A stretch of 64,000 nt of DNA from an uncultured Sulfurovum sp. (GTDB lineage Bacteria > Campylobacterota > Campylobacteria > Campylobacterales > Sulfurovaceae). The DNA lies in assembly GCA_902727935.1 (NCBI GenBank), contig CACVAX010000052.1, positions 1 through 64,000 of the forward strand, given 5' to 3'. The notes beneath the pieces were generated by a model. The model was not told where the DNA came from and did no database searches. It was given only the letters and a program-made list of their open reading frames with translations. A program made the position numbers and the translations under genes. This document shows, one piece after another, positions 1-64,000 of this stretch; within the stretch, counting starts at the first letter, position 1; each line of letters opens with the position of its first letter.

Positions 1-392
1 GTTAAACGAATTATTAAAGTTACCTCTACAACACTCTCTTATGGAAAATATACCAAAGAAACACATCGCTATATTTCAAGTTTAGATGTTGATGCCAAAA
101 CTTTTTTACATATTATCAGAAGCCATTTTTAGATGTTGATGCCAAAACTTTTTTACATATTATCAGAAGCCATTGGAAAATTGAGAATTCACTTCATTAT
201 GTTAAAGATGTTAGCTTTGAAGAAGATGCTTGTCGTACTCGAACAGGTTAAATCCCATTTGTTCAAACTATGATTAGAAATTTAGCTATTAATTTTATCA
301 ATCTTAACAATTTTTCCAATATAAAACAAGCTAGAAAACTCTTTGCTTGGAGTCCTCATAGGCTTTTTAATTTACAGAGTTTTCTTCTTTAG
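1..392 (+). pseudogene. ISAs1-family transposase, 3' remnant
   Basis: The translated pieces match the C-terminal part of ISAs1/H-repeat transposases: an [19 protein letters not shown]-like stretch followed by CRTRTG and a closing NLAIN motif, ending with a TAG at 390-392. The frame is broken at least twice. A 47-bp tandem duplication (81-174) shifts the frame and creates a stop right after the RSH residues, and a TAA interrupts the RTG-x-P region near 250. The 5' part lies outside the window. No terminal inverted repeat was recognised downstream. This is a dead copy; the family call is from motif recognition. Confidence 0.82.
81..174. repeat. Perfect 47-bp tandem duplication
   Basis: Bases 81-127 are repeated exactly as 128-174. 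The unit length is not a multiple of three, so the duplication shifts the transposase frame and puts a stop at the junction. The copies show no divergence, so the event looks recent relative to the other damage in the element. Confidence 0.95.
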
Positions 393-401
393 AGTTTAAA
401 C

Positions 402-650
402 TTGAATTACCGTGCAACATGTGCAATTATTGCACTACTTACAACCTCATCACATGCTAAACAAGGGGTTTACATCGTTGAACCTTTTTCATGTGAAGTA
501 GCACTATTAAACTACCACCATTTGACCGAGACAGTAAAAGAAAATAATCCACCATTTGTTCAAACTCAATTAGAATTATCTTTGAGATTGACTAGAGAAG
601 AGTTAGCAGAACATAGTGAGTGTAACAGCACTGTAAGCGAGGTGAAGTAA
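402..650 (+). CDS. Small secreted protein of unknown function
   Basis: An 82-residue product with an N-terminal signal-like segment (about residues 1-19, hydrophobic core ending SSHA) and a short polar mature part. The only available start is TTG at 402, because an in-frame TAG, the stop of the upstream transposase remnant, sits at 390-392. The native start or promoter may therefore have been replaced by the insertion. Its TAA overlaps the ATG of the next gene by one base, which suggests translational coupling. I do not recognise a family. It probably works with the membrane protein encoded next, but that is inference from the overlap only. Confidence 0.55.
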   Translation: MNYRATCAIIALLTTSSHAKQGVYIVEPFSCEVALLNYHHLTETVKENNPPFVQTQLELSLRLTREELAEHSECNSTVSEVK

Positions 651-2455
651 TGGCAACTAATAACCCTTTACTTACCGACTACAACACCATGGAGCAAATT
701 AACCAAGAGAACGATTTAACAGCCATTGAAGTACAAAGGGGCGTGGGTTCTTATTTTCCTATCTTTGTATCTTTGGGAATTACGCTTTACGGCTTCTATT
801 TGTTTCTTCAAACCATTGTCGAGAGTAGTATAGTGATTTATGGAACATTAACTTTTTTAGGTGTGTTACTGGTGTATATTGAACATCATAGAGCAGGATT
901 AATTTCTGATTATTTAGGGTCAAGGCTGGAAAAGCTGGTGAATAAATTAGCCACTATTCCTACTATTGGGCTGATGGTTGGTATGGCTATAACTGTTCTG
1001 TTTATTGCACTTGATACATGGGGAGCGATGCAAAGTGCTGATAGTATTGAGCGAATGCTAGTTAATGGGATTGTTAAAAATTCTGAACAATACAAACTAG
1101 AAGACGCAAAGGCAAAGAGTGGGGTTAATGAAGCAAATGTATATCAGACTCAATTAAGAGAATGGAGAACAGCTAAAAGTAGTCATGATAGCTCATGTGA
1201 TAAAGCATGGAGATTACCAACATACAGAACTAAGAACGGAGAATGTAAAGATAAATTCACACAATCAGAACCCACAAAAGTTTCTAGTGCTGGTGGAACT
1301 ATTCCCATAGCTACTTATAACAGTATGGAAGCACAAGCGAAAAAAGATGTGGCTGGTTATAGGAAAATGTTCTTTTGGGTATTTCTTGGATTTTCAATCT
1401 TATTAAATTATTTCGCAATGGCTTCATTTTTTAATCAGTACCGAGCAAAAAGAAAAGAGTTAACAGCCGAAGTGATAGACGAACTCACCAACCGAATGGA
1501 ATTAATGAATGCTGAAAAGATTAATAAACTTTCTTTGAGTACTAAAGCCCAAAAGCAAAAGCTAGAAGAGAAGAATGTGATTGATGTGGAGATTGAGAAA
1601 GAGACTTATAATATCGTTATAGCTAAGAGAGCTAAAGCATTAACGCGTAAACGTGAGATACCTTTGAAGATAGCAAATAATGAAAGTTTGATGGAGAACA
1701 CAAAGGCTGGGCATGTTGTTAATCCGTTTGCTAATGATTCAGAATTTGACCCTCATAACCAATATAAGCACAACGGAAAAATATACCACCATAACGACCC
1801 CATAACGACAGAAGAACAAGCTATGGCTAAATCTTCCATGTATTTCGGAGAGAACAGCAAACGCAACGCAGAATTTAAAGGCGATGTAGAGTGGCTAAGT
1901 GATACCGAGCTTAAAACACATTCAATTTCTAACTGGAAACAAGACATATTTTTTAACGTAGACGATTTAATAAAGCTTGTTGATAATAACATTGCTTTCT
2001 TTTGTGTATCAAGTTTTGGTTTATCTAAGAGGATAAAAAGCGAAGAAAAATATTTACAATTTGAAGCGTTTTGTTATGATAGACAAAAAGAAAGAGATAG
2101 TCTAAACAATGTTACAGTTCAACCGTTAAACGAAGAGCAAGAAAATAACCTACAAAATACCCAACCGTTAAACGAGTCCGTTATAACGAAGAAAAAAGAA
2201 ACTGAACCGTTAAACGAGTCCGTTAAACGAATGGACTTAAAAAACTATTCCACTGGTGACTTAGAGCTTATAGATTTACTTTGGAAACAAAGAACCGTTA
2301 AACGGAATGACCAACTAGAAACAAGGGATAATGTTTTAAAGATTATTGGTGATAATAAAAACAATACTTTGAGGCTTAGGAACTTATATAAAAAGTTACT
2401 GGAAGATGATTATATTTATAAGCGTGTTGGTTATTTTGCTAAGGTGGAAATATAA
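650..2455 (+). CDS. Unknown multi-pass membrane protein with cytoplasmic C-terminal domain
   Basis: A 601-residue protein. Hydrophobic segments lie at about residues 35-54, 60-77, 104-122 and 238-262. A Cys-containing soluble loop lies between the third and fourth, and a charged coiled-coil-like stretch at about 265-330. The last 80 residues are basic and helical and look like a winged-helix fold, but I cannot name a family. The coding DNA for residues about 490-552 carries six copies of a short DNA repeat in two reading frames (separate entry). One-base overlap with the preceding small gene. Its position beside a dead IS and before a 560-bp empty stretch suggests it belongs to an old mobile element. 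Confidence 0.6.
   Translation: MATNNPLLTDYNTMEQINQENDLTAIEVQRGVGSYFPIFVSLGITLYGFYLFLQTIVESSIVIYGTLTFLGVLLVYIEHHRAGLISDYLGSRLEKLVNKLATIPTIGLMVGMAITVLFIALDTWGAMQSADSIERMLVNGIVKNSEQYKLEDAKAKSGVNEANVYQTQLREWRTAKSSHDSSCDKAWRLPTYRTKNGECKDKFTQSEPTKVSSAGGTIPIATYNSMEAQAKKDVAGYRKMFFWVFLGFSILLNYFAMASFFNQYRAKRKELTAEVIDELTNRMELMNAEKINKLSLSTKAQKQKLEEKNVIDVEIEKETYNIVIAKRAKALTRKREIPLKIANNESLMENTKAGHVVNPFANDSEFDPHNQYKHNGKIYHHNDPITTEEQAMAKSSMYFGENSKRNAEFKGDVEWLSDTELKTHSISNWKQDIFFNVDDLIKLVDNNIAFFCVSSFGLSKRIKSEEKYLQFEAFCYDRQKERDSLNNVTVQPLNEEQENNLQNTQPLNESVITKKKETEPLNESVKRMDLKNYSTGDLELIDLLWKQRTVKRNDQLETRDNVLKIIGDNKNNTLRLRNLYKKLLEDDYIYKRVGYFAKVEI
2123..2305. repeat. Cluster of CCGTTAAACG repeats inside the coding sequence
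   Basis: Exact CCGTTAAACG occurs at 2123, 2165, 2207, 2220 and 2295, and a variant CCGTTATAACG at 2178. The 9-mer core CGTTAAACG is a dyad (CGTT-A-AACG). Three copies read as Pro-Leu-Asn-Glu in the gene's frame and three are shifted by one base and read as Ser/Thr-Val-Lys/Ile. The repetition is therefore at DNA level, not protein level. Two pairs have 13-bp spacing (2165/2178, 2207/2220). It resembles a set of iterons or operator sites. Confidence 0.75.
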
Positions 2456-3013
2456 TCTTAAACCATGTGGGCTACCCAGTCCACATTTAAAATTACTTCA
2501 ATAACTCCTTTTTTCAAAATATTTTTTTTAATTATTCTCTTTTCATCTATTAAGTAGGAATTGAACCGAATACGCAAAAGGTGCAATTTAATTATTATGC
2601 TATAATAGCACTCTACAAACACTTACAAGAAATCATCAATTTTTATCAAAAATCAGTTAAAAAGTAGGGTAGCATAGACCTATAGTAGTCATAATAGTAG
2701 TCATTTTTTAAAGTGTTATTTTATAAACCCCTAAAAATAGGTAACCAAGGGTAACATATTGGGCGACCTCGTCCCAAACTTTAATCTAATAGAATTCAAT
2801 AACCTCTTTAAAGCCCCAAAAAACAATTATCTTATCTTCATTTATCGTTTAAGTTAGTCCAATATGTAGTAGTCACATCTAAGGTTTTGATTACTTATGG
2901 GTATAGTTTTATTGGGTACTTATTTATATAGATTTTCAGAACGTTAATAATAGAAATAGCTTATATGCTATAATCTGTAATAAAAAAATAGAACAAATTT
3001 TAGGGAAAAAGAA
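2456..3013. other. 560-bp intergenic region without a gene
   Basis: No open frame with coding character was found. It holds a short dyad after the upstream gene (2465-2470 with 2481-2486, weak terminator), an extended -10 (TGC-TATAAT) at 2598-2606 with no gene just downstream, three copies of TAGTAGTCA (two 12 bp apart at 2682-2703, one at 2877-2885), a small dyad at 2759-2777, and the promoter of the next gene. The repeats could be protein-binding sites of a former mobile element; nothing proves this. Confidence 0.5.
2966..2974 (+). promoter_or_regulatory. Extended -10 promoter of the kinase-like gene
   Basis: TGC followed by a perfect TATAAT, 39 bases before the ATG at 3014. A purine-rich AGGGAAAAAG lies just ahead of the start. 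No good -35 is visible, as is common in Campylobacterota. Confidence 0.6.
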
Positions 3014-4033
3014 ATGGGAAAAAATCATTTAGCTGTAGGACATAAACTTGGTGGGCATTATGAGGTAGTGCAGGTATTGGGTGAGGATGACTTTGAGATT
3101 CTTTATTGGGTTAAAGACTTACACATGGCTGGACAGAATTTTGTACTTAAAGAGCTTTTTCTTTTGGCGTATGCTTCTCGTGCAGGAGATAATAGTGTGC
3201 AAGTTATGGCAAAATCTAAACAGGTTTTTGAGCAGACAAAAGAAGATATTATTTCAGAGATAGAAGTTTTAAAAACACATCAAGCTTTTGATGCTCCTAA
3301 GGTGTATGGTTATTTTGAAGAGAACAATACGGTTTATACTATTATGGAGTTTATTAATAATCCGAATCTTTCAATCTATTTAGACCTTAGTACCCAGAGT
3401 GGAACAGTTCAGCCCCTGATCAAAGAAGAAGCTCCTCTTAAAATGGAAGAAAATAAAATAAAAATAACAAACAGGGAAACAGAAACAGGGAAAGAGGAAA
3501 AGAAGCCTAAATCCACCATATTTTTGAAGATTTTAATTGTACTGGCGTTGCTTTTAATCGGACTTTATATTTATAGTACCAATATGATTGAAGAACATAA
3601 AGAGACAGTAAATAATAAATCTGAAGAAATTGTTGTTAAGAACGTGCCTATTAATCATCCTCCTTTGGAAGATAAGGTAAAAGAAAAAAAAGATGAAAAT
3701 ATTTCTTCTTCAATCGAAGCCAAAGAGGAAAATGAAAACAAAAAACCAGAGGGTGCGAGTTATATTGAAGAGGGTGAAATAGCTGTATCTGAACCCATAT
3801 CCATACCGACACTTGATGTTGAATCTGAATTACAGATTGAAGATGTCTCTAATCTTCCTGATGCTGAAGTTTATGTCGATGAAACGCTAGATTCAGAGGA
3901 TGTTTTAGAAACTCCAGTGGAGTTTGAAGAAGCTGTTAGATATGAACCAAATATTGTTAATTCACCTACGAATCAAACTCCTTTATCCAATGAAGTTAAA
4001 CCAAATATTTCGTTGGGAACACGAATTAATTAG
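3014..4033 (+). CDS. Membrane-anchored half kinase (N-lobe only), pseudokinase-like
   Basis: 339 residues. Residues about 14-120 resemble the N-lobe of a Ser/Thr protein kinase: a degenerate glycine loop (VLGEDDFEILYWV), an ATP-lysine-like position in FVLKE (K46), a helix-C region and a hinge-like IMEFI. The similarity stops there; no HRD, DFG or APE motif follows. Next come a transmembrane helix (about 168-188) and a Glu/Lys/Pro-rich tail of about 150 residues, so the tail is predicted periplasmic. Catalysis is unlikely. It could be a deletion derivative of a full kinase or a sensor/scaffold. Only 5 bp separate it from the next gene, suggesting an operon. Confidence 0.6.
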   Translation: MGKNHLAVGHKLGGHYEVVQVLGEDDFEILYWVKDLHMAGQNFVLKELFLLAYASRAGDNSVQVMAKSKQVFEQTKEDIISEIEVLKTHQAFDAPKVYGYFEENNTVYTIMEFINNPNLSIYLDLSTQSGTVQPLIKEEAPLKMEENKIKITNRETETGKEEKKPKSTIFLKILIVLALLLIGLYIYSTNMIEEHKETVNNKSEEIVVKNVPINHPPLEDKVKEKKDENISSSIEAKEENENKKPEGASYIEEGEIAVSEPISIPTLDVESELQIEDVSNLPDAEVYVDETLDSEDVLETPVEFEEAVRYEPNIVNSPTNQTPLSNEVKPNISLGTRIN

Positions 4034-4038
4034 TCAAC

Positions 4039-4638
4039 ATGTTTGAAGTTGCCGAATATATAGGGATAATTGCTTTTGCCATTAGTGGTTTTTTTGTGGG
4101 GGTACGAGCCAAACTAGATTTCTTGGGGGTACTTATTTCAGTATTCTTAACAGCTTTTGGTGGGGGTATCATTCGTGATATTATTGTTGACCGAACACCT
4201 TATACATTTACACATAGTATGCCAGGAATTATTGTTATCTCTTTGATGGTATTGCTTATCTTATTTAAGTTTCATAAACGTGAAAGCATTGAGAATAGAG
4301 CTTTTTTTATCATTAGTGATTCCATTGGCTTGGTCTCCTTTAGTGTTACAGGAGCGATTATTGCTTTAGAGTCAGGGGTGAATTTAACAGGGGTGTTAGC
4401 TTTGGCATTTATGACAGCCGTTGGTGGAGGAATTACCAGGGATATTATTATTAATGAAGTGCCTTTTGTATTTAAAACGGGGTTTTATGGAACAGTGGCA
4501 CTTTTGGTAGGTATGTTGATGTATCTTTTAGATGAATTTTTTTGGGTTAATATCTACACAACCACAACTGTTTTTCTGATTGGGGTGCTTATTCGTGTCA
4601 TTGCGTACTACCGAAAATGGTCGATTCCCTTAGTTTAG
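4039..4638 (+). CDS. TRIC-type cation channel family protein (UPF0126)
   Basis: 199 residues and about seven hydrophobic segments, the usual size for the family. Two internally repeated halves each carry the signature GGGIIRDII/GGGITRDII (near residues 41-51 and 127-137), characteristic of the UPF0126/YadS/YicG family, the bacterial relatives of trimeric intracellular cation channels. It acts in the cytoplasmic membrane, probably as a potassium-type channel; the substrate is inferred from the family. The start ATG lies 5 bases after the kinase-like gene's stop. Confidence 0.88.
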   Translation: MFEVAEYIGIIAFAISGFFVGVRAKLDFLGVLISVFLTAFGGGIIRDIIVDRTPYTFTHSMPGIIVISLMVLLILFKFHKRESIENRAFFIISDSIGLVSFSVTGAIIALESGVNLTGVLALAFMTAVGGGITRDIIINEVPFVFKTGFYGTVALLVGMLMYLLDEFFWVNIYTTTTVFLIGVLIRVIAYYRKWSIPLV

Positions 4639-4743
4639 AGTAAATAGCCATTATTAAGTGAATACTAGCTCAATAAATAGTGTGTTAAAAGTGATTATTA
4701 GTTATAATTTTTTTACTTAATAAATTAAATTACCTTAAAGAGT

Positions 4744-5106
4744 ATGATGACTTACCTCTATTTTATTTCTAATAAACGTCAATCTGTGGTTAAGATAGGC
4801 GTTGCTAACAAACCTCTTAGTCGACTGCGTACATTTCAAACAGCCAATCATGAAGAGCTTACTATTTTAAGAGTGATTAAAGTTGCAAATAGAGAAACAG
4901 CTTTTCAACTGGAATCAGCTTTACATGAAAAGTTTAAAAAGTATCATATTCGTGGAGAATGGTTTAAACTGACGCGTACAGTCGTTCATTTTATTCAAAC
5001 CTATCAAGCAACAAAAGTTTCAGTGCTTGAAGAGTTCATTGAGTATTTAAGTACGATTGCACTGACTTTAATAATTGCTTTAGTTCTCATCCTTATTTTT
5101 AACTAA
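4744..5106 (+). CDS. GIY-YIG-like (T5orf172/MUG113) protein with C-terminal membrane helix
   Basis: 120 residues. The N-terminal 80 match the T5orf172/MUG113 branch of GIY-YIG domains: YLYFI and VKIG at the GIY-YIG positions, followed by an Arg-rich RLRTFQTAN, a Glu-Leu-His (ALHEKF) and GEWF. Residues about 96-118 form a single hydrophobic helix at the extreme C-terminus, so the protein would be tail-anchored in the inner membrane, which is unusual for a nuclease fold. Nuclease activity is not shown. It stands alone between two short intergenic gaps. Confidence 0.72.
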   Translation: MMTYLYFISNKRQSVVKIGVANKPLSRLRTFQTANHEELTILRVIKVANRETAFQLESALHEKFKKYHIRGEWFKLTRTVVHFIQTYQATKVSVLEEFIEYLSTIALTLIIALVLILIFN

Positions 5107-5171
5107 TAGTTTTAGCCTCAATTGTTTTAGTCACTATTGGGTAAAATTATACAATTTAGAGAGGTGATAGC

Positions 5172-6731
5172 ATGAGTAAAGAAATTATTAAAATATTTGA
5201 TACAACACTTAGAGACGGAGAGCAAAGCCCTGGGGCTTCTATGAATACAGAAGAGAAGATTCAGATTGCGATTCAGTTGGAGAAACTAGGAGTAGACATT
5301 ATAGAAGCAGGGTTTGCAGCAGCGAGTCCTGGTGATTTTGATGCCATTGAAAAGATTGCACAACGTGTGACAAAATCAACCGTCTGTTCTTTAGCAAGAG
5401 CAACAGATGCAGATGTAAAAGCAGCAGGTGAGGCGATAGCTAGAGCCAATATGAAGCGAATTCATACCTTTATTGCTACTTCAAAAATCCACATGGAACA
5501 TAAACTTAAAATGACCCCTGATGAGGTGATAAAACGTGCCGTTAGAGCCGTTTCGTATGCCCGTGAATTTGTGGAGGATGTTGAGTTTTCATGTGAAGAT
5601 GCAGGGCGAAGTGACATCGGTTTTATGAAAGAGATTACAGATGCTGTTATTGAGGCTGGTGCTTCCACCATTAACTTACCCGATACAGTAGGCTTTAGAT
5701 TGCCTTTTGAGATAGGGGAGATGGTGAAGATAATGTCCCAATACACCAAAGATAGAGCCATTATCTCGGTACACAATCACAATGATTTAGGTTTAGGGGT
5801 TGCCAACTCCTTTGAAGCAGTGATTAATGGAGCACGACAAGTTGAATGTACCATTAACGGGCTTGGAGAACGTGCTGGAAATGCTGCATTAGAAGAGATA
5901 GTGATGGCACTCAAAGTACGTGGCGATGTTTTTTCCAAATACAAAACAAACATCAACACCAAAGAGATTTATCCAAGTAGCCGTTTAATTGCAAATATAA
6001 CAGGCATCGAACCTCAACCAAACAAAGCCATTGTCGGTAAAAATGCCTTTGCTCATGAGAGTGGGATTCATCAAGATGGTATGTTGAAAAATCGTGAGAC
6101 TTATGAGATTATGAGTCCTGAGAGTATTGGTTTGGTGAAAAATAATACTTTAGTATTGGGTAAACATTCAGGACGGGCTGCCTTCAAAGACAAGTTAGCC
6201 AAATTAGGATTTACCTTAGAAAAAGAGGCACTTAATGCTTCTTTTGAGCGTTTTAAAATTTTAGCAGATAGAAAAAAAGATATCTATGATGATGATTTAA
6301 GAGCGTTGGTCACCAATGAAATGACCAAAGGCGTACAAGTCTATGAGTTGATTTCTTTACAGTTAATGGATTGTTCCAATGGTGTTCCCTCGGCAGCTGT
6401 CAAGATACGAAAAGAGAATGAAGAGCTTATGGAAGCTGGAATAGGTGAAGGAACAATTGATGCTATTTTTAAAACCATTGACCGAATTTCTGGTTTTGAA
6501 GGAACACTCAAAAGCTACAAAGTAAAGTCGGTAACCGAAGGGAAAGATGCCTTAGCTTCTGTAACGGTTAAAGTCTCTTTTTCAGAAGAAGAACCAGCCA
6601 TTATTGGGCATGGTGTGCATATTGATACCATGTTAGCAAGTGCTAGAGCCTACATTGGTGCATTGAACTCTTACCTTAGCATGGCTGGAAAATTGAAGAA
6701 GAGGTATAGTGATACTAACAGTACGGTGTAG
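5172..6731 (+). CDS. leuA: 2-isopropylmalate synthase
   Basis: 519 residues, full length for the bacterial enzyme. It condenses acetyl-CoA with 2-oxoisovalerate in the first step of leucine synthesis in the cytoplasm. The N-terminal TIM barrel shows the metal and substrate motif [15 protein letters not shown] (residues about 10-24), HNHNDLG near 200 and GERAGN near 230. The C-terminal third, after an [10 protein letters not shown] motif, is the allosteric leucine-binding domain. The ATG is preceded by GAGAGGTGAT. It is monocistronic here; a large inverted repeat follows 17 bp after the stop. Confidence 0.96.
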
Positions 6732-6748
6732 ACTGTTAGTATTAGAAT

Positions 6749-6790
6749 CCTAATAGGATTGTGTTATACTAGTAATACAATCCTATTAGG
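6749..6790. promoter_or_regulatory. Large inverted repeat over the ATPase promoter and Shine-Dalgarno
   Basis: Arms 6749-6762 and 6777-6790 (14 bp, perfect) extend inward by four more pairs, one of them G-T, leaving a 6-base centre (6767-6772). A -10-like TTATACT lies at the centre and the right arm contains the AGGAG ribosome-binding site of the gene starting at 6800. It is well placed either as an operator or as an RNA hairpin that hides the ribosome-binding site. It could also help end leuA transcripts, though there is only a short T-run after it. Confidence 0.7.
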
Positions 6791-6799
6791 AGTTTTTCC

Positions 6800-8020
6800 A
6801 TGTTAGAGAATTTTTTTCAACTCAGTCAAAATTATGTCTTAAACTACAAGCAAGTGTACGTACGTTATTTTTTAAAAACGCATGATTTATCAAATCGCTT
6901 TTCAATTATTTCTGGACAAAGAGGAATTGGTAAAACAACAGCGATTATAGAATATATGCAACAACAATACTCCGACCTTTACACCACAAAAGCACTCTAT
7001 ATTCAAGCTGACCATTTTTTGTTAGGGGATGTTTCACTTTATGAGATAGCTGATGAGTTTGTAAAAATGGGTGGAGAGTTACTTTGTATTGATGAGATTC
7101 ATAAGTATTTTAATTGGTCGCAAGAGTTAAAAAGTATTAACGATACTTTTAGAGAATTAAAACTTTTGGTTTCGGGTAGTTCAGCATTAGAGATACACAA
7201 AGGTTCTTATGATTTAAGTAGAAGAGCTTTGGTTTACAGTATGAAAGGTATGAGCTTCCGTGAGTTTTTAGAAATTCGTTTAGAGTTAGAATTACCGTCA
7301 ATTAAACTACAAAGTTTACTTTTAGAACATCAGCCATTTAGTCAAGAAATCATAGATAAACTTGCTACTAAAAAAGAGAAGATATTACCTCTATTTAATG
7401 AATATTTAAAAGTTGGGTACTACCCTTATTATTTTGAATATAACAATCAAGAGCAGTTTTATTTGGCATTAGAACAAAACATACATACAACCATAGAGAG
7501 TGACTTACTTTCAGTTTATCCATCCTTAACAGGTCTTAGTATTAAAAAGCTCAAATCTTTACTGAAAGTCATCTCAGCTTCTGTACCATTTATTCCAGAT
7601 ATGAAAAAACTTAAAGGAATTATTGGTGTGGGGGATGAACGTACTTTAAAAAACTATTTAAAATACCTTGAAGATGCTGGACTCATAAAGATGTTAATGA
7701 AAAGTTCAAGAGGTTTAGGGAGTATTGAAAAACCTGAAAAAATATATTTGGACAATAGTAATTTACTCTTTACTTCAAGTGCTGAGATTGGAACGGTAAG
7801 GGAGACATTTTTTATGAATCAAGTAAGTAAAGACCATGAAATAATTGCTCCTAAAAATGGAGACTTTTTAGTAGATGAAACATACTGGTTTGAAGTAGGT
7901 GGTAAAAATAAAAGCTTCAAACAAATCAAAGAGATGAACAATTCATTTGTTGCTGCTGATGAAATTGAACGTGGATTTGGTAATAAGATTCCTCTTTGGT
8001 TGTTTGGGTTTTTGTATTAA
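6800..8020 (+). CDS. AAA-type ATPase with DUF4143 C-terminal domain
   Basis: 406 residues. Walker A GQRGIGKTT at 39-47 and Walker B LLCIDE at 94-99, followed by a sensor-like VSGSSA, place it in the AAA_14/DUF4143 group. The C-terminal part includes a winged-helix-like segment and ends with a nuclease-fold-like element (FLVDETYWFEVGGK, a D-x(n)-E-x-G-x-K pattern). The function of this widespread family is not settled; copies are often found near mobile or toxin-antitoxin genes, as here. The start at 6800 has AGGAG inside the inverted repeat. Confidence 0.85.
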   Translation: MLENFFQLSQNYVLNYKQVYVRYFLKTHDLSNRFSIISGQRGIGKTTAIIEYMQQQYSDLYTTKALYIQADHFLLGDVSLYEIADEFVKMGGELLCIDEIHKYFNWSQELKSINDTFRELKLLVSGSSALEIHKGSYDLSRRALVYSMKGMSFREFLEIRLELELPSIKLQSLLLEHQPFSQEIIDKLATKKEKILPLFNEYLKVGYYPYYFEYNNQEQFYLALEQNIHTTIESDLLSVYPSLTGLSIKKLKSLLKVISASVPFIPDMKKLKGIIGVGDERTLKNYLKYLEDAGLIKMLMKSSRGLGSIEKPEKIYLDNSNLLFTSSAEIGTVRETFFMNQVSKDHEIIAPKNGDFLVDETYWFEVGGKNKSFKQIKEMNNSFVAADEIERGFGNKIPLWLFGFLY

Positions 8021-8079
8021 GATTTAACGAGTATATTTAATTCATATTGTGTTACACTTGTCATACATAAAGGATATAT

Positions 8080-8336
8080 ATGAAAAATGCAGTTATTAAT
8101 GCTCGAATTGAGTCTGAATTAAAAGTTGATGTTGAGCATATTTTAAAAAATCTGGGTCTTAGTGCTACACAGGCTATCAATATGTTTTATCAACAGATTA
8201 AGCTTCAAAGGGGAATACCCTTTGAAATTAAGATGCCAAATGAAGAGACGCAACAAGTCATAGAAGAGTCATAGAAGAGTCACGTAAGGGTATTAATGTT
8301 GAAGATTTTTCTTTTGATGAGTTAACTCAAAAATGA
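8080..8336 (+). pseudogene. RelB/DinJ-family antitoxin, truncated by an 11-bp duplication
   Basis: The readable 64 residues are a typical RelB/DinJ antitoxin: ribbon-helix-helix N-terminus (KNAVINARIESELK), LGLSATQAINMFYQQI and GIPFEIK. A tandem duplication of TCATAGAAGAG (8258-8279) then causes a stop at 8272-8274. If one copy is removed, the frame continues for 17 more residues (RKGINVEDFSFDELTQK) to a TGA at 8334-8336, overlapping the toxin ATG exactly as in intact operons. The lost tail is the part that normally wraps the toxin, so neutralisation is probably lost or weakened. Confidence 0.88.
8258..8279. repeat. 11-bp tandem duplication in the antitoxin gene
   Basis: TCATAGAAGAG at 8258-8268 is repeated at 8269-8279. 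It shifts the antitoxin frame and produces the premature TAG. Confidence 0.95.
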
Positions 8337-8599
8337 AAATCAGACGACATAGAAAGTTCTTAAAAGATTTTAGAGATACAAGACTTAGTAACAGTCAATT
8401 TGAAAAATTTGTTTATTATATTAACGCTTTAAGAGAAGAGAATAAATTACCTCCAGAGTCTAAAGACCATTCATTGAGTGGTAACTATAAAGACTGTAGG
8501 GAATTTCATTTAGGTGGAGATATGCTAATTATATATGTTGAAAGTGATATTGATTAAATTATTTTAATGCGTCTAGGCACACATTCCCAGCTTTTTTAA
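8333..8599 (+). pseudogene. YafQ/RelE-family toxin with in-frame stop
   Basis: The open part (8333-8557, 74 residues) matches the YafQ branch of RelE mRNA interferases: KFLKDF near the N-terminus, then LPPESKDHSLSGNYKDCREFHLGGDMLIIY. A TAA at 8555-8557 interrupts it. In the same frame the sequence continues as IILMRLGTHSQLF and a stop at 8597-8599, which is the conserved RelE/YafQ C-terminal strand with its catalytic histidine region (R-x-GSHSELF in relatives). A single-base change to TAA therefore explains the break, and the product without this strand should be inactive. Confidence 0.88.
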
Positions 8600-8704
8600 T
8601 TTGAGAAGTGATGATAGGGTAAATTTAAAGTAGCTTGTCCCTTTTAATTAATATACTTCTTTTAAAAAGCTATATCATAGTTTTACCTATACTATGGATA
8701 GACT

Positions 8705-9343
8705 AAAAATAAACCCAAAGTATTAAGCCGAGTTCTGAGTGCTATTTCGCCCAAAAAAGATTGGGAAAAATAGTTTGTTTGCTGATGTTAAATCCATTGC
8801 ACGTCGCGTCGCACGTCGTTAGAGAAAAAAGGAGTAACGCTTTTTTCTCAATAACTTCAGCAGGACGGAGACCCTTATCCTGCCTATATTTTTCAATTAC
8901 AGCTATTTTCTTCTAAGACTCCCACTAACCAACATGCCTCTATCTCGGCATGTTTCGTGAAGTTTTTAGCTTCTACGGTTACTACCAATCTATTGTCTTC
9001 TGCTATACCTTACGGATTTCTTTAGGGCATATTTTCAACATGGAAAACTTAGCCCAACAGAAGCACACAATGTTAAAAAAACGATACTTAACATCACGGA
9101 AGATTTTTATGGCAAATTTGTAAACAAGACTCTGAGCAATTTTAGAGAATGCGTAACAATAAAATGTGTAGGTTCAATAAGATTTAACGAAGAAATAGTT
9201 AAAATTCTGTTGAGCCTTGTGCTTGTTGAGTGAAGTCATTAGTTTTTGAACGGACTTGGGGACTTCACTCATCCTTTATTTACAGCCTCTTTTAAAAATC
9301 TTCAAAAAAAGCTTTATCGCTGTTATGGTATACCTTTTTATGT
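8705..9343 (-). ncRNA. rnpB: Structured RNA resembling RNase P RNA, expanded
   Basis: Read on the minus strand, the order of conserved pieces follows bacterial RNase P RNA. AAGTCCG (9251-9257) can form P4 with CGGCTT in CAGAACTCGGCTTAATA (8721-8737), leaving the bulged U. Between them come CAACAGAA-n4-TAAC, GTAAGGTATAGC, GTAGAAG-CTAAAAACTTC, CCGAGATAGAGG and a GGATTTAACATCAGC joining stretch. Perfect stems occur at 8931-8938/8947-8954, 8822-8831/8840-8849 and 9229-9239/9259-9269. At roughly 640 nt it is far longer than the usual 350-400, and many family-conserved bases differ. The ends are estimated from a possible P1 pairing (9330-9342 with 8704-8722). It could be a diverged or decaying copy, or another structured RNA class. 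Confidence 0.55.
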
Positions 9344-9405
9344 TAGATAAAGTTTAAATTTGGGTGTTAATTGATTTGTTATTATATTTAATCCAAAGGC
9401 TATCA

Positions 9406-10266
9406 ATGAATATATTAAGACCTCTTGCAAAGGAAGAATTAGAGTATTTCTTTTCAGAACATTCACTTAAAGTTATTCAATACTTTATGAATACTTCTCT
9501 CTTTGCTCAACCAGAAGTGTATGAAACTAAAGAAAATTTACCAATCCAAATTCCCAAAGAACATTTAGAACAATGGTTTGTTCAAGCCCTACAAGTAGAA
9601 GCCGTTGGAGCAGGAAGCTATCCTATAGATATTTTAAAACCCAATGAATGGGGTGCAGATGTTAAAATGCTTTCTTGTAAGGTAGATAAAAACGATAATC
9701 TAGGTAATGGGGATAGTGGTGAAACTTCTTTGGCTCAAAAGTTTATAGGAACAGGAATTAGCTTAGATGAACAGTTTAAACAAAAACAATATCAAGAAAT
9801 TATTAATGGTTGGACATCCATTTGGAAAGAGAAACTTATCAATGTAAAAGCTCAAAAGAATATAGAGAAAATTTATTATTTTTTCTTTTTGAGAGGAAGT
9901 TCTAAAGAGAGTTATATTTGTGCTTTTGAGGTAAATAGTGAAGATATTAACACAAATACAATTAGCCAAAGAGATGAAAACGCTCAAATAAAACAATCTA
10001 TCTTTTTAAATGGTGTCATAGATTCAAAATATGGAAATGCAAAAATTTATAAAGCCAAAAAAAGATTGGAACTAAGACTGAAACCCAAAAAACTATTAGA
10101 TGATGAATTTTTAATAGCAATACCAACACAAATACCAACAAAAGAAGATATTTATGAGCTTGTGCAGGATGAAAGTAAATATTATAAATATATGTTAGAA
10201 AAATATAATAAGTTTTTACAAAAACCATTTACTAATAGAATAATTTCTCATCCTAAAGTAAGATAA
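9406..10266 (+). CDS. Candidate restriction endonuclease of the methyltransferase locus
   Basis: 286 residues from ATG 9406, which has AAAGG seven bases upstream; a GTG at 9364 is possible but less likely. I do not recognise the family. The segment IDILKPNEWGADVKML has the D-x(n)-D-V-K shape of a PD-(D/E)xK nuclease core, and Lys/Tyr-rich C-terminal regions are common in such enzymes. It lies tail-to-tail with a cytosine-5 methyltransferase, their coding ends touching (10266/10267), the usual arrangement of type II restriction-modification pairs. The function is inferred mainly from context. Confidence 0.55.
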   Translation: MNILRPLAKEELEYFFSEHSLKVIQYFMNTSLFAQPEVYETKENLPIQIPKEHLEQWFVQALQVEAVGAGSYPIDILKPNEWGADVKMLSCKVDKNDNLGNGDSGETSLAQKFIGTGISLDEQFKQKQYQEIINGWTSIWKEKLINVKAQKNIEKIYYFFFLRGSSKESYICAFEVNSEDINTNTISQRDENAQIKQSIFLNGVIDSKYGNAKIYKAKKRLELRLKPKKLLDDEFLIAIPTQIPTKEDIYELVQDESKYYKYMLEKYNKFLQKPFTNRIISHPKVR

Positions 10267-11634
10267 TTATTTTATGGTTTTTAATATTCTAAACTTTGCT
10301 ATTTTATGTATATTATTAATTGCTAAATATAAATCTTTAGGTACATAATCCATAGATTTAGAATTGAGATTATAGACCCATAAATATTCATTTTGTTTTA
10401 TCCGATTTGAATATTTTCTTTTTATAATTTTTTTTATTTTCATCGTATCTTTATCATAATTTCCTGTAAGAGTTAGGCATTTAATATTTATAATTGAGTA
10501 ATTAGATAAGTCAGGATATCCATACCAATTAAATTTAATTGGTTTTCTATAATTTAATGTTAATTTTTTATCAATTTTTTTAATAAATACAATTTTTCCA
10601 TTAAATTTTTTTAATATGTTAATCATGAAATCCAAGACTCTCTCAATCTCCCTAGCAAAAGGATAAACACCCACAGCAGGGACGGCGTTTCCTATTTGTC
10701 TTCTTACTTCTGTGTTACTTCCTTTAAAAATAAGGTCATCGGGGAAGGCTTGTAGTCTTGCTCTTTCTCTGTTGCTTAATGCTCGTGGTTCTTCATAGTG
10801 ATAAGTCCATGTTCCTCCTCCTCCACTTGCTAAGACTGTGTAGGCAGGTTTATTTCGGTCTAGTTTTCTATAGATATTTGACATTCGTCCTTTGACTGCT
10901 AATTCAGGAGGTAAATCTTTGAAGTTTCCTCCCTCAGGAATGGCTTGAAGTTTCGCAGTTGTAGTGGGCAATTGTTTGATGAAATTATGATTAACACATT
11001 TTTTATTGAGGTTTTCAAAAGCTTCTTGGCTTGTAATGTGTTTATTTTTATGTGTGTGTTTTGGTAATATGAATGTTTCTTTTATGTCATCTCTTACCCC
11101 AATAAATAATACCCTTTGACGAAGTTGTGGTACACCATAATCGGCGAAATTGACTAAATGTACTTGTAAAGTATAGCCTGTATCTTCAAATCTTTTAGTA
11201 ATGATTTTAATCGCTTCACCTTTGTTCGCTGATAAAATACCTTTGACATTTTCTGCTAAAAATACTTTGGGTCTTAAGACTTCTACAAAATTTACAAAAT
11301 TTTCATAAAGTTTACCGTTTATATCATCTTGTAAGCCAATTTGTTTGCCTACTATGGAGAAAGTGACACAAGGAAAACCACCCAATAATACATCATAATT
11401 TTCATGCTTAAAATCATTTGGATTAACTTTGGTAATGTCTTCATTTAAAACGGTTGTGTTTTTGAAATATTTGTTATCGTTTTTTAAAGTTTCACAAGCA
11501 TGAGCGTTTATCTCTAGGGCTTTATTTGTGGTGAAGTTGAGTTTTGGATAGTTTTTACCTAAAAATTGAAAGTCACCATGAAACCCAATATCCAAACCAC
11601 CAGCACCTGTAAATGTTGAAAAAATTTTATACAT
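10267..11634 (-). CDS. DNA (cytosine-5-)-methyltransferase, with C-terminal extension
   Basis: 455 residues. All core motifs are present: FTGAGGLDIGF (8-18, AdoMet binding), GGFPC with the catalytic Cys89, ENV (128-130), QLRQR (170-174), RERARLQAFPDD (289-300) and IGNAVP (314-319). It methylates C5 of cytosine in a short DNA site; the site cannot be read from the sequence. After motif X there are about 120 extra Lys/Tyr-rich residues not needed for the fold, possibly a fused accessory domain. Convergent with the candidate endonuclease and followed upstream on the same strand by a small gene 9 bp away. Confidence 0.93.
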   Translation of the reverse strand: MYKIFSTFTGAGGLDIGFHGDFQFLGKNYPKLNFTTNKALEINAHACETLKNDNKYFKNTTVLNEDITKVNPNDFKHENYDVLLGGFPCVTFSIVGKQIGLQDDINGKLYENFVNFVEVLRPKVFLAENVKGILSANKGEAIKIITKRFEDTGYTLQVHLVNFADYGVPQLRQRVLFIGVRDDIKETFILPKHTHKNKHITSQEAFENLNKKCVNHNFIKQLPTTTAKLQAIPEGGNFKDLPPELAVKGRMSNIYRKLDRNKPAYTVLASGGGGTWTYHYEEPRALSNRERARLQAFPDDLIFKGSNTEVRRQIGNAVPAVGVYPFAREIERVLDFMINILKKFNGKIVFIKKIDKKLTLNYRKPIKFNWYGYPDLSNYSIINIKCLTLTGNYDKDTMKIKKIIKRKYSNRIKQNEYLWVYNLNSKSMDYVPKDLYLAINNIHKIAKFRILKTIK

Positions 11635-11643
11635 AATTAATTC

Positions 11644-11913
11644 CTATTCTTCTTGAAACAAATCACATAATTGAATATTCTGATTTTTAAAATAAGAAAG
11701 AATTTCTTTTATTAAATTATCTTTATTGGTTGCTATGATTGTTTTTTTTACTGTTTCATCAATATCAAAAAGTAAATAATTATTGTTAGAAATATATTTT
11801 ACAGCATAACTATTGTCACTTTCTAAATCATAATAAAAAAACCACCAGTTACCATTAATTAACTCATCAAAAGACAATGCCTCTATGCTTGTTTCTAATA
11901 TATCTTTATCCAT
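11644..11913 (-). CDS. Small acidic protein of unknown function in the methyltransferase operon
   Basis: 89 residues, acidic, no signal peptide or membrane helix, family not recognised. It is transcribed just ahead of the cytosine methyltransferase (9-bp gap) and divergently from the DUF6471 regulator. This position suggests an accessory to the restriction-modification system, perhaps an immunity or controller partner, but nothing in the sequence demonstrates it. Confidence 0.6.
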   Translation of the reverse strand: MDKDILETSIEALSFDELINGNWWFFYYDLESDNSYAVKYISNNNYLLFDIDETVKKTIIATNKDNLIKEILSYFKNQNIQLCDLFQEE

Positions 11914-12004
11914 TGTTTTATTCCTTCTTTTCTAGAAAATTATATTTTATTGTAATGAATATTGTATCATATGTGCAGCGTTTTGTCAAGTTTGTCCTAG
12001 GTTA

Positions 12005-12013
12005 TGTTATAAT
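12005..12013 (+). promoter_or_regulatory. Extended -10 promoter of the DUF6471 regulator
   Basis: TGT followed by a perfect TATAAT, 27 bases before the ATG at 12041. It lies in the 127-bp divergent space between the regulator and the methyltransferase operon, where a controller protein would be expected to bind. CAAGTTTGTC just upstream repeats TTGTC, but no clear operator dyad is visible. Confidence 0.55.
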
Positions 12014-12040
12014 CTAGCTATTTAAATATAAAGTGAAATC

Positions 12041-12259
12041 ATGGAAGATAAAGCAAAAAAAATTATAAAATTAGCTTTGAAAAATAGAAAGATTAGTTAT
12101 GTTAAATTATCTGAAAAGATGCAAGAGAAAGGTTATGATTATAATGACAATTCTTTAAGAAGTAAAATCAATAGAGGCACATTCTCTTTTGCCTTTTTAT
12201 TGGAAGTTTGTGATAGTTTAGAAATAGACGTTGTTTGTTTAGATAAAAGGGATACATGA
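12041..12259 (+). CDS. DUF6471-type small DNA-binding protein, putative RM controller
   Basis: 72 residues with a helix-turn-helix-like layout: ISYVKLSEKMQEKG, then NSLRSKINRGTFSFAFLLEV, the hallmark of DUF6471 proteins. Such proteins resemble Xre-like regulators and are often near restriction-modification genes. It is divergent from the methyltransferase operon and probably controls expression of the locus; that role is inferred from context and size. The ATG is supported by the promoter at 12005-12013. Confidence 0.72.
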   Translation: MEDKAKKIIKLALKNRKISYVKLSEKMQEKGYDYNDNSLRSKINRGTFSFAFLLEVCDSLEIDVVCLDKRDT

Positions 12260-12283
12260 TTTAAAAGGATTGTTTTTTTTTAA

Positions 12284-12403
12284 TGGACACAAATATCAAA
12301 CCAAATTAAACTAAAACATGATTATACCTGTCAAGGTTGTGGATGGAAACCCAACAATCAATATGAAAAAAGATTCATACACACCCATCACCTTACGCCA
12401 TGA
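12284..12403 (+). pseudogene. HNH endonuclease fragment
   Basis: A 39-codon open stretch without a start codon reads KLKHDYTCQGCGWKP followed by a terminal IHTHHLTP. The CxxC pair and the HH motif are those of HNH nucleases (compare the common form DNYTCQxCG...HHxxP). It ends at a TGA (12401-12403), and no upstream part of the gene is present. This is a remnant, possibly of a second nuclease that once belonged to the methyltransferase locus. Confidence 0.7.
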
Positions 12404-12968
12404 TTAATTAGGAGAAAAGAAAATAAAGAGTGAACTCACGCCATGATTTTAATACTAACTTAAGCGTGAAATTGGGCTTAATGAAAATATAGGGAGTGAT
12501 TGCTATCAGACCAATTATGAACTATACTTCATATTTAACTGTTATACAAAGAAAAACAGAATAGGATAACCATAAAATATGCATTAAAGTGCATATTTAC
12601 TACTTATGACTTCTTTACTTATTAAACTTTCATTAATATCTAACTATCGTTTTAATATTATAATAATCTAAAAACGATAAAAGGTTGAAGCATGTTTGTT
12701 AATCGTCATAATATTGTTTTGTATGGAGTTCCCAAATCTTTAGAATTGTTTAAAGAAAGTGGAGATATTGTCTTAGTGGATAGTTTTGTTAAATAGTACC
12801 GTTGATATTGCATTTCCCCTTTCAAAAAGCTAAACTTCTACAATTACTCAACAAATACTGATTAAAGTGTTTACGGAGTCTAAATATTGGAAGTATAGAA
12901 GTCAAAGGTCTATTATCTCTTCTGCAAAAGTACCTTCGGGTACTTTAATTCAAAAATAAAGTTTAAAT
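12404..12968. other. Decayed intergenic region
   Basis: No intact gene. It contains an 11-bp direct repeat ACGCCATGATT (12395-12405 and 12438-12448), a 9-bp hairpin at 12585-12608 without a T-run, a possible -10 near 12656, a short broken frame (separate entry) and a perfect 8-bp hairpin with a TTCG loop at 12927-12946. The stretch looks like leftover coding DNA between two accessory blocks. Confidence 0.5.
12692..12959 (+). pseudogene. Possible broken small gene, family unknown
   Basis: An ATG at 12692 with AAAGGTTGAAG ahead opens a 34-codon frame ending in TAG (12794-12796). In the +1 frame the sequence then reads with coding-like composition (KVFTESKYWKYRSQRS and so on) up to a TAA at 12957-12959, with one internal stop. 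Together these would make a protein of about 90 residues broken by one frameshift and one stop. I cannot assign a family, and chance cannot be excluded. Confidence 0.3.
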
Positions 12969-14114
12969 ATGATAAAAAAAATAGTACTACTGCTTCTGTT
13001 CCCTCTTTTTCTCTTTGCCAATGTGATTGTTGGGGCAGAAAAAACATCTGAATATTTGCCTTTACTTCAGGGTAAAAATGTTGCTTTAGTGGTTAATCAA
13101 TCTTCGGTGGTCTATGGAGAACATTTGGTAGATGCCCTTGTACGACAAAACATAAATGTCAAAAAAATCTTTGCACCTGAACATGGTTTTAGAGGAACAG
13201 CTGATGCTGGTGCGTATATTAAAAATGGTGTTGACAGGGCTACAGGATTGCCCATTGTTTCACTTTATGGAAAAAATAAGAAGCCTAGCAGGAATGATTT
13301 AAAAAATATTGATGTTTTACTGTTTGACATTCAAGATGTTGGGGTGCGTTTTTACACGTATCTTTCTACCTTGCATTACATTATGGAAGCAGGAGCAGAA
13401 AATAACATTGAATTGATTGTGCTTGACCGACCAAACCCTAATGGTGGACGCATAGATGGGGAAGTGTTGAACATGCAGTACACCTCATTTGTGGGAATGC
13501 ATCCTATACCGATACTTTATGGCATGACCATTGGTGAGTATGCACTCATGATAAATGGGGAAGGTTGGTTACAAAGGGGAGTTCAAGCCAATCTAAAAGT
13601 GGTCAAATTGGAAAATTATACGCATACAACCCCTTACTCTTTGGGCATTAAACCCTCTCCCAATTTACCGAATGATTTGTCAATTTACCTTTATCCTTCA
13701 TTGGCATTTTTTGAAGGAACAACCTTTTCTGCTGGACGTGGAACAACCCAACAGTTTCAGCTTTATGGTTCTCCTTATTACACTAAGAAAAATTTCTCTT
13801 TTACGCCTATTTCTCGTGAAGGAGCTAAGTCTCCAAAGCATCAAAATAAAATCTGTTATGGGGTAGATTTGAGGGGTGAGTTTATAGAGCCTAATGGGGG
13901 GATTAATTTGGCTTATTTACTAGATGCTTATAAATATTATCCTTATAAAAAGAAGTTTTTTTTAAACAACAGATTTATAGATAAGTTGGCTGGATCAAAT
14001 AAACTGCGTCAACAAGTTTTAGCAGGGAAGAGTGCAAAGCAGATTAAGCAGAGTTGGCAAAAAGGTTTAGATGAATTTAAAGCCTTACGTAAGCAGTATT
14101 TACTGTATCCATAA
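12969..14114 (+). CDS. NamZ-like exo-beta-N-acetylmuramidase family protein (DUF1343)
   Basis: 381 residues with a signal peptide (about 1-18, ending LFAN). The DUF1343 signatures are clear: VVNQSSV, KKIFAPEHGFRG near 63-75, LPIVSLYG, LLFDIQDVGVRFYTYLSTL near 119-137 and LDRPNPNGG near 158. NamZ enzymes remove terminal N-acetylmuramic acid from peptidoglycan fragments, so this one probably acts in the periplasm in wall turnover. It starts a tight three-gene set with two amidases (gap 8 bp, then a 4-bp overlap). Confidence 0.9.
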   Translation: MIKKIVLLLLFPLFLFANVIVGAEKTSEYLPLLQGKNVALVVNQSSVVYGEHLVDALVRQNINVKKIFAPEHGFRGTADAGAYIKNGVDRATGLPIVSLYGKNKKPSRNDLKNIDVLLFDIQDVGVRFYTYLSTLHYIMEAGAENNIELIVLDRPNPNGGRIDGEVLNMQYTSFVGMHPIPILYGMTIGEYALMINGEGWLQRGVQANLKVVKLENYTHTTPYSLGIKPSPNLPNDLSIYLYPSLAFFEGTTFSAGRGTTQQFQLYGSPYYTKKNFSFTPISREGAKSPKHQNKICYGVDLRGEFIEPNGGINLAYLLDAYKYYPYKKKFFLNNRFIDKLAGSNKLRQQVLAGKSAKQIKQSWQKGLDEFKALRKQYLLYP

Positions 14115-14122
14115 GGCTAGAT

Positions 14123-14722
14123 TTGAGCGAACGAAAAGTTTTAATGTTACTTGCATGGGGAATGTTTTTGTTATTGATTATGGCAATTTGGAATGGGCGT
14201 ATATTGAATACGACCGTGCTTATACAAGCTGGACATGTTGGTAGACTAACAGGAAATATTGGTTCTATTCATAATGGATTGGTAGAATCGGAGTGGAATG
14301 AACGTGTTGCGATAAGGGTTGAAGACATTTTAAAAAACAGAGGCATAATGGTTGAACGTGTTGGAGCAAGAATTCCTGCAGCCAATGCAGAGATTGCTAT
14401 TGCCATTCATTTTGATGGTTCAGAGAAAGCTTGTTTAACAGGAGCATCTATTGGACATGATGGTTCAGAGGGTTCAAGGCTTTTGGCTAAGAATTGGCGA
14501 CAAGAGTATGGGGCTTTTTTCCCTTTTAAATGGCATGGTGATAATTTTACGAAAAACTTAAGTGACTATTATGGTTTTTCTAAAGTAAATACGAGTAAAG
14601 GATTTTTGGTTTTAGAGTTGGGTGAAATAACCTGTAAAGAGCAGACCGACTGGTTAGAACCAAGATTGGGTGAAGTGGCAAGTAGAGTTGCTTATTTTAT
14701 ATTAAAGGAATTAGAACGATGA
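14123..14722 (+). CDS. Putative N-acetylmuramoyl-L-alanine amidase (Amidase_3-like)
   Basis: 199 residues. An N-terminal hydrophobic segment (about 7-22) anchors or exports it. VLIQAGHVG at the zinc-ligand position, AIAIHFDGS and a late LELGEI with a catalytic-type Glu follow the order of zinc-dependent Amidase_3 enzymes. It would cleave the stem peptide from muramic acid. The start is TTG at 14123, eight bases after the previous gene; no better in-frame start is available. It overlaps the next amidase by 4 bp. The family call is weaker than for the neighbours. Confidence 0.72.
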   Translation: MSERKVLMLLAWGMFLLLIMAIWNGRILNTTVLIQAGHVGRLTGNIGSIHNGLVESEWNERVAIRVEDILKNRGIMVERVGARIPAANAEIAIAIHFDGSEKACLTGASIGHDGSEGSRLLAKNWRQEYGAFFPFKWHGDNFTKNLSDYYGFSKVNTSKGFLVLELGEITCKEQTDWLEPRLGEVASRVAYFILKELER

Positions 14723-15390
14723 AAAAAATATTATTGACATTAAGTGCGTTGGGCATTTTTGCTTTGGCTAATGGAGCTGAAGCAATTAAAATTATAGATA
14801 AGCCTATTAATTTTGGTCAAGAACGTATTGACATGACGAAAGCTTATATAAAAGACCATTATGGTTATGAAGTAGAAAACATTGAGATAGAACCACGGAT
14901 TATTGTGCTTCATTGGACAGCTGACATGAGTTTTACAAAAAGTTTTGAGCGTTTAAAACCCCAAAAGCTTTTTTCGGATAGAAAAGACATTGTAAAAGCA
15001 TCTGCTTTAAATGTTTCGGCCCATTTTATGGTGAAGCGTGATGGTACTATTTATAGACTTATGCCTGAAAATTGGATGGCACGTCATGTGATTGGTTTGA
15101 ACTATTCGAGCATTGGGATTGAAAATATTGGTGGTAAGTCTAATAAAAAAGAAGATTTAACCAAGGCACAGTTGGAGGCGAATATTAAGTTGGTACGTTA
15201 TTTAAAAAATAAGCATAAAAGTATTACGCATTTAATAGGGCATCATGAGTACCGTGAAATGGAAGGTAGTGATTTGTGGTTAGAAATGGATAAAGGTTAT
15301 AGAACTGAAAAATCTGACCCAGGTGATCAATTTATGGCTAATGTTCGTAAAAAAGTAATGGATCTGAATTTATCGACGGCAGTAGAATAA
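14719..15390 (+). CDS. N-acetylmuramoyl-L-alanine amidase, Amidase_2/PGRP family
   Basis: 223 residues with a signal peptide (about 1-19). The Amidase_2 fold is recognisable from IVLHWTA (first zinc His), SAHFMVKRDGTIYRL, ARHVIGLNYSSIGIENIG (second zinc-site region) and HLIGHHEY plus SDPGDQF (last ligand and active-site loop). It releases stem peptides from peptidoglycan in the periplasm. As the last gene of the muramidase-amidase-amidase operon, its job is probably turnover of sugar-peptide fragments. Confidence 0.9.
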   Translation: MKKILLTLSALGIFALANGAEAIKIIDKPINFGQERIDMTKAYIKDHYGYEVENIEIEPRIIVLHWTADMSFTKSFERLKPQKLFSDRKDIVKASALNVSAHFMVKRDGTIYRLMPENWMARHVIGLNYSSIGIENIGGKSNKKEDLTKAQLEANIKLVRYLKNKHKSITHLIGHHEYREMEGSDLWLEMDKGYRTEKSDPGDQFMANVRKKVMDLNLSTAVE

Positions 15391-15571
15391 AAGACAGTTT
15401 CCAGTGGAGACACACCAGAAACATGAGGACTTATTTCGACGACAAAGGAATTATGTCAGAGTAGTGTTAATTTTGTGTTAAGTCTTTTAAGCTGATGCAT
15501 TTTTATGAATAATTCAACATCCCATAATATTTATTTAACTATTTTAAGTCACATAAATATTAGGATAATAA

Positions 15572-16108
15572 ATGAAAATGGAACAGATACTCATTTCTGA
15601 TACGGCAAATCAAAGTGATGAACTCTATGCAGTTGTCTACAGTAATTCAAAGATAATAGCTTATTTGTTGGCACAAGGTATCAAGGCTGAAGAGATACAT
15701 CAAGATGCTTTAGCAAGTTATTATGTTGATTATTACTTTTCACAAGTCAATACAGGAGGCTTTTCTAAGTTTGTACACAATTCAGAGTGGGACAGTGAGA
15801 TAAATTCTAGAGTTGCTTATGGATTAAAAGCAATTAATTCTATGGAGCATCTTGGCTTCTTTTTGAAAAAAGAAAATGAAATTAATCAAATTGCAAGAGA
15901 GAAATTAGAGGAGTATTTTTTGAGTGATTTTTTTGATGAGAGTCCTTTGAAAGCTGAATTAGACGATAGGTCATTTTTTAGTATTGAAGATGAGATTGTG
16001 GATTTAAATGGACAATGGTTAAAAGAACATAAAGATACAAAAGTACTTTCTATGGATGAGATATTTTTAGTCTTAGAAGAGATACTGGGTAAACCAATTC
16101 AACGATAA
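15572..16108 (+). CDS. DMP19/DUF4375-family protein
   Basis: 178 residues, strongly acidic, no membrane segment. The stretch ASYYVDYYFSQVNTGGFS (about 48-65) is the recognisable core of the DMP19/DUF4375 family. The best-known member, from Neisseria, is a DNA-mimic protein that binds a transcriptional repressor; whether this copy does so is unknown. Single gene preceded by 180 bp without a feature apart from a small dyad (15397-15422) and followed by the complex I operon. Confidence 0.75.
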   Translation: MKMEQILISDTANQSDELYAVVYSNSKIIAYLLAQGIKAEEIHQDALASYYVDYYFSQVNTGGFSKFVHNSEWDSEINSRVAYGLKAINSMEHLGFFLKKENEINQIAREKLEEYFLSDFFDESPLKAELDDRSFFSIEDEIVDLNGQWLKEHKDTKVLSMDEIFLVLEEILGKPIQR

Positions 16109-16312
16109 TTATTACTAGCTATCGTTGTTAAATAATAAAAGTATTCAAGAGGTTGTAACTCTAAGTTACATAGCATTTCTATTACATGGACTGCTAACAG
16201 CATACTAAATATAATTAACATTTTTACGATAATATAAACACAATAATCTTCCAGTCTTCCCAATTTAGGGGAAATTGTTATAGACAATAACATCTTGTAC
16301 AAAGGAGTTTTA

Positions 16313-16702
16313 ATGACTCATGTGATTAACAGTAATCCATATTTAGGTATCTTCTTCTTGTTTATTGTGACTATAGTGGCATTTAATGCAACACTTTTAG
16401 CAGCACGATTTGTAAGTAGAAGAATGGCAAGGCTCGACACGGAGAAGTTGAAGCTGACGATTTATGAATGTGGACCAGAGGTTACGAAACAACCCAATAC
16501 CATTTCAACGCAGTTTTATTTGATTGCACTTTTGTTTATTTTGTTTGATGTAGAAATTATCTTTATGTTTCCATGGGCAATTGACTTTAAACTTCTTGGT
16601 TGGTTTGGATTTGCAGAGATGATTTTGTTTCTTTTACTTTTAACAATTGGATTTATTTACGCATGGAAAAAAGGAGCACTTGAATGGCACAGCATCAAGT
16701 AA
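16313..16702 (+). CDS. nuoA: NADH-quinone oxidoreductase subunit A
   Basis: 129 residues, three transmembrane helices, with the family motif YECGPE in the first loop. It is part of the membrane arm of complex I near the quinone site. The start is ATG 16313, six bases after AAAGGAG (16301-16307); an upstream in-frame TTG at 16295 is not needed. First gene of the first nuo block; it overlaps nuoB by 19 bp. Confidence 0.96.
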
Positions 16703-17202
16703 ATTATGCCTCTTCTGGAGGACTACCCGTAGCTTTAACTACGGTTGATCATTTAGTAAACTGGGGACGAAGTAATTCACTTTGGCCTTTAACGTATGGA
16801 CTCGCATGTTGTGCGATTGAGATGATGGCAACAGGTGGTAGCCGTTATGACTTCGATAGATTTGGTACTATTTTTAGAGCCAGTCCACGACAATCAGATG
16901 TGATGATTTTGGCTGGAACATTGTCTAAAAAACATGCTGAATTTGCCAGAAGATTGTATGACCAAATGACAGAACCTAAATGGGTAATCTCTATGGGTTC
17001 ATGTGCCAATACAGGGGGGATGTTTAACACTTACTCAACGGTTCAAGGTGTTGACAGAATTATTCCTGTTGACATTTATTTACCTGGTTGTGCCCCTCGT
17101 CCTGAGACACTTCAGTATGCTTTGATGATGCTTCAAAAGAAAATCAGAAAAGAATCTGCAAACATGAACAAAAACACAAAACAAAATTTGAGGTTAATAT
17201 AG
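16684..17202 (+). CDS. nuoB: NADH-quinone oxidoreductase subunit B
   Basis: 172 residues. The ligands of the terminal [4Fe-4S] cluster N2 are visible: the adjacent pair in LACCAIEM (about 41-44), the Cys in GSCANTGG and the Cys in PGCAPRPE. It passes electrons to quinone at the junction of the peripheral and membrane arms. The coding sequence overlaps nuoA and ends 1 bp before nuoC. The C-terminal 15 residues are a polar Lys/Asn tail. Confidence 0.97.
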
Positions 17203-17203
17203 T

Positions 17204-17998
17204 ATGAGAAAATATGTACCCAAAGGAAACGTACAAAAAAAGGCGTACTATACCGATAGATTTCATGTTGTTCCAAGCACACCTAGAGAAAAAGTAGAAA
17301 CCGATGCTGTTTATGCAGCACAATTGAAAGCTTTAGAAGCAAAAGTTGAAGTGAAATCATCACGTATCGAGTTGAACTGTATGGTTGTCGAGATTAATCA
17401 TGAAGATAATTTTAAAGCGTTAGAGGCACTTAAGGAAGAGTGTGGTTATGCTATGCTTTCTGAAATGTCGGCTGTGGATTATTTGGCAAAAGATGGAAAC
17501 TTTGAAGTTTTTTATCAGATGTTAAATCTTAAAGAGGTTAAGCGATTACGTTTGGTTATGAGAATAGAGCAGGGCTTAGCTGTTGAGTCAGCTGTACCTC
17601 TTTTTAACTCTGCTAACTTTGCAGAGCGTGAAATGTTTGATATGTTTGGTATTGTTTCTAATAATCATCCATTTATGAAAAGAATTCTTATGCCTGACGA
17701 TTGGGAAGGGAATCCTCTTCTTAAGACTTATCCATTACATGGTGATGAGTTTGCATCATGGTATGAAGTTGATAAAATTTTTGGAAAAGATGCACGTGAA
17801 GCAATTGGTCCAGAAAATAGAGATGAAGCAAAAGTTGAGAGATATGACTCTAAACGTTTCTCAAGAATAGGGTATGAAGTTCCATTTGGTGCTGAAGTAA
17901 CTCCTGAAAATGAGACTGAAACGGCCATTGAGTATTCTAAAACATTCTTAGTTGATTATACTAAGGGTGACACAAAGCAATTAAAAGAAAGAAAGTAG
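17204..17998 (+). CDS. nuoC: NADH-quinone oxidoreductase subunit C
   Basis: 264 residues, the 30-kDa-type subunit. The signature [11 protein letters not shown] lies near 145-155, with [20 protein letters not shown] after it. N- and C-terminal extensions without known function make it longer than the minimal subunit, as usual in Campylobacterota. NuoC and NuoD are separate genes here, unlike the NuoCD fusion of E. coli. It is part of the peripheral arm. Confidence 0.96.
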
Positions 17999-18009
17999 GT
18001 AGAATAGAT

Positions 18010-19239
18010 ATGCAACAACCAAATAAACTTTCCCCATTTTTTGAGAACCTAAATTTTGAACGTGATGACAACACAATGGTGGTTAACTTCGGTCCTCAAC
18101 ACCCTTCAGCACATGGTCAGTTAAGACTTGTTTTAGAGCTAGATGGTGAGCAAGTCGTTAAAGCGTATCCAGATATTGGTTACCTTCATCGTGGTATTGA
18201 AAAAATGGCTGAAAACATGACTTACAATGAGTTTTTACCAACCACAGATAGACTGGACTACATTGCCTCAACTTCAAATAATTATGCTTATGCTTTATCG
18301 GTTGAAAGATTACTTGGCATTGAAGCACCAAGAAGAGCTCAGGTTATTAGAACCATGTTACTAGAGCTTAATAGAATTATTTCTCATCTTTTCTTTATTG
18401 CAACCCATGCCTTGGATGTTGGAGCGATGTCTGTTTTCCTTTACGCCTTCCGTGAACGTGAATTTGCAATGGATTTAATGGAAGATTATTGTGGTGCTAG
18501 ATTAACACACTCGGCTGTAAGAATTGGTGGTGTGCCATTAGACATTCCGTCTGATTGGTTAGAAAACATGGAAAAATTTTGTGCCAATTTAGAGCATGAG
18601 TTAGAACATACTTATAATGCCCTTTTACAACAGAATAGAATTTGGAAAATGCGTCTTGAAAATGTGGGTGTACTTTCAGCTGAAGATGCACTTTCATGGG
18701 GATGTACAGGACCAATGCTTAGAGGTTCAGGAATTGCTTATGATATCCGAAAAGAAGAGCCATATGAACTTTATTCTGAATTGGACTTTGATATTCCTGT
18801 TTCTGATGTTAATGATTCTTATGGACGTTATCGGCTTTACATGGAAGAGATGACACAGTCGATTAGAATTATTAGACAGCTTATGCCAATGTATGAAGGA
18901 ACTGCACCACAGCTCATGGCACATGCTCCTCAATATATTTCAGCACCTAAAGAAGAAATTATGACACAAAACTACGCATTAATGCAACACTTTGTTCTTG
19001 TAACTCAAGGTATGAGACCTCCGAAAGGTGAAGTGTATGTTCCAACTGAATCACCAAAAGGTGAACTTGGGTTCTACATTAAATCTGAAGGTGAACCTTA
19101 TGCTTATCGACTTAAATGTAGAGCACCTTCATTTTTCCATACAGGTCTTCTTCAGCAGATGCTAGTGGGTGTTTATATTGCAGATGTTGTAACCATTATT
19201 GGTACAACAAACATTGTATTTGGTGAGGTAGATAGATAA
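18010..19239 (+). CDS. nuoD: NADH-quinone oxidoreductase subunit D
   Basis: 409 residues, the 49-kDa-type subunit, which forms the quinone pocket with Nuo[13 protein letters not shown] (about 28-39), [11 protein letters not shown] and the C-terminal [14 protein letters not shown] with [18 protein letters not shown] are diagnostic. Its stop overlaps the ATG of the nuoE-like gene by one base. Confidence 0.97.
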
Positions 19240-19649
19240 TGCAAAGATATGATTTAAGACATTTACACGATGATTTTTATGACAGAATGGGTGAACTACT
19301 TGAAACTGGTCTAAATGTTGGTGAAGTGGGAATCTTTATGTTTGAAATAGGTGACTATTCACACATTCAAACTTCAGCTGACTTCATTAAAGAGACAGGT
19401 CATGAACTTATGAATTCTATTAAGTTTAATGAAGTTGATTGGACACTTGTGGTTAAAAAACTTTCTGAAGAGCAAAAACAAGAGCGAAAAGAAGCTGCTG
19501 CTGAAGCTGCAAGAATTGCAGAAGAAAAACGTCTTGAAGAAGAACGTATAGCTGCTGAAAAAGCAGAAGCAAAAGCAAAAGCTGCTGCCGAAAAAGCTGC
19601 TAAAATTGCTGCTGATAAAGCTCTAGAAGAAGAAAATAAAGAAGCTTAA
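19239..19649 (+). CDS. NuoE-position protein of Campylobacterota complex I, cysteine-free
   Basis: 136 residues. The first 80 match the small protein found after NuoD in Campylobacter and Helicobacter complex I loci, where classical NuoE would be. There is no cysteine, so the [2Fe-2S] cluster of true NuoE cannot be present. The last 55 residues are an Ala/Glu/Lys-rich helix, likely a coiled coil. It probably helps dock an alternative electron donor rather than NADH; that role is inferred. Start overlaps the nuoD stop; a strong terminator follows. Confidence 0.85.
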   Translation: MQRYDLRHLHDDFYDRMGELLETGLNVGEVGIFMFEIGDYSHIQTSADFIKETGHELMNSIKFNEVDWTLVVKKLSEEQKQERKEAAAEAARIAEEKRLEEERIAAEKAEAKAKAAAEKAAKIAADKALEEENKEA

Positions 19650-19664
19650 GCTTCTTTCTCCTCT

Positions 19665-19692
19665 AAAACAAAGTAGTCTACTACTTTGTTTT
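19665..19692 (+). terminator. Intrinsic terminator ending nuoA-E-like block
   Basis: A perfect 12-bp stem (19665-19676 with 19681-19692), TCTA loop, ending in TTTT and followed by CTTTCTAT. It lies 15 bases after the nuoE-like stop. Confidence 0.85.
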
Positions 19693-19783
19693 CTTTCTAT
19701 TTATCTATTCAAAGATAATTATTTTCAATAATAGTAAACTCATTTATATGTTATAGTTATACCATACTAGATGGAGTCCTATA

Positions 19784-20272
19784 ATGATATTTATAATAAA
19801 ATGGTTTTTTAGTACACTTATATTTTTACTTTTAACAAGCTCTTTTATCGAAGCCAAAGAGATTATTGGGGCAGTTGAGAGAGTGCGTCTTTTACCTGTG
19901 AATATGGTATTTAAAGCACGTATTGATACAGGTGCAAAAACGACCTCTATTGATGCACGAGACATTAAGTCATTTGAGCGTAATGGAATAAAATGGGTAA
20001 GGTTTGATTGTGTGGATGGAAATAAAAGCAAGACAATTGAGAAAAAAATTTTGAAAATTGTAGAAATCAAACGACATGGAGCAAAACCACAAAATCGTTA
20101 TGTTGTTCAAATGTATGTTGTACTTGCTAATGTTTCACGACTGATTGAAGTAAATTTAAATAATCGAGAACCTTATGAGTACCCTGTACTTATTGGACGT
20201 AATTTTTTAAAAGATTTGTTTATTGTGGATGTGACTAAAAAGTATCGTTTTGAACCAATGAAAGTAAAGTAA
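19784..20272 (+). CDS. Retropepsin-like aspartic protease (RimB/ATP-dependent zinc protease family)
   Basis: 162 residues with a signal peptide or anchor (about 5-22). ARIDTGAKTTSIDA contains the DTG active-site triad of the pepsin-like fold in the family often called putative ATP-dependent zinc proteases, and EYPVLIGRNFL is its second conserved strand. It probably acts in the periplasm. The only gene on the plus strand between the two nuo blocks; it ends 4 bp from the convergent MscS-type gene. Confidence 0.82.
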   Translation: MIFIIKWFFSTLIFLLLTSSFIEAKEIIGAVERVRLLPVNMVFKARIDTGAKTTSIDARDIKSFERNGIKWVRFDCVDGNKSKTIEKKILKIVEIKRHGAKPQNRYVVQMYVVLANVSRLIEVNLNNREPYEYPVLIGRNFLKDLFIVDVTKKYRFEPMKVK

Positions 20273-20276
20273 AATT

Positions 20277-22133
20277 CTATAATTTACGAATGGCTGAACC
20301 TAAAATATTTTTATCTAAAATGGCACTACTTTTTGTTTTTTTCAAGTGTAAATCAAGTTGAGGATAAGGCATTTGGATATTATTTTTAAGTAAAGTTTCA
20401 TGAATCAAAATGAGTAAATTTGATTTGCTAGAGGGACGATATCCTTCTACCCATACAAAGAGGTCAAGCTCTATAAAACTCTCTCCTAAATTACGCATCC
20501 AAACATTAGGTTTTTTACCATAAACATCACGTAATAGTTTAATATCACTGCTCATGACAGCATCAATAATTAAGGAACGCACCATTTTAATATCACTTCC
20601 ATAGGGAATTTTAAAAGGTACATAGATACGTCTAATTTTATCTTCAAATGCTAAATTTAAAACACTTTTGTCTGTTAAATCACTGTTGGGAATAATAATA
20701 TGGGTGTTATCAATGGTACGAATAACCGTAGCACGTAATCCAATATCGAGTACTTTTCCTGCACGTAAATCATCAACACGAATAAAATGTCCAATTTTAA
20801 TGTTTTTCTCACTCATAATTAGGATTCCTGCAATGTAGTTCGCAACCACACTTCTAAGTGCAAAACCAACACCAATAGATAAAGCACCTGCAATAACAGC
20901 CAAGTTGGCAAGACTTAAACCCATGCTAGTGATAGCCATAAAGAGTGAGATTAAAAATATAATGCTAAAGCCAAGGTTTGCAATGACTTTAATAAGCACG
21001 GTACTGATATCTTTACGACGGTTATGGAGTTTTATGAATTGTCGATGGTAAATTTTAGCAATGACAAAGCCAACTAAAAAAATGATTAAGGCTTTAAAAA
21101 TATTAATGGCTAATATGGGTTTTTCATCATAAACAAAAAGAGGTTCATTGAGATAAGTATTTAGAGTGCTATAAAGTGTTTGAAATGTTTCTTTTATAGT
21201 TAGCATAAAATAGTCTGTTGCGTTAAGTTGCTGGTTGGCTAACTCTTTGATTAAAAGATATTTCGCTTTATAGAGTCCATTATCTTTTTTTAAAAGTTTA
21301 TTTAATGTATTCTTCATAAGCTTTTTTTTCTCTAAAAATAAATCAATATTTTTTTCTTGATATTCATAAAAGGCTAAGAGCAAGAGGGTGTCAAAAGATT
21401 TTTTAAGATATTTATTTTTATGTTTAATATTATTTTCTAATTTAAGTTTTAATTGTGTTGAAATTGTTTCCGAAGAGAGGGCTTCTCGCTCTTTGGCTAA
21501 GTTAAGGGCAATAAACTTGGTATCCATTTCTTTTAATGCTTCATCTAAAGTTTCGAGTTCTAAAAGGTAACTATTTGAATTAAACTTAACCTTATATAGA
21601 TGTGTATAAAGTAAATTAGTACCTGATTCAATGCTAATCGAAGCTTTTTCTAATAATGCTTTATTTTTACGTTGTAGCAGTTTATAATAGGCAAATTGAA
21701 GTTGATAGAGTTTTAGATTTTCTTTTTTAGATTCAAGAATATTTTCGATACGGTTTTTTAAAAAAGCCAGTTTATCTTGAACCATCAATTGGTTCTCTTT
21801 AGTAGTCTCTTTTTTTGTTGATATCTTAGCTATATTGTTAAAAAGTTTTAAAAAGTCTTCAATCGAAATTTCTTTTTTCCCATTAAAAGTATTTTCTAAA
21901 ATAAATGGTTTTGCTTGATATTGAATTAACTCTTGTAATTTTGAAAGTAAAATTTTTTCATTTTGAAGACGTTCATTTTGTGCTTCATCCATTATTATGG
22001 TTTGTTCTATCTCTTGCTTCATTTGAGCATAATAAATACTAAGAGCCGTTCTATCTCCCTCATACAGTGTCGAATTAACTTCAGCAGCATAGAAGATATT
22101 TAATGTGAAGATTAAAAAAAGAATTATTTTCAA
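20277..22133 (-). CDS. MscS-family mechanosensitive ion channel with long periplasmic domain
   Basis: 618 residues. A signal peptide (about 1-16) is followed by a long helical, Lys/Leu-rich region of about 320 residues, predicted periplasmic coiled coil, then membrane helices from about 345 to 445. The pore helix and beta domain are typical: ALSIGVGFALRSVVANYIAGILIMSEK followed by IRVDDLRAGKVLDIGLRATVIRT and IIPNSDLTDKSVLN. It is of the larger MscK-like type. It opens under membrane tension to release solutes after osmotic downshock. No link to complex I function is evident. Confidence 0.92.
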   Translation of the reverse strand: MKIILFLIFTLNIFYAAEVNSTLYEGDRTALSIYYAQMKQEIEQTIIMDEAQNERLQNEKILLSKLQELIQYQAKPFILENTFNGKKEISIEDFLKLFNNIAKISTKKETTKENQLMVQDKLAFLKNRIENILESKKENLKLYQLQFAYYKLLQRKNKALLEKASISIESGTNLLYTHLYKVKFNSNSYLLELETLDEALKEMDTKFIALNLAKEREALSSETISTQLKLKLENNIKHKNKYLKKSFDTLLLLAFYEYQEKNIDLFLEKKKLMKNTLNKLLKKDNGLYKAKYLLIKELANQQLNATDYFMLTIKETFQTLYSTLNTYLNEPLFVYDEKPILAINIFKALIIFLVGFVIAKIYHRQFIKLHNRRKDISTVLIKVIANLGFSIIFLISLFMAITSMGLSLANLAVIAGALSIGVGFALRSVVANYIAGILIMSEKNIKIGHFIRVDDLRAGKVLDIGLRATVIRTIDNTHIIIPNSDLTDKSVLNLAFEDKIRRIYVPFKIPYGSDIKMVRSLIIDAVMSSDIKLLRDVYGKKPNVWMRNLGESFIELDLFVWVEGYRPSSKSNLLILIHETLLKNNIQMPYPQLDLHLKKTKSSAILDKNILGSAIRKL

Positions 22134-22249
22134 GAGTATTATCCTAATTTCAGTGAATTTAAGTTTGATATTTTATCATTTTTTATATTTTTCATCCATA
22201 TGGATAGAGAGCCATAGAGAAAAGAAGAAGATTTAATAAAAAGTGGGGG

Positions 22250-22277
22250 ATATTATCCTCAAAAAAGAGGATAATAT
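22250..22277 (-). terminator. Terminator of the flavoprotein gene
   Basis: An 11-bp perfect stem (22250-22260 with 22267-22277) and a loop that reads TTTTTT on the minus strand. It lies just downstream of the stop at 22296. A weak T-rich stretch follows. Confidence 0.65.
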
Positions 22278-22295
22278 AGGTGTAGAAGGTTGAAC

Positions 22296-23294
22296 TTATC
22301 TTTTAGCTACGATGTCATTCATTACAAATGAAGCATGGTTAAATGCCAGTGCAATTGAACCTTGATCTGTTACAACATCACCAATAGTGTAAAGACCTGG
22401 AATGTTTGTTTCAAGTGTTTTCTCATCCATTAATGGTTCATCCCACTTACCTGTTTCAATTTTTGAGTTTACAAGGAAGTCTTTTGGAGATGTTCCACCA
22501 AGAGCAAATACAATTCTTTCATATACTTCAGATGTACCATCAGTAAAGTTTACTTGTACTCTCTCTTCACCTTCGTCTCCTACAGGCTCAACGCTTTCAA
22601 CATCAACACCCATTTTATTGATAAGTGTGCCATCATCAAGGTGCTTGGTTGTCATTTCTGTGTTAAGTGGATTCATTCTTGTAATGGTTGGTTTTCTGTA
22701 GTTAAGCGTAACGGTACAATCTTCCATACCTTCAAGCTCAACAAGACCATATGCGTATTCACCAGCAGTATCTCCACCACCAACAATCATTACTCTTTCA
22801 CCATTGCAAACTTTTGAAAGGTTAAAGTTTAATCTTGGTCTAATCGCTTTAGGGAATTTGTAACCTGGTTTGTTTGGTTTACCCATTCGACCTACAGATA
22901 CAACAACATTTTTAGCCTTAACAACATTGTCTTCACTTAACTTAACGTCAAAAAGTCCATCTTCAGCTTTAACCACATTCCAAATTTCTGTGTCATAGAT
23001 AAATTTGTCTAAAACACCATGACTTGCAAGTAAGTCATCCATTTGTTTAATATACTCTTCTTTTGAACACTCATCAAAACTTACATTTCCTTCAAATTCA
23101 GCTTTACGACCCATCCAGTCTTTATCAACTCTTTTACCTTTTTTGTAAAACTTGTGAATCATGTCGTTGTGTGTTGATGCTTTATCTACTACTAAAATGT
23201 TATTAATACCAGCTAATTTTGCCTCAATGGCAGTTGCCATTCCTCCAGGTCCTGCACCTATAATTGCAATGTCTACTACTTTTTCAGAAGCCAT
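22296..23294 (-). CDS. Thioredoxin-reductase-like FAD/NAD(P)-binding oxidoreductase without CxxC
   Basis: 332 residues. FAD-binding IIGAGPGGMATAIEA at about 10-24, NAD(P)-binding MIVGGGDTAGEYAYG near 169-183, and a closing TNIPGLYTIGDVV show the two-dinucleotide-fold layout of thioredoxin reductases. There is no CxxC redox pair, so it is not a thioredoxin reductase. It resembles YpdA-type or ferredoxin-NAD(P) reductase-type enzymes. Its placement between the nuoE-like gene and nuoG, in a genome locus lacking nuoF, makes it a candidate electron-input protein; this is conjecture. Confidence 0.85.
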   Translation of the reverse strand: MASEKVVDIAIIGAGPGGMATAIEAKLAGINNILVVDKASTHNDMIHKFYKKGKRVDKDWMGRKAEFEGNVSFDECSKEEYIKQMDDLLASHGVLDKFIYDTEIWNVVKAEDGLFDVKLSEDNVVKAKNVVVSVGRMGKPNKPGYKFPKAIRPRLNFNLSKVCNGERVMIVGGGDTAGEYAYGLVELEGMEDCTVTLNYRKPTITRMNPLNTEMTTKHLDDGTLINKMGVDVESVEPVGDEGEERVQVNFTDGTSEVYERIVFALGGTSPKDFLVNSKIETGKWDEPLMDEKTLETNIPGLYTIGDVVTDQGSIALAFNHASFVMNDIVAKR

Positions 23295-23395
23295 GTTTTT
23301 TGTCCTTATGATGTTAATTTAAAAATTTATGAAATATAGCATTAGTAGCTTTAACATTTAATTGATAGGTATAATTATATTATAGATTATCTAGC

Positions 23396-23616
23396 CTTAT
23401 GAGTATAGGGGTAACAGTAGTAGCTTTTTTAGCCATAGATATAAGAGTTATGTGTTTAAAATTGATACATTTTAATTAATAAAAGAAAGTAGAGTAATAG
23501 TTTAACATAGCTATAGTGTAGCATTAAAAACTCTTATGAGTATAGAAGTAACAGTCATAAATACTCTAAAGCGTTGATAAGCCAAGGGTTCGAAGCGTGT
23601 TTAAAATTGATACACA
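23396..23616. repeat. Two diverged copies of an intergenic repeat upstream of nuoG
   Basis: A composite unit occurs twice. CTTATGAGTATAG-nn-GTAACAGT is at 23396-23418 and 23533-23554, and GTGTTTAAAATTGATACA is at 23452-23469 and 23597-23614. The parts are about 57 and 64 bp apart, so the copies have diverged by indels. The 511-bp gap (23295-23805) has no gene. Function unknown; TTGATACA could serve as a -35-like element in both copies. Confidence 0.7.
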
Positions 23617-23731
23617 TCTATAATTAAATGCATAGAGTCACTTAGCTTTTGATTGAGGATTAAGTGCATCTTTGATATCCTCTTTCTAAATTTAGTATAT
23701 TGACTTGAACAGAGTGAAGAATTAAAAAAGT

Positions 23732-23783
23732 AAGTCTCAAATTAACCACACCATGATTAGGAGGTGTTGTTAACTTGGGACTT
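23732..23783 (+). promoter_or_regulatory. 21-bp inverted repeat in the nuoG leader
   Basis: Arms 23732-23752 and 23763-23783 pair over 21 bases with three mismatches or wobbles, around a 10-base loop. AGGAGG spans the loop and right arm but is 42 bases before the nuoG ATG, which has its own AGGA at 23794-23797. A hairpin this size should form in the nuoG-N leader RNA and could protect, process or attenuate the transcript. Confidence 0.6.
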
Positions 23784-23805
23784 AGTTAAAAGATAGGAAA
23801 CAACA

Positions 23806-26148
23806 ATGAGTGAAGTACAAATAGTAGACAACATGATTGACATCACAATTGATGGTGTTGAGTATAAGGCTAAAGAGGGTGAGTATATTCTGAATGCTGC
23901 AAGAGCTAATGAAGTATTTATTCCTGCAATATGCTATCTGACAAGGTGTTCACCAACACTTGCTTGTCGTATCTGTTTAGTAGAAGCTGATGGTAAACAA
24001 GTATATGCATGTAACTCAAAAGTTAAAGAGGGAATGCAGATTACAGTTGATACACCAGATATCTTAGCAGAGCGTAGAGCAATGATGGAAGTTTACGATG
24101 TAAACCATCCACTACAATGTGGTGTTTGTGATCAGAGTGGTGAGTGTGAGCTTCAAAACTATACACTTGAATTGCAAGTAGATTCTCAATCTTACAGTAT
24201 TCCAGATACCAAAAGAGAGACTACAAACTGGTCATCAGTTTTACACTATGATCCAGGTTTATGTATCGTATGTGAACGTTGTACGACTATCTGTAAAGAT
24301 ATGATTGGTGACTCTGCGATTACAACAGCCAAACGTGGTGGTGAAGCATTGGATAAGTCTTGGAAAGAGAACATGCCAAAAGATGCTTATGCCATGTGGA
24401 ACAAGCTTCAAAAGTCGGTTATTGCTCCAAGTAACGGTACCGACTCGACAGATTGTTCTGATTGTGGTGAGTGTATTTCTGTTTGTCCTGTTGGTGCGTT
24501 GGTAAGTAGAGACTTTGTTTACTCTTCAAATGCTTGGGATTTAAAACGAATTCCAGCTGTCTCTGCTCACTCTTCTGATGGTTTTGCAATTTACTACGAA
24601 ACAAAACCAGCTGCCATCGAAGATAGAAGTGAAAAAATATTCCGTGTTACCAATGAGTGGAACTTCGTTTCTCTTGATGGTGCTGCAAGATTTGGATATG
24701 ACTTTGAAAATGAGGGTGTATCTAAAGACCAAGAAGCATTTAAAGCAGCTGTTGAAGCTGTGAAAAATGCTGGGACTATTAGATTTAATTCACTAATTAC
24801 AAATGAAGAAGCTTTAATGCTTCAGACTTTAAAAGAAAAAACGGGTGTTAAGCTTTATAACCCAGAAGTGAGACCTTTCCAAAAATTTTTAAAACTTTAT
24901 TCAGATGCTTCTGGTGCGTCACTTTATAATGGTACAACTGACACAGCATTAAAATGTGACTTTGTTGTTTCTGTTGGTGGTGCATTAAGAAATGATAGCC
25001 CTGGAATGAAATATGCATTCAACAATATCCAAAAAATGAACAAGGGTGCAGGAATGTACTTCCATCCTGTAGGTGACAAACTTATTCCTACTTTTGGTAA
25101 AACAGTTGAAACATTTACACATAAAGCTGGTTTAGAAGAAGCAACACTTTATTTACTTCTTGATTTATTTGCTGATGCAGATAAATTACCTTCTGATGTT
25201 AAAGATTATGTTGCTGGATTAAACAGAGATGACCTATTAACACTTCTAGGTGCAGATGCTGAAGCCTTTAACAAAGGTTTTGACAAGATGATGAAGAAAA
25301 AAGAGCGTTTTGTTCTTATGGTTGGTGAAGATTATTATGGTCATGCAAAAGCTGAAAACCTTGCTAAACTAATTGTACTTTTAGAAGAAGCAGCTGGTTT
25401 TCAAGTGCTTATGAACCCACCAAAATCAAATGCTTTAGGGGTTGCACTTATTTGTGATCTTGATGATGAAGCTACTGGTTCTACAGTTGGTTATAATGAA
25501 AATGGTGACTTTAAACTATCTGCTCTTGGAACAGGTGACTTAGACATGCCAGCACTTAATCAACAAGAAGGAACATTTACAACGTTAAATAAAAGAGTTG
25601 TTCCTACCAATGTTGCGATGGCATATGGTGGATATGTTTTAAATGACATCATGGCTGAAATTATGGATGCACCAAGAGAGACTATTGAGTGGACACCACA
25701 TTTACCAACTGATAAGGGTTACCAAGCAATGGAGTTTGACGATATGTTAAACACATTTGATAACTCTGGACAAGATAACCGTGGTTATTTATTGAATCTT
25801 ACTTTTGCAGATGTTGAACTTCCTACGACTGAAAAGTTTGATGAAAATGATGCACTTGATGGTGACATTGTTTACAGATGTAATCCTCCAAGACAATTTA
25901 ATGACTTCTCTGATAAAGCACATCAAATTTTTGAAGCTTTTGGTCTTTACGCAAGTCCTGAGCGTGCTGAAACTTTAGGTTCAAAAGCAGAGATCTTATT
26001 CAAAGATGGAAAAATTACAGTTGATGTAATTGTTGATAACAAAATGGAAGGTGACGTTGTTGCACTTTCTGATTTTAAATCAGCAGAAAATGTTTATGAG
26101 CTTTTTGGTGCTTCAAGATACCAAAAAGTTACAATTAGGAAGGTGTAA
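23806..26148 (+). CDS. nuoG: NADH-quinone oxidoreductase subunit G
   Basis: 780 residues, the largest peripheral-arm subunit, carrying several iron-sulfur clusters. Visible ligand sets are the N-terminal [2Fe-2S] region (CYLTRCSPTLACRIC and YACN), HPLQCGVCDQSGEC, CIVCERCTTIC and CSDCGECISVCP. The last 500 residues are the molybdopterin-oxidoreductase-like domain, strongly diverged, as expected. It starts the second nuo block, separate from nuoA-E-like by 4.1 kb. The start has AGGA nine bases upstream. Confidence 0.95.
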   Translation: MSEVQIVDNMIDITIDGVEYKAKEGEYILNAARANEVFIPAICYLTRCSPTLACRICLVEADGKQVYACNSKVKEGMQITVDTPDILAERRAMMEVYDVNHPLQCGVCDQSGECELQNYTLELQVDSQSYSIPDTKRETTNWSSVLHYDPGLCIVCERCTTICKDMIGDSAITTAKRGGEALDKSWKENMPKDAYAMWNKLQKSVIAPSNGTDSTDCSDCGECISVCPVGALVSRDFVYSSNAWDLKRIPAVSAHSSDGFAIYYETKPAAIEDRSEKIFRVTNEWNFVSLDGAARFGYDFENEGVSKDQEAFKAAVEAVKNAGTIRFNSLITNEEALMLQTLKEKTGVKLYNPEVRPFQKFLKLYSDASGASLYNGTTDTALKCDFVVSVGGALRNDSPGMKYAFNNIQKMNKGAGMYFHPVGDKLIPTFGKTVETFTHKAGLEEATLYLLLDLFADADKLPSDVKDYVAGLNRDDLLTLLGADAEAFNKGFDKMMKKKERFVLMVGEDYYGHAKAENLAKLIVLLEEAAGFQVLMNPPKSNALGVALICDLDDEATGSTVGYNENGDFKLSALGTGDLDMPALNQQEGTFTTLNKRVVPTNVAMAYGGYVLNDIMAEIMDAPRETIEWTPHLPTDKGYQAMEFDDMLNTFDNSGQDNRGYLLNLTFADVELPTTEKFDENDALDGDIVYRCNPPRQFNDFSDKAHQIFEAFGLYASPERAETLGSKAEILFKDGKITVDVIVDNKMEGDVVALSDFKSAENVYELFGASRYQKVTIRKV

Positions 26149-26150
26149 AT

Positions 26151-27173
26151 ATGGATGCAACAATGTTACCTGAAGTGACGGCTGCTGGTGTTATCGTTAA
26201 AGCAGTTATTATTTTGGCAGTTATTGCAGCAATTGCAGGATTTGGTACTTACATAGAGAGAAAAATCCTTGCATTTATGCAACGAAGACTTGGACCACAA
26301 CACGTTGGTCCTTTTGGATTATTACAATTAGCAGCCGATGGAATTAAGCTTTTTACCAAAGAAGATATTATTCCTCAACATGCTAATAAATTTATATTTT
26401 CAATTGCACCTGTAATCACAGCAGCAACAGCATTTATTGCTTTAGCAGCTGTACCTGTATTTCCAGATTTTACCATTCCTGAATGGATTCCTTTATTAGG
26501 AGGTATTTTTGTACCTTCAATAGCTTCTGATATTAATGTTGGAATTTTATTTGTATTAGGAATGATGGCATCTGGTCTTTATGGCCCACTGCTTGCTGGT
26601 ATGGCACAAGCAAATAAATGGGGTGTTATTGGAAGTGCGAGAACAGCGATTCAGTTTCTTTCTTATGAAGTGGTAACGGGGCTTTCTATTTTAGCACCTA
26701 TTATGTTGGTTGGTTCTTTGTCATTTGTTGATTTTAACAATTATCAGACAGATGGTGTATGGATGGTTGTTTATCAACCCGTTGCATTTATTCTTTTCAT
26801 GATTGCAGGTTTTGCAGAGACTAATAGAACCCCATTTGACCTTCTTGAGCATGAAGCAGAGATTATTTCTGGTTACGTAACAGAGTATTCTGGTATGCGA
26901 TGGGGACTGTTCTTTATTGGTGAGTATGCAAACATGATTACCATTGGTGTTATTGCATCGGTTGTTTTTCTTGGTGGATACAATGATTTCTGGTTTATTC
27001 CAGCTTGGATTATGATGATTGGTAAGATTGCCTTTTCATTCTTCTTTATGTTATGGGTAAGAGCATCTTGGCCACACATAAGACCTGACCAATTAATGTG
27101 GTTATGTTGGAAAGTACTAATGCCATTAGCAGTTATTAACATTGTTATCACTGGTTTAGTGATAATGATATAA
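26151..27173 (+). CDS. nuoH: NADH-quinone oxidoreductase subunit H
   Basis: 340 residues, about eight transmembrane helices. ERKILAFMQRRLGPQHVGPFG (read from about 35) and the loop AETNRTPFDLLEHEAE, which lines the quinone channel, identify it. It couples quinone reduction to the proton-pumping membrane arm. Two bases separate it from nuoG. Confidence 0.97.
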   Translation: MDATMLPEVTAAGVIVKAVIILAVIAAIAGFGTYIERKILAFMQRRLGPQHVGPFGLLQLAADGIKLFTKEDIIPQHANKFIFSIAPVITAATAFIALAAVPVFPDFTIPEWIPLLGGIFVPSIASDINVGILFVLGMMASGLYGPLLAGMAQANKWGVIGSARTAIQFLSYEVVTGLSILAPIMLVGSLSFVDFNNYQTDGVWMVVYQPVAFILFMIAGFAETNRTPFDLLEHEAEIISGYVTEYSGMRWGLFFIGEYANMITIGVIASVVFLGGYNDFWFIPAWIMMIGKIAFSFFFMLWVRASWPHIRPDQLMWLCWKVLMPLAVINIVITGLVIMI

Positions 27174-27183
27174 GGGAAAAAAG

Positions 27184-27807
27184 ATGAGTTTAGAACAATT
27201 TAAAGACAGAAATGTTGGAACACAAAATTATGTAAAACTAGATTTAGACCATGCCCCGACAGGAGGTTGGTGTAAATTTAAACAAGTTGTTAAAAGAACA
27301 TTTCAACCAGAACTTTTTCAAGGTCTTGGTGTAACACTTAGAGAAATGATAAATGCACTCTTTAGAGGTAAGTCACATACCACACAATATCCATTTGAGA
27401 AGTTACCAATTTCTCCACGTTACAGAGCCATACATGATATGTTAAGATTGATGGAATCTGGGAACTATCGTTGTATTGGCTGTGGACTTTGTGAGAAAAT
27501 CTGTATTTCAGATTGTATTTCAATGGAAACAAAATACGATGAAAATCAAAGAAAAGAGGTCTCTGAGTATACCATTAACTTTGGTCGTTGTATTTTTTGT
27601 GGTTATTGTGCCGAAGTTTGTCCTGAGTTAGCCATTGTTCATGGTGGACGTTTTGAAAATGCCTCGGAACAAAGAGCAGGGTTTTCACTATTTGAAGACA
27701 TGTTAACCCCAATTGATCAATTGAACCAGCAACAAGAATATGCTGGATTTGGTGCTATTAGTCCTAATGCAGATGAAAACATTAAATCAACGCCATTAGC
27801 GTACTAA
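27184..27807 (+). CDS. nuoI: NADH-quinone oxidoreductase subunit I
   Basis: 207 residues with two ferredoxin-type [4Fe-4S] motifs, CIGCGLCEKICISDC near 97-111 and CIFCGYCAEVCP near 137-148. It relays electrons between NuoG and NuoB. The N-terminal amphipathic part docks on the membrane arm. Ten-base gap after nuoH. Confidence 0.97.
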   Translation: MSLEQFKDRNVGTQNYVKLDLDHAPTGGWCKFKQVVKRTFQPELFQGLGVTLREMINALFRGKSHTTQYPFEKLPISPRYRAIHDMLRLMESGNYRCIGCGLCEKICISDCISMETKYDENQRKEVSEYTINFGRCIFCGYCAEVCPELAIVHGGRFENASEQRAGFSLFEDMLTPIDQLNQQQEYAGFGAISPNADENIKSTPLAY

Positions 27808-27819
27808 AGGGAGAAAAAA

Positions 27820-28416
27820 ATGTATGAATTTATAGCCTTTTACGTCTTTGCAATTTCAACAACTATTTTGTTTTTGATAACGGTAATGAGTAAAAATGTT
27901 CTTTATGCCATGACAGCTTTAGCAGCTGGAATGGTAATGATTTCTGGGTTCTTCTTTCTTTTAGGAGCAGATTTCTTAGGTGTTGTGCAATTGGTTGTCT
28001 ATGTAGGGGCTGTTATGGCACTTTATGCCTTTGCGATGATGTTTTTTGATGCTACTAAAAATATTAAAGAGAAGCATCAAAATCCAACACTGGTATTTTT
28101 ATTAGGTGGACTCATGGCACTTGTGTTTGTCATTATGTTCTCTGCACCAATCATTGGTGATAATATTCAAGCACTCTATCCTTACGCTGTTGATGAGTTT
28201 GGTAATCCAATTCAGAATGCTCAACATGTTGGTATGGTTCTTTTTACGAAGTACCTTGTACCATTTGAAGTAGCAGCATTGATGTTACTCGTTGCAATGA
28301 TTGCTGGAATTATGTTAGCTGGTAAGAAAATGGATTACTCTTTAACCGAGTCAGAAGCAGCTGATGAAGAGATGAAAATAGAATCAAGCGTAGAGCTTCA
28401 AAAAGGAGATGCATAA
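27820..28416 (+). CDS. nuoJ: NADH-quinone oxidoreductase subunit J
   Basis: 198 residues, five predicted membrane helices (for example FLGVVQLVVYVGAVMALYAFA, third helix, read in part) and an acidic cytoplasmic tail. Membrane-arm subunit. Its stop codon overlaps the nuoK ATG by one base. Confidence 0.95.
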   Translation: MYEFIAFYVFAISTTILFLITVMSKNVLYAMTALAAGMVMISGFFFLLGADFLGVVQLVVYVGAVMALYAFAMMFFDATKNIKEKHQNPTLVFLLGGLMALVFVIMFSAPIIGDNIQALYPYAVDEFGNPIQNAQHVGMVLFTKYLVPFEVAALMLLVAMIAGIMLAGKKMDYSLTESEAADEEMKIESSVELQKGDA

Positions 28417-28724
28417 TGTTAGAGATTGGTGTAAATCATTATCTTATACTTTCAGGTTTACTGTTTAGTATTGGATTTATGGGAGTGCTAAGAAGAAAAA
28501 ATCTTTTGATGCTTTTCTTTGCTACGGAAGTTATGTTAAATGCTGTAAACATCGCTTTTGCAGCCATTGGTAATTATTATGGTGACTTATCTGGACAAAT
28601 GTTTGCCTTTTTTGTGATTGCTGTTGCAGCTTCAGAAGTTGCTGTTGGTTTAGGACTTTTAATTCTACTTTATAAAAAGTATGGTTCATTAGATCTTGAT
28701 GTTATCTCATCAATGAAAGGATAG
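28416..28724 (+). CDS. nuoK: NADH-quinone oxidoreductase subunit K
   Basis: 102 residues, three transmembrane helices, with the proton-channel glutamates in ATEVMLNAVNIAF and ASEVAVGLGLLILLY. Length is the family norm. Part of the antiporter-like membrane arm. Confidence 0.96.
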   Translation: MLEIGVNHYLILSGLLFSIGFMGVLRRKNLLMLFFATEVMLNAVNIAFAAIGNYYGDLSGQMFAFFVIAVAASEVAVGLGLLILLYKKYGSLDLDVISSMKG

Positions 28725-28729
28725 TCGAG

Positions 28730-30703
28730 ATGGAAAATAGTATGGATAGTTTAGTATATATTGCACTCTTTGCTCCTTTTGTTGGTTCTTTGTTTGCAGG
28801 ACTACTTTTTGGTAATGCACCAAGAACACACTTAACTGGAATCGTGGCATCGTTATTAATTTTTGTAACATTTTTAGCTTCAGTTACCTTGGCTTATCAT
28901 GTAGCTACAGTTGGACCTGTACATGTACAGATGATGGACTGGATTTCAGCTGGAGATCTAAGTATTCCTTTTGGTTTTTTAGTTGACCAAATATCAGTAA
29001 CCATGATGGTGGTTGTTTCATTGGTTTCAACCATTGTTCACATCTACGCAACAGGTTATATGGATCATGATAAATCTTATAACCGATTTTTCTCTTACCT
29101 TTCAGCATTTGTTTTTGCAATGATGATTTTGGTTATGTCGGATAACTTTGTTGGTTTATTCATCGGTTGGGAAGGTGTGGGTGTTTGTTCATGGTTACTG
29201 GTTGGTTTTTGGTATCATAAAGCAGACAAGCCATTTGAAGAAAATCCTTCTATCTCTCCTTCTTGGGCAGCAAACGAAGCGTTCATTATGAACCGTGTTG
29301 CTGACCTTGGAATGTTGGTTGGTATTTTCTTAATTTACTGGAACATTGGTTCATTACAATACGATGTCGTATTTGAGGCAATGCCAAATCTTGCAGATGG
29401 CATTTTAGTTGCTATTGCCATTGCTTTATTTATTGGAGCTATGGGTAAATCGGCTCAATTCCCTTTACATACATGGCTTACTGATGCAATGGAAGGACCA
29501 ACACCTGTTTCAGCCTTGATTCATGCTGCTACCATGGTAACAGCTGGGGTATTCTTAGTGATTAGAGCGAACCCTCTTTATTCTCTTGAAGCTGTAGCTG
29601 GTGTTTCCATGTTTATTGCAGCATTGGGTACATTTGTTGCTTTCTACGCTGCTACGATGGCATTGATTGCTAGAGACATAAAACGTATTGTTGCACTTTC
29701 AACCTTATCACAATTAGGGTACATGTTTGCAGCTGCTGGTCTTGGTGCGTATTGGATTGCACTTTTCCATCTTGCAGCCCATGCATTCTTTAAAGCTTTA
29801 TTATTCTTAGGTGCTGGTAATGTTATGCATGCAATGGATGATGAACTTGATATCTTTAAAATGGGTGGACTGAAAACAGCAATGAGAGGTTCATATATCT
29901 ATATGGGAATTGCATCATTTGCACTAGCTGGTCTTCCTATTATGGCTGGTTTCTATTCTAAAGATGCGATTATTGAAACAGCGTTTAACGAAGGTACATT
30001 TATTATTTGGGGCATGTTAGTCATTACTGCTGGTATGACGGCATTCTACTCTTTTAGACAAGTATTCTTCTCTTTCCATGGTGAAAAACGTTATGAGCCT
30101 TTAGGTTTCCATCCACACGATATGTATAAATATGTATTGATAGCAATGGCACCATTAGCGTTACTTGCTATCTCATTTGGTTGGTTTATGGGTTATTATA
30201 AAGATTTTATCTATACTTTAAACTCCAGTGTTCAATATGATATGAGTGACCATACACATCATTTAGCACCATACTTAGCAACATTAGTAATCACAATTGC
30301 TTTAATTGCTATTTTTATTGCTTGGAAAAAATATGCTGGGAAAGGTGAAAAAGCTTGGAAAAGAGATGAAAAGTTTGAAAATTCATTTATTTACAAGCTA
30401 TTAGCCAATCAATATTATGTACCAAAGTTTTATGATGAGTTTATTGTAAAACCGTATACCATAGCTTCTGCTAAGTTTTGGGAAATTGATAAAATGATGG
30501 TTGATGGTTCAGTCGATAAGATAGGAAGAGCTTGTTTAAAAATTGGTGACACTTCAAGAAAAATGCAAAATGGTAATTTATCATCGTATCTTAATTGGAT
30601 GGGTCTTGGTGCTTTAATTTTAGTTCTTGTTGCTGCACTCTCATCAATTACCACTGAAGGTATTGTTGAGTTTCTTAGTGCTGTAATAGGTAAGGGAGAA
30701 TAG
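28730..30703 (+). CDS. nuoL: NADH-quinone oxidoreductase subunit L
   Basis: 657 residues, the distal antiporter-like subunit. GWEGVGVCSWLLVGFW (near 149), ALIHAATMVTAGVFLV and the LAAHAFFKALLFLGAG segment carry the conserved Glu, Lys and His residues of the proton path. The C-terminal lateral helix region is present. Directly followed by nuoM with no gap. Confidence 0.97.
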   Translation: MENSMDSLVYIALFAPFVGSLFAGLLFGNAPRTHLTGIVASLLIFVTFLASVTLAYHVATVGPVHVQMMDWISAGDLSIPFGFLVDQISVTMMVVVSLVSTIVHIYATGYMDHDKSYNRFFSYLSAFVFAMMILVMSDNFVGLFIGWEGVGVCSWLLVGFWYHKADKPFEENPSISPSWAANEAFIMNRVADLGMLVGIFLIYWNIGSLQYDVVFEAMPNLADGILVAIAIALFIGAMGKSAQFPLHTWLTDAMEGPTPVSALIHAATMVTAGVFLVIRANPLYSLEAVAGVSMFIAALGTFVAFYAATMALIARDIKRIVALSTLSQLGYMFAAAGLGAYWIALFHLAAHAFFKALLFLGAGNVMHAMDDELDIFKMGGLKTAMRGSYIYMGIASFALAGLPIMAGFYSKDAIIETAFNEGTFIIWGMLVITAGMTAFYSFRQVFFSFHGEKRYEPLGFHPHDMYKYVLIAMAPLALLAISFGWFMGYYKDFIYTLNSSVQYDMSDHTHHLAPYLATLVITIALIAIFIAWKKYAGKGEKAWKRDEKFENSFIYKLLANQYYVPKFYDEFIVKPYTIASAKFWEIDKMMVDGSVDKIGRACLKIGDTSRKMQNGNLSSYLNWMGLGALILVLVAALSSITTEGIVEFLSAVIGKGE

Positions 30704-32227
30704 ATGGACGCTATATTAAGTATATTGATATTTTTCCCTGCATTAGCAGGGTTTTTAGGCTTTGTTGTTGATAAAAATTCAGCAAAAGCTTATGGTATTG
30801 CTGTAGCAACAATTGAGTTGCTTTTAGCTTTATGGTTATGGATAAAGTTTGATGTAACAAATGCTGGTATGCAGTTTACAGAAAAAGTTACCCTTATTGC
30901 TGATTTTGGTATTTCGTATAATGTGGGTGTGGATGGTATTTCACTCTTTATTGTCATTATGGCAGCCCTCATTACCCTTCTTGGAATTATTTTACTTAGA
31001 CCAGATACAAAAAATATGAAGAACATGATAATCTCTCTTCTTTTCTTAGAGATGACCATGGTTGGTGTGTTCTTAAGCTTAGATGCTATTATTTTTTACT
31101 TGTTCTGGGAACTTTCATTAGTACCAATGCTTTATATTATTGGGGCATGGGGTGGGCCAACAAGAGTTTATGCTGCTGTTAAGTTTTTCCTTTATACTTT
31201 TGCTGGTTCATTAGTGATGCTAGTTGGTCTTTTAGCGATGGCATATTTTTACCACGAAGCAAATGGTGTTTGGACATTCTCTCTTTTAGATTGGTACACT
31301 TTACCTCTAACTGAAGAACGACAATTTTGGTTGTTCTTGGCTTTCTTTGCTGGTTTTGCCATTAAAGTGCCAATGTTTCCATTTCATACTTGGTTACCAC
31401 ATGCTCACGGACAAGCACCAACGATTGGTTCGGTAATTCTTGCAGCTGTGCTTCTGAAAATGGGTACCTATGGTTTTGTTAGGTTTTCATTACCAATTTT
31501 ACCAGATGCATCAGTAACCTTTACACCATTTATTATGACCTTGTCATTAATTATGGTTATCTATACAGCCATGATTGCCTTTGCGCAAAAAGACATGAAA
31601 CAAGTTATTGCCTACTCTTCAGTATCACACATGGGGGTGATTATGTTGGGTGTGTTCGCTATGAACGCTGAAGGTCTTGCTGGATCAGTATTTTTAATGT
31701 TGTCTCATGGTATTGTTTCAGGAGCTTTGTTTATGCTTGTGGGTGTAATTTATGAACGAACAGGTACAAAGTTAATGAGTGAGTTTGGTGGTCTAGCAGC
31801 TGTTATGCCAATTTATGCCACTATTTTTGGGGTAATGTTAATGGCATCGGTTGGACTTCCTTTAACCATTGGATTTGTTGGTGAGTTCTTGGTACTTTTA
31901 GGTTTCTATAAAGTATCTGCTATTGGAACTATTTTAGCTGGAACAACCATTATTATTGGTTCAGTCTATATGTTAGCACTCTTTAAAAAGTCTTTCTTTG
32001 GCCCTGTAAGACATGAGAAGAATTTAGGATTAAAAGATTTAGATAAAAGAGAACTTTCGGCACTTATTCCATTGGTATTAATTACAGTTTGGTTGGGAGT
32101 CTATCCTAAACCAGTACTTGGACCAATTGACAACTCTGCACAGAAAATTTTAGTTGATATGGAAAAAAGAGCAATCTCTCCTGCTACTAAAGAAGCAATT
32201 ATACTTTCTAAAAAGGAGGCAAACTAA
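30704..32227 (+). CDS. nuoM: NADH-quinone oxidoreductase subunit M
   Basis: 507 residues, antiporter-like membrane subunit. [21 protein letters not shown] carries the key Glu (near 143), and [20 protein letters not shown] and AYSSVSHMG are conserved loop and helix motifs. It pumps protons in the membrane arm. Its stop overlaps the nuoN ATG by one base. Confidence 0.97.
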
Positions 32228-33735
32228 TGTTAGAACCTGTAAATATTTCCTTAGAGTCATTGAATCTTGTGACACTTGTACCAATGCTTATAGCCATTGG
32301 TGGTGGTTTAATTATTTTACTGATTGACTTAGCAAAAGACAACCTTCATAAGTCTCTTTATGTAATGTTAACGGTACTTGTTTTATTGATTGATCTTGGT
32401 GCAACATTGGGATTGAGTTATGGTGCGAGTGAAAAAGGTTTCTTTGATGTTATGCTCATCGATGGTGTGTCAATTATTTCGCAGGTGCTTATTTTAGTTG
32501 CCTCAATTTTATTTATACCATTGGCTTTAACTTCAAAAAGATTCCATGAATATTCATATCCAGAGTTTTTTGCACTCTTTATGTTTATGATAGCTGGTTT
32601 TCAGTTCATGGTGAGTTCAGATAATTTGATTTTAATTTTTGTGGGTCTTGAAACAGCATCACTTTCGCTTTATACATTAATTGCACTGCACAACAGAGCC
32701 AATTCATTTGAAGCTGCTGTGAAGTACTTTACTATGGGTGCATTGGCTGCTGCCTTCTTTACCATGGGTTCTGCTGTACTTTATGGAGTATCTGGTTCAT
32801 TAGAATTGGGTCAAATAGCCACAGCCATTGCTGATAGATTAAATGAACCTAGTATTACCATTCTATTGCTTGGTGGAGCAGGGTTATTGTTGACGGCATT
32901 TGCCTTTAAACTTTCACTCTTTCCATTCCATACATGGGCACCAGATGTTTATGAAGGAGCTTCTGCACCTTTAGCTGGATACATGTCAGTTGTTCCTAAA
33001 GTAGCAGCATTTGTGGTTTCGATGAGAATTTTTGAAATGTTCATTGACCTTCAAATTTTATGGGTACAAAACATGATTATTTTCCTTGCTGTTATTACGA
33101 TGACACTTGCGAACTTAATGGCTCTTGTACAGCAAGATGTTAAACGTATGTTGGCGTATTCGTCAATCTCTCATGCTGGTTTTGTAATGGTTGCCATTGC
33201 ACTTGCAACTGACAAAGCCAATACAGGGGTATTTTTATACTATGCACTTTTTATGTTTACTAACTTAGGAGCATTTGCAATGTTATGGGTTAGCAGACAT
33301 AAAGATAGAGTGCATCATCAACGATTTGATCATCCTTATGAGAAGTTCTCAGGAATGATTAAAATTATGCCAATGGGTGCTGTGGTAATGGCACTCTTTA
33401 TGCTATCTTTGGCTGGTGTTCCACCATTCTCTGTATTTTGGGGTAAAATTTATCTTATGTCAGCAACGGTAGATGCTGGGTATTTATGGTTAGCTATTGT
33501 AATGGGACTTAATTCAGCAATTGCTGCTTATTACTATTTAAAACTTATTGTTTTCATGTTCTTAAAAGAACCTACGGAGGCAGTCACTCAAAAAACAACC
33601 TATTACAATGTTTCAAAACCACTGTTAACGATTCTTGGTTTTGCTGTATTGGTAACGGTAGGTTCTATCTTTATGGTAAACCCATTGATTGAATACATTT
33701 CAAGTATGGTTCAAGCTTCTAATTTTGGGGTATAA
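32227..33735 (+). CDS. nuoN: NADH-quinone oxidoreductase subunit N
   Basis: 502 residues, third antiporter-like subunit. [33 protein letters not shown] and [16 protein letters not shown] are diagnostic. Last gene of the nuoG-N block; a strong intrinsic terminator follows within 20 bases. Confidence 0.97.
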
Positions 33736-33751
33736 AGTCTAGTTTCTCTCT

Positions 33752-33780
33752 ATTGTTCCGATTTAAAATATCGGAACAAT
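33752..33780 (+). terminator. Intrinsic terminator after nuoN
   Basis: A perfect 11-bp stem (33752-33762 with 33770-33780), 7-base loop, followed by TTTCTTTTTTTTC. It separates complex I from the polysaccharide locus. Confidence 0.93.
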
Positions 33781-33906
33781 TTTCTTTTTTTTCTTTCTTT
33801 TCTCTTATTTTTTGTTGCTTGTTTTTAAAATTAATTTTTTTTTAGTTAATATAATTAAAATATTTATTCATATATATTTAATTTTTAAGTGTGTTAAATA
33901 TTATTG

Positions 33907-33915
33907 TGGTATAAT
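33907..33915 (+). promoter_or_regulatory. Extended -10 promoter of the polysaccharide locus
   Basis: TGG followed by TATAAT, 43 bases before the ATG at 33959, in a very AT-rich leader that repeats ATATTAATAT. No clear -35. Confidence 0.55.
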
Positions 33916-33958
33916 ATATTAATATTTGTTATATATTAATATGTTATAAGGTCACACT

Positions 33959-35122
33959 ATGAAAAAAAAGATAGCAATAGTTTCAAATTTATCTTGGAAC
34001 TTGTATAACTTTCGTTTATCGCTTATGAATGCAATGCGTGATGCAGGTTATGAGGTGATTGCAATTGCTCCTTATGATAAATACAGTCAAAAGATTATTG
34101 ATGCAGGTTTTGAGTTTCATGATATTAAAATGAATGCACAGGGTATTAACCCTATTGAAGATATTAAGACGACTTATGCGTTTTATAAGCTCTTCAAACG
34201 TATCTCTCCCGATGTATTGTGTCAATATACCATTAAGCCAAATATTTACGGTTCCTTTGTTGCAAATATACTTAATATTAAAATGATTAATAATATTGCT
34301 GGATTAGGTACCTTGTTTATTAAAGATGGATTGATTACAAAAATAGCTAAAATTTTATATAAAGTATCTCAATCTAAGGCTGATAGAGTTTTTTTTCAAA
34401 ACAGAGATGATTTTAACTTTTTTACCAATAAAGGTATTGTTTCAGCTCAAAAATGCGATATTTTACCTGGTTCAGGTGTTGATACCAATAGATTTAGACC
34501 TCAATATAAAGAAGAGAGTGAAAAAATTAGATTTTTATTAATTGCCAGAATGATTTGGGAAAAAGGCATTGCAGAATATGTGGAAGCTGCAAGAGAAATA
34601 AAAAAAATATATCCTAATGTTGAATTTTGTCTTTTAGGCTTTTTAGATGTAGAAAACCCAGGTGCAATAACAAGAAACGAAATGAATCATTGGGTAGAAG
34701 AAGGAGTGATTAATTATTTAGGCGTAAGTGATAAGGTTGATGAAGTAATTCAGTCTGCTGATTGTGTGGTATTACCATCTTATTATCGAGAAGGCACACC
34801 TAAAACCTTATTGGAGAGTGGAAGCTGTGGAAAACCTATTATAACGACGGATAATGTAGGCTGTAGAGATGTGGTTGACCATGGGGTGAATGGATTTATC
34901 TGTGAGCCAAGATCCTCTGACGATTTAAAGTTAAAAGTAGAGATGTTTTTAGCTTTGACGCATAAAGAGAGAGTTGAAATGGGACGAAAAAGTAGAGAAA
35001 AAATGAAAAGAGAGTTTGATGAAAAATTGGTTATCAATAAGTACTTAGACTTATTAACCCAACAGCAACAAGATCAGAGTCAAAAACCTGTTTTTTTATC
35101 TCAACGCTTATCAAAAGCATAA
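33959..35122 (+). CDS. Glycosyltransferase family 4, PglA-like
   Basis: 387 residues, GT-B fold. The N-terminal part (SWNLYNFRLSLMNAMRDAGYEV and NIAGLGTLF) and the nucleotide-sugar site (SYYREGTPKTLLESGSCGKPIITTD split over about 275-297) resemble PglA/PglJ-type transferases that add N-acetylgalactosamine to undecaprenyl-linked sugars. It acts on the cytoplasmic face. The donor sugar cannot be told from the sequence. First gene of the glycan locus; its end overlaps the convergent gene by 22 bp. Confidence 0.87.
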   Translation: MKKKIAIVSNLSWNLYNFRLSLMNAMRDAGYEVIAIAPYDKYSQKIIDAGFEFHDIKMNAQGINPIEDIKTTYAFYKLFKRISPDVLCQYTIKPNIYGSFVANILNIKMINNIAGLGTLFIKDGLITKIAKILYKVSQSKADRVFFQNRDDFNFFTNKGIVSAQKCDILPGSGVDTNRFRPQYKEESEKIRFLLIARMIWEKGIAEYVEAAREIKKIYPNVEFCLLGFLDVENPGAITRNEMNHWVEEGVINYLGVSDKVDEVIQSADCVVLPSYYREGTPKTLLESGSCGKPIITTDNVGCRDVVDHGVNGFICEPRSSDDLKLKVEMFLALTHKERVEMGRKSREKMKREFDEKLVINKYLDLLTQQQQDQSQKPVFLSQRLSKA

Positions 35123-36321
35123 TGATTTAGTTTAGCATAAACTCTTTTCATCATCTGCATCCACACATTAGGAAGAGGAAATTTCTTATTGGGTAAAAGC
35201 CAATCTTGTTCTTCACAATAGTAGATAACATACTCATCACTGTATTTGAGGGCTTTATAGAGTGTTTTTTCAGTCTCTTCAACGCTTGAATGGTTTAAGG
35301 TTGTAAATTGAGGATAGGAGCTTTTTTGACCTTTATTAAAGACCATAAATCCAACTTCTACTTCGCTAGACCACGTTAGACGTTCACTTTTAGGAAGTGT
35401 CCAGTGCAAATTAGGATTGAGGTTATCGTTGTAGATGTCTTTGGCAATGTCATTTTTTCGCCATTGGTAGGCATAGCCAAAATGTTCATTTTTACGATAC
35501 TTGTAACTTTCTCCCATGTCATGTAAAGAGGCTTCTTTAGCAAGACCTTGTTTTAGTCCTGTAAAAATAGCACCATGGTATTCATTCTCTCTTGGGAGTC
35601 CCATATCAATGACGATGGGATAGTTTTTATTAGAATTGCTATGTGATAAAGATGGACCTAAATAAACCAATGTTGTCATTTTTGGATAGACTTTTGTCAT
35701 GGAAGACATAATATGTTTAAAACGTAGGGTAACTTGTTGCATATGTTGGGGAAAAGTGTATTTTTTATTGCGATAGGCATGTTTATCAACCCATGTGGGT
35801 TCAGCACCTAGCTTTTCTTCACTACTGTAAAGTTTTGGTTTTGTCTCTATCTCTTGTATGCTTGGAAATTTATAGTTAACCATTTTCTTAGCAGAGGGGG
35901 TATAGGGTTCATCATCAAAAACAATGCCTTTAAATCCTAAATCTTTACTTACCCTTGCTACAACAGAAAAATTTTGACGAACTTGTTCCCAGGCTTTATC
36001 ATCCCAAAAATCTGCAGGAAAATGAATGTTGATTTGTAAAAAGTTATGGGTTTGATCTTTATAGAGACCTTTTAGACCTTTGAGTTCATTCCAAACTTTT
36101 TGATAGCTTACTTTTTTCTTTTTTTGCATAACAAGATCTGTAAAGGAGTTTCCAACAACCACAAAACCTGAAAATGGAAGCTGTGAAATGCTAGGATGAT
36201 TTTCAATAAGGTTTTCAGCCATATGGGGAAACCATCCATTTCCTTCTGCTAAAATAAGATGTTTCTCTTTTGCTAAGAGCTTAGAGGAAAGTAGAAGTAG
36301 TATGAGAAAAATTGCCTTCAT
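35101..36321 (-). CDS. Secreted TIM-barrel-like protein, putative glycoside hydrolase
   Basis: 406 residues with a clear signal peptide (about 1-17). No family was recognised with certainty. LGFKGIVFDDEPYTP (near 127-141), reached by a preceding beta strand, looks like the catalytic strand end of a TIM-barrel hydrolase. The protein is rich in aromatic residues (Trp, Tyr) as in sugar-binding clefts. It is the sole reverse-strand gene at the start of the glycan locus and may trim or degrade the exported polymer; that role is inferred. Confidence 0.55.
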   Translation of the reverse strand: MKAIFLILLLLSSKLLAKEKHLILAEGNGWFPHMAENLIENHPSISQLPFSGFVVVGNSFTDLVMQKKKKVSYQKVWNELKGLKGLYKDQTHNFLQINIHFPADFWDDKAWEQVRQNFSVVARVSKDLGFKGIVFDDEPYTPSAKKMVNYKFPSIQEIETKPKLYSSEEKLGAEPTWVDKHAYRNKKYTFPQHMQQVTLRFKHIMSSMTKVYPKMTTLVYLGPSLSHSNSNKNYPIVIDMGLPRENEYHGAIFTGLKQGLAKEASLHDMGESYKYRKNEHFGYAYQWRKNDIAKDIYNDNLNPNLHWTLPKSERLTWSSEVEVGFMVFNKGQKSSYPQFTTLNHSSVEETEKTLYKALKYSDEYVIYYCEEQDWLLPNKKFPLPNVWMQMMKRVYAKLNHYAFDKR

Positions 36322-36389
36322 AATTAAGCCTTTTTCTTTAAATCATAACATAATTTTGCTATTATTTTATAACAATAAAAAATATAGGA

Positions 36390-37373
36390 ATGCATTTGGT
36401 ACAGAATAATTATTTAAATACGCTATTAGCATTAATTTATGCAACTTTTTTTGTTTATGTAATCCCTTGGGTTGAAATATATGGTTCAGAGTTTCAAGAC
36501 ATACCCAATTATCTTAATCGTATCATTTATTTAAAAAATGGGGGCGATGAAGCAGAGTTTTGGGGTCTCTCTTGGTTATTATCTGAACCCTTATGGAAAG
36601 AAATGATTCTTGCGATTGGGTATCTTTTTGAAGATTATCGTCAAGTTATTTATGGAATTTCATTTTTTGTTACCTTTGTTTACGCTTCTTTTCTTTTTAA
36701 AAGAGTAGAATTTTATATTGCCATGATTTTTCTATTTAATCCAATGATGGTGCATCTCTTTATGGAACAAATACGCATCGCTTTTGCATTTACTTTGCTT
36801 TTGATTGCCTATGATTTATTTGAAAAACAAAAAAAAATAAGCTTCCTTCTTATGCTTTTACTTGTTATGGCTCCATTGATTCACGCAGCTATTCTTGTTT
36901 TTTATGCTGTTTATTATCTACTTGATAATCTGAATAAAAAAGTTGAAGATAAAAAGTACTATCTCATTGCCATAGGAACGGCACTTTTTATTGCCTTGTT
37001 TATGAAGTATGGTAGCAATATTATATTGATGTTTGCAGGAGATAGACGGGCAAATTATGGTGAAGTGATTGAAGCAAGTTCTTTATCGTACTCCATTGCA
37101 TGGTTTATTATTGCTTTGATTATTGCCACCTTTGCCGAGTTTAAAGAGAGTCAAAATCGTGTTGTGGTTGCTTATGCCATAACTTTTATGACATTTTTCT
37201 TTTTTTCTTCAATATTAGGCATGTTTGCAGCACGTTATGTTGCTGTGATTATGCCATTGATTATTATTTCTATTGCTTACTTGCCAAAACATTTTAAACA
37301 GGGTACGTATCTGTTTTTACTCGCCTATAATATTTTTTCATTTAAATATTGGCTGAAACTAACCATATTATAA
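36390..37373 (+). CDS. EpsG/Wzy-like polysaccharide polymerase
   Basis: 327 residues, about nine or ten transmembrane segments. The N-terminal aromatic loop, EQIRIAFAFTLLLIAYDLFE and the following HAAI motif match the EpsG family of exopolysaccharide polymerases. It would link repeat units on the periplasmic face after flipping. The only polymerase candidate in the locus. Twenty bases before the next gene. Confidence 0.8.
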   Translation: MHLVQNNYLNTLLALIYATFFVYVIPWVEIYGSEFQDIPNYLNRIIYLKNGGDEAEFWGLSWLLSEPLWKEMILAIGYLFEDYRQVIYGISFFVTFVYASFLFKRVEFYIAMIFLFNPMMVHLFMEQIRIAFAFTLLLIAYDLFEKQKKISFLLMLLLVMAPLIHAAILVFYAVYYLLDNLNKKVEDKKYYLIAIGTALFIALFMKYGSNIILMFAGDRRANYGEVIEASSLSYSIAWFIIALIIATFAEFKESQNRVVVAYAITFMTFFFFSSILGMFAARYVAVIMPLIIISIAYLPKHFKQGTYLFLLAYNIFSFKYWLKLTIL

Positions 37374-37392
37374 ACATTAAAAGGAGATATAG

Positions 37393-38697
37393 ATGATTTA
37401 TTTAAAATGGATTAGATTACGTTTGGTCTTTCTTAGACGCGTAATAATTGAATTTTTTAATCAATTAATTTATCAAAAACAATCACAGTTTTTGTTACAC
37501 AAAGTAAACGCTCACCGTTGCCCTTATGAATTTGTACTTTTTTACAATACACTGGGTAGAACGCTGTTTATGTTTAGAGAGTTTCTAGCATTAGTAACAC
37601 ATAATAAGCTTTTTAAAAAAAGTATTACTATTGATGGCTTTGATGAGGTGGATTATAAAACCCTTTACAAAGAAGGAAAAAGTGATCTGCTTTATCCTAA
37701 GTCGCCCATGGTTGAGACCGAAACGGTGAAAATAGCAGATGAATATTATGAAAAAATAGCCAACTCATTTTTACTAGCCTACAACCATGATAAGCATAAC
37801 AAAGATATCACCCAAGAGTGGAGTCGAATCTCAACTGAGTTTAGAGAACTCTTTTTTGATGAGCATCATCAGATTATTAAAGAAAATTTAGAAAACTTTA
37901 GAGGTGATGCTAAGATTTATAGTAAAATTTTTAATAATCAATATTCATACATTAGCAAAGAGAATGGTTATGTCAAAAGTTATTTGGATGCCATTGATTT
38001 GGTTTTAGAATATCATCGTTTTGCAAACAAAATAGACAAAGTCCGTTTGGCTTCTATTTCCGAGAGTCAAGCAGGAAATTATCTTAGTATTAATTATCGA
38101 GGCAAAAAGTTAAGTGAACAACTGTTACAAAATCTGGTGGTTGCCAATGATATTATAGAGCATGTTCCTTTTTCAAACGAGCAAAGAAATGTTGTTTTAG
38201 ACATTGGTGTAGGGTTTGGAGGAAGTACACGCATTATGAGTTACTACATTCCAAACACAACACAGATATTGTTAGATTTACCAGAGACGCTATTTCTAAC
38301 AGCTTATTATTTAAAATATAACTTTCCTCATAAAAAAATTGCGTTACTTGAAGATATTTATCCCCATCTTGATAATATGGATAAAATTATTAAGGATTAT
38401 GACTTTATTATTATTCCTCCTTTTGTGTTAGAGCATATTAAAGATAAAAGTGTCGACTTGGTCATTAATGCTTCTTCCTTATCGTTTATGTCCAAGGAGT
38501 ATTTGGATTTTTATTTAAAAGAAACTAAGAGGGTTTTAAAAGAGAGAGGCTACTTTTATTCATTGAATACGACAGAAAATAATGAATGGGGAATAGGTTC
38601 ACACCATTGGGATTATCAAGCTGATTATTTAACCCTAATGTACAACTATGATAATAGATTCTCTTACCCACAATGGTTAGGGCAAAAAATAAATTAA
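37393..38697 (+). CDS. Putative sugar O-methyltransferase
   Basis: 434 residues. The C-terminal half has a class I AdoMet fold: LDIGVGFGGSTRIM (near 277-290), LLDLPETLFLTAYYL, an acidic motif at FIIIPPFVLEHIKDKSVDLVI (read in part) and SLNTTENNEWG. The long N-terminal helical part is usual for the putative sugar O-methyltransferase family seen in polysaccharide loci. AAAGGAG lies before the ATG. Confidence 0.82.
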   Translation: MIYLKWIRLRLVFLRRVIIEFFNQLIYQKQSQFLLHKVNAHRCPYEFVLFYNTLGRTLFMFREFLALVTHNKLFKKSITIDGFDEVDYKTLYKEGKSDLLYPKSPMVETETVKIADEYYEKIANSFLLAYNHDKHNKDITQEWSRISTEFRELFFDEHHQIIKENLENFRGDAKIYSKIFNNQYSYISKENGYVKSYLDAIDLVLEYHRFANKIDKVRLASISESQAGNYLSINYRGKKLSEQLLQNLVVANDIIEHVPFSNEQRNVVLDIGVGFGGSTRIMSYYIPNTTQILLDLPETLFLTAYYLKYNFPHKKIALLEDIYPHLDNMDKIIKDYDFIIIPPFVLEHIKDKSVDLVINASSLSFMSKEYLDFYLKETKRVLKERGYFYSLNTTENNEWGIGSHHWDYQADYLTLMYNYDNRFSYPQWLGQKIN

Positions 38698-38778
38698 CAG
38701 TTAAAAATATGTTTTTTTTTATTAATATATGGCTATACTGTCTTTATACTATTTAATAGAGTAATAAAGGAGTTTTTT

Positions 38779-39486
38779 ATGAATGAGTCAGGTGATAATA
38801 TAGATGCTAAAAATGCCAATTGGAAATTTAATGGTTCTATGGTCGAAAACTTTGAAGAACATGTAAGAAAATCAGTTCCTTTGTATAAAGAGGGGCATGA
38901 TTTGATTCTTAAATTGAGTGATTATTTTGTCAAAAATGATTCAGTTTGTTATGAGTTAGGCTCTTCAGCTGGAACACTTACCTATAATTTAGCCAAATAT
39001 CATGAGTTTAGAGAGGCAAAATTCATCGGTATAGAGATAGAAAATGACATGGTTCAAAAAGCCAATGAACTCTATAAAAATCCTAATTTATCCTTTATTT
39101 GTGATGATATGACAACCCTAACATTTGAAAAATCTGATTTGATTGTCTCATATTATACAATCCAATTTATTCATCCAAAACTGCGACAAGAGTTAATTAA
39201 TAAAATTTATGACTCTTTAAATTGGGGTGGAGCATTTATTCTGTATGAAAAAGTACGTGCGAACGATGCCCGTTTTCAAGATATTATCTCCAATTTATAC
39301 ATGGAGTATAAACTAGACCAAGGCTATAAACCCAAAGAGATTATTGCTAAATCCAGAAGTTTAAAAGGGGTGCTTGAGCCATTTTCTACTGAGGGAAATA
39401 TTGACATGTTAAAAAGAGCAGGGTTTGTTGACATATTAAGTGTGCAGAAGTACATGAATTTTGAGGGGTTTTTAGTGATTAAATAA
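38779..39486 (+). CDS. CmoA-like class I methyltransferase
   Basis: 235 residues. YELGSSAGTLTYNLAK near 58-73 binds AdoMet, and IVSYYTIQFI is the following acidic or aromatic strand. The tail with KVRANDARFQDIISNLYMEY and KSRSLKGVLEPFST closely follows CmoA, the enzyme that makes carboxy-AdoMet for tRNA wobble uridine. In a glycan locus it could instead modify a sugar. A possible TATACT -10 lies at 38734-38739, and AAAGGAG precedes the start. Confidence 0.75.
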   Translation: MNESGDNIDAKNANWKFNGSMVENFEEHVRKSVPLYKEGHDLILKLSDYFVKNDSVCYELGSSAGTLTYNLAKYHEFREAKFIGIEIENDMVQKANELYKNPNLSFICDDMTTLTFEKSDLIVSYYTIQFIHPKLRQELINKIYDSLNWGGAFILYEKVRANDARFQDIISNLYMEYKLDQGYKPKEIIAKSRSLKGVLEPFSTEGNIDMLKRAGFVDILSVQKYMNFEGFLVIK

Positions 39487-39508
39487 CTTATTTATCACTA
39501 AACTTACG

Positions 39509-40783
39509 ATGAAAAAAACCAAAGAACTCACCACCCTTCAACGCCTTGGCGATAATTTTGCCTCTTTGGTGACTTTACAAATTGTGAATTATCTCTTACC
39601 TCTGCTTTTAATACCTTATTTAATTCGTATACTTGGAATTGAAAGCTTTGGTATTTATAGTTTTATTTTAGCCATTATCATGTATGGGGTGAAGATGAGT
39701 GATTATGGTTTTGAACTCTCTGCGACCTATCATATCTCTTTAAATCGAGACAAGCAAGAGAAACTAAATGAAATTTTCTCATCGGTACTTAGTATTAAAC
39801 TACTGATTTCTTTTGCCTATTTAATTATTATCACACTATCAATCTTTTTTATCGACAGACTTTTTAACTATAAAGCCTTTATTTTTCTCTCTTTTGGGGT
39901 ACTTTTTGGGTATGTCATGTTTCCTGTATGGCTTTTTCAAGGCATGGAGCGAATGCGATACATTATGTATTTAAATGGTCTCTCTAAGTTACTCTTTTTT
40001 GTTTCAGTTTTTATCTTTGTGAAGAGTGAATCTGACCTCTATTTATTGATGCTTTTAAACAGTGTCTCCATGCTTATTATGGGAATTTTTGCCCTTTATG
40101 TTGCCCTAAAAGATTTTAATATTACTTTTTCATTCCAAGCATGGGATAGATTGGTTTTTTATTTAAAAGATGGCTGGTACATTTTTACTTCTAAATTTGC
40201 CGTTGAGTTTTATACCACGGCAAATATTATTATTTTAGGCTTTTTTGCAACCCCTTTGGTGGTGGGATATTATGCAGTGAGTATCAAAATTATCCATGCA
40301 CTAGGCTCTCTTTTAGAACCATTAACACGCACGGTTTACCCCTATTTGATTGGTGTTTATAAAACTTCCAATGCAAATTTTATTTTACGAAATAAACAGT
40401 TGGGTGCTGTCATCTTTTTAATCATGCTTCCCATCTCTTTTTTGGTATGGTATTTTTCAGCCTCTATTTTAGATCTGATTACAGGGGAGGAGGTGGCTTC
40501 TTTAAACATTGAAATATTACAAGTTTTTTCATTTTCGTTAGTAGTTTATCTCTATGGTACACAATTTACCAATATGTTGGTAACCATTAAAAAGACAAAA
40601 ATTTTAAATCAAATACTTTTTTTAGCAGCAGGAATCAATGTTCTTTTTTCTCCTCTACTGGTCTATTATTTTGGGGTGATGGGGATGGTTTGGTTAAGTG
40701 TCTCTTTGGCTTTTTTTATGATGTTTCTGAAGTTATATTATTTGGTCTCTTTTTTTAAAAAGAAACCAAATATTGAGTTGTAA
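39509..40783 (+). CDS. Wzx-type oligosaccharide flippase
   Basis: 424 residues, about twelve transmembrane segments. LQIVNYLLPLLLIPYLIRILG near 23-43 (read in part), WLFQGMERMRYI and the repeated architecture match the Wzx/RfbX branch of the polysaccharide transporter family. It flips undecaprenyl-linked repeats across the inner membrane. A paralogue lies at 43349-44611 on the other strand, so the locus may export two different units. Confidence 0.9.
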   Translation: MKKTKELTTLQRLGDNFASLVTLQIVNYLLPLLLIPYLIRILGIESFGIYSFILAIIMYGVKMSDYGFELSATYHISLNRDKQEKLNEIFSSVLSIKLLISFAYLIIITLSIFFIDRLFNYKAFIFLSFGVLFGYVMFPVWLFQGMERMRYIMYLNGLSKLLFFVSVFIFVKSESDLYLLMLLNSVSMLIMGIFALYVALKDFNITFSFQAWDRLVFYLKDGWYIFTSKFAVEFYTTANIIILGFFATPLVVGYYAVSIKIIHALGSLLEPLTRTVYPYLIGVYKTSNANFILRNKQLGAVIFLIMLPISFLVWYFSASILDLITGEEVASLNIEILQVFSFSLVVYLYGTQFTNMLVTIKKTKILNQILFLAAGINVLFSPLLVYYFGVMGMVWLSVSLAFFMMFLKLYYLVSFFKKKPNIEL

Positions 40784-40793
40784 GTATAATGGT

Positions 40794-41624
40794 TTAAAGC
40801 TCAACTTCTTGCCAAGCTTGGGTATTGCACTCTCTATAAGAGGTGAGTGCTTGGTCAATTTCATAGGACCAATGTAATACAATGGGGTGAATGGTGGCAT
40901 TTTTATGGGTTTGGCTATAGATGTCCACGCCTAACCGTACCCGTTGATATTCATGAAACTGTTCGGAAAATGAGATAAAAAGCACATCAGCATCAGATTT
41001 TTGATGCAGTCTATCATTGGCAAACTTTGCTACCATGTCTAAAAAGCTGGTAAGTATTAGCCCACAACGGGGAATAATTTTACCATCATCATTGACAAAA
41101 CCTGCAGCCAAATCATGTTCATAATCATCATTTTTTAAATAGGCTTTTCCATCAATATTAATAAAGCTGTCAGCCAGAGTTTTGTTCTTTTTAAGGGCTT
41201 TAAAGGCTCTGTTTTTGAGGTTTCGTTCAGAGACCAAGCGAATGGATTCAGCACGAATGTATTTTTGTCCTTCAACCATCTCATCAATAAACTCTTCAGC
41301 ACTTAGCATGGCATCTTCATCTAAGTTATTGAGTAAAATGGTAGGAATGATTTTAAAAGTATGATGATGCTCTTGGATAATGGTTTGAGCAAGTTGATTG
41401 GCAAAGGTCATATTACGTTTTGCCCATGTTTTATTTTCTTCTTCTATGGGCAATGAAAAATGGGCAATCTCAAAAACAATGACTGTGGGCGTATCTCTTT
41501 TGGTGAGTTGTCGGTTAATCAGTTCGTTGAGTGCTGTGAGTTTATTGTTAGACCATTCCTTATAAGGAATGGTGGGGGCTAAATATTTTTTGTCATTAGT
41601 GGGGGTTATACAGACTTCGATGGC
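40794..41624 (-). CDS. Unknown cytoplasmic protein; start not canonical
   Basis: No family recognised. The first canonical start is TTG at 41453, giving 219 residues. The same frame upstream stays open to 41624 and reads like real protein (AIEVCITPTNDKKYLAPT and later TPTVIVFEIAHFSLPIEEE), bounded by a TAA at 41625-41627. No ATG, GTG or TTG exists in those extra 57 codons. The true protein is therefore probably about 270 residues, started at a rare codon or by coupling with the overlapping end of the AsnB-like gene (stop at 41606-41608), or the start was lost by mutation. Confidence 0.55.
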   Translation of the reverse strand, partial: AIEVCITPTNDKKYLAPTIPYKEWSNNKLTALNELINRQLTKRDTPTVIVFEIAHFSLPIEEENKTWAKRNMTFANQLAQTIIQEHHHTFKIIPTILLNNLDEDAMLSAEEFIDEMVEGQKYIRAESIRLVSERNLKNRAFKALKKNKTLADSFINIDGKAYLKNDDYEHDLAAGFVNDDGKIIPRCGLILTSFLDMVAKFANDRLHQKSDADVLFISFSEQFHEYQRVRLGVDIYSQTHKNATIHPIVLHWSYEIDQALTSYRECNTQAWQEVEL

Positions 41625-43348
41625 TTATCCTTTGTTATTTGTGTATTGGTAAAATTTTCATACCAAAGTTGGAAGATAAAGATTCTCCATAGTTTATATT
41701 TATAGGCTTCATTACCAGCATAAAATTGATCACGAATGTTGAGTATGGAAGTAGTATAAAAGATATTATCTTTATCTAACCTTTTTTTATTAATTTGTAA
41801 ATATAAAATTTCTTTTAGATTATTTTGCATCCATGAGGCAAAAGGAATAGCAAAACCAGACTTAGGACGGTCTAGGAGCTTTTTAGGAATGTATTGATGG
41901 GCAATCTCTTTGAGAAGATACTTTTTGATGCCATTTTTAATTTTTAAACTCGAAGGAATTTTTGCCATATGATTCAAAAGGCTTTCATCTAAAAAGGGTG
42001 TTGACAGTTTAATATTTGCATGATTCATGGTCGAATAACTTTTTACCAGTTCGCCATCGACCATGGTTGTTTTAAAGTAAGCACCTATGACTTCATCCAC
42101 GGTTTCAGCAGGATTATTAAAGTTAATGTTATCAAAGCTATTTACAATTAGAGGTTTATAGCCTCTTACATGTAAGTTTAATTCACTTTCTAAAAAAAGT
42201 GTATTTCGACCATAAATCATTTGAGGTATATTTTGAGCCATCAATAAATGATAAAGTTTGTTTTGTTTAATGGGGAGATTTTTGTAATTTTTTAAATAGG
42301 GTACATGTTGCAATTTAATACTGTTTAAGGTTTTTGCCATAATGACTTTTAGGATTTTAGGAGTGTTTTGTAGGCGTTCAAAGCCATGTACATTTTCAGC
42401 TGTGGCAAAAACCTCATCGCCTCCATCACCAACGATAAGCTGTTGAATACCTTGTTGTTTAAGCAGTTCACTCGTAATAATGGTAGGAGCAGCAGCATAA
42501 TCAGCAAAAGGCTCATCGAATATTTCATGCATTTTAGAAATGACCTTCATCGCATCATCTTCTGTAAAATAATGTTCATGATGATTTGTACCTAAACTTG
42601 TGGCTATCTCTTTGGCATCATGTGCTTCATTAATATTTTCATCAAAAAAGCCAATGGTAAAGGTATCTACTTTTGTAGCAGATTGTTTTTGTGCAATGGC
42701 TGTAAGAGTAGAACTGTCATATCCCCCTGAGAGAGAAAGACCATAGTGCGCGTTTTTAGTCTCTTTTTCTATGATACTATTGAGTAGTTCATCAGTTTGT
42801 TGTAAAACTTCAGTTTCGTTATGAAGACATTTTTCCTCTTGATAACATGATTCAAGTTCCCAGTACTTATGTTTGGTATAAGTGTAGTCCTTTAGATTAA
42901 AAGTGAGGTATTCACCTGCACAAACTTTATAAGCATTTTTAAAAATAGTATTGGGTTGTAATATAAATCCAAATTGTAGATATTCTCCTAAAGTACTCGG
43001 ATTAATTTCAGGACTAAACTTTGTATTTTTAGAAAATCTTTTAAGATGTGTACCTACAATAATTGTTTCATGAGTATCAGCATAATAGAGAGGTTTTATG
43101 CCTACTTTGTCTTTTGCTATAAAGAATTGATTCTTAATTTTATCATATAAAAATAGAGAAAAAGAGCCTTGTATTTTTTTGATAAAATTAATGCCTTCTA
43201 AGGTATATGCTTCTAGTATATTAGAACTATTATTTCCATCAAAGAGCATCAGTATGTTGTGATTATCAATTATTTGTATGTCATCTGAATGTTCAATGAT
43301 TTTAAAGTTTTTATCTGTCTTATCAATAGAAATTAAAAAGTGGGTCAT
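41606..43348 (-). CDS. Asparagine-synthase-like amidotransferase lacking the glutaminase Cys
   Basis: 580 residues. The C-terminal synthetase domain is intact with the ATP pyrophosphatase loop SGGYDSS (207-213) and the IVGDGGDEVFA segment. The N-terminal glutaminase domain begins MTHFL instead of MCGI, so the catalytic Cys2 is absent and the domain is shortened, although VGIKPLYY near 82-89 is retained. It may use free ammonia or be fed by the intact AsnB at 50015. In glycan loci such proteins usually amidate an acidic sugar; inferred here. Ends overlap the next gene and begin 1 bp after the flippase stop. Confidence 0.88.
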   Translation of the reverse strand: MTHFLISIDKTDKNFKIIEHSDDIQIIDNHNILMLFDGNNSSNILEAYTLEGINFIKKIQGSFSLFLYDKIKNQFFIAKDKVGIKPLYYADTHETIIVGTHLKRFSKNTKFSPEINPSTLGEYLQFGFILQPNTIFKNAYKVCAGEYLTFNLKDYTYTKHKYWELESCYQEEKCLHNETEVLQQTDELLNSIIEKETKNAHYGLSLSGGYDSSTLTAIAQKQSATKVDTFTIGFFDENINEAHDAKEIATSLGTNHHEHYFTEDDAMKVISKMHEIFDEPFADYAAAPTIITSELLKQQGIQQLIVGDGGDEVFATAENVHGFERLQNTPKILKVIMAKTLNSIKLQHVPYLKNYKNLPIKQNKLYHLLMAQNIPQMIYGRNTLFLESELNLHVRGYKPLIVNSFDNINFNNPAETVDEVIGAYFKTTMVDGELVKSYSTMNHANIKLSTPFLDESLLNHMAKIPSSLKIKNGIKKYLLKEIAHQYIPKKLLDRPKSGFAIPFASWMQNNLKEILYLQINKKRLDKDNIFYTTSILNIRDQFYAGNEAYKYKLWRIFIFQLWYENFTNTQITKDKPSKSV

Positions 43349-44611
43349 CTAGGGTCTCCTTTGGTTATGAATGGCTTCTTGAACGTAGTACCATAATAAA
43401 AATACGTGAATAAAAGTGACGCACAAGAACGCGATAATTAATCCCATGGCATTAAAAAAATAACTTGCTAAGGGAACAGTTAAAAAGTTTAATAGCACGG
43501 TATAATTCATCACTTTCATGTAGTTACGCGTCTCTTTCATAATGATTAAGGTGTTTGATAATAAGCCTCCATAAGGGTAAGAGAGGACACGTAATAAAAA
43601 AATACTTAAGAGTAAAATAATGGTTGGTTCATAAGAGCCATGTATAAGATAGACTAAGTGTTCAATAAAATATTCAGATAAAAGTAAAAAGATTGAAGCA
43701 GATACAATAAAAAGTAAAGCAATACGTTTTAATAATAAAACAAAAAGATTAAAATCATCTTTATATTTTCTTGCTAAATAGGGATAGAGAGTTTGGTTCA
43801 ATGGTTCAAATATACCAGCAATGGCAAGAACAATTTTTTCAGCAATGGCATAATACCCAACAATGAGATTATTCGTAAAAAGACCTAAGAGTAATAGGTT
43901 GGTTGTGGTATACAAGGAGACATAGAAACGTGAAAGAAAAACATGCCAACCCTCTATTAAATACATTTTTAAGGTAGATGTTTTTTGAAATTTAAAATAA
44001 ACATTAAACTCTTTATAAATAATATAAAGTGATAAAATACCTGCAATAATTGCCCCAAGAGAAAAGAAAAGTGGTACAAGGTAGACATCTTCTTTCTCTT
44101 CTACAAAAACAAAAATGGCAAGGGTAAAAATTGATTTTGAGATGAGGTTTAAATAAGTTATATAACGCATTTTTTCCATTCCTTGAAAGAACCATACAGG
44201 AAATAAAAATTGTCCAATAACCGATCCAAAGCTTAACAAGTAAATCTCGAAATGTTTAGAAAAAAGCTCAAATGATAAAATGAGTAGAGATAAGAGCAGA
44301 AAGCTTAGGATAAGTAGAAAAAACTTAATGGACATGACAGAAGAAAAAATTTCTACAACTTTGGCTTTTTCTTCACGGTTCATTGAAATTTCTTTTGTGG
44401 CTGTTAAGTTAAATCCATAGTCAGTAAGGATTGCAAAGTAAGCAATGGTAGCCGTAGCAAAAGCAAGAAGCCCAAAATAGTCAATACCTAATGTCTTGAC
44501 CAAATAAGGTAAAGTTAGAAGAGGTAGAATATAGTTCATCGCTTGTAAAAGTGTCAGCGATATAAAGTTAGATTTTAAGTTATGTAACTCTTCATTTTTT
44601 AAAATTTTCAG
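43349..44611 (-). CDS. Second Wzx-type flippase; likely CTG or other rare start
   Basis: The ATG at 44537-44539 gives 396 residues starting MNYILPLLTLPYL, but paralogues have about 25 residues before this first helix. Those residues are present upstream in frame (ENLKILKNEELHN, LKSNFISLTLLQA), with no ATG, GTG or TTG. A CTG at 44609-44611 lies five bases after GAGGGG (44617-44622 on this strand) and fits as the start. WFFQGMEKMRYITYLN and about twelve membrane segments confirm the family. Followed by the AsnB-like gene with no gap, so they probably work on the same unit. Confidence 0.85.
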   Translation of the reverse strand: MKILKNEELHNLKSNFISLTLLQAMNYILPLLTLPYLVKTLGIDYFGLLAFATATIAYFAILTDYGFNLTATKEISMNREEKAKVVEIFSSVMSIKFFLLILSFLLLSLLILSFELFSKHFEIYLLSFGSVIGQFLFPVWFFQGMEKMRYITYLNLISKSIFTLAIFVFVEEKEDVYLVPLFFSLGAIIAGILSLYIIYKEFNVYFKFQKTSTLKMYLIEGWHVFLSRFYVSLYTTTNLLLLGLFTNNLIVGYYAIAEKIVLAIAGIFEPLNQTLYPYLARKYKDDFNLFVLLLKRIALLFIVSASIFLLLSEYFIEHLVYLIHGSYEPTIILLLSIFLLRVLSYPYGGLLSNTLIIMKETRNYMKVMNYTVLLNFLTVPLASYFFNAMGLIIAFLCVTFIHVFLLWYYVQEAIHNQRRP

Positions 44612-44727
44612 ATTTTCCCCTCTAAAGATAGTTTAAGCTGATATTTTAACATAAATAAATATAAAATAATATACAAAGAAGATAGATTATGTCATAATTT
44701 ATCAAAATTTAGATTAAAAGAGGTTCT

Positions 44728-45423
44728 ATGCGCGCAACACATACCAATGCAGACATGTCACATGAAAATAAACTTTATTATAAAACCAGTATTTTTTTGA
44801 AATCATTAAGAGATAATGGTCTTTTTTCAACCCTACGTAAAATTGGACAACGAATTTTTTATAAAACAAAAGGTGTAGATTTTTCAACACAAAATATTTA
44901 TGATTTAACACGTAAAGGTGAACATCAAGAGCATGGTACAGCCTTGGTTTCAACTTCTACGGATTTTTTACAACAGTTGTTAGGGGATTTGGAAAAGTTA
45001 ATTGATAAACCTTTAAATAAACGTCTTTTTGTAGATTTTGGTAGTGGTAAAGGAGCAGCAATTATACATGCTAGAGAATTAGGCTTTCAAAGGACTATTG
45101 GGGTTGAATTTGCAAAAGAGTTACATGAACGAGCCATACAAAACATAAAAGCTTTGGGTTTAAGTCATGTTGATTCTATTTATGAAGATGCAACAAATTA
45201 TAAATTACCAAATGATATCTCTTTGATTTATTTTTTTAATCCCTTTGATGAGGTTGTTATGCAAAAAGTAATGAGCAATATTATGCAACAGAAAAGTAAT
45301 TTTGAGAATGATGTTTATATTATTTATGGGAATGCTTCTTGTTCTGTCTTAAAAGAACATTGTCAATTATTAGATGAGACTGTCTATACCAGTGGTGCAA
45401 AAGCAGAGTTTTATAAATTATAA
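44728..45423 (+). CDS. Class I AdoMet-dependent methyltransferase
   Basis: 231 residues. FVDFGSGKGAAIIHARELGF near 103-122 is the AdoMet loop; GVEFAKELHERAI and SLIYFFNPFDE follow. The N-terminal hundred residues are basic. The PF-type NPFDE motif recalls histone-lysine-like (Dot1-type) and nucleotide methyltransferases, but the substrate here is unknown; a surface sugar is plausible by context. It starts at ATG 44728 and is divergent from the flippase. Confidence 0.78.
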   Translation: MRATHTNADMSHENKLYYKTSIFLKSLRDNGLFSTLRKIGQRIFYKTKGVDFSTQNIYDLTRKGEHQEHGTALVSTSTDFLQQLLGDLEKLIDKPLNKRLFVDFGSGKGAAIIHARELGFQRTIGVEFAKELHERAIQNIKALGLSHVDSIYEDATNYKLPNDISLIYFFNPFDEVVMQKVMSNIMQQKSNFENDVYIIYGNASCSVLKEHCQLLDETVYTSGAKAEFYKL

Positions 45424-45442
45424 AGAGAGGGAGATATACCTA

Positions 45443-46543
45443 ATGGATAACATAGAACAAAAGTCTTTAGTTGGTCTAATTTACAATTTAGATACAGGTG
45501 GTGCAGAGAGAATGATGTTAACCATTTTAAATGATTGTGTTGATCAAGGTTTTGAGGTACATTTAGTTATTTTTCAGTATGAAGGAGCATTGCTTAAAGA
45601 ACTTTCACCTCACATAACAGTTCATAAGCTAAATAAGTCTTCTGTCTCTAAAGGTTTAGTTAAATGTTTAAAAACAGTTAAGCATATTCATCCCCATGTT
45701 GTTTTTACAGGAATAGGTCATCTCAATATTGCTTTAGCACCCTTTTTACCGATTATGAAATTTTTATTACCCAAAACAAAGTGGATTAGTAGAGAAACAA
45801 ACATTGTGAGCCTAGAGAATCAAGTCTCTAAGTATCCTAAATTATTTGATTTTTTATATCGACATACTTATAAAAATTATGATGTTATTGTTGCCCAATC
45901 ACTGGACATGAAAGAAGATTTATTAAAAAACTATTTTCAAACCGATAAAATTGTCTTAATTAACAATCCTATTGATGTCAAAAAAATAGATACATTGTCG
46001 ATAGAAGACCCCTTTTATACTTTTGACGAGAGCAAAATAAACCTTTTGAGTGTTTCGCGTTTACGTGAACAAAAACGCATCGATTTGATGTTGGAAACTT
46101 TAAGCCATTTACCTCTTAATTATCATTTAACCATTGTCGGTTCAGGTGAAAAAGAGATCGCTTTAAAAGCATTAAGCATTCGTTTAAATCTTCAAAATCG
46201 TGTTAGGTTTTTGGGTCAACAATCCAATCCTTACACCTATATGAAAAGAGCTGATTTATTATTGCTCACCTCGCAAAGAGAAGGTTTTCCCAATGTATTA
46301 CTTGAAGCAAATACATTAGGTCTACCAATAGTAGCATTTGCCTCATTAGGAGGTATTCAAGAAATTATAGAAGAAGGGGTAAATGGTTTTTTTGTTCCTT
46401 TTAATAAATGTGAGCTACTGGCCAAAAAAATTGAAGAAGCACAGCGTACAAAGTTTGATAAAAATAAGATTCGAGAAGCAACAATTCAAAAGTATTCCAA
46501 AGACAATATATTAAATAAATATAAAAATATTTTTTTAAAATAA
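45443..46543 (+). CDS. Glycosyltransferase family 4
   Basis: 366 residues from ATG 45443, which follows AGAGAGGGAG. YNLDTGGAERMMLTIL near 13-28 is the usual N-terminal loop, LSVSRLREQKRIDLMLE binds the nucleotide and TSQREGFPNVLLEANTLGLPI carries the E-x7-E donor motif. It transfers a sugar on the cytoplasmic face to the lipid-linked unit. Starts 19 bp after the methyltransferase, so cotranscribed. Confidence 0.92.
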   Translation: MDNIEQKSLVGLIYNLDTGGAERMMLTILNDCVDQGFEVHLVIFQYEGALLKELSPHITVHKLNKSSVSKGLVKCLKTVKHIHPHVVFTGIGHLNIALAPFLPIMKFLLPKTKWISRETNIVSLENQVSKYPKLFDFLYRHTYKNYDVIVAQSLDMKEDLLKNYFQTDKIVLINNPIDVKKIDTLSIEDPFYTFDESKINLLSVSRLREQKRIDLMLETLSHLPLNYHLTIVGSGEKEIALKALSIRLNLQNRVRFLGQQSNPYTYMKRADLLLLTSQREGFPNVLLEANTLGLPIVAFASLGGIQEIIEEGVNGFFVPFNKCELLAKKIEEAQRTKFDKNKIREATIQKYSKDNILNKYKNIFLK

Positions 46544-46630
46544 ATAATATTTAATATTTTAAGTATTTATTTAGAATTTATCTAATATAATTTAATATAG
46601 TTGAACATTAAAAATTATTAGGATAAAGTA

Positions 46631-48076
46631 ATGCTAAAAAAAATAATTTATTTAAGTCTATTTTTCGTCAGTATTCTCAATGCAGCTGTACTAAAAACCG
46701 ATAAAGATATCTATTCTAACAATCAGCAAATCGTTGTAAGCTTTTCAGAAATGTTGGCTGAAGGACATGATTGGATTGGAATTTATCCTACTGGTAGTAC
46801 TAACGAGTGGGCAAATCAAGTACAGTGGAATTGGACTGGCGACAAAGTTGAAGGAACGGTAACTTTTAGACCTTTACCTGAAGGTAGCTATGATGTAAGG
46901 GTATTTTATAATAACTCTTTTAATATGGAAAGGAGTAAACAAATTAGGGTTGATGCAAATGGAGCAGTTACTACAGTAGCAACCAGTAAAGAGGTTTATT
47001 TGACAGAAGAACCAATTATTGCAACCTTTAATAATATGTCAGGTGATACGCATGACTGGATGGCAATTTATCCTGCTGGAAGTAGCAGTGATTGGGGCAA
47101 TCAAATTGATTGGAAATGGGTAGAGGCTGATATTTCAGGTCAAAGAACTTTTGGCTCTTTACCTGTAGGAGATTATGAAGTAAGGGTATTTTTTCATAAC
47201 TCTTTTAATATTGAAGCCAATGCCAGTTTTAGTGTGGAGGCTGGAACAACTGAAGTAAGTTTAGCTTTAAATAAAGAAGTCTATGCACAAAATGAGCTTA
47301 TTTATATCGATTATACCAATATGCAAGGGAATGAGAGTGATTGGATAGGTATTTATCCAGCAGGAGCAAGTTTTAATTTTGAGAATGTGATTGATTTTAA
47401 ACAGACCAAAGGTAATATTAATGGACAGATAAGTTTAGGAGGTGTTGATACTTTTCCTGATACTGAAAATAATCCTGGGGGTTTAGCCCCTGGTAATTAT
47501 GAAGTGAGAGCATTTTATAATAATAGTTTGGGTGCAGAAGTTGTTAAATCATTTACGGTTACCCAACAAGTTGTAAATTCAACCCTATATGAATCGGCTG
47601 ATGAAAATATTTCTGAAAATTGGGTGCATATATCAGGACCTAACGCTCCTTATCTTCATAAAGGAATGGTTAATTTAACACCAACATGGATTGACAACTT
47701 TACAAATACTTCAGAATATCGGTTGGTATTTCCAACACCAAACAGTACACAAAAAGTTTTAGAATTGGATGCTGGAGGTATTCGATGGCAACCTCACTTC
47801 TATATTGGGGTAATCTTGGAAACTACTAATGGATCACGTAAAATGATATGGGATCCATTTTTTAATCACGAAGAAACAAAGCCTTTTAAAGTGAATCAGT
47901 TTCTTAATTTTCCTCTTTATGTTGATACCCAACGCGTATCAACAAAGAAGTTACATGTAAGGCTAGATGTTGAAAAATATTTACGCCTACTTGAACCCAA
48001 TAATAAAGTAATAAGTATTTCTGCATTTATGGCTTCAGGGGGTGATTTAGATGAGATTAAACTCTCTTCACACTAA
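46631..48076 (+). CDS. Secreted repeat protein with beta-sandwich modules, paralogue 1
   Basis: 481 residues with a signal peptide (about 1-19). Three repeats of about 95 residues share D-x2-I-x4-Q-I-x-V-x-F, DWIGIYPAG, a tryptophan-rich turn, LPEGSYDVRVFYNNSF and a closing strand. They look like Ig or SKICH-like sandwich modules. The last 150 residues are a separate domain with a terminal YLRLLEPNNKVISISAF and SGGDLDEIKL. It may bind or crosslink the exported polymer outside the cell; no enzymatic motif is seen. Confidence 0.72.
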   Translation: MLKKIIYLSLFFVSILNAAVLKTDKDIYSNNQQIVVSFSEMLAEGHDWIGIYPTGSTNEWANQVQWNWTGDKVEGTVTFRPLPEGSYDVRVFYNNSFNMERSKQIRVDANGAVTTVATSKEVYLTEEPIIATFNNMSGDTHDWMAIYPAGSSSDWGNQIDWKWVEADISGQRTFGSLPVGDYEVRVFFHNSFNIEANASFSVEAGTTEVSLALNKEVYAQNELIYIDYTNMQGNESDWIGIYPAGASFNFENVIDFKQTKGNINGQISLGGVDTFPDTENNPGGLAPGNYEVRAFYNNSLGAEVVKSFTVTQQVVNSTLYESADENISENWVHISGPNAPYLHKGMVNLTPTWIDNFTNTSEYRLVFPTPNSTQKVLELDAGGIRWQPHFYIGVILETTNGSRKMIWDPFFNHEETKPFKVNQFLNFPLYVDTQRVSTKKLHVRLDVEKYLRLLEPNNKVISISAFMASGGDLDEIKLSSH

Positions 48077-48158
48077 GAATAAAAAGCAGTTGTTTAAGTA
48101 AAAACGTGATATAGTATTATATTATGTTAAATAATAATATAGATAAAAGGAAAATCTA

Positions 48159-49961
48159 ATGATAAAAAAATTGATATATGTTTCTCTGTTCTTTGTAACT
48201 TTGTTACATTCAGCTGGAGTTGATACTGATAAAGAGATTTATAATATAGATGAAGAAATTACGGTTTCTTTTTCAAATTTAAAAGGTCAAGATAATGAAT
48301 GGATGGCAATTTATCCTGCTGAAAGTAGCAATGACTTTGCTAATATTATTGCTTGGAAATTGACAAATGCCACGGAAGCTGGAAATGTTGTTTTTGATAC
48401 ACTTGCTATGGGTAACTATAGTATTAGAGTATTTGAAGGAGCAAACTTTGTAATCTCTAAAGAGATAGTGGTTGATAAAGTTCCTGCCATTTCTACTGAT
48501 AAAGAGATTTATATGATAGATGAAGATATTTTGGTCTCTTTTAAAAATTTGAAAGGTCAAAATAACGAATGGATGGCAATTTATCCTACTGAAAGTAGCA
48601 ATGACTTTGCAAATATTATTAGCTGGAAATTGACCAATGCCACAGAGACTGGAAACGTAACTTTTGAGGCACTGGCTAAGGGAACATATGACATTCGAAT
48701 ATTTGAAGGTGCAGATTTTGTAATTGAAAAAACGATAGTGGTTAATGACGATGCAATTGCTTCAGGTGTTGAAACGACTAAAGAGATTTATTTAACGAAT
48801 GAACAGATTGTCGCACTTTTTGAAAATATGTCAGGAGGCAATGACGATTGGATGGGAATTTATCCTGCAGAAAGTAATAATGATTGGCAAAATATGCTAC
48901 AGTGGGAGTGGATTAGAGGGGACATCTTCGGAATGAAGACTTTTGAACCCTTAGCTGTTGGTGCTTATGAGGTAAGAGTTTTCTTTAATAATTCATTTAA
49001 TACTGAAGCCAGTTATGCCTTTAGAGTGGAAGCAGCAGAAGTAAAAGTGCTTGATATAACATTAGAAAAAAACATTTATGACCCTTTTGAACTCTTACAT
49101 GTTAACTTTGAGAATATGGAAGGTGAAGCGAGTGATTGGATTGGTATTTTTCCTGTAGGGGCGAATCATCAACAACAGAGTGCTATTGAGTGGAGGAGTA
49201 CCAACAGTTTAATTGATGGTCAACTATCATTTAATGGGATTGAGGCAGGAGCTTATGAGGCAAGAGCTTATTTTGATAATGTTCATCAAAAAACAGTTGC
49301 TTTTACGGTAAGAGAAAAAGAGCCTGTTAGGGTATTATATGATGATTTTGAAGACAATGTGATTGATCCAAGATGGGTACGTGTTACTGGAAAAGATATG
49401 ACACTTTTAAATGTGGGTGCTACCGACTTAGCCGTTGGGCATACCCAAAGACAATTGGCTGTTAATGGACAACGTTCTCTTCGTACCTATAGAGATTATA
49501 GAGGGGGATTAAACCATTCAGGATACTATTTTAATTTTGGCAATCCTGATGCAAATTTAAAGTTTTTACAAGTAGATATGAAAATTGGTGAATCATCACA
49601 TGTGTTTGCCTTTGGTGTTAAATTAAACACGAAGTTTGGTGAACGTAGAGTTGAGTTTGCTTCTTGGTTAAATCATACCCTTCCTAGTGGACAACAGATT
49701 ATTCGTGGACCTTATGGTAATGTATTGGCAGGACATCGTGAAGCATTTATGGTCAATAATTACCTTCAAGTCCATCCTGGACCAAGTGATTACTATGTAG
49801 GAACTTCAGGTGTAGGAGGTGGTAGCAATATGTTTGTACATTACAAAATCAATATTGAAGAAAAACTTAGACTTCTTGAACCTGATAATGAGTTACTTGG
49901 CATTACCTTGTTTACTACTTCTGGTGGAGACTATGATAATTTAGCCCTAATCACACATTAA
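48159..49961 (+). CDS. Secreted repeat protein with beta-sandwich modules, paralogue 2
   Basis: 600 residues with a signal peptide (about 1-19). Four modules of the same type as the upstream gene. The first two (about 20-110 and 111-205) are nearly identical to each other, so an internal duplication is recent. The third and fourth resemble the modules of the neighbour. The C-terminal domain is longer, with Gly/Asn/Tyr-rich stretches, and ends in the same LRLLEPDN-like and SGGDYDNLAL sequence. Separated from the first paralogue by 82 bp and ended by a terminator. Confidence 0.72.
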   Translation: MIKKLIYVSLFFVTLLHSAGVDTDKEIYNIDEEITVSFSNLKGQDNEWMAIYPAESSNDFANIIAWKLTNATEAGNVVFDTLAMGNYSIRVFEGANFVISKEIVVDKVPAISTDKEIYMIDEDILVSFKNLKGQNNEWMAIYPTESSNDFANIISWKLTNATETGNVTFEALAKGTYDIRIFEGADFVIEKTIVVNDDAIASGVETTKEIYLTNEQIVALFENMSGGNDDWMGIYPAESNNDWQNMLQWEWIRGDIFGMKTFEPLAVGAYEVRVFFNNSFNTEASYAFRVEAAEVKVLDITLEKNIYDPFELLHVNFENMEGEASDWIGIFPVGANHQQQSAIEWRSTNSLIDGQLSFNGIEAGAYEARAYFDNVHQKTVAFTVREKEPVRVLYDDFEDNVIDPRWVRVTGKDMTLLNVGATDLAVGHTQRQLAVNGQRSLRTYRDYRGGLNHSGYYFNFGNPDANLKFLQVDMKIGESSHVFAFGVKLNTKFGERRVEFASWLNHTLPSGQQIIRGPYGNVLAGHREAFMVNNYLQVHPGPSDYYVGTSGVGGGSNMFVHYKINIEEKLRLLEPDNELLGITLFTTSGGDYDNLALITH

Positions 49962-49970
49962 AATCTTCAA

Positions 49971-49995
49971 CAAAGAGAGAGCTTTTCTCTCTTTG
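49971..49995. terminator. Terminator between convergent genes
   Basis: A perfect 10-bp stem (49971-49980 with 49986-49995) followed by CTTTTTTATT on the plus strand. It ends the repeat-protein gene; the minus strand has only a weak T-run. Confidence 0.87.
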
Positions 49996-50014
49996 CTTTT
50001 TTATTCTCGGTCTA

Positions 50015-51925
50015 TTACCATCTTTTTCGCCACTGAACATACATCATGACCATCCAAATAAAAGTGGGATTTTTAATTTTATTTTTCTTTAAGTCATCAA
50101 TGATTTTTTGAAGTTCTTTCTCTTTAAAAAGCGCATCTTCTTTTAAAAGTGTACTCTCTAAGGCATCCAGAGCTGTTTGTTTCAACTCTCCTAATAACCA
50201 TGATTTAAGAGGAACAGTAAATCCAGCTTTTGGTTTGTCGCTGAGGCTGGTTGGAATGTGTTTTTTTAGGATTTCACGCAGTAAGTATTTTCCTTTGTTT
50301 TGTTTGTATTTGAGTTCCACAGGGACTCTTGCCATGTATTCAGCCAATCGGTGGTCTAAAAGGGGTTCACGACCCTCTAAAGAAACAGACATAGAGGCTC
50401 TGTCTACTTTACACAGAACATCATCGACCATAAAGGTTTTGTAGTCCATTGCCATCATTTGGTCAAGTTTATCTAAATTCTCCAATTTCTTAAAATCACG
50501 AAAGGCTGTTTTTTGAAAGTTTTGAAATTGACCCTCTTGTAAAATTTTATTTAAAAAATCTCCTTCTACTTTAGAAGAGGCATTGATGAACATCTCTTCT
50601 TCTGTTGGGGAGTTTATCATGCTTTTAAATTTATTGAATTTAGTAACGATATTGGCTTGTTTTTTAGACTTTGGTAAAAGGTTGTTTAGTATCGTAATGC
50701 TTTGTTCATTTAATAAATTAATGACTAATTTTAAAAGCTTATATTTAATTTTAGAAGATTTAAGCTCCATCATCTCTTTGAGGGCAAAATATTTACTGTA
50801 ACCAAAGAAAATCTCATCTCCTCCATCAGCTGAGAGTGCCACGGTTACTTTTTGCTTTGCAAGTTGTGAAACCAACATGGTGGGCAAAGCTGAATCATCG
50901 GCAAAGGGTTCATCATAGTAGAATGATAAATCATCAATCAATGCCAACATCTCCTCTTGGGTACAATATTGTTCGGTATGATTTGTGCCTAGAAGTTGGG
51001 CTATTTGTTGGGCATCATTGGCTTCATTAAACTCTTTTTCTTCAAAGCCTATGGTAAAGGTGTTGAGTTTGTTTTTTTGATTTTTTTGTAAAACAGAGGT
51101 GACGGCAGAGCTATCATACCCTCCACTTAAAAAGACTCCCACGGGAACATCTGAGACCAGTCGAAGCTGACAACTCTCTAATAATAAAGCTTCTAGCTCT
51201 TGCAGAATTTTTTTCTCACTTTTTTCAAATTTATTCATTAAATAGAAGTCATGAATGTCCCAATATTTATGAATGGTGTAATTTTTTGTGTTTAAGTCAT
51301 ATTCAATATAATGTGCTGGTTTGAGTTTAAAACAATTTTCATAAATGGTATAGGGTGCAGGAATATACGCAAATTGGAAGTAAAAAGGTAAAATCTCTTT
51401 GTTGATTTTCTTAGAAAAATTGGGATGTTCATGAAAAGATTTGATTTCAGAAGAGAAAAGAAAAGTTTCTGCTTTATGGTAGTAGTAGAGAGGTTTTACT
51501 CCAGCCCTATCACGTAATAAAAAGAGTTTTTGTGCTATTTCATCGTAAATAACAAAGGCAAACATACCAATGAACTTATGCACCGATTCGATGCCCCACT
51601 CTTTATAGGCATAGAGAATGACTTCGGTATCGGAGTTGGAGCGAAAAGTATGCCCTAAGGTCTCTAACTCTTTTTTGATACTTTGAAAATTATAGACTTC
51701 ACCATTAAAGATAATGGTATAGTTCTGGCAAGAGGAGACAAAAGGTTGATGTGCATGAGAGGAGGTATCTTGGATGGAAAGTCTATTGTGTCCAAGGTGA
51801 ACGCCTGTTTTCTCATCGATAAATATTCCATTGTCATCAGGTCCTCGGTGTGCTTGAATTTGTACCATCTTTTCTAAGCTTTTTTTATCTTGATTGTTTG
51901 AAATAAATCCTACGATACCACACAT
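50015..51925 (-). CDS. asnB: Asparagine synthase (glutamine-hydrolysing)
   Basis: 636 residues. Begins MCGIVGF with the nucleophile Cys2, and the glutaminase motifs RGPDD and HNRLSIQD follow. The synthetase domain has FLSGGYDSSAV near 255-265 and SADGGDEIFFGY. In glycan loci AsnB homologues often amidate uronic acids rather than make free asparagine. The end overlaps the neighbouring glycosyltransferase start by 16 bp (51910-51925), so the two are translated together. Confidence 0.92.
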   Translation of the reverse strand: MCGIVGFISNNQDKKSLEKMVQIQAHRGPDDNGIFIDEKTGVHLGHNRLSIQDTSSHAHQPFVSSCQNYTIIFNGEVYNFQSIKKELETLGHTFRSNSDTEVILYAYKEWGIESVHKFIGMFAFVIYDEIAQKLFLLRDRAGVKPLYYYHKAETFLFSSEIKSFHEHPNFSKKINKEILPFYFQFAYIPAPYTIYENCFKLKPAHYIEYDLNTKNYTIHKYWDIHDFYLMNKFEKSEKKILQELEALLLESCQLRLVSDVPVGVFLSGGYDSSAVTSVLQKNQKNKLNTFTIGFEEKEFNEANDAQQIAQLLGTNHTEQYCTQEEMLALIDDLSFYYDEPFADDSALPTMLVSQLAKQKVTVALSADGGDEIFFGYSKYFALKEMMELKSSKIKYKLLKLVINLLNEQSITILNNLLPKSKKQANIVTKFNKFKSMINSPTEEEMFINASSKVEGDFLNKILQEGQFQNFQKTAFRDFKKLENLDKLDQMMAMDYKTFMVDDVLCKVDRASMSVSLEGREPLLDHRLAEYMARVPVELKYKQNKGKYLLREILKKHIPTSLSDKPKAGFTVPLKSWLLGELKQTALDALESTLLKEDALFKEKELQKIIDDLKKNKIKNPTFIWMVMMYVQWRKRW

Positions 51926-53088
51926 AATGCTTCCTTGTATTTAGTAATAATATTTTTGACAGCATAGGTTTCGCTTTTTATCAAACCATTTTTTTGATAG
52001 ATATCTTGTTGCTGTTTATCTTTAAGTAGCAGGTTGATGGCTTTAATAAGGCTATTGCTATCATCGATAGGATAGAGAATACCATTTTTAGCAATTTCTA
52101 TCTGTTCTTTTATGCTATCTTTTTGGAGTTGGAAATTAATATCGGTATTGGGTGCTAGTATCTCTCTAGGCCCTGAAATACAATCAGTAGAGATGACAGG
52201 TGTTCCACATGCCATCGCTTCAATAATCACATTGGGAAAACCTTCTCCCTCTGAAGCTAAAATAAAAAGGTCAGATTTTTTGATGTAATTAAATGGATTG
52301 TTTTGTCTACCCCTAAAATGAACACGAGTGTTCAAGCCTTGACTTTTGGCATGTTCTTTAAGCTTGTTTTCTTCTATTCCATCACCAATGATAAGAAGTT
52401 CAATGTTATCATTTAAATGTTTTAAAGCATCAATAATGGTATGAACTCTTTTTTCAGGAGAGAGTCGTCCAACGGTAACAAGATATTTTTTCTCATCCTC
52501 AAATATAAAACCTTGTAGATTATTGTCGTTTGAGAGTTTATGAATGTTATCAATATTATGAGGGTTGTTAATGATTCTAAATTTTTTAAGATTTGGAAGG
52601 ATTTTTAAAAACTCTTCTTTCATTTTTTCAGCAATAAAGATAACTTCATCGGTATTTTTATAAAGCAGTTTTATAAGCATAAAATTTATTTTCTTTGAAA
52701 ACGAGCCCTCTTTTAAATTATTGATGCTAGTGACTTCAACCACTTGCACTTGGTGTTTTGCTCCGAAAATTTTGGCTAAAATATTGGTAAAATTTGCTCG
52801 GTAGATATGGCTTTGTATTAGGGGAGTATTATTTTTTTTGACATATTTTTTTAGTTTTAGGGCTAAAAAAGGGAGGTAGAGAAACTTTTTCAAACTGCTA
52901 TCATGTTTTGTTAATGTGGATAGGTAGGTAATTTTAACTTCTTTAGGTAATTCATAGACTTTATCTTCTTCGATGCAGAGTAAATTGACCTCTATGCCTT
53001 GTGCTACCAATTCTGTAGCAATGACAGCCAGAACACGTTCTGCACCACCTGAGGTTAATGAGTTTATAAATAGGGTGACTGTTTTCAA
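51910..53088 (-). CDS. Glycosyltransferase family 4
   Basis: 392 residues. NSLTSGGAERVLAVIATEL near 9-27, VGRLSPEKRVHTIIDAL near 214-230 and ASEGEGFPNVIIEAMACGTPV with the E-x7-E donor motif identify a retaining GT-B transferase. Likely donor is a UDP- or GDP-sugar; cannot be told. Third GT4 of the locus. Starts 51 bp after the Wzc-type gene on the same strand. Confidence 0.92.
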   Translation of the reverse strand: MKTVTLFINSLTSGGAERVLAVIATELVAQGIEVNLLCIEEDKVYELPKEVKITYLSTLTKHDSSLKKFLYLPFLALKLKKYVKKNNTPLIQSHIYRANFTNILAKIFGAKHQVQVVEVTSINNLKEGSFSKKINFMLIKLLYKNTDEVIFIAEKMKEEFLKILPNLKKFRIINNPHNIDNIHKLSNDNNLQGFIFEDEKKYLVTVGRLSPEKRVHTIIDALKHLNDNIELLIIGDGIEENKLKEHAKSQGLNTRVHFRGRQNNPFNYIKKSDLFILASEGEGFPNVIIEAMACGTPVISTDCISGPREILAPNTDINFQLQKDSIKEQIEIAKNGILYPIDDSNSLIKAINLLLKDKQQQDIYQKNGLIKSETYAVKNIITKYKEALCVVS

Positions 53089-53138
53089 AAAAACTCCTTT
53101 TTAATAATTATAGCCTATGTGTTATTTTATGTTAATTA

Positions 53139-55442
53139 TTAATTTGATTTAATGGCTATTTGCTTAGGAACTTCTTGGATACTAGAGGTGCTATGCTGCA
53201 TTAATAAATCATTTTCTTTTTGCTTCTTTTCTTTGATAACTGATTTGAGAACAAGACCCATATTGTTGAGATTTTTTTCTTGAATAATTTTTTCGAGTTC
53301 TAGGATACTCGATTTTTTTGAAACTTTCTCTTTGATAACAACAAGGTTCATCGTCGTAAATTTCATTAAATAGAGTGTTTCCAAAGCAATGTCATAAGCT
53401 GCTGTATCGATAATAATGTAGTCATATTTATGTTGCAAGGTTTCCAGGAGTTCTTGTAAGCGATTTGACAAGAGAAGCTCTGACGGATTTGGAGGAACTG
53501 GACCTGCTGGGATAATGTCTAAATTATTATAGTTCGTAGAGAAGATGATGTTTCCCATATTATCTCTTTGGCTTAAATAGGTACTCATACCTGAATATTG
53601 TTGTTCTATACCAAAATGTCCATGTAAGGATGGGGTGCGTAGATTTAAATCTATGACAATGGTTTTATGGTGTAAGTTTTGTAAAATACCAGCGAGATGA
53701 ACAACGGTTGTGGTTTTACCTTCTCCTTTGGTTTTGGAAGATAATAAAATGATGCTACCCGTATCTTTTTGTTTAGAGAATTGTAGATTGGTGGCTAACT
53801 TATGATAGGCCTCTTTAAGTTGAGTGGTCGAAAAAACAGCATTTTTATAAAGAGGAATAATGCCATAAATGGGAAGTTTAGAGATAAGCTTAATCTCTGT
53901 ATGTGTGGCAACTTTATCAACCAACAAGGCACGTAGAAGTGCTAAAAATAGTCCTAAGAAAAAACCAAGTAATATGGCAATAATTAGTACAATCAGACGT
54001 TTAGGTTTGATGGGTTTTGTTGAGGTATAGGCTTGATCAATCACTTCATAATCCGAAACAGAAGCCACTTTAATTAATTCATTTTCAGATTTTTTTTCAA
54101 GTAGATAGGTATACATTTTTGAATTTACTTCATAATCTCGTTGAAAAGAGACCAGTTTTTTTTCTTTTTGGGGAAGTTCTTTTAAAATTTTTTCATATTT
54201 TGTTTTTTGTGTTTCGAGGTTTATTCGTTTAGTGACAAGGGTAGATTTTAAATTCTTAATATTTAAAAGAATTTTCCGTTTAATTCTCTGCATTCTTTTA
54301 CGTACATTGATGAGTTTAGGATACTGGTCTGTAAAATCGACGGTCAGTTCGTCTTCTTGGAGTTGCAGTTCTTCAAGGGTATCGATAAACCGAATGGTTG
54401 TTTGGTCATTAAACTCTAAAAGTGTTGGACCAATGGCATCTAGGTTTCGGTTATTTTTAACAAAAGTAATGAGGTTTTTAGCCAATTTTTCTTTTAATGC
54501 GAGTTCAGATAAATCTAAGTCTATGGCACTTAATTTTTCAAAGGAGTCTTTAACTTGGACAGTTGGTTTAACACGGTTGACTGCTTTGTATTGTTCCAGT
54601 TCATTTTCAGATTTTTCTAATTTCTTTTTGATACTTTCGAGTTGTAAATCTAAAAAAGATAATACTTTATTGTTAGTTGTCTCTTTTTTTTGAATACTTT
54701 GGGTCATGTAGATTTTGACTAAAGTATCAACATAGGCATTGGCACGTGTAGGTATGGTGTCTTGAAAAGAGATTTTAACAAGATTTGCATCAGGGTCAAT
54801 TTGTGTAACAGAAAGTTTTTTAGTGATAATTCTTTCATAAATAGAGCGATGATTACCATTTAAGCGTACTTGGATAGGGTTAGAGAAATGCTTTTTTTTA
54901 TCAAGCATACCCGAAAAGTAAGGTGTGTCAATCTCTGTATTAAAAGGATAAACTATGGACTCTCCTAGTTTTTCTGTACTTAGTGTAAAGCCAGTACTTT
55001 TGGGTGTAACGGTTATTTTATCTCCTAAGATATGAAAATGAACCTCTTTAGAAAGTGTCAGTTCTATTGGAGAACTATTATAAAGTTCAACGGTTTTATA
55101 ATTTATTTCTTGAAAGTACTGTATGGCAAAATCGACCTCTTTTAAAGCCTGATTACTGATTCTAAAAGTTTGTAGACTAAGCATCTCTTGTTTGATACCT
55201 ACGGTACTTGTACTATTGATACTGTCTCGTAACAAATCGGTTGTTTTAAGTTGTTGGTTTACTTTCACTTTGATAATGGCATTGGATTGATAGGTTGGTG
55301 AAATAAAATAAAGATAGAGGTTTGCCAGAGCAAAAGTTAAGATGGTTATGAATAAAATAGACCATTTGTAAGGAAGCACCGTTTTAAATAATTCAATAAT
55401 ATAATTTTCATCATTTATGGAGGAAGTTTGAGTTGTTTGCAT
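53139..55442 (-). CDS. Wzc-type polysaccharide co-polymerase/BY-kinase-like protein
   Basis: 767 residues. N-terminal Wzz domain with two membrane helices (about 33-53 and 455-478), a long coiled coil in between, and a cytoplasmic ATPase domain with Walker A SSKTKGEGKTTTV near 570, Walker A' IVIDLNLRTPSLH and Walker B YDYIIIDTAAYD. It controls chain length and export. The C-terminal tail has Lys, Gln and Ser but no tyrosine cluster, and A' reads DLNLR where DADLR is typical, so tyrosine autophosphorylation may be absent. First gene of the reverse-strand arm. Confidence 0.9.
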   Translation of the reverse strand: MQTTQTSSINDENYIIELFKTVLPYKWSILFITILTFALANLYLYFISPTYQSNAIIKVKVNQQLKTTDLLRDSINSTSTVGIKQEMLSLQTFRISNQALKEVDFAIQYFQEINYKTVELYNSSPIELTLSKEVHFHILGDKITVTPKSTGFTLSTEKLGESIVYPFNTEIDTPYFSGMLDKKKHFSNPIQVRLNGNHRSIYERIITKKLSVTQIDPDANLVKISFQDTIPTRANAYVDTLVKIYMTQSIQKKETTNNKVLSFLDLQLESIKKKLEKSENELEQYKAVNRVKPTVQVKDSFEKLSAIDLDLSELALKEKLAKNLITFVKNNRNLDAIGPTLLEFNDQTTIRFIDTLEELQLQEDELTVDFTDQYPKLINVRKRMQRIKRKILLNIKNLKSTLVTKRINLETQKTKYEKILKELPQKEKKLVSFQRDYEVNSKMYTYLLEKKSENELIKVASVSDYEVIDQAYTSTKPIKPKRLIVLIIAILLGFFLGLFLALLRALLVDKVATHTEIKLISKLPIYGIIPLYKNAVFSTTQLKEAYHKLATNLQFSKQKDTGSIILLSSKTKGEGKTTTVVHLAGILQNLHHKTIVIDLNLRTPSLHGHFGIEQQYSGMSTYLSQRDNMGNIIFSTNYNNLDIIPAGPVPPNPSELLLSNRLQELLETLQHKYDYIIIDTAAYDIALETLYLMKFTTMNLVVIKEKVSKKSSILELEKIIQEKNLNNMGLVLKSVIKEKKQKENDLLMQHSTSSIQEVPKQIAIKSN

Positions 55443-55591
55443 AATATATTAATACCACTTTGTTTTGTAAATAAATAATAACAATTTATAACTTATATGT
55501 AACTTATATTTATATTATAGTGTATATATTAATTTATAAAAGTAAGCTTATTTTAAATAATTATGCCTATTTAATGCAGGAGTAAGTTAGG

Positions 55592-55597
55592 TATAAT
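55592..55597 (+). promoter_or_regulatory. -10 promoter of the DUF89 gene
   Basis: TATAAT 19 bases before the ATG at 55617, too close to leave a long leader. GCAGGAG lies farther upstream and is not placed as a ribosome-binding site. Confidence 0.45.
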
Positions 55598-55616
55598 GGT
55601 TTAAAAAGAGATTAAT

Positions 55617-56462
55617 ATGAATTTGAAATCTGAATGCCTCTCCTGTTTATTAAATCAATCATTACGTGTTGCTAAAAACCTTAACTTAGATGAACAAACT
55701 TCCAAAAAGATGATGACATTGGCTGCTACCTCCATCGGTGCTTATGGGGAAATTTCTCCTCCTGTAGCAGCTTCAGACTTATATCCAAAATTAGCCTCTT
55801 TTACGGAGAATGAAGATGTTTATAAAGCACTCAAAGCACTTTCTACGCAGGAAGCACTAAAGCTTTTACCTTCGGTAGAAAAAAAGGTAACATCTGTTTC
55901 AGGTGCCATTAAAGCTGCTGTTGCAGGTAATGTGATTGATTTTGCAACACCGAATCATTTTGATTTAAAGAGCGAATTTGAAAAGGTGTTTGAAACAGAT
56001 TTTGCCATTGATGATGAACTTAAGTTTTTAACATTAGTTCAAGGAGCAAAAAAAATTATGATTATTGGTGACAATGTGGGGGAACATGTTTTTGATAAAC
56101 TACTTTTAACGGCTATGGCAAAAACTTATCCTAATATACAACGTTATTATGCAGTCAGAGGACGACCAATTATTAATGATGTGACGCTTGTGGAAGCTAA
56201 AGCACTGGAGATGGAGGCAGTAGCTATTGTGGTGGATTCAGGTGTGCCAACACCAGGATTGGATTATGATCATGCGAGTGAAGCATTTATGAGACTTTAT
56301 AATACTATGGATGTCATCATTGCTAAAGGAATGGGAAATTATGAGTGTTTGGAAGGGGTCAAAGATAAAAGAATTTTTCATCTTTTTAAAGTGAAATGTG
56401 ATGTTGTGGCGAAGGATGTTGGTGAAAAATTAGGTGAACTTATTTTTATGCAAAATAGGTAA
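55617..56462 (+). CDS. DUF89/ARMT1-like metal-dependent phosphatase family protein
   Basis: 281 residues. The N-terminal ECLSCLLNQSLRVAK with two Cys, IIGDNVGEHVFDKLLL near 150-165 and YAVRGRPIINDVT are typical of the prokaryotic DUF89 group, metal-dependent phosphatases of uncertain substrate. GVPTPGLDYDHAS and KGMGNYECLEG close the fold. It is cytoplasmic, and probably deals with damaged phosphometabolites, an inference from the family. Single gene with its own promoter. Confidence 0.87.
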   Translation: MNLKSECLSCLLNQSLRVAKNLNLDEQTSKKMMTLAATSIGAYGEISPPVAASDLYPKLASFTENEDVYKALKALSTQEALKLLPSVEKKVTSVSGAIKAAVAGNVIDFATPNHFDLKSEFEKVFETDFAIDDELKFLTLVQGAKKIMIIGDNVGEHVFDKLLLTAMAKTYPNIQRYYAVRGRPIINDVTLVEAKALEMEAVAIVVDSGVPTPGLDYDHASEAFMRLYNTMDVIIAKGMGNYECLEGVKDKRIFHLFKVKCDVVAKDVGEKLGELIFMQNR

Positions 56463-56608
56463 ATATTTTTTTATTCTATATAAAAATATAATTTTATCTT
56501 ACTTTTATAATAACTTTTTATTATATTAAGTGTAAATTAAGCCAATCAAATATAAAATTTTCTTATCAATTTAAAGTTGAATAATATAACTTTAGAGCAA
56601 GGATAAAG

Positions 56609-57355
56609 ATGAAAAAAGTATTACAAATACTACTTGGCTTACTACTAATATTAGTATTAGCATGGCTTAGTTTTTCAGAGGTTTCTAGTAAAATTAAAAA
56701 TGATTTACTCTCAAAAACAGAAGCAAAACTTAGTGATAAAGGCATCGTGGGAATTAATGCCGAAATAGAAGGTGAGGGTATAGCTTTAACTAGAACAGTG
56801 ATTTTAAGAGGTACAGTAGTCTCTGAAAAAGAAAAAATAGGCATTGCTTCTTTGGTGGAAGAGCTAGAAGGTGTTGCGAGTGTGAACAACCAACTGATTG
56901 TTCAAAAACCAGTTAAGAAAGTTGTCAAAGTGCTGCATCCTGTTGTTAAAAAAACTATTGACCCTGTTGTTGTGGTTGAAAATCTTGAAGGAGAGATAAA
57001 TAAAACAGCTGTTTTGCCCATTAAAGAAGTGACAACAATAGCAGAGCCAGTTAAAGTTGTGAGAGATGTAGCAAAAGAGCATAAACCTAGCAGCGTGAAG
57101 GTTCCACTTGTACCCATGGTTCATCAAGAAATTTCAAAAGTATCAAGCTCTGTTGTTAGTCAAAAAACTTCTAATGTGCCAACGCCTATTGCGATTCAAA
57201 AAGTTTCTAAAGTACCAGTGCCTGTTGTTCCTAAAGAAGTCTCTAAAGTGCCTACTCCCATTGCTGTGATAAAAGCACCAATAGCTGTAGAAGCTGAAAA
57301 ACCAGAAGAGATTAATAAAGAAAATAAAAACATAAAAACGCAAGGAGTTGAATAA
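56609..57355 (+). CDS. Membrane-anchored BON-domain protein with Val/Pro/Lys repeats
   Basis: 248 residues. An N-terminal membrane helix (about 4-20) is followed by a BON-like domain (about 30-100, GVASVNNQLIV at its end). The C-terminal half is an extended low-complexity region of Lys, Val and Pro with a loosely repeated unit (VSKVPTPIA or VSKVPVPVV). It would reach through the periplasm toward the wall or outer membrane. Its stop overlaps the start of the next gene by one base. Confidence 0.68.
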   Translation: MKKVLQILLGLLLILVLAWLSFSEVSSKIKNDLLSKTEAKLSDKGIVGINAEIEGEGIALTRTVILRGTVVSEKEKIGIASLVEELEGVASVNNQLIVQKPVKKVVKVLHPVVKKTIDPVVVVENLEGEINKTAVLPIKEVTTIAEPVKVVRDVAKEHKPSSVKVPLVPMVHQEISKVSSSVVSQKTSNVPTPIAIQKVSKVPVPVVPKEVSKVPTPIAVIKAPIAVEAEKPEEINKENKNIKTQGVE

Positions 57356-57774
57356 TGGGTTATCTATTAGCAGAAATAGTATTATATTTAGTAGGAGCAG
57401 GTCTAATTGGATTTGTATTTGGTTGGATTGTAAGAGGTGGAATGCATAGTGAGTCAGTGGTTATTAAAGAAGAAAAACCTACAGTTGAAGCCTTAGAGAT
57501 AGAGAAAAAAGAAGCTGTTCCTACATTATCAGATGACGATAAACCTTCTTTTTTGAGTGAACCTAAAGAAGAAACCCCAGATAAACTTTCGGAGATAAAA
57601 GGGATTGGTCCTGTATTGGAAAAAAAGTTAAATGCCTTAGGTATTTACTATTTTGAACAGATTACAGCGTGGACACCTAAACAAGAAGAGTGGGTTAGCA
57701 TAACATTAGGTTTTCCTAAAAAAGTTACGCGTGAAGCGTGGGCTAAACAAGCAAAAGAGCTTTTAGAAAAATAG
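57355..57774 (+). CDS. Membrane protein with helix-hairpin-helix-like domain
   Basis: 139 residues. An N-terminal hydrophobic helix (about 5-28), an acidic linker (30-75) and a C-terminal helix-hairpin-helix or SAM-like domain with LSEIKGIGPVLEKKLNALGI near 78-97 and a WTPKQEEWV stretch. The same domain is found in proteins of the predicted 'flap endonuclease-like 5' group, but at this size it may serve protein contacts. Translationally coupled to the BON gene. Confidence 0.65.
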   Translation: MGYLLAEIVLYLVGAGLIGFVFGWIVRGGMHSESVVIKEEKPTVEALEIEKKEAVPTLSDDDKPSFLSEPKEETPDKLSEIKGIGPVLEKKLNALGIYYFEQITAWTPKQEEWVSITLGFPKKVTREAWAKQAKELLEK

Positions 57775-57792
57775 GCTAACTAACATAATAAA

Positions 57793-58920
57793 ATGGCAGA
57801 AAAATTTTCCCTTAAAGATGAACTTTTTAATCCCCAAAAGGTTCATCAAATAGCCTCTGAAATAAAAGAGGTTTATCCTCCTTTTAATCAAGAAAAATTT
57901 GAATATGAAGTTATTACTAAGTTTCCTAAACTCGAACTCAAAGAACGTATAGCCCATATAAGGGATAGGTTAGCAAGATACTTACCTTCGGATTATGTAG
58001 AAGCAATAGGCATTTTACTTAAAGCACTCCCTCCTCAACTTGACCCTAATAAAACAGATGATGATTTTGGAGAATTTATTTATGCTCCTTACAGTGACTT
58101 TGTAGTAACTTTTGGTTGTAATCCTAAACATTTAGATTTTTCATTAGAAGCATTAAAAGAGATGACAAAACGATTTTCTGTGGAGTTTTCAATTCGTGAT
58201 TTTATTAATTATTTTCCAGAAAGAACTTTTGAAATGTTAAAAGTTTGTTCGCTTTCTAATAATTATCATCAACGGCGTTTAGCTTCTGAAGGTTCTCGAC
58301 CTAAATTGCCTTGGGCTAAAAAATTAAATACAGAATATACTAAGGCAATCAGTTTACTTGATAATCTTTATATGGATAAGACACGTTATGTGACCCGTTC
58401 GGTCGCCAATCATCTTAATGATATTTCTAAAATAGACGCTTCTTTGGTGATTGAGACTTTAACGCGTTGGAAGAATACGAATAAACAAAATGAGAAAGAG
58501 ATGCATTTTATATTTTCTCATGCTTTACGAAGCTTGGTTAAGGAGGGAAATGCTGAAGCATTACAACTGTTGGGGTATACTAAAAATCCTGCCATTGAAG
58601 TTCAAAACTTTCAAATAGTTAAGTCGATTGTTAAGGTAGGGGAGGCGTTGTTTTTTTCTTTTGAAATAGAAGCTCAAAAGGAGGAAGCTTTAATGGTTGA
58701 CTATCTACTCTATTTTAGAACCAAAGCTGGAAAGCTTAAGCCTAAAGTACATAAGCTTAAAAAGCTAACCGTTCAAAAAGAAAAATTGCTAAGTATCAGT
58801 AAAAAACATTTATTTAAAGCCAATATGACAACGCGAAAATTATATGCTGGAGAGCATAAGTTAGCCCTTCAGATTAATGGAAAGATTTATAAAACATATA
58901 GTTTTGATTTGAATATTTAG
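57793..58920 (+). CDS. DNA alkylation repair protein, AlkD-like HEAT-repeat family
   Basis: 375 residues, longer than minimal AlkD because of a C-terminal beta domain. The N-terminal 230 residues are helical repeats with AHIRDRLARYLPSDY and later DKTRYVTRSVANHLNDISK, the recognisable AlkD/AlkC-type pattern. It would bind alkylated DNA; catalytic residues cannot be confirmed. Its stop overlaps the tonB stop by 4 bp on the opposite strand. Confidence 0.8.
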   Translation: MAEKFSLKDELFNPQKVHQIASEIKEVYPPFNQEKFEYEVITKFPKLELKERIAHIRDRLARYLPSDYVEAIGILLKALPPQLDPNKTDDDFGEFIYAPYSDFVVTFGCNPKHLDFSLEALKEMTKRFSVEFSIRDFINYFPERTFEMLKVCSLSNNYHQRRLASEGSRPKLPWAKKLNTEYTKAISLLDNLYMDKTRYVTRSVANHLNDISKIDASLVIETLTRWKNTNKQNEKEMHFIFSHALRSLVKEGNAEALQLLGYTKNPAIEVQNFQIVKSIVKVGEALFFSFEIEAQKEEALMVDYLLYFRTKAGKLKPKVHKLKKLTVQKEKLLSISKKHLFKANMTTRKLYAGEHKLALQINGKIYKTYSFDLNI

Positions 58921-59795
58921 CGAATATTAAAATGTAAGACTACTGAAACATTTAAAATAGGAAGTTCAGACCTCACATTCTGTGGAATAGCCATTGGAAA
59001 AGTATTTTGTAAGGTCTTTTTAATACTTTTTTGAAAAATAGATTTTCCATTAATAAAACGAATATTACTCACTTGTCCACTTCTTGTAATATCAAATCGT
59101 ACTTTAACTGAACCTTCAATATGTCTTCTTTTAGCAATTTTTGGGTACTTTTTATTAGCCATAATTTGAGAACGAACATTTTGTAAAAAGGCTTTTTTAT
59201 GTCTATCATCTTTTACTGGTGCCACTGGAGAAGGTGGAGGTGGAACTTGTTTTGGAGCTTGGACTACTGGTCGTGCGATGGGTATTGGTTCTCGATAGAC
59301 TGGTTCGTTATATACAGGCGCTGGAGCGATAACAGCTTGTGGTATAACTTTTTTAACCACTTGTTTTTTGACCACTTCTTTTTTTATAATTGGTTTTTTG
59401 ACAATTGGTTTTTTAATAACTTTTTTCTTGACAACTTTCTTTTTAATAACCTTCTTTTTTACGATAGGTTTCTTTTTGACTACTTTTTTCTTAATAACTT
59501 TTTTGGGTTTAGGCTTGACAATTTTTTTGATCACAGGTTTAGGTTTTACAACAGGGGTGGGCTTAACAATTTTTTTGGGTGCTTGTGGTTTGGGTACAAC
59601 TACAGGAGGTAGAGGAGGTACTATTTTAGGGGGAATAATTTTTGGTGGAGGCGTGATAATAGCTACTTTGATTACTTTTTGAGCTTTTGGTTTTCGTACT
59701 TTTTCTATGTTGCTCAATGAGAGAAAAGCAACATAAAAAAGTACAAAACTTAGACTACTGATAAAAAAAGCATAAATATGGCGTGATTCAATCAT
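58917..59795 (-). CDS. tonB: TonB energy-transducing protein
   Basis: 292 residues. A single N-terminal membrane helix (about 8-28), a long Lys/Pro/Val-rich spacer (about 45-190), and a C-terminal TonB domain with KYPKIAKRRHIEGSVKVRFDI and later a NVSVVLHFNI end. It transmits the proton-driven ExbBD movement to outer-membrane receptors. The spacer is unusually rich in KKxVVKK-type units. Last gene of exbB-exbD-tonB; overlaps exbD by 4 bp. Confidence 0.93.
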   Translation of the reverse strand: MIESRHIYAFFISSLSFVLFYVAFLSLSNIEKVRKPKAQKVIKVAIITPPPKIIPPKIVPPLPPVVVPKPQAPKKIVKPTPVVKPKPVIKKIVKPKPKKVIKKKVVKKKPIVKKKVIKKKVVKKKVIKKPIVKKPIIKKEVVKKQVVKKVIPQAVIAPAPVYNEPVYREPIPIARPVVQAPKQVPPPPSPVAPVKDDRHKKAFLQNVRSQIMANKKYPKIAKRRHIEGSVKVRFDITRSGQVSNIRFINGKSIFQKSIKKTLQNTFPMAIPQNVRSELPILNVSVVLHFNIR

Positions 59796-60172
59796 TTTTT
59801 AGTAATAATCCCTAAGTTTTCATATTCATTTTCCTTCAAAATATCTAAGATAAATACAAAATTATCAAACTTAGCATTTTTATCTGAATAGAGATGAATA
59901 GGATGCTTTTTATCATGGCTTAAAAGCCGTTTTTCCACTTCATCTTGGCTGACTTGTTCTTTGTCAAAAAAGATATCACCATTCTCTTTGATGGAAATTT
60001 TGAGTTCTTTTTTAGGTTGCTCTTCTATTTTACTAGAACCTGTGGGTAAATCCAATTTAATTAAACCTGTTTGTATAAATGAAGCTGTGGTTAAAACAAT
60101 GACCAAAAGTACCAACATAATGTCAATGAATGGTACAACATTGATGTTGTCAAACTTTGCAGAACGTCGCAT
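59792..60172 (-). CDS. exbD: Biopolymer transport protein ExbD
   Basis: 126 residues from ATG 60172, which overlaps the exbB stop by one base; an upstream GTG/TTG-type start is less likely. NVVPFIDIMLVLLVIVLTTA carries the conserved membrane Asp that transmits the proton. The rest is the periplasmic domain. Works with ExbB and TonB in the inner membrane. Confidence 0.93.
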   Translation of the reverse strand: MRRSAKFDNINVVPFIDIMLVLLVIVLTTASFIQTGLIKLDLPTGSSKIEEQPKKELKISIKENGDIFFDKEQVSQDEVEKRLLSHDKKHPIHLYSDKNAKFDNFVFILDILKENEYENLGIITKK

Positions 60173-60606
60173 TAGTTCTCCTTTTGGTGAATAATCCACT
60201 TGTTAATAAGCACTTCGACTTTTCTGTTTAAATGGTTGTAGAAGAAAATGGCAGGAATGGCTACGAGTAGACCCATGGCTGTTGCTTTGAGTGCAAGGGC
60301 AAGAGATGTCATGATGTTTTGCACATCCATTTGGGCTGTTTGTCCCATGCTATAAAAGGTGATGATAATTCCAAGAACGGTTCCTAATAATCCAATATAA
60401 GGAGCATTTGCCCCAAAACTAGAAATAATAGAGAGGTTATTAGTGACATCTATTTCTAATGCTTCTACAGTTTTGTACTGTTTTACATTTATTTTTCGGT
60501 AAAAGAGAAGTCGTTCAATCCAAAAAAAGAGTGTTAAAAAACTCATAAATGCTAAAAGCCCTAATACTCCGTAGTCCACGATTTCACTAAGTAGTTCGAT
60601 GTTCAT
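60172..60606 (-). CDS. exbB: Biopolymer transport protein ExbB
   Basis: 144 residues with three membrane helices (one near the N-terminus, two around 75-130). APYIGLLGTVLGIIITFYSM and ALKATAMGLLVAIPAIFFYN are diagnostic of the MotA/ExbB family. Short form, as found in Campylobacterota. First gene of the exbB-exbD-tonB operon. Confidence 0.94.
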   Translation of the reverse strand: MNIELLSEIVDYGVLGLLAFMSFLTLFFWIERLLFYRKINVKQYKTVEALEIDVTNNLSIISSFGANAPYIGLLGTVLGIIITFYSMGQTAQMDVQNIMTSLALALKATAMGLLVAIPAIFFYNHLNRKVEVLINKWIIHQKEN

Positions 60607-60686
60607 TGTTTTCCCTCATTATTTTTACTAATGAGTATTATAATGTAAAAAGATGAGAGGTAAATGAGTTTTATTTAAAAATAGAG

Positions 60687-60716
60687 AACAAAGGGACTAA
60701 AAGTGCGTTCTTTGTT
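60687..60716 (-). terminator. Probable terminator of the mqnA-waaC-lpxL-like operon
   Basis: A 7-bp stem (60687-60693 with 60710-60716) with extra inner pairs, followed on the minus strand by CTCTATTTTT. It lies just after the last gene's stop at 60728. Confidence 0.5.
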
Positions 60717-60727
60717 GTTGACTTTTT

Positions 60728-61627
60728 CTATTTATTATAGAGTTCTTTATAAAATTCTTTCCAACGTTTGTGTTGCCAAAACCATTGTGCTGGTTGTGTT
60801 CGAATAACCTCTTCTAAAATTTTGGCTTGAGACTCGGTCATGGTCTTTAAGTCATCTTCTTGATTGTCTGTTTTTAAACTTTTAATAGGAGGATGGATGG
60901 TTACGGTATAGTTTTGGTAGTCATCTGTTGAGATATAGGCTGGAACAAGATCAATACCAAATTTTCGAGACAAAATAGAAGCTAAAGGAGTATGGGTCAC
61001 TTTATGATTAAAAAAATTCACATCAATGGATTGTGATTGAGTGAGATGTTGGTCTGTAAGAATACCCACTATCTTTTTTTGACCAATAGCACGAATACAC
61101 CCCTTCATTGCTCCTTTTTTATAGACCATTTCTACATTAAAGCGTTCACGATTTCTGATAAGCAGGTCGTCCATAACTTTAGAATCGAGTTCTCTTCCTA
61201 CACCGACTAAAGTTAAGTCAAAATAGATGGCGATGGATTGTGAAAGAAGTTCCCAGTTTCCGTAGTGACCTGTGACTAAAATAAACTGTTGATTCTCTTT
61301 TTGATAGGCTTTAATAATCTCTTCATTTTTAAAACTAACATTTTTAATGACCTCTTTTTTATTCATTTTATCACGATAAATAATACCAAAAGTTGTATCT
61401 ATGAGATTTACAAAAGCTTCAATACCAATACGTTTTTTCTCTTTTTCAGAGAGTTGTTTCTCAAAAGCTAAATCAAGGTTGGTATGGATAATTAAACGAT
61501 GCTTTTTACTTACCATATAGGCAAACCAAGCAAGTGAACGCATTAGTTTAATGGTGATTTTTCTAGGTAAGACAGTCAAAATAAAGCCAAAGGTTTTATA
61601 GAGTCCAAGATAAAAGTAATCAAGCAT
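60728..61627 (-). CDS. Lipid A biosynthesis lauroyl-type acyltransferase
   Basis: 299 residues, one N-terminal membrane helix. VTGHYGNWELLSQSI has the H-x4-D/E catalytic motif of LpxL/HtrB-type enzymes, and GILTDQHLTQSQSIDVNFFN plus QWFWQHKRWK near the end are typical. It adds a secondary acyl chain to lipid A on the cytoplasmic face. Overlaps waaC by 8 bp. Confidence 0.9.
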   Translation of the reverse strand: MLDYFYLGLYKTFGFILTVLPRKITIKLMRSLAWFAYMVSKKHRLIIHTNLDLAFEKQLSEKEKKRIGIEAFVNLIDTTFGIIYRDKMNKKEVIKNVSFKNEEIIKAYQKENQQFILVTGHYGNWELLSQSIAIYFDLTLVGVGRELDSKVMDDLLIRNRERFNVEMVYKKGAMKGCIRAIGQKKIVGILTDQHLTQSQSIDVNFFNHKVTHTPLASILSRKFGIDLVPAYISTDDYQNYTVTIHPPIKSLKTDNQEDDLKTMTESQAKILEEVIRTQPAQWFWQHKRWKEFYKELYNK

Positions 61628-62618
61628 TTAAAAGTTCCTTTGCTAATTCTATAATGCTATTGGGATCTATTTCTTGAATAGAGAAGTCATTTTTATCCAA
61701 CTTTAAAGGATTCACTTTAGTCTTTGATTTTAGGACTTGATTAATAGGGGTAATATAAGTATTACGATATTCAGGAGTATTTCCAAAGAGGGTGATGGAG
61801 GGAACATTTAATGCCCATGCCATATGAGTAGGTCCTGTATCTCCTCCAATCACAAGTTTTGACTTAGCAATAACATGTTTGAGTTCATCTAAGTTTAGTT
61901 TTGGACAAGCAATGACATTATTAGCTTTTCTTGCAAGATATTCTGCTACTTCTTTTTCATAGTCATTTGCCCAAATAACAAATACTTTTTCATTTATGTT
62001 TTGTACTACTTTTAGAAATTTTTCTTTAGGATAAATCTTATTTTTAACAGAAGCCCCCACGACTAATAAGAGATAATTTTTTATTGTATCTATTTCCATG
62101 AGAAGGTTTTGGGAAGTTTTAAAATAAAGAAAGGCTTCTTTATTTAAGATTTGTTCTTTACTCACAGATATAGCTAAAGGTTCACAGAGAACTTTGATAT
62201 TTCGTTCTATGGCATTTTTTTCATAGGCTATTGCTATTTTTTCATCATAAAAATAAGAGGAGACACCTTCACGAATAGACGCTTTAGAAAAACCAATAAC
62301 TTTTTTTCCTAATAATTTAGAAGTAATGGCAGATTTTAAAAGTCCTTGGGCATCAATGACTAGGTCATAATTATTTTTAGCGTAGGTGTTTATTTTTTTT
62401 ACTTCAGTAAAAAGTGCCATTTTGTTTTTTTTGATGGCTTTTAGATTTAAGGCTAAGATATTGTCAATATGAGGATTATGTGCTAACACTTGTGCAAAAC
62501 CTTGTTCCACAATCCAGTCTATTTGAATCTCTGGTTTGGCTTGTTTGATAAATTGAACTGCGATCATAGCATGGATAATATCTCCCATGGCAGAGAGTTT
62601 TACAATGGCAATTTTCAT
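61620..62618 (-). CDS. waaC: Lipopolysaccharide heptosyltransferase I
   Basis: 332 residues, GT9 family. VKLSAMGDIIHAMIAVQFI at the start, DLVIDAQGLLKSAITSKLLG near 85-105 and SKLVIGGDTGPTHMAWALNVPSI near 245-267 are characteristic. It adds the first heptose to Kdo on the inner core. Sits between mqnA and the acyltransferase gene, as in many Campylobacterota. Confidence 0.92.
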   Translation of the reverse strand: MKIAIVKLSAMGDIIHAMIAVQFIKQAKPEIQIDWIVEQGFAQVLAHNPHIDNILALNLKAIKKNKMALFTEVKKINTYAKNNYDLVIDAQGLLKSAITSKLLGKKVIGFSKASIREGVSSYFYDEKIAIAYEKNAIERNIKVLCEPLAISVSKEQILNKEAFLYFKTSQNLLMEIDTIKNYLLLVVGASVKNKIYPKEKFLKVVQNINEKVFVIWANDYEKEVAEYLARKANNVIACPKLNLDELKHVIAKSKLVIGGDTGPTHMAWALNVPSITLFGNTPEYRNTYITPINQVLKSKTKVNPLKLDKNDFSIQEIDPNSIIELAKELLNA

Positions 62619-62626
62619 GGTAAACC

Positions 62627-63274
62627 TTATATGTTTTTACTTTTTTTTAAAAATAGCTTTAGAGACTTTTTAGATTTATGGTTCATATTATACTCAATGT
62701 GTTTTAAATACCATGTAAGTTGAGCAGGTGTAATATCTCTTTTTTGGGCTTCCCATTTTAAAATGTATTGGGGTATTTTAATTGGTTTTTTTATAAAATT
62801 TTTTGCGACTTTTTGTATGAATTTTTCATGCGACGTAAAACAGAGTCTTCCAAAAACAAAAGGAAGCCCTGTTTCTTGATACCACGCTGTTGCGAGATCA
62901 ATGCCTTGACCTCCTTCTAAATAATATTTTAAGGCTTTATCGCCAATAAGTACTTCTCCTTGAAGATTTAAAACTTTGGCCAAAGCATTGGAACTTTCTG
63001 ACTCTTTGTCTGGTTTATTTTTACCCTCTCGTAACAAAACAGAATAAACAGCTTTATTGCCAATAATACCTAGATTGGTACAATTATAAGAAGTTGATGT
63101 AATACTGGAGATAAATCCTGCATCAATTTCACGCTTTTTAAGGGCTTTGTTGATTTGACTCGGAACATTTTTTCGGTAAGCCATGCCCATTTTCATACCA
63201 GAATGTTGGATATAGCGTTTCATAAAAACTTGAAAAGGTAAAAGATTGAGGTAGCTAATTGAGCCAAATATCAC
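62627..63274 (-). CDS. mqnA: MqnA-family protein, futalosine menaquinone pathway
   Basis: 215 residues. FGSISYLNLLPF at the start, IDAGFISSITS near 50-60 and VLIGDKALKYYL followed by DLATAWYQETGLPFVFG match MqnA (chorismate dehydratase), which starts menaquinone synthesis from chorismate in Campylobacterota. It is shorter than many MqnA proteins (about 250-290), so some loops are missing. First gene of the mqnA-waaC-acyltransferase operon; divergent from moaD. Confidence 0.82.
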   Translation of the reverse strand: MIFGSISYLNLLPFQVFMKRYIQHSGMKMGMAYRKNVPSQINKALKKREIDAGFISSITSTSYNCTNLGIIGNKAVYSVLLREGKNKPDKESESSNALAKVLNLQGEVLIGDKALKYYLEGGQGIDLATAWYQETGLPFVFGRLCFTSHEKFIQKVAKNFIKKPIKIPQYILKWEAQKRDITPAQLTWYLKHIEYNMNHKSKKSLKLFLKKSKNI

Positions 63275-63407
63275 AGTTATTTCCCTAGAATAGTAATTTA
63301 AGCATGATTATATCAAACAACTTTTATAATCACCTAACTTCGCTTTTTACTCTATTTTTATAGTAAATAAAAAGTTTTTAAACTAAGAGGTAAGGGAGAA
63401 TACTCGT

Positions 63408-63629
63408 ATGATAAAAGTAGAATTTTTAGGTCCAATGGCACAAGAAGTTATTGAGCTAGAGGCTCAAACTTTGGCTGATGTGGCAACCCAATTACAAAAC
63501 ATTGAGTCGGTAGCTCCTTGGCTAGAAAAGTGTGCTGTGGCTGTTAATGATGAGATGACGGCAAATCTTGGTATGACATTAAAAGATGGCGATAGGGTTT
63601 CAATCTTACCTCCTGTATGTGGTGGATAG
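63408..63629 (+). CDS. moaD: Molybdopterin synthase small subunit
   Basis: 73 residues, ubiquitin-like, ending PPVCGG with the C-terminal Gly-Gly that becomes the thiocarboxylate. VKDGDRVSILPPVCGG-type ending is the family signature. It supplies sulfur for molybdopterin. Its end overlaps moaE by a few bases. Confidence 0.94.
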   Translation: MIKVEFLGPMAQEVIELEAQTLADVATQLQNIESVAPWLEKCAVAVNDEMTANLGMTLKDGDRVSILPPVCGG

Positions 63630-64000
63630 TTTGGAGTTGTATCAAGGGTCATTAGAAGTAGAGCGTATTTTTACGAAGTGGCTAGAGGAAGAAGCTGATT
63701 CTAATTATGGAGCGTATATCCCTTTTATAGGAACTATTCGTGCTGAAGATGAGATTGAGGCGTTGAGTTTTGATATTTATGAGCCTGTTTTGCAAAAATG
63801 GTTTAGTGATTGGGAAGAAAAAGCTGCTCAACGAGGAGCAAAGGTGAAGATGGCACATGCCATTGGGGATGTACCTGTGCATACTTCTTCGTATATTTCG
63901 GCTGTATTTTCACCTAAAAGACGGGTGGCTTTAGAGCTTATTGATGAGTTTGTAGAGGACTTTAAAGCCAATGCACCCATTTGGAAATATGATGTAAAAG
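63622..64000 (+). CDS. moaE: Molybdopterin synthase large subunit, 5' part
   Basis: Runs past the window end. The readable part includes YIPFIGTIRAE (near 31-41), EALSFDIYEPVLQKW, HAIGDVPVHTSSYISAVFSPKR and the helix after it. It binds MoaD and makes the dithiolene of molybdopterin. GTG at 63622 overlaps the moaD stop; TTG at 63631 is an alternative. Confidence 0.88.
   Translation, partial: MDSLELYQGSLEVERIFTKWLEEEADSNYGAYIPFIGTIRAEDEIEALSFDIYEPVLQKWFSDWEEKAAQRGAKVKMAHAIGDVPVHTSSYISAVFSPKRRVALELIDEFVEDFKANAPIWKYDVK

Follow-up and report, generated by a model that had tools for sequence, protein, structure and literature searches.

Large, intricately folded RNAs are few in bacteria, comprising OLE, GOLLD, ROOL, raiA/ModT, introns, and RNase P RNA, and each new class of large RNA has so far been a candidate for novel RNA chemistry or architecture. 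GOLLD and ROOL RNAs have been described from phages and prophages, close to tRNA islands; a ROOL example is 659 nt long, and many GOLLD RNAs exceed 800 nt (PMC12286853). OLE comes from Gram-positive extremophiles or anaerobes and has known protein partners (PMC9723947, PMC12286853). Circularly permuted group II introns, formerly known as T-large, are ~900 nt long, with recognizable domains 5 and 6 (PMC8637638).

The structured RNA gene described here covers ~600 nt on the minus strand, from approximately position 9316 to 8715 of a 64-kb stretch of DNA (hereafter, the window), contig C52 of the 2.4-Mb metagenome-assembled genome (MAG) of an uncultured Sulfurovum sp. (G000; 60 contigs). Like this RNA, GOLLD and ROOL are large, ornate noncoding RNAs, of similar or bigger size, with elaborate folds and a location on mobile DNA. 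However, their Rfam models do not match it at either gathering or relaxed thresholds, its family has no match among phage records and no confirmed one among viral contigs, and a tRNA gene is nearby only in the copy L055, where it precedes the RNA. With OLE it shares a length of ~600 nt, an intricate fold, and highly conserved unpaired boxes, but the OLE model has no match here and there is no constant neighbor protein. The likeness to circularly permuted group II introns lies in their being large, structured, ORF-less, and present on chromosomes and plasmids; the Rfam models of group I and group II introns do not match the window copy or seven of its relatives.

We consider it probable that this is a new class of large structured noncoding RNA (~560 to 730 nt), whose gene resides on mobile accessory DNA and whose product acts in trans. 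It is new in being unrelated to any catalogued RNA family; in its outward type, a large structured RNA, it resembles OLE, GOLLD, and ROOL. It combines strong covariation, a pseudoknot, and a candidate tetraloop-receptor contact with an apparently mobile, multicopy, and often defense-island setting. No previous description of it was found in the open-access literature.

Identification of the RNA gene

The RNA gene is flanked by a RelB/YafQ pair on one side and, on the other, by an ORF that is coupled with a C5-methyltransferase (Table 1); both its termini are inferred from conservation. At the gathering thresholds of Rfam 15, a search of the entire window gave no match to the element, and cmscan at E ≤ 10 over positions 8200 to 9800 returned only sub-threshold hits to unrelated families. 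The window copy and seven relatives (six plus the distant copy in G496) were all without a match among the 4,227 Rfam families, the relatives at E ≤ 1. No open frame is kept across the copies, with the longest one varying in strand, frame, and length from copy to copy; a protein-coding gene on either strand was therefore rejected.

TABLE 1 Features of the RNA gene and of its surroundings in the window
Feature	Positions	Strand	Evidence or remarks
AAA_14 ATPase, PADLOC candidate PDC-S01	6800..8020	+	Pfam, PADLOC; relatives adjoin RNA copies L047 and L043
RelB (8080-8274) and YafQ (8333-8557) toxin-antitoxin pair	8080..8557	+	Pfam
Large structured RNA gene	8715..9316	-	Homologous copies; covarying fold (12 copies); GU>AC strand bias
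Terminal hairpin, U-rich loop	8745..8770	-	Predicted here in most singly folded copies
3' hairpin GAGAAAAAAG / CTTTTTTCTC, bears pseudoknot loop	8822..8849	-	88% paired; 8/10 pairs double-changed
Pseudoknot 3' strand GTTACT, in loop of the 8849-8822 hairpin	8833..8838	-	Covariation
Domain II core stem AATAGCT / AGTTATT with inner hairpins	8850..8907	-	97.6% paired; 3/7 double-changed
Conserved box TAAGGGTCTCCG in covarying hairpin 8883-8860	8866..8877	-	Hairpin 91.7% paired; 5/7 double-changed
Hairpin with invariant GAAA tetraloop (8894-8891)	8888..8897	-	3/3 stem pairs covary; 100% paired
Conserved box ATGCCGAGATA, invariant through ATGCCGAGAT	8941..8951	-	Alignment; served as search pattern
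Pseudoknot 5' strand AGTAAC	8978..8983	-	Pairs with 8838-8833; 98.6% paired; 4/6 double-changed
Tetraloop-receptor-like 3' strand, UAUG core 9031-9028	9025..9032	-	UAUG in 12/12 copies
Tetraloop-receptor-like 5' strand, UAAG core 9051-9048	9047..9055	-	UAAG in 12/12 copies; preceding C in 11/12
P1 3' strand TAAAAATCTTC	9099..9109	-	P1 mostly invariant, 2 compensatory pairs
Domain I hairpin GAGTGAAGTC / GACTTCACTC	9228..9270	-	99.2% paired; 6/10 pairs double-changed
P1 5' strand GAAGATTTTTA, closes domain I	9293..9303	-	Pairs with 9109-9099; 98.5% of cells paired
Invariant 5' box AAAGCTTTTTTTG	9303..9316	-	Alignment, 12 copies
Conserved upstream region, promoter-like; weak -10-like TATACCAT at 9332-9325 in the window copy	9317..9361	-	Upstream motif count
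ORF conserved with the methyltransferase, candidate restriction enzyme	9364..10266	+	Adjoins methyltransferase in three genomes
C5-cytosine DNA methyltransferase	10267..11634	-	PF00145; MTase_II (PADLOC)
Small ORF of the methyltransferase module, resembling a DNA-binding regulator by eye only	12041..12259	+	Same-place homologues in L041 and L028

A conserved fold with a pseudoknot

The fold was counted on 12 full-length copies, 57 to 84% identical, and comprises 102 base pairs in two domains with covarying helices and a pseudoknot. At 57 of these pairs, both sides have changed in some copies with pairing kept. Pairing is seen in 90.1% of the cells, versus 79% in shuffled alignments and 38 to 51% when the partners are slid by 1 to 3 columns, a contrast that is inflated because the structure was derived from the same 12 sequences. 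None of 500 shuffles reached the observed values of pairing or covariation; the number of pair types was matched by 124 of them. GU pairs outnumber AC combinations (102 versus 39), which favors the minus strand, from which the RNA is presumably transcribed.

Support is strongest for the domain I hairpin, the core stem, the GAAA hairpin, the 3' hairpin, and the pseudoknot. P1, which spans ~200 nt, is nearly invariant in the 12 copies and is compensated in the distant copy (L078, from G496), where it is kept, by eye, via the change TAGATTTTT/AAAAATCTA. Helices 3, 5, 9, and 11 are weaker; of these, helices 5 and 9, with 62% and 60% pairing, respectively, may be wrong.

The UAAG strand lies opposite UAUG, with flanking C-G and G-U pairs; the 11-nt receptor of GAAA tetraloops has just such a core. 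Together with the GAAA loop, this near-invariant motif suggests a compact tertiary fold. Judging from the motif match, the GAAA loop would dock in the receptor, either intramolecularly or between two molecules. The 5' box, both receptor halves (UAAG and UAUG), and the GAAA loop are also retained, by eye, in the G496 copy.

Within 30 nt upstream of the RNA, 16 of 18 copies have a 5/6 match to TATAAT; the window copy is not among them, and a generic promoter scan of its upstream region found nothing. The putative promoter of the window copy is weak.

Distribution of the RNA family

The genome that carries the window encodes a second copy of the RNA on another contig (C54:2330-2773), 77% identical by blastn. 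Among 100 relatives, blastn found matches in 12, two of which were 27-nt matches only. When the spaced pattern of two conserved boxes was searched in genome_contigs (84,980 species), 19 matches were obtained; 11 of them, all in Campylobacterales-type MAGs, were real by blast, and the other 8, with no further similarity, were dropped as chance matches. A covariance model built on the 3' core (R1) detected the RNA in 9 of 175 genomes of the family and in 4 of 399 genomes sampled from the order; among 397 sampled from the phylum, its own genome was the sole match. At least five copies are present in G070, a member of another family. G496, from yet another family, has a distant copy, detected at E = 1.3e-7 by a model whose calibration was rough, and the 44 genomes of its family gave no further match. 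The RNA family is patchy: a minority of genomes in Campylobacterales, those of Sulfurovum and its relatives, have it, in several scattered copies. Some copies are truncated, at either end (L032, L056, L049), and in these MAG assemblies contig breaks fall inside some copies.

Phage records, plasmids, and Escherichia coli yielded no relatives of this RNA. There was no confirmed match in viral contigs, from collections that hold few Sulfurovum viruses, and six 16-mer matches in IMG/VR may well be due to chance.

Genomic neighborhoods

Across the loci, neighbors of the RNA include AAA_14, RelB/YafQ, the C5-methyltransferase module, PDDEXK_2, AAA-ATPase_like/PDDEXK_9, HEPN, Uma2 (PDC-S03), and TerD-HSDR_N. 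By our own count, a defense-type neighbor is found at ~11 of 19 loci; L058, L081, and most of the G070 copies have no adjoining defense-type genes. No neighbor protein was seen to be constant across the copies, which makes a self-sufficient RNA or one relying on a host factor likelier than one with a dedicated neighboring protein. The protein encoded by the ORF at 9364-10266 is ~81 to 84% identical across three genomes and has no match in Pfam or PADLOC; it is possibly a restriction enzyme, given its pairing with the methyltransferase.

The same cargo may be found on either side of the RNA. The methyltransferase module is on its 5' side in the window and in L041 and on its 3' side in L028; likewise, an AAA_14 gene (89% identical) flanks the RNA on the 5' side in C54 but on the 3' side in L043. 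Such alternating sides fit array-like shuffling or recombination between copies.

Several repeats accompany the RNA. In L032 (G024:C13, 1-5225), the first and last 70 bases are identical, and 5'-truncated RNA copies and repeats of the RNA 3' tail are interspersed between the HEPN, Uma2, and PDDEXK_2 genes; this contig appears to be a circle or a tandem cassette array. A ~98-bp hairpin repeat (TCTTGCAAAACT ... AGTTTTGCAAGA) recurs in several genomes, both close to RNA copies and at other sites (L047, 2848-2946; L049, 738-787; L051, 793-886).

Evidence of mobility

Mobility of the RNA family is strongly suggested. In the RNA tree, G003 (genus g1) clusters with G137 (g5), and G025 (g1) clusters with G109 (g11) and G207 (g4), with supports of 89 to 97 for the mixed-genus groups, and the two G000 copies are not sisters. 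These mixed-genus subclades suggest horizontal movement, with old paralogy followed by loss as the alternative.

Among the copies, no exact insertion boundary, consistent target-site duplication, or mobilizing enzyme was found. The sole convincing flanking repeat is the 15-bp direct repeat ACGGTACTTAAATTT of L079, the RNA copy in G109 (6313-6323 / 6953-6963); a 12-bp repeat at L058, and other repeats besides, are short and distant from the RNA ends. SINE-like spread by target-primed reverse transcription was rejected, as only two G024 contigs have the 3'-tail repeats, copies may lack either end, and the presence of reverse transcriptases does not track that of the RNA. A reverse transcriptase ORF of ~745 to 761 aa does recur in the genus independently of the RNA (G000:C43:49877-50494, with relatives in G024, G025, G021, G010, and G020).

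Apparent terminal inverted repeats in G070 were rejected as well, being instances of the genome-wide repeat GTCCCCNNACGGAAATTT. This repeat (e.g., in L106-L135) occurs 217 times in 2.4 Mb, versus once for the reversed control, and some of its occurrences adjoin RNA copies or lie within them (e.g., C133:874-891). It is a REP-like element, possibly moved by a REP-associated transposase.

Possible roles and alternative explanations

We propose that the RNA would be transcribed from the minus strand from its own promoter, in the conserved upstream region. The long-range P1 helix would close domain I, and domain II would probably pack by means of the GAAA tetraloop and its 11-nt receptor, within or between molecules, and of the loop pseudoknot. 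Acting in trans, the RNA would then serve as a scaffold or catalyst. The gene would be an accessory one, moved horizontally, often along with restriction-modification, toxin-antitoxin, and PD-(D/E)XK cargo. Since it would often travel with such cargo, the benefit would probably be that of the mobile island (defense, addiction, or self-maintenance) and not of core metabolism. As a more specific and tentative suggestion, the RNA could be the functional product of the mobile island, working as a ribozyme or as an assembly that consists of RNA only and is joined through tetraloop-receptor contacts, and serving defense, addiction, or its own spread in Campylobacterales.

The several dispersed copies per genome, the truncated copies, and the repeated 3' tails of L032 would also fit an RNA component of a transposition or RNA-guided system (a retroelement, guide, or transposon RNA) that obtains its protein in trans. 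This appears unlikely: beyond the variable neighbors, the truncation of either end, the lack of a consistent target-site duplication, and the confinement of tail repeats to G024, reverse transcriptases were not found in the carriers G019, G001, G028, and G029, and several were found in noncarriers.

We see even less reason to regard the element as acting at the DNA level, as a repeated recombination site bordering gene cassettes, with an incidental transcript. The array-like alternation of cargo sides (the methyltransferase module in the window and L041 versus L028; AAA_14 in L047 versus L043) and the L032 contig, with RNA 3' tails between the genes, point in that direction. However, a helix spanning ~200 nt, the pseudoknot, and the GU>AC bias are better accounted for by selection at the RNA level, and the shuffling is equally explained by homologous recombination between repeats.

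Action in cis, as a leader or attenuator for the adjoining genes, would agree with the codirectional accessory gene that follows the RNA in L043, L048, and L040, but the next genes are in the opposite orientation in the window, L041, and L028, downstream genes vary from copy to copy, and the RNA is far bigger than the usual leaders, all of which makes this explanation very improbable.

Relationship to RNase P RNA

A sequence-only reading of this region had described a large structured element with RNase P features and offered three options for it: an expanded rnpB, a second rnpB in decay, or an undescribed RNA. The large structured element is real and well above what chance would give, as its homologues recur and display extensive compensatory change, and the last option is supported. 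The RNase P features did not hold up. Besides being a large structured RNA, what the element has in common with class A RNase P RNA (RF00010) is two short look-alike strings in the window copy, CAACAGAA (9212-9205) and the AACTCGGCTTA end (8734-8724). In an RNase P RNA, P4 and the ACAGAA and CGGCUUA elements would be conserved across homologues; here the look-alike strings vary among the copies, giving way, e.g., to CAGTGGCA or TTGGTAGAA, and to AACTTCTGCTCTA. RNase P models are silent over the element at E ≤ 10, and the genome has an ordinary class A rnpB on another contig (G000:C13:106190-106533; covariance match of 264 bits), two of the outcomes that the sequence-only reading had named as refuting it. 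Neither an expanded rnpB nor a decaying second copy is supported. RNase P RNA would be expected as the sole, essential copy, whereas G000 has two copies of this RNA and G070 at least five, with rnpB separate from them. As the covarying fold is also laid out differently, RNase P identity was rejected, and we attach next to no probability to either form of rnpB.

The stems that the sequence-only reading had viewed as insertions into, or expansions of, RNase P RNA are rather conserved helices of another RNA family. Of the three perfect stems that it named, those at 8742-8773 and 9070-9094 belong to this RNA, as the terminal hairpin and helix 8/9, respectively; the one at 8799-8818 falls in the conserved GACG-repeat region and does not covary in the model.
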